Positions 1-13,215 of a DNA stretch of 13,215 nucleotides are shown piece by piece. Source of the DNA: Aquificota bacterium (GTDB lineage: Bacteria; Aquificota; Aquificia; Aquificales; Hydrogenothermaceae); NCBI GenBank assembly GCA_013153765.1, contig JAADDT010000007.1, forward strand, positions 1 through 13,215, given 5' to 3'. Made by a program: the position numbers and the translations under genes. Position 1 is the stretch's first letter. Each line of letters begins with the position of its first letter. The notes below the pieces were generated by a model. That model saw nothing but the letters and a program-made list of their open reading frames with translations. It was not told the DNA's origin and did no database searches.

Positions 1-498
1 AGAGGAGCAAAAATATACGCTGAAGTAGTAGGATACGGAATGACAGGAGACGCACACCACATTACCGCACCCTGTTCCGATGCTGACGGGGCAGTTAGAG
101 TTATGGAAATGGCACTGAAGGACGGAAAGATAAAACCTGAAGAAGTGGACTACATAAACGCACACGGCACCTCAACACCACTTAACGATATGGTGGAAAC
201 GCTGGGAATAAAAAAGGTTTTCGGAGACCACGCCTACAGGCTGAAAATCAGTTCCATAAAATCAATGATAGGACACCTGCTTGGGGCGGCAGGGGCAGTT
301 GAGGCGGTATCAACGGTAAAAACGATAGAAACGGGCATTATCCCGCCTACCATAAACTACGAACATCCTGACCCTAACTGTGATCTGGACTACACCCCTA
401 ACAGGGCTGTGGAAATGGAAGTAAAAACGGCAATATCAAACTCGTTCGGTTTCGGCGGTACCAATGCCTGTTTAGCTTTCAAAGCCTATGAACCGTAG
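1..498 (+). CDS. fabF: 3-oxoacyl-ACP synthase II (KAS II), C-terminal part, 5' end outside window
   Basis: The reading frame is already open at base 1 and runs to TAG at 496-498, giving the last 165 residues of a condensing enzyme of about 410. It elongates acyl-ACP with malonyl-ACP in cytosolic type II fatty-acid synthesis. Visible family motifs are [11 protein letters not shown] (first catalytic His at window residue 55, bases 163-165), the [12 protein letters not shown] segment with the second catalytic His, and the C-terminal [14 protein letters not shown] glycine-rich loop. The active-site Cys lies upstream of the window. The ATG at 40 is internal, because family-typical sequence precedes it. 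Its last codons overlap the start of rnc by 11 bp, so the two are probably co-transcribed and translationally coupled; an acpP-fabF-rnc order is common in bacteria. FabB is the other possible name, but the gene context favours FabF. Confidence 0.95.
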
Positions 499-1228
499 AA
501 TAGACAGGGAATTTTTAGATAGGATAAGGGCACTTGAGGAAAGGATAGGCTACACCTTTAAAGACAAAACCCTACCGCTTACCGCACTTACCCACCGTTC
601 ATTTGCGGTTGAATACCACAAAAAAATACCTGACTACGAAGTTCTTGAGTTTTTAGGTGATGCCGTTCTATCCCTGATAGTCAGTGAAATACTGATAAAA
701 ACCTTTCCCAAAGCAAGGGAAGGTGAGCTTTCACAGATAAGGTCAGCCGTCATAAGCGAAGCTTACCTGTCAAAGCTGGCAAGGATAATAAATCTGGGAG
801 AGCTTGTTCTTTTAAGCAAGGGAGAGATAGCACAGAAAGGCATGGAAAGGGAAAGCCTGCTGTGTGATGTTTTTGAGGCTGTTTTCGGAGCGGTTTACGT
901 GGACTGTGGCTACATGATAGACCCGCCGAGGCAGATTTTCAACAGGCTTTTTAAAGACCAGCTTATAAAAGACATAAAAAGCGGGAACATTCCACGGGAC
1001 TACAAGTCCCTCCTCCAGATACTTACACAGAAGGTTTTCGGCAAAACGCCAAAATACAGAGTGATAACCACGGAAGGTCCCGAACACGACAAAACCTTCA
1101 CGGTAGAGTGTGTTATAGAAGGCGTTAGAACAACAGGTACCGGCAAGTCAAAGAAGGAAGCGGAAAGCATAGCGGCTAAAGAGGCTTACATAAAGCTTTC
1201 TGAAGATGAAAGCACTACTTCCGGTTAG
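488..1228 (+). CDS. rnc: Ribonuclease III
   Basis: This 246-residue protein has the normal length of bacterial RNase III, a cytosolic dimeric endonuclease that cuts double-stranded RNA in rRNA precursors and structured mRNAs. The N-terminal RNase III domain covers about residues 13-160. The signature LEFLGDAVL lies at 53-61, with acidic residues E54 and D58, and the second metal-binding pair is D127 and E130 in [12 protein letters not shown]. All four acidic residues of the active site are present. The C-terminal double-stranded RNA-binding domain (about 170-240) ends in the typical alpha-beta-beta-beta-alpha pattern with [10 protein letters not shown]. The ATG start lies inside the end of fabF, which implies coupling. 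Its last 14 bp overlap the tail of the convergent glycosyltransferase gene. Confidence 0.96.
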
Positions 1229-2780
1229 ACAGCAGGGCTGACACCTTGTTTTCAAACAGGTCTTTAACGACCTTCAGCAGGTAAGCGTTTTCCACACCTT
1301 CAAAATCCTTCAAATACCTTTTTCTGGTAAGGACGTAAACCCTCTCCTCCCTTGAGAAAAACGGCTTTATCCCGTCTTTTTTCAGCGGTTTTATCTCCTT
1401 CCTTAAATAAAAAACGAAAGCCGGATTAAAGCTTTTGTAATACCGCACCGGACTTTCCCTGTGGATTAAGGGAAGCATCTGTTGAACAGGATTTCTTCCG
1501 TCCACAGGCGGGAAAACCACGTAAAAAAACAGGAAGGACATCAGGACGGAGGAGATTGAAAGGGATGTGATAAACATCTCAAACTGTCTCCTTACAAGGA
1601 AAAACAGACCTGCCAGACCGCCTATAGTAAGGAGGAAAAACCAGAAAGAAAGGTGTGCAAGGTCTGAAACGGCAGGTTCGTTTTTAAGGGCGTAATAAAG
1701 ACCTGCCACCACGACGACAGTCAGCAAAACGTAAAAAACAACGCTGGCATAAAGACCCTTCAGCGAAGACAGGTTTATGCGGGAAAGGTAGTAAGCCAGC
1801 ACCAACGCCAGCGGAGGATAGGCAGGAACGGTATAGTTAGGTAGCTTCGTCTTTGAAACGGCAAAAAACAGCACGTAAACCCCTGCAAAAACCAGCAGGA
1901 AAAGGATTTCCCGCCTGTACTTTTCCCTCCAAGCGTTTTTCAAAGCCTGAAGTATAAAAACGGAAAAGGGCAGAAGTCCGGCAAACACGAAAAGGAAGGT
2001 GATCAAAAATATACCCCCGTGTCCCTCCATAGGTTGGGAAAACCTGTGTATGTTGTGTTTAAACAGGAACTCGTAAACCCACCTGCCGTCCGTCTTTATG
2101 TAAACAGCCACGTACCAAGGCAGTGAGACCATAGCGGTAATCAACAAACCTGTAAAGGGCTTTATAAACCTTAAACCGTCCCTGCTTAAGCTGTTTGACA
2201 GGAACAGGTAAAGGAATACTATACCCATCGGCAGAACGACCGCCACAGGACCCTTCGTCAAAACCCCAAGACCCATAAACAGGTAAAACAGGTATATAAA
2301 AAGCCTTTTCCTTTCCACAAAACCGTAAAAAAAGGAGAACAGTCCGCCGTTTATCCAGAAAATCAGGTAAGGATCGGGAACAGCCATATGGAACTGGATA
2401 GATAAGTGGAGGGAGGAAACCAGCACTATAAAAGACAGAAAAGCGGTCTTCTCACCGAAATACCGCCGTCCGAAAAGGAAGGTTGTCAGAACGGTAAAAG
2501 CACCGAAAAGGGAGGAAAAGAAGCGGGCTGAAAACTCGTTAACACCAAACAGGCTGTAGCCTAACATCATAAAGTAGTAGTGTAGAGGCGGTTTGTCCGT
2601 CCTGAGCTGGTAATTGAAAGTGGGAACGATAAGGTCTTTCCTTTCAAGCATCTCCCTTGCACACTCCGCATTCTTAGCCTCGTCAAGGGAGTATATGGAT
2701 AATCCGCCTATGTTTGCGGAAAACACCAGAAAAGCCGATATGAATACAAATGCGGAAAGGAGAAAAGAGCCTCTTAGCAA
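1215..2780 (-). CDS. ArnT/PMT-family membrane glycosyltransferase (GT-C fold)
   Basis: This 521-residue integral membrane protein has about ten to twelve hydrophobic segments, and the end of the protein (from about residue 430) is soluble and basic. The first external loop carries SLDEAKNAECAREML (D33/E34, the acidic pair typical of the family) and RTDKPPLHYY (60-69), followed by LFGVNEFSARFFSSLFG. These match the PMT_2/ArnT superfamily, which transfers a sugar from a polyprenyl-phosphate carrier to lipid A, another envelope glycolipid or protein on the outer face of the inner membrane. Substrate and acceptor cannot be read from the sequence. The start is TTG at 2780-2778: an in-frame TAA lies a few codons upstream, no ATG or GTG lies between, and GGGAG is positioned upstream on the minus strand. 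It stands alone, convergent with rnc and divergent from the nickel genes. Confidence 0.82.
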   Translation of the reverse strand: MLRGSFLLSAFVFISAFLVFSANIGGLSIYSLDEAKNAECAREMLERKDLIVPTFNYQLRTDKPPLHYYFMMLGYSLFGVNEFSARFFSSLFGAFTVLTTFLFGRRYFGEKTAFLSFIVLVSSLHLSIQFHMAVPDPYLIFWINGGLFSFFYGFVERKRLFIYLFYLFMGLGVLTKGPVAVVLPMGIVFLYLFLSNSLSRDGLRFIKPFTGLLITAMVSLPWYVAVYIKTDGRWVYEFLFKHNIHRFSQPMEGHGGIFLITFLFVFAGLLPFSVFILQALKNAWREKYRREILFLLVFAGVYVLFFAVSKTKLPNYTVPAYPPLALVLAYYLSRINLSSLKGLYASVVFYVLLTVVVVAGLYYALKNEPAVSDLAHLSFWFFLLTIGGLAGLFFLVRRQFEMFITSLSISSVLMSFLFFYVVFPPVDGRNPVQQMLPLIHRESPVRYYKSFNPAFVFYLRKEIKPLKKDGIKPFFSREERVYVLTRKRYLKDFEGVENAYLLKVVKDLFENKVSALLSNRK

Positions 2781-2838
2781 CCGAAAAACTCCCGAAAACT
2801 GGTTTTAACTTATTTTATCAGCTTTTTTTGAAAAACAG

Positions 2839-2866
2839 TTGAAAATGGATAAAATTCATTTAAAAT
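2839..2866 (+). promoter_or_regulatory. Candidate sigma-70 promoter of the nikLMQ operon
   Basis: In the 127-bp AT-rich gap between the divergent glycosyltransferase and nikL, TTGAAA (2839-2844) and TAAAAT (2861-2866) are 16 bp apart, which fits a sigma-70-type promoter. The expected transcript start near 2873 leaves a leader of about 35 nt with AAGGA before the nikL ATG. Since A+T is high throughout, alternative -10 choices such as TAATAT at 2866-2871 exist. The same gap must also hold the minus-strand promoter of the glycosyltransferase, which I could not place. Confidence 0.45.
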
Positions 2867-2867
2867 A

Positions 2868-2894
2868 ATATTACGAATTTTGGAAAAGTAATAC
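2868..2894. promoter_or_regulatory. Candidate NikR operator at the nikL promoter
   Basis: An inverted repeat ATATTAC-N13-GTAATAC (six of seven positions symmetric) straddles the predicted transcript start and lies just before the ribosome binding site. Its geometry resembles NikR half-sites described for some bacteria (GTGTTAC-like, spaced 13-14 bp), and nikR itself is encoded about 2.5 kb downstream in the same cluster. A second overlapping dyad, AAAATTC-N17-GAATTTT at 2851-2881, covers the -10. Which of them, if either, binds NikR is inference. Confidence 0.4.
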
Positions 2895-2907
2895 TGAAGG
2901 AAAGGCG

Positions 2908-3333
2908 ATGGCTTTACGGTTAGTAGCGTTGCTTACGGCGTTGCTTTCCACCGCATACGGACACGGTCTTCAGGTTCAGGTAAAACAGGATAGGGCGGTG
3001 GTAATCCATATAAAATACGAGGAAGGTCAGCCTTTCTCGTTCAAGGAATACACCATTTACCACTCACAGGAGCCGGAAAAACCCTTTGCCGTCGGCAAGA
3101 CGGACAGGTACGGCAGAGTATCCTTCCTTCCTGACAGGGCAGGAAAGTGGATACTTAAAGCCTTCGGCGAGGACGGACACGGCGTAGTGAAAGAGATAAA
3201 CATAGACGGTAGTATGATAGGAACACAGGCATCGGGACAGGACAGGCTTTTAAAAGTCCTTACCGGCGTGGCTGTTATTATTGGATTTTTTGGAGCAGTA
3301 GGAATACTAAGAAAAAAAAGATGGGCATTATAG
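2908..3333 (+). CDS. nikL: NikL-like auxiliary protein of the nickel ECF transporter
   Basis: This 141-residue protein has an N-terminal hydrophobic signal or anchor (residues 2-17), an extracytoplasmic beta-rich region (about 20-105) and a single C-terminal membrane helix (about 115-134) followed by RKKRW, which places the tail in the cytoplasm. The TDRYGRVSFLP and DGHG segments resemble carboxypeptidase-regulatory-like beta-sandwich domains found in NikK/NikL accessory proteins. The gene sits 27 bp upstream of nikM, the usual place for the small extra subunits (NikL, NikN, CbiN) that Group I nickel/cobalt transporters need. If a signal peptidase cuts after A-Y-G (16-18), the mature protein starts with His19. 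The family assignment comes from topology and context more than from a strong motif; a CbiN/NikN analogue is the main alternative. The ATG is preceded by AAGGA at a fitting distance. Confidence 0.6.
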   Translation: MALRLVALLTALLSTAYGHGLQVQVKQDRAVVIHIKYEEGQPFSFKEYTIYHSQEPEKPFAVGKTDRYGRVSFLPDRAGKWILKAFGEDGHGVVKEINIDGSMIGTQASGQDRLLKVLTGVAVIIGFFGAVGILRKKRWAL

Positions 3334-3360
3334 GACGGGACACATTAGAGCAGGACGGAT

Positions 3361-4002
3361 ATGCACATACCGGACGGTTTTATTTCTCCTAAAGCTTACG
3401 TACCGGCTTACGTGATAGCCGGCGGGCTGTGGATATACGGATTTAAACAGCTAAAGAGCAGGCTTGACGAAAAAACACTGCCGTTTATTGCTGTCATTAC
3501 GGCGTTTTCCTTTGCTGTTTCACTCCTTGCAGTACCACTGCCGGGAGGCACTTCAGGACACCCTGTCGGCGTCGGTATGCTGTCCGTAATATTCGGATAC
3601 TGGATTGCGTTCATCTCCCTTTCCCTTGTCTTTTTCCTTCAGGCAGTCCTGCTTGGGGACGGCGGCATAACCACACTTCCGATAAACGCACTTTCAATGG
3701 GATTTGCAGGGGGACTTACAGCACACATCGTTTACAGGCTTACAAGAAGGATTAACGAAAGGATAGGTCTATTCATTGCAGGCTGGTTTTCCGTGGTAGT
3801 AGCGTCGCTTATAGTTGCGTTCATTTTAGGGATACAGCCTGTAATAGACCACTCTCCGGACGGGAAGCCACTTTTCTTCCCGTTCGGGCTTGAAATAACC
3901 CTGCCTGCGGTGGTAATACCCCATACCCTTATAGGGATTATAGAAGGGATAATGACCGTAATAGGTGTTGAGGCTTACAGGAGTTTAAAGGTTGAGGGAT
4001 AG
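3361..4002 (+). CDS. nikM: Nickel-specific ECF transporter S component NikM
   Basis: NikM is the membrane subunit (213 residues, about seven helices) that binds Ni2+ at the outer face of the inner membrane. The N-terminus is MHIPDGF, the hallmark of NikM/CbiM, where the amino group of Met1 and His2 coordinate the metal. A third ligand His is found at residue 67 in PGGTSGHPVGVG, the same number as in the studied thermophile NikM. These residues make metal transport firm. Nickel rather than cobalt is inferred from the MHIPDG start and from nikR, hypB and hydrogenase next door. AGGA lies 5 nt before the ATG. The start must be exact, because Met1-His2 is part of the site. The end overlaps nikQ by 11 bp. 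Confidence 0.93.
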   Translation: MHIPDGFISPKAYVPAYVIAGGLWIYGFKQLKSRLDEKTLPFIAVITAFSFAVSLLAVPLPGGTSGHPVGVGMLSVIFGYWIAFISLSLVFFLQAVLLGDGGITTLPINALSMGFAGGLTAHIVYRLTRRINERIGLFIAGWFSVVVASLIVAFILGIQPVIDHSPDGKPLFFPFGLEITLPAVVIPHTLIGIIEGIMTVIGVEAYRSLKVEG

Positions 4003-4531
4003 GATAACCGCACTGGCTTACTTAACGGTTATGGTTATGCTTACGGCTGTCCATCAGGTAGAGTTCTACCTTGCGGTGCTGTTCATTACTGCCTTGCTGA
4101 GCGGTAAGGAGTTTTTCAGGCTTATGAAAAGGAGCGTATCGGCTGTTTTACTGTTCAGCACGGCAGTAAACCTGTCCTATCTGGCTGTGCACGGACTTGA
4201 CTGGCACTACCTTCTCCTGCTTAACCTCCGTGTTATTGATATGACCTTCCTGACACTGCTGTTCATAAGTAAGGTAAACCTGTTCAGGCTTTTGGGATTT
4301 TCAAAATCCCTCACGTACCTGCTGGTTGTGTCTTACAGCCAGATATTACTTTTCAGAAAGTACTACGGCGAGCTTACAATGGCACTTAAAAGCAGGAGCA
4401 TAAAAAAACCGACCCTGAAGGAGCGTATAAACTTCCTCAGGTCAGCAACGGGCTTTTTCATAAGAAAATCTGTTGAAAACAGTCAGGAAATATCCCTTGC
4501 GATGAAATCACGAGGTTTTTTCCTTACTTAA
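3992..4531 (+). CDS. nikQ: Energy-coupling transmembrane T component NikQ (CbiQ/EcfT family)
   Basis: NikQ links the ATPase to NikM in the nickel ECF transporter. The 179 residues contain several hydrophobic helices up to about residue 122, then an amphipathic cytoplasmic region with two copies of the EcfT coupling motif, ALKSRS (131-136) and AMKSRG (170-175), whose central Arg contacts the ATPase. The start is a TTG at 3992, chosen because AGGAG lies 8 nt upstream inside nikM; the next ATGs (codons 14 and 16) lack such a site and would remove part of the first helix. Most CbiQ/NikQ proteins are longer (around 220-260 residues), so this one is compact: it stops four residues after the second motif. 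An intrinsic terminator follows. Confidence 0.86.
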   Translation: MRDRITALAYLTVMVMLTAVHQVEFYLAVLFITALLSGKEFFRLMKRSVSAVLLFSTAVNLSYLAVHGLDWHYLLLLNLRVIDMTFLTLLFISKVNLFRLLGFSKSLTYLLVVSYSQILLFRKYYGELTMALKSRSIKKPTLKERINFLRSATGFFIRKSVENSQEISLAMKSRGFFLT

Positions 4532-4576
4532 CACCCCTCTACCACCTACTTCTCTCCCCCCTCCCCCCTCGTAAAT

Positions 4577-4605
4577 CCCCCCGCAACGGGGGGCTTTTTT
4601 GTTTT
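4577..4605 (+). terminator. Intrinsic terminator after nikQ
   Basis: A perfect 7-bp G+C stem, CCCCCCG (4577-4583) with CGGGGGG (4587-4593) and a 3-nt CAA loop, is followed by CTTTTTTGTTTT. The 45 bp upstream (4532-4576) are C-rich and almost free of G, with two further C6 runs (4556-4561, 4563-4568). It separates nikLMQ from nikO, so the ATPase gene is probably transcribed mainly from its own promoter, with read-through possible. Confidence 0.88.
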
Positions 4606-4607
4606 AA

Positions 4608-4616
4608 TGTTATAAT
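4608..4616 (+). promoter_or_regulatory. Extended -10 promoter of nikO (leaderless start)
   Basis: TGTTATAAT at 4608-4616 is a perfect extended -10 element (TGn-TATAAT). No -35 can be seen, as the matching position falls in the G-run of the terminator stem. Transcription would start around 4622-4624, on or next to the nikO ATG at 4624, so the mRNA would have no leader and no ribosome binding site. Confidence 0.62.
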
Positions 4617-4623
4617 TTTGGTT

Positions 4624-5358
4624 ATGGTAGAGCTGAACAACGTCTCCTTTTATTATAAAGAAAAAAAAGCTATTGAAAACATTACCTTTTCTGTCAATCG
4701 GGGGGAAAAGGTAGTGATATTAGGGATAAACGGCAGTGGTAAATCCACCCTTTTGAAGATTGTAGACGGTCTCATATTCCCTCAGGAAGGCACTTACAGG
4801 TATAAGGGGGAGGAAATTACGGAAAAAAAGCTGAAGGACCCGGAATTTAACAAAAAGTTCAGAAAAGAAGTGGTGATGCTTTTCCAAAATCCGGACACTA
4901 TGATATTTAACCCGACGGTTTTTGACGAGATAGCCTTCAGCCTTAGACAGCTTGAGATACAAGACGTGGAAGAAAAAGTTCACTACTGGGCTGAAAAGCT
5001 GGGCATATCCCACCTGCTTGACAGGTCTCCCTTCCAGCTGAGCGGTGGTGAAAAACAGAAGGTATGCCTCGCATCACTGCTTTCAATAGAGCCTGAGCTA
5101 CTACTACTTGACGAACCTGTGGTAAACCTTGACCCCCGCTCCGCATGGTGGCTTATAGACTTTTTAAAAGGGCTTGACATAACAATAATAACAACAACCC
5201 ACAACCTTGACCTTTCGGTTGAGCTGGGCAGTAGAGGGCTTCTCCTTTCGGAAGACCACCGCCTCATATACGACGGTTCGTTAAAAGAGCTTATTGCCGA
5301 CAGGGAAAAACTCCTTCAGGCTAACCTGATATACCCTAAAACCTGTTTAGGAGGTTAA
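4624..5358 (+). CDS. nikO: Nickel ECF transporter ATP-binding protein NikO
   Basis: NikO is the cytosolic ABC ATPase (244 residues) that powers nickel uptake with NikM and NikQ. All motifs are present: Walker [10 protein letters not shown] (34-42), Q-loop FQNPD (Q88), signature LSGGEKQ (139-145), Walker B LLLLDEP with D163/E164, D-loop NLDP, and the switch His193 in TTTHN. FQNPD followed by TMIF is typical of CbiO/EcfA proteins. I chose ATG 4624; an in-frame TTG at 4618 would add two residues, but it lies between the -10 and the expected transcript start, and neither start has a ribosome binding site. nikR begins 2 nt after the stop, so the two are co-transcribed. Only one ATPase gene is seen, so a homodimer is likely, as in other NikO/CbiO systems. 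Confidence 0.93.
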
Positions 5359-5360
5359 CG

Positions 5361-5777
5361 ATGGGGGGAAAGATGGTAAGGCTGTGTATTACCGTCCCTG
5401 AAGAACTCCTTAAATTCCTTGACGAAAAGGTGGTAAAAAAGGGCTACCCTTCCCGTTCCGAGTTTATACGGGATTTAATAAGGGAAGTGGCAGTGGAAGA
5501 AAAGTGGAAAAACCAAAAAGGGGAAGTTGTAGGCGTCCTTACAGTCATATACGACCACCACCAAAGGGAGCTTACCCAAAAGATGATAGAAATACAGCAC
5601 AGCAAATACGTGAATATACTGTGTACAAACCACGTCCACCTTGACCACCACAACTGCCTTGAAACCATAATAATAAAGGGCAGTCCTGCAGAAATAGAAA
5701 GTATTGCGGTAAAAATAGCCGGACTGAAGGGCGTAAAGTTCGCAAAACTTACCAGAACAGCAAAGGTAGAAATATGA
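5361..5777 (+). CDS. nikR: Nickel-responsive transcriptional regulator NikR
   Basis: NikR (138 residues) is a tetrameric repressor that binds DNA when loaded with Ni2+. The N-terminal ribbon-helix-helix domain is residues 5-46 ([17 protein letters not shown], then [13 protein letters not shown]). The C-terminal ACT-like domain holds the full square-planar nickel site: His80 from one chain with His91, His93 and Cys99 of the other, in [12 protein letters not shown]. The spacing is identical to the studied enterobacterial protein (76/87/89/95) shifted by four. AGGAGG stands 6 nt before the ATG. Being encoded inside the transporter cluster and directly before hypB, it probably controls nikLMQ, nikO-nikR itself, and possibly hydrogenase genes. 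The likely operators are the dyads listed at 2868-2894 and 10423-10450. Confidence 0.96.
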
Positions 5778-5780
5778 AAA

Positions 5781-5817
5781 CTCCTGCTGTATCTTAATTA
5801 GTACAAACCGGCAGGAG
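5781..5817 (+). promoter_or_regulatory. Hairpin that can mask the hypB ribosome binding site
   Basis: CTCCTGC at 5781-5787 is the exact reverse complement of GCAGGAG at 5811-5817, which contains most of the hypB AGGAGG (5813-5818). An inner 4-bp stem TGTA (5788-5791) with TACA (5802-5805) stacks directly on the 5' arm, leaving a 10-nt loop and a 5-nt bulge. It fills nearly the whole 46-nt gap after nikR. No U-run follows, so it is not a terminator; translational control of hypB is the inference. Confidence 0.5.
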
Positions 5818-5823
5818 GCAGTA

Positions 5824-6561
5824 ATGTGTAAGGACTGTGGCTGTTCAATCACCGACCACCACCACAAGGAAAATCCGGCTTTAAAGGACAGGAAAACCGT
5901 ATCTGTAATAACGAAAATACTGGACAGAAACGACAGACAGGCTGAAAGCAACAGGGCACACTTTGACAGCCACGGCATACTTGCCGTAAACCTGATGAGT
6001 TCACCCGGGGCAGGGAAAACAACACTCCTTGAGAAAACAATAGACCTTCTGCCTGAAGGGATAAAGATAGGCGTGATAGAAGGGGATTTGGAAACAAACA
6101 GAGATGCGGAAAGGATAAGGGCAAAGGGCGTTCCCGCTTACCAGATAACCACCGGACAAGCCTGCCACCTTGATGCCTTTATGGTTCATCAAGGGATACA
6201 CCACCTTCCCCTTTCCCAGCTTGACATCGTTTTCGTTGAAAACGTCGGAAATCTGGTCTGTCCCGCCTCCTACGACATAGGGACACACATTAACGTGGTT
6301 CTCCTTTCCGTCCCTGAAGGGGACGACAAACCTGCCAAATATCCGGTAATGTTCAGGTCTGCCGACCTTCTGCTGATAACAAAGACCGACCTGCTTCCCT
6401 ATTTTGACTTTTCCGTTGAAAAGGCTGTGGAGGAGGCAAGGAGGCTTAACCCGAAGGTTGACGTTCTAACCGTCTCCACAAAAACAGGTGAAGGTATGGA
6501 AGACTGGATAAAATACCTCCAGCTAAAGTCCGCACTCAGAAAAACCTCCGTCAGCAGATAA
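5824..6561 (+). CDS. hypB: Hydrogenase nickel incorporation GTPase HypB
   Basis: HypB (245 residues) is the cytosolic GTPase that, with HypA, delivers Ni2+ into the hydrogenase large subunit. The N-terminus MCKDCGC carries the CxxCGC high-affinity metal motif found in some HypB proteins, followed by only three His, so it lacks the long His store seen in others. The G domain has the P-loop SSPGAGKTT (G62-T67 core), EGDLETNRDAERI, and TKTD as the base-recognition motif. The second, GTPase-domain metal site is complete: C114-H115 in GQACHLDA and C146 in NLVCPA, with the usual 32-residue separation. AGGAGG lies 5 nt before the ATG. No hypA is in the window. It bridges the nickel uptake genes and the hydrogenase genes. 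Confidence 0.96.
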   Translation: MCKDCGCSITDHHHKENPALKDRKTVSVITKILDRNDRQAESNRAHFDSHGILAVNLMSSPGAGKTTLLEKTIDLLPEGIKIGVIEGDLETNRDAERIRAKGVPAYQITTGQACHLDAFMVHQGIHHLPLSQLDIVFVENVGNLVCPASYDIGTHINVVLLSVPEGDDKPAKYPVMFRSADLLLITKTDLLPYFDFSVEKAVEEARRLNPKVDVLTVSTKTGEGMEDWIKYLQLKSALRKTSVSR

Positions 6562-6601
6562 AATAACCCTTGTTTTTTAAAAATCAGCCATTAGACTTAT
6601 T

Positions 6602-6607
6602 TATAAA
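6602..6607 (+). promoter_or_regulatory. Weak candidate -10 of the hydrogenase operon
   Basis: The 82-bp gap between hypB and the small-subunit gene contains TATAAA at 6602-6607 in an AT-rich stretch, placed about 40 bp before the ATG. No convincing -35 is present at 16-18 bp upstream, and no -24/-12 (sigma-54) pattern was found. Transcription may simply continue from hypB, as no terminator is seen in this gap. Confidence 0.28.
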
Positions 6608-6643
6608 ACAGAGCCACACCACTTTTCCGTCAGGAGGGCTACT

Positions 6644-7888
6644 ATGGGACTTTCCGAAATAGAACAACTCAGGGCTTTATTCACAAAACCTACAAACTAC
6701 ATAAACACAAACAAAGGGAAGGAATACTACGACAGCCTTTACAAAAAGATGGAAAAAAGGCTATCAGAACTGAAAAAACAGAAGCCGCTAAGGGAAGATG
6801 AAATCAGGTTTGAGGAATACCTGAAGGTATGGGAGCTGACCAGAAGGGACTTCCTCAAATGGGCATCTGCCACAACCGCAATGCTGATGCTACCACCCCA
6901 GTTTGAACCGCTGGTAGCACAGGCGGCGGAGGTTATGAACAGAATTCCTATCGTTTGGATAAACATACAGGACTGTGCAGGGAACACGGAAGCACTGCTT
7001 AGAAGTGCATCACCTACGGTTGACGAGCTTATACTGGAATACCTGTCTGTAGAATACCACGAGGTAATAATGGCCGCCGCCGGAGATCAGGCTGAGGAAA
7101 ACCTCCAGAGGGCGGTGAAGGACTTTGACGGTAAGTATCTGCTTTTCGTTGAAGGCTCCATACCTGTAGGTATGCCTGAAGCGTTTACCATAGGCAGACA
7201 CCCTAAAACCGGCGTTGAACACGTTAAACACCTTGCAGAGCATTCGGCGGCTGTTATAGCCGTCGGCTCCTGTGCGGCGTTTGGTGGCGTCCCTGCGGCA
7301 CACCCTAACCCTACGGGAGCCGTAGGCGTTATGGACGTGGTAAAGGGCAAGCCGATTATAAACATACCTGCCTGTCCTGCAAACCCTGCAAACATCACGG
7401 GAGTAATAATCCACTACATACTTACAGGTGAAATTCCCGAGCTGGACAGCCTTTTAAGACCGAAGTTCGCATTTGGATACAGGATACACGACAACTGTGA
7501 AAGGAGAGCACACTTTGATGCTGGGGAGTTTGTTGAGGAATGGGGGGACTTTGGGGCAAAAAACAACTTCTGCCTTTATAAAATGGGCTGTAAGGGACCT
7601 TTCACCTTCAATAACTGTTCCATAATCAGATATAACGAAGGGACTAACTGGCCTATAGGCGTTGGAAGGGGCTGTATCGGTTGTTCAGAGCCTAACTTCT
7701 GGGACGTTTACGCCACGGAAAGACCTGTGGCGGACGCACCTATACAACCGCCGGCAGGAAGGGGCGTTGAGGCTACAGTTGACCAGTTCGGTCTTGGAAT
7801 ACTTACAGCCGCCGCCGTCGGAATAGGAATACACGCCTTGGCAAGTGCTTTAGCCGGAAAAAGGGACGGCGAAAAGGAAGAAGAGTAA
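6644..7888 (+). CDS. hyaA: Group 1 [NiFe] hydrogenase small subunit, Tat-exported, with variant proximal-cluster motif
   Basis: This 414-residue electron-transfer subunit passes electrons from the active site through three iron-sulfur clusters to cytochrome b. A Tat motif TRRDFLKW (66-73) with a hydrophobic stretch and VAQAAE cleavage region follows an unusually long, charged 65-residue extension. Distal-cluster ligands H282, C285, C310, C316 and medial ligands C325, C344, C347 are all present. For the proximal cluster, C111, C210 and C244 are present, but the motif reads DCAGNTEALLRS, with N114 where the usual CxxC has its second Cys. The extra Cys pair of oxygen-tolerant six-Cys enzymes is also absent (GG at 214-215). 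A C-terminal hydrophobic helix (about 378-402) with a charged tail anchors it in the membrane. AGGAGG lies 6 nt before the ATG; the large-subunit gene follows after 14 nt. Confidence 0.95.
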   Translation: MGLSEIEQLRALFTKPTNYINTNKGKEYYDSLYKKMEKRLSELKKQKPLREDEIRFEEYLKVWELTRRDFLKWASATTAMLMLPPQFEPLVAQAAEVMNRIPIVWINIQDCAGNTEALLRSASPTVDELILEYLSVEYHEVIMAAAGDQAEENLQRAVKDFDGKYLLFVEGSIPVGMPEAFTIGRHPKTGVEHVKHLAEHSAAVIAVGSCAAFGGVPAAHPNPTGAVGVMDVVKGKPIINIPACPANPANITGVIIHYILTGEIPELDSLLRPKFAFGYRIHDNCERRAHFDAGEFVEEWGDFGAKNNFCLYKMGCKGPFTFNNCSIIRYNEGTNWPIGVGRGCIGCSEPNFWDVYATERPVADAPIQPPAGRGVEATVDQFGLGILTAAAVGIGIHALASALAGKRDGEKEEE

Positions 7889-7902
7889 GGAGGTTTTGAA
7901 AG

Positions 7903-9666
7903 ATGGGCAAGCATCTGGTAGTTGACCCGATAACGAGGATAGAAGGGCACTTAAGGATAGAAGCCATACTTGACGACAACAACGTGATAGTGGACGCTTA
8001 CAGCTCGTCAACAATGTGGCGGGGAATAGAAATAATAATGAAAGGCAGGGACCCGAGGGACGTTCCACTGCTTGCGATGAGAATATGCGGCGTGTGTACA
8101 GGAACGCACTACTACACTTCAACCCAGACTGTAGAGCACGCCTTGGGCATAGTTCCGCCTAAAAACGCCAGACTGGTTAGAAACCTGCTTCAAGGTTCAC
8201 TATACATACACGATCACGTGGTTCACTTTTACCACCTCCACGCACTTGACTGGGTGGACGTGGTCTCGGCACTGGAGGCTGACCCTGCAAAAGCCTCAGA
8301 CGAGGCTAAAAAATGGGCAAACATGCTTACAGACCCGATAACAGGAGAGACCATACAGCCTTGGAATGCGGGGGAAGGAACCTTCAGGGCAGTTCAGGAA
8401 AGGCTGAAAAAGTTCGTCAAGGCAGGCAGGCTGGGACCTTTCGCCAACGCATACTGGGGCAACAAATCCTATAAACTTTCACCTGAGCAAAACCTTGTGG
8501 CTGTCTCCCACTACCTTGACGCACTGGATATCCAGAGGGAGATGGCAAAGCTGATGGCAATATTCGGCGGTAAAAATCCACACCCACAATCGCTGGTCGT
8601 CGGGGGAGTTACCTGCGTTCAGGACATTAAAAACCCTGCAAGGCTGGGACAGTTTGAAAGCCTTTTAAGGCTGTCAAGGGAGTTCATATACAGGGCTTAC
8701 CTGCCGGACTTACTTATGGCGGGAGCTGTTTATGCTGACGAAGCACTGTCAGGCGTAGGCAGGGGACTTGGGAATTACATGGCTTACGGTGATTTTCGTA
8801 TGGACGACAACCCTTGGTATAAGGGAAAATTATTATTTCCACAGGGGCTTGTCCTGAACATGGATTTATCAACCGTTTACGACATAGACCAGTCAAAAAT
8901 AACGGAGGACGTGACCCACAGCTGGTACGAATACAAAGGGACTGACAAACCATTACACCCGTTTGAAGGTCAGACAAACCCTAAATACACCGGCTTCAAA
9001 CCCGACGGCACGTTAGACCCTAAAGGCAAGTATTCCTGGATAAAATCTCCTATTTACGACGACCACAGAGTTGAGGTTGGACCACTTGCCAGAATGATCG
9101 TGGGCTACGCAAGGGGAGACGAAAGGATAAAGCACTACGTTGACTGGTTGCTGAAATCGGGAAACCTTCCCACACAGGTTTTATTCTCCACCGTAGGCAG
9201 AACAGCCGGAAGGGCTATAGAAACAGCAATAATGGTTGACGTTATGAAAGAATGGCTTGACGAACTGGCAAGGAACGTTGCTTCAGGGGATTTAAGCACT
9301 TGGACGGATTATGACTTTGAAAGTCTTACAAAGGGAAACGAGCTGAAAGGATACGGTCTTACGGAAGCACCCCGGGGAGCATTGGGACACTGGATAAGGA
9401 TAAAGGACGGTAAGGTTGAAAACTATCAGGCGGTAGTCCCATCAACGTGGAACGGGGCACCACGGGACTACAAAAACAGGATGGGAGCTTACGAAGCCTC
9501 CCTGATAGGAACTAAAATGGCTAACCCGGACCAGCCACTTGAGATACTGCGGACTATCCACTCCTTTGACCCGTGTATCGCCTGTGCCGTCCACGTGATA
9601 GATGCAAAAGGCAGGGAGCTTGGCGTTTACAAGGTTGAGCCTGTTGGCGGAGCCTGTCTCCTATAA
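7903..9666 (+). CDS. hyaB: Group 1 [NiFe] hydrogenase large subunit
   Basis: This 587-residue catalytic subunit splits H2 at a NiFe(CN)2CO centre. The N-terminal L1 motif is RICGVCTGTH (Cys62, Cys65, His69) and the C-terminal L2 motif is DPCIACAVH (Cys558, Cys561, His564), so all four nickel-binding Cys are present. The 23 residues after His564 (VIDAKGRELG to the end) are the peptide removed by the maturation protease after nickel insertion. The start MGKHLVVDPITRIEGH is typical, and AGGAGG, overlapping the small-subunit stop, precedes it. It has no signal peptide of its own and should cross the membrane together with the small subunit. The intact ligands mean that the full Fe(CN)2CO assembly path must work in this cell. 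Cytochrome b follows after 17 nt. Confidence 0.98.
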   Translation: MGKHLVVDPITRIEGHLRIEAILDDNNVIVDAYSSSTMWRGIEIIMKGRDPRDVPLLAMRICGVCTGTHYYTSTQTVEHALGIVPPKNARLVRNLLQGSLYIHDHVVHFYHLHALDWVDVVSALEADPAKASDEAKKWANMLTDPITGETIQPWNAGEGTFRAVQERLKKFVKAGRLGPFANAYWGNKSYKLSPEQNLVAVSHYLDALDIQREMAKLMAIFGGKNPHPQSLVVGGVTCVQDIKNPARLGQFESLLRLSREFIYRAYLPDLLMAGAVYADEALSGVGRGLGNYMAYGDFRMDDNPWYKGKLLFPQGLVLNMDLSTVYDIDQSKITEDVTHSWYEYKGTDKPLHPFEGQTNPKYTGFKPDGTLDPKGKYSWIKSPIYDDHRVEVGPLARMIVGYARGDERIKHYVDWLLKSGNLPTQVLFSTVGRTAGRAIETAIMVDVMKEWLDELARNVASGDLSTWTDYDFESLTKGNELKGYGLTEAPRGALGHWIRIKDGKVENYQAVVPSTWNGAPRDYKNRMGAYEASLIGTKMANPDQPLEILRTIHSFDPCIACAVHVIDAKGRELGVYKVEPVGGACLL

Positions 9667-9683
9667 GTCTGGAGGAACCGGTT

Positions 9684-10376
9684 ATGTATAAAAGAGTAAA
9701 AAGAATGACCGCAACAATGCGGATTATACACTGGATAAACGCAGTATCCATACTTGCGGCTGTTATTACAGGTCTTTACATAGGACACCCTTACTACCAG
9801 ACCCTTATTTCAGAGCCGGCTGTCCACAAGTACGTGATGGCTTACAACAGGTGGATACACTTTATAGCCGCCATACTCCTTGACGTTACCTCCATCGTAA
9901 TCGTTTATTTGTACTTCTTCAGCAGGTTTGAAAAGCCGATAAAAAAGGTAATTCCCACACCACAAAACGTAAAAGAGTTTTTTGAGGTATTTATAAACCT
10001 TATCACCCTAAACAGAAGGAAAAACTTTGACAGTTCAAAGCTGGACAGCTTTAACGCAGTTTACTTTACTATACTCCACCTGTTATTACTGCTTATGCTG
10101 TTTACAGGACTGCAGATGTATGTATGGGGACTGTACCACGGCGAGTCCTCCATAGGAGCGTGGTGGCCTTGGCTTTTACACGTGGCTACAGACTGGACAC
10201 TATGGATATTCGGTGGTTTCCACGGAGTAAGGATAGTCCACCACATAACAATGTGGATAATTATAGTCTGGACAGTGTTCCACGTTTATTATCAGGTCTG
10301 GAGGACTATATTCTGGCGTGAAGGTGATATGGCAATAGTATTCGGCGGATACAAGTTTAAAAAGGTGGAAAAATAA
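9684..10376 (+). CDS. hyaC: Hydrogenase cytochrome b subunit (HyaC/HupC family)
   Basis: This 230-residue di-heme membrane protein anchors the hydrogenase and passes its electrons to quinone. Four hydrophobic helices are visible (about 17-34, 57-77, 125-148 and 185-206). Candidate heme ligands are His16 in RIIHW, His59 in NRWIHF, and His186/His187 and His200 in VHHITMWIIIVWTVFHVYY, the pattern of the family. The end, REGDMAIVFGGYKFKK, matches the usual cytoplasmic tail. GGAGG lies 8 nt before the ATG. It is third in the structural operon. A stem-loop overlaps its stop codon and may end part of the transcripts. The enzyme is therefore a respiratory uptake hydrogenase at the membrane. Confidence 0.94.
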   Translation: MYKRVKRMTATMRIIHWINAVSILAAVITGLYIGHPYYQTLISEPAVHKYVMAYNRWIHFIAAILLDVTSIVIVYLYFFSRFEKPIKKVIPTPQNVKEFFEVFINLITLNRRKNFDSSKLDSFNAVYFTILHLLLLLMLFTGLQMYVWGLYHGESSIGAWWPWLLHVATDWTLWIFGGFHGVRIVHHITMWIIIVWTVFHVYYQVWRTIFWREGDMAIVFGGYKFKKVEK

Positions 10377-10390
10377 ACCCTTTTTCCGCC
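10364..10390 (+). terminator. Candidate terminator overlapping the cytochrome b stop codon
   Basis: GGTGGAAAAA (10364-10373) pairs with TTTTTCCGCC (10381-10390), a 10-bp stem with one G-U pair and a 7-nt loop that includes part of the TAA. Only a modest T-rich stretch (TGCTTTTG) follows. It could give partial termination, so that the structural genes are expressed more than the maturation genes, or act mainly as a 3' stabiliser. Confidence 0.45.
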
Positions 10391-10410
10391 TGCTTTTGTA
10401 AAAACGACCC

Positions 10411-10439
10411 TTCCAATATACCGTTCTACTATTTATAAT
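10411..10439 (+). promoter_or_regulatory. Candidate promoter of the maturation genes (hyaD onward)
   Basis: TATAAT at 10434-10439 is a perfect -10. The matching -35 position (10411-10416, TTCCAA, 17-bp spacing) is weak. Transcription from about 10446 would give a leader of some 22 nt containing GGAG, 5 nt before the hyaD ATG. The weak -35 suggests dependence on an activator or simply low output. Confidence 0.5.
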
Positions 10440-10450
10440 CATTGTACAAC
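10423..10450. promoter_or_regulatory. Inverted repeat around the hyaD -10
   Basis: GTTCTAC (10423-10429) and GTACAAC (10444-10450) form a 7-bp dyad with six matching positions and a 14-bp spacer, centred on TATAAT. Its shape is close to that of the dyad at the nikL promoter (seven-base arms beginning GTA, 13-bp spacer), so both could be sites for one regulator, with NikR the first candidate. Confidence 0.33.
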
Positions 10451-10467
10451 CCTGAAACGGAGACCGT

Positions 10468-11040
10468 ATGGAAAAGATAGGAGTTGTGGGCGTCGGGAAC
10501 GTCCTTTTTAAAGACGAAGGTATAGGCGTTTTTGCCGTAAAATACCTTCAGGAAAACTACACATTCTCACCGGAGATAGACCTGATAGACGCAGGCACAC
10601 TTGGATTTGGTCTGATGGGATACCTGCACGAATACGACCACATCATACTGATTGATACCCTGTCTGTAAACGATAAAGCCGGTTCCGTTTACAGGCTAAC
10701 ACCTGACCAGCTTTCCGGACTTTCCTCTTACCACCAGACGGCTCACGAGGTTGAAGTCCTCCAAATGCTGGAGCTTACGCCACTGACGGGAAAGATGGCT
10801 GACACGGTGGTAATAGGCGTCGTTCCCGAGCTGATTGACAGGTCTGAAATAGGGCTTACAGAAACACTTGAGGGACAGCCTTTCAAAACGGTAATCCACC
10901 AGATACTAAAGGAGCTTGAAAGGATAGGAGTAAGCCACAAAAAGGTAAAAAACTACACCCTGAAGGAAGTGGTTATGAAACATTTCGGTTCTTACAACGG
11001 TCAGCTTTCGGACAAGAGGATAGGCGATGAAAACACCTGA
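10468..11040 (+). CDS. hyaD: Hydrogenase maturation endopeptidase (HyaD/HupD/HybD family)
   Basis: This 190-residue cytosolic protease removes the C-terminal peptide of the large subunit once nickel is in place. It has the family opening GVGNVLFKDEGIGVFA, with Glu17, then DAGTLGFGLM, Asp63 in LIDTL and His93 in YHQTAHEVE; these are the three nickel-recognition residues of the HybD fold (Glu, Asp, His). Length is slightly above the usual 160-ish residues because of a basic C-terminal tail of about 30 residues. Its gene follows the hydrogenase structural genes, so its substrate is almost certainly the large subunit encoded at 7903-9666. The ATG is preceded by GGAG. The last 14 bp overlap the start of the HypF-like gene, implying translational coupling. 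Confidence 0.94.
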   Translation: MEKIGVVGVGNVLFKDEGIGVFAVKYLQENYTFSPEIDLIDAGTLGFGLMGYLHEYDHIILIDTLSVNDKAGSVYRLTPDQLSGLSSYHQTAHEVEVLQMLELTPLTGKMADTVVIGVVPELIDRSEIGLTETLEGQPFKTVIHQILKELERIGVSHKKVKNYTLKEVVMKHFGSYNGQLSDKRIGDENT

Positions 11041-13171
11041 AGAAGTGGGCTTGAAAATATCCTTTGAATACCTGAAAGGTAATGACACCCTCCTTCAAAT
11101 GGTAAAGCAGATAGCAGACCGGCACGGAATAAGGGGATTTCTGACGAAAAAGGAAGATAAGGTTGAAATAATAGTATCTGCACCGCTGGAAAAACTGCAG
11201 GGCTTTTCAAAGGAGCTGGGAGAACTTCTGCCTTACTCACTTTTTATGTCCGATGCTTCCGTTGAAACGGTAGAGCCAATATCACCTTTCATCACAGAAG
11301 ACTTTAAGATAAAAACAGACCTGAACCTGCTACCCCAAAACCTGTCAGTCTGTCCTTCCTGCCTGAAGGAGCTGTTTGACAGGGAAGGCAGAAGGTATCA
11401 CTTTCCCTTTATTTCCTGCAATTACTGTGGAAGCCAGTACGCATACCTCCACAGGTATCCCTTCACGAGGGAAAACACCCAGTTCAGGTTTTTCAACACC
11501 TGCAACGACTGTAAAACTGAAGTTGAAAACAAAAACAGCTTCAGACACGGCTACCCGCTTACAGCCTGCCACAACTGTTTTACCCATTTTTACCTGAAAA
11601 ACAAAAACGCGGAAAAATACGGCTTTGACGGTGAAAAAACCGCACTGCTTTTCGGCGAAGGGGCAGGGCTGTTAAAGGAAGGAAAAATTCTAAAAATTTA
11701 CACCCAGAACGGGACAAAGCTGATAGGTCTGATAAACGAAAAAAATCTATCCGCCTTAAGGGAAAACCTTTTTGAAAAAAGAAAACCTATAACCGTAATG
11801 TTTACCGGCTTTGACGTGCTGGACAGATACCTTGTCCTGTCCGAGCTTGAGAAAAAAGTGCTTGCATCACAGGAAAAACCTATCCTGTACCTGAAGCCTT
11901 CGGAAAACTTTAAGGAAAGAAACGCCGTATCACCCTTTGGTTTTATAAAGGCAAAACTGCCGGACACACCGCCACTGCTTATCCTTTCAGCTTACCTGAA
12001 GGAAAAGGGCGTTGATTTCGTTTTTATAGGGGATTTTCAGGAAAACGCCGTAGAGCTGATAGAGTTCCACATAGAGGCAGACCTGCCGGTGGTGAACCTG
12101 CAGGAGGAAACAACCTGCATCGTTATTGACAGCCACATAATCATAGAAAGCGGTGAAAAGGGCATTCTGCCGTCAATCGTAAAAAGTAAAAAAACGGGAA
12201 ACCTGTCCATAGCCGGCGAGTACGCCGCACTTGATTTGGGAGACGGAGAATACCTGATAGACAAAAAGGAAAAAATATTAAACCAGCTTGAAGACTTTGT
12301 GGACAGTATAAACAGCCTGTCAGTCCTTAACGGTCTGGAGGAGGAGGTAAAAACACCTTACAAAGAGAAGAAAAAGTTTTACGACTTTCAGGGGGCAGTC
12401 CTTTCCGTCCTTGGGGAGCATAACATACTGGAACAACCTGCGGCAGGTATTTACCTGTCAAAATATTCAGACCACAACATCATAGGCGTAAAATCACACA
12501 CCAGACCGTTTACTCCCGTAATTGAGGTAAAACCGTTAAGGCTTTACCCTGACCTGAAGCAGACAGTCCACTGGATAATCAAACAGATAGAAAGCCACTC
12601 GGAAGAGGGCAAAAGGCTTATTGCAAACTTTTCCCGCAAATATCCAGACCTTTACGGCAGGATTGGAAACTCCCTGTTGACGGAAAACTACAAACTGTCT
12701 TCAAACATAACGGCAGTATTCAACGCCGTTTCCTTCCTGCTGGAGACCTTTCCTTACGAAGATGCGGACTATTTTGAAGAGCCTTTCCTGTTTTTATCAA
12801 AGGAGGCTGTAAACTTTCAGGGAAAAAAGGGAGTAAGGATAGACTACCTCCTTGTTGAAGAAGGGGGCAGGTTTCTTTTAGACTGGAGGAAACTAATTCA
12901 GAGCGTCCTGTCGTATAAGCTGGCTGGAGCCGAAAAGGATATGGTGGCATTTTCCGTTCTGGAAGGCTTTGGAGACTGGATAATAAACCAGACCCTAACC
13001 ATATGTTCAAAACTGAAAATAGAAAACGTGGCACTGGCAGGGGATTTACTTACAGAGCCTATAACCGCCGGCAAGCTGATAAACGCATTGGGCAAGGAAA
13101 AAAACCTGTATTTAAACAGGAAGCTACCTGTTGACAGGCAGAACGTAGCCTTCGGCGGAATATTTGTCTAA
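11027..13171 (+). CDS. hypF: HypF-like protein with intact zinc fingers but eroded catalytic motifs
   Basis: The 714 residues align end to end with HypF, the carbamoyltransferase that makes the cyanide ligands of [NiFe] hydrogenase. Both zinc fingers are perfect: C109/C112/C131/C134 and C159/C162/C181/C184, each CxxC-x18-CxxC. The other domains keep the fold but not the chemistry. The acylphosphatase-like region (about 8-85) lacks the GFR Arg and the loop Asn (TKKEDKV where VRNDGDGV is expected). In the YrdC part, GLGGFHLACDA becomes TQNGTKLIGLI and TSGN becomes IGDF. In the Kae1-like part, the HHHAH metal motif becomes YDFQG (about 452-456), SGGVxxN becomes AGDLLTE (671-677), and NDGG becomes DRQN (703-706). 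It sits where hypF usually lies, just before hypC. The frame is uninterrupted, so it is not a decayed pseudogene. It may be a non-catalytic paralogue or a strongly diverged enzyme. Confidence 0.82.
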   Translation: MKTPEEVGLKISFEYLKGNDTLLQMVKQIADRHGIRGFLTKKEDKVEIIVSAPLEKLQGFSKELGELLPYSLFMSDASVETVEPISPFITEDFKIKTDLNLLPQNLSVCPSCLKELFDREGRRYHFPFISCNYCGSQYAYLHRYPFTRENTQFRFFNTCNDCKTEVENKNSFRHGYPLTACHNCFTHFYLKNKNAEKYGFDGEKTALLFGEGAGLLKEGKILKIYTQNGTKLIGLINEKNLSALRENLFEKRKPITVMFTGFDVLDRYLVLSELEKKVLASQEKPILYLKPSENFKERNAVSPFGFIKAKLPDTPPLLILSAYLKEKGVDFVFIGDFQENAVELIEFHIEADLPVVNLQEETTCIVIDSHIIIESGEKGILPSIVKSKKTGNLSIAGEYAALDLGDGEYLIDKKEKILNQLEDFVDSINSLSVLNGLEEEVKTPYKEKKKFYDFQGAVLSVLGEHNILEQPAAGIYLSKYSDHNIIGVKSHTRPFTPVIEVKPLRLYPDLKQTVHWIIKQIESHSEEGKRLIANFSRKYPDLYGRIGNSLLTENYKLSSNITAVFNAVSFLLETFPYEDADYFEEPFLFLSKEAVNFQGKKGVRIDYLLVEEGGRFLLDWRKLIQSVLSYKLAGAEKDMVAFSVLEGFGDWIINQTLTICSKLKIENVALAGDLLTEPITAGKLINALGKEKNLYLNRKLPVDRQNVAFGGIFV

Positions 13172-13183
13172 AGGAGGAAAACC

Positions 13184-13215
13184 ATGTGTCTTTCAATCCC
13201 GTCAAGAATAGTTGA
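13184..13215 (+). CDS. hypC: Hydrogenase assembly chaperone HypC, N-terminal codons only
   Basis: The frame opens with MCLSIPSRIV and runs off the window end. HypC proteins begin with MC(L/I)(A/S)(I/V)P, and Cys2 is the residue that binds the Fe(CN)2CO precursor with HypD and contacts the large subunit. AGGAGG at 13172-13177 lies directly after the stop of the HypF-like gene, 6 nt before the ATG. The order hypF-hypC suggests hypD and hypE downstream. Confidence 0.87.
   Translation, partial: MCLSIPSRIV

What the first reader, a model, noticed from the sequence alone, without database searches (positions are those of the whole stretch)
11027..13171. A HypF homologue that keeps its zinc fingers but has lost the signature residues of all three catalytic modules
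Seen in sequence: two exact CxxC-x18-CxxC fingers, HypF-like order and length, and alignable blocks such as LPDTPPLLIL, ESGE, SSNITAVFNAV and VALAGDLL; yet the acylphosphatase Arg and Asn, the YrdC GxGG and SGN motifs, the Kae1-like HHxH metal site, SGGVxxN and NDGG are all replaced. Known: these residues carry carbamoyl-phosphate hydrolysis, carbamoyl-adenylate formation and transfer to HypE. Inference: this is either a pseudo-enzyme (scaffold, HypE-binding or regulatory partner) working beside a normal HypF, or the only HypF of the genome with a changed mechanism. The neighbouring large subunit has complete active-site ligands, so cyanide must still be made somehow. A conserved frame of 714 codons argues for selection.
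Basis: partly seen in the sequence, partly recalled or inferred. Interest (0 to 1): 0.75.

Follow-up and report, generated by a model that had tools for sequence, protein, structure and literature searches.

The report
HydE, a catalytically dead HypF relative
The gene is the fifth member of a hydrogen-consuming enzyme's operon: an old copy of the cyanide-making helper HypF that has kept the shape and lost the active sites, and that travels with one type of hydrogenase, probably as its dedicated assembly partner, while in related genomes a normal HypF is there to make the cyanide.

The parts
11027..13171 (+). hydE: degenerate HypF paralogue, 714 aa
   Evidence: ORF; family, tree and synteny
11039..11314 (+). 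acylphosphatase-like domain (residues 5-96), catalytic Arg and Asn replaced (L23, K41)
11336..11596 (+). double zinc-finger domain (residues 104-190), all 8 Cys kept
   Evidence: Pfam zf-HYPF; sequence
11597..12190 (+). YrdC-like domain (residues 191-388), KxR and SxN lost
12191..13168 (+). Kae1-like domain (residues 389-714), metal site and NDGG lost; D606, S626, S629, A633 conserved in HydE and not in HypF
6644..7888 (+). hydA, hydrogenase small subunit with a long leader before the twin-arginine motif (RRDFLKW at residue 67)
   Evidence: synteny; leader comparison
7903..9666 (+). hydB, hydrogenase large subunit
9684..10376 (+). hydC, cytochrome b subunit
   Evidence: name by operon position (operon described in PMC4992972)
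10468..11040 (+). hydD, maturation protein (protease: recalled); last 14 nt overlap hydE
5361..6561 (+). nikR-like regulator (5361-5777) and hypB (5824-6561)
   Evidence: names recalled from the sequence, no family search

Best explanation
The protein is HydE, the fifth product of the hydABCDE operon of one clade of membrane-bound group 1 [NiFe]-hydrogenases (group label recalled). It comes from an old duplication of HypF, kept the HypF architecture, lost the three catalytic sites, and has since been inherited and transferred as a unit with hydABCD. Canonical HypF (elsewhere in the genome) and HypE make the cyanide ligand. HydE acts without HypF chemistry as a maturation partner for its own hydrogenase. 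Shown here by computation: identity, fold, loss of sites, co-inheritance with HydB, purifying selection. From the literature: hydE is needed for hydrogenase activity in H. pylori. Inferred: that it works as a docking platform, most likely using the old HypF partner surface to bind HypE/HypCD or the HydB precursor so that the Fe(CN)2CO unit is delivered to this hydrogenase (about 0.4 for that partner choice).
For: Fold: full-length HypF match. Sites lost. Tree: 34 HydE rows against 28 HypF rows, SH-aLRT 100 on both sides of the split (one row that I had labelled HypF, L103:19156, is a second HydE by its operon place). Profile comparison without shared rows: six Helicobacter-like and kindred HydEs match the Hydrogenothermaceae family at 2.3e-41 over 480 columns but canonical HypF only at 45.6% probability; five Shewanella/Psychromonas HydEs 1.1e-29 over 554 columns against 2.1e-6 over 120 for HypF. 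Operon order hydA-B-C-D-E in most Campylobacterota and all five Shewanella/Psychromonas loci examined. Source names 'HydE' among relatives of one Campylobacterota member (P0168, P0269). Hydrogenothermaceae at least 90% complete (26 genomes): HydE in 14 of 14 with HydB of 72% identity or more, 0 of 12 without; 7 of those 12 have HypF over cut-off. HydB and HydE trees of 42 operons both split 21/21 with support 100 along the same line, and three genomes with two operons have one HydE on each side. HydE-bearing hydrogenases form one clade (30 rows plus L108; SH-aLRT 100); no HydE-like match in 30 genomes carrying outside hydrogenases. dN/dS 0.056-0.176 in 9 pairs, a tenth saturated. HypE keeps C-terminal PRIC in 23 of 24 rows read, the 24th from a frame-broken draft; HypFs of 12 HydE-bearing genomes keep the motifs. 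H. pylori hydE mutants lose hydrogenase activity, not rescued by nickel (PMC7695850; need for hydE also in PMC3120642).
Against: L108 (genome G121) has hydABCD followed directly by canonical hypF and no HydE found in the assembly, so HydE can be dispensed with. No interaction partner was shown. Operon position is not fixed: in P. marina (G080) hydE lies about 145 kb from hydAB; in L106, L111 and L236 it follows hydC, with hydD after hypF or not seen; L272 has hydE and hyp genes but no hydABCD match within the 14 kb read. With a profile of the Hydrogenothermaceae family alone, HydEs of Shewanella and Helicobacter-like genomes score no better than canonical HypFs, so their membership rests on place, trees and profile-profile comparison. 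The tree tool warned of long branches meeting. None of eight genomes picked for lack of a second match has HypF over cut-off (see Tried and rejected). H. pylori HydE itself was not fetched by name.
Confidence: 0.75

Rival explanations
1. HydE is a chaperone of the small subunit: it binds the long HydA leader and holds export back until the large subunit is mature, like HyaE/HybE-type chaperones (recalled).
For: All 57 small subunits with a readable motif that I assigned to the clade (48 with HydE in view, 9 without) have RRxFxK followed by W, with the motif at residue 38-87 of the longest frame; 25 outside have F, I or A there, and 23 of 25 have the motif before residue 36. [quoted passage not shown]
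Against: Leader type and HydE arose on the same branch, so this is one coincidence, not independent support. L108 has the long leader and W but no HydE. Frame starts are upper bounds, and in about half of the clade rows a Met lies within 20 residues before the motif.
Confidence: 0.25
2. HydE is the only HypF of the genome and works by a changed mechanism.
For: The window's own assembly (70% complete) has no HypF or HypE match over cut-off; G088 (99% complete) has HydE and HypE but no HypF.
Against: 12 of 14 Hydrogenothermaceae HydE genomes at least 90% complete carry HypF over cut-off. In G088 hypE starts 57 bases from a contig end, on the side where its relative G083 has hypF about 2.5 kb further on; the window contig ends 44 bases after hydE. 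Losses hit all three catalytic modules.
Confidence: 0.03
3. HydE has a new chemistry or ligand site in the old scaffold, for instance at the HydE-specific conserved residues D606, S626, S629, A633 or at S71.
For: These are 88-99% conserved in 67 HydEs and differ from HypF.
Against: The same pattern fits a protein-protein interface; no cofactor motif was recognised.
Confidence: 0.12
4. A decaying pseudogene.
For: Loss of active-site residues; fast evolution (median end branch 0.35 against 0.081 in HydB).
Against: Open frame, dN/dS about 0.1 in relatives, kept across phyla and even where unlinked from the operon.
Confidence: 0.01

Closest known systems
HypF, carbamoyltransferase (TIGR00143; PDB 3vth, 3vti, 4g9i, 3tsp)
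   Same: Domain order, full-length fold, zinc fingers
   Different: No acylphosphatase Arg/Asn, YrdC KxR/SxN, Kae1 HxxH..D or NDGG; far below the family cut-off; linked to one hydrogenase clade
HydE of hydABCDE in Helicobacter and other Campylobacterota (not the radical-SAM HydE of [FeFe]-hydrogenases)
   Same: Operon position, homology over the length, tied to the same hydrogenase clade
   Different: The window copy keeps both zinc fingers; Shewanella and several Campylobacterota copies keep one pair of CxxC, and the Helicobacter-like ones none
HupK/HoxV, degenerate large-subunit paralogue used in maturation (recalled, no call)
   Same: A protein of the pathway turned into a non-catalytic maturation factor
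   Different: HupK derives from the hydrogenase large subunit, HydE from HypF

Membership tests
HypF (carbamoyltransferase) | Score over the NCBIfam TIGR00143 cut-off (466 bits) | tested here: not met
   162.3 bits
HypF (carbamoyltransferase) | Acylphosphatase catalytic Arg and Asn (recalled) | tested here: not met
   L23, K41
HypF (carbamoyltransferase) | YrdC KxR and SxN (motifs as given in PMC9654439) | tested here: not met
   L248/E250; D336/Q338 or a gap
HypF (carbamoyltransferase) | Kae1 metal motif HxxH..D (PMC9654439) and NDGG (recalled) | tested here: not met
   D453/F454/A457 and S478, RQNV
HypF (carbamoyltransferase) | Two Cys4 zinc fingers | tested here: met
HypF (carbamoyltransferase) | HypF fold over all domains | tested here: met
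HydE of hydABCDE | Directly downstream of hydD in the hydABC operon | tested here: met
HydE of hydABCDE | Homology to proteins named HydE and to the fifth gene in Helicobacter-like genomes | tested here: met
   hhalign without shared rows: 2.9e-66 over 503 columns with 18 rows, 2.3e-41 over 480 columns with 6 rows; names P0168, P0269 among relatives of the L229 member
HydE of hydABCDE | Homology to H. pylori HP0635 itself | not tested
   No named H. pylori genome was reached; three unnamed urease-positive genomes of about 1.5 Mb stand in
HydE of hydABCDE | Required for hydrogenase activity | not testable with these tools
   Literature passages only, for H. pylori
HyaE/HybE/HupK-type hydrogenase chaperones | Sequence or fold homology | not tested
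   Considered as functional analogues only

The most novel reading that the evidence does not exclude
HydE is a pseudo-HypF adaptor that couples the general Hyp cyanation machinery to one hydrogenase clade: it presents a dead copy of HypF's HypE-binding face to HypE/HypCD and at the same time recognises the HydB precursor or the long HydA leader, so that cofactor synthesis, insertion and export become dedicated to this enzyme. Helicobacter HydE, an orphan required gene, would be a stripped-down form of the same device.
Probability: 0.3. Interest if true: 0.78.

Novelty: new variant of a known kind. Interest (0 to 1): 0.62.

Why it matters
HydE is described as required for hydrogenase activity in H. 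pylori with unknown function (PMC7695850 passages, citing work of 2004). Showing that it is a dead HypF, with a Persephonella form that still has all domains, turns an orphan into a testable protein: partners, residues and a structural model can be predicted from HypF. It also adds a case, beside the recalled HupK, of a hydrogenase pathway protein recycled as a non-catalytic assembly factor, and it warns annotators, since some sources call these proteins HypF.

Tried and rejected
Sole-HypF reading: rejected on coexistence of HypF in relatives. Pseudogene: rejected on dN/dS.

HydE without HypF: eight genomes, picked because earlier searches had shown no full HypF, were checked and none has HypF over cut-off. 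G226, G122 and G169 show scraps of HypF that look like contig ends; in G276 and G126 hydE itself runs to a contig end; in G088 hypE does; the window's contig ends after hydE. G136, a 3 Mb draft with hypE, has hydE inside a contig and remains unexplained. G126 also has a 514-aa frame with weak HypF-like matches (C74) that I did not pursue.

HydB without HydE in Hydrogenothermaceae: G090, G091 and G094 (78-86% complete; G094 only an 80-aa HydB fragment); the G090 contig ends just after hydC and the G091 contig 1.9 kb after it. G093 has hydE, hydA and hydB broken into several frames, which looks like sequencing error; L234 has hydE in two frames. Three of the 26 genomes used for the co-occurrence count have 7-9% contamination (G067, G068, G072).

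Rows dropped: the first tree left out L099_18730, L099_20380 and L097. The mixed HydB tree used 30 of 42 HydE-positive operons. Two small subunits without a readable motif were left out of the leader count. Scores of the combined HydE profile are by construction for the rows it was built from, among them L096-L122; I therefore quote for those. The comparison of A2 with A1 shares rows and is not counted.

Literature: searches. No passage that I read links HydE to HypF; I read search listings and passages only, no whole paper, and the library lacks most subscription journals. Benoit 2004 and Shomura 2012 are not held.

Full report
Observation. Window 11027-13171 is an open frame of 714 codons that starts inside the last 14 nt of the upstream gene. 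It carries two exact CxxC-x18-CxxC fingers and aligns with canonical HypF from end to end (hhalign 100%, 674 columns, 21% identity). It scores 162 bits against the HypF cut-off of 466; in Pfam it passes the cut-offs of the HypF finger and, barely, of HypF_C_2, misses that of acylphosphatase, and shows no HypF_C. The catalytic residues are replaced or missing in all three modules: L23 and K41 in the acylphosphatase domain, L248/E250 and D336/Q338 (or a gap) in the YrdC domain, D453/F454/A457 and S478 plus RQNV in the Kae1 domain. The yardstick motifs of the YrdC and Kae1 sites are those stated in PMC9654439 (passages); the acylphosphatase pair and NDGG are recalled and were read off the canonical alignment. 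Of positions conserved in at least 95% of 28 canonical HypFs, the protein keeps 7/20, 14/27, 14/33 and 4/27 in the four domains, the zinc Cys all kept.

Identity. The close relatives found are 32 proteins at 42-64% identity, with source names of Persephonella, Hydrogenothermus and Aquificae where named; five canonical HypFs follow at E 4e-28 and weaker (only the 7,998 candidates sharing most words were scored). The genes before it are hydA, hydB, hydC and hydD, the operon of H. pylori hydABCDE described in PMC4992972 (passage). To test this I fetched 80 loci encoding relatives of the window's HydB. In Campylobacterota, Shewanella and Psychromonas loci a relative of the window protein stands in the operon, in most of them right after hydD, and a normal HypF often follows. 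Exceptions: in L106, L111 and L236 it follows hydC; L108 has none; L272 shows hydE and hyp genes but no hydABCD match in 14 kb. A profile of Hydrogenothermaceae members alone scores the longer Campylobacterota HydEs well above their own HypF (L114 343 against 171 bits), but scores HydEs of Shewanella and Helicobacter-like genomes no better than HypFs. For those, profile-profile comparison decides: six Helicobacter-like and kindred HydEs match the Hydrogenothermaceae family at 100% and 2.3e-41 over 480 columns, and canonical HypF only at 45.6% and 2.1e-4; five Shewanella/Psychromonas HydEs give 99.8% and 1.1e-29 over 554 columns against 89.3% and 2.1e-6 over 120. The window's form is the bridge. 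Names among relatives of one Campylobacterota member include 'hydrogenase biosynthesis protein HydE' (Caminibacter profundus) and 'hydrogenase related protein HydE' (Sulfurimonas gotlandica). The Helicobacter-like genomes are three unnamed, urease-positive ones of about 1.5 Mb, in which the order hydA-B-C-D-E ends in a 508-517 aa protein without CxxC pairs; that they are Helicobacter is my inference. H. pylori HP0635 itself was not fetched.

Evolution. A 62-row tree separates 34 HydEs from 28 HypFs with SH-aLRT 100 and a long stem (2.0 changes per column on the HypF side of a midpoint root); the tool warned that long branches meet, at the Shewanella rows and L103:19156, a row I had labelled HypF and which is a second HydE by its operon place. 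Trees of HydB and HydE from 42 operons split into 21 and 21 with support 100 in both, along the small-subunit type. Aliarcobacter vitoriensis (L099), L103 and G155 each hold two hyd operons, with one HydE on each side. Among 76 HydBs, the 30 with HydE plus L108 form one clade with support 100, apart from 45 others. A genome-wide search of 30 genomes carrying outside hydrogenases found no HydE-like match: 27 gave matches that I read as HypF (N-terminal part only, mostly in frames of 745-891 aa) and 3 gave nothing. The simplest reading is one gain with this hydrogenase clade, transfer with it, and at least one loss (L108, genome G121).

Co-occurrence. In the 41 Hydrogenothermaceae genomes searched, HydB of this kind (72% identity or more) is in 24, HydE in 21, all within those 24; the three without are 78-86% complete. 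Of the 26 genomes at least 90% complete, 14 of 14 with this HydB have HydE and 0 of 12 without. HypF is over the cut-off in 12 of those 14, split in G087 and not found in G088, and is over the cut-off in 7 of the 12 HydE-negative genomes. HydE therefore goes with the hydrogenase type, not with HypF. P. marina (G080; named from its contig length and P0030, recalled) keeps HydE although it lies about 145 kb from hydAB.

Selection. Nei-Gojobori dN/dS for HydE is 0.056-0.176 in nine pairs (a tenth is saturated), for canonical HypF 0.054-0.181 in six pairs and for HydB 0.011-0.058 in six pairs. One HydE and one HypF value rest on dS above 3 and are rough.

Function. PMC7695850 (passages) states that hydE has unknown function in H. 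[quoted passage not shown] PMC4992972 (passage) says HydD and HydE help localise the complex to the membrane, citing Benoit 2004, which is not held. HypE keeps its C-terminal PRIC in 23 of 24 Hydrogenothermaceae rows read, and the HypFs of 12 HydE-bearing genomes keep the catalytic motifs (10 by the patterns, the other two on reading). Cyanide synthesis therefore does not need HydE chemistry. I infer that HydE is a docking factor dedicated to HydABC; the old HypF face that meets HypE (PMC4506123, passage) is the natural candidate surface. A rival is the small-subunit leader: all 57 readable leaders that I assigned to the clade have RRxFxK followed by W and a long frame before it, against 0 of 25 outside with W; but leader and HydE arose on the same branch, and L108 has the leader without HydE, so this cannot decide.

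Verdict. The mechanism remains open between a Hyp/HydB adaptor and a leader chaperone.

Noticed in passing
window 6644-7888 and small subunits of related loci: Small subunits of the HydE-linked clade have the twin-arginine motif at residue 38-87 of the longest frame and a W right after it (57 of 57); 25 of 25 outside have F, I or A.
   Followed up: partly
L108 / G121:C59: hydABCD followed directly by canonical hypF, with no HydE found in the assembly: an apparent loss.
   Followed up: partly
L099, L103, and G155 (L239, L240): Two hyd operons in one genome, each with its own HydE; the two subtypes differ in both HydB and HydE.
   Followed up: yes
L243 (G080:C2, 797145-799265): hydE unlinked from hydAB by about 145 kb, next to an RtcB-like gene (name from memory).
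   Followed up: no
L107 / G093:C52: hydA, hydB and hydE all broken into several frames in one MAG, probably sequencing error.
   Followed up: no
L096, L098, L101-L103, L106, L111, L115, L117, L242 and others, upstream of hydA: A second small/large [NiFe] subunit pair (about 260-310 and 400-460 aa) often stands before hydA.
   Followed up: no
G126:C74, 3551-4792: A 514-aa frame with weak HypF-like matches beside the genome's HydE; possibly a further degenerate copy.
   Followed up: no
window 2908-5358: A nickel/cobalt uptake cassette (CbiM/NikM-like protein, membrane protein, ATPase; names from memory) precedes nikR, hypB and hydA.
   Followed up: no
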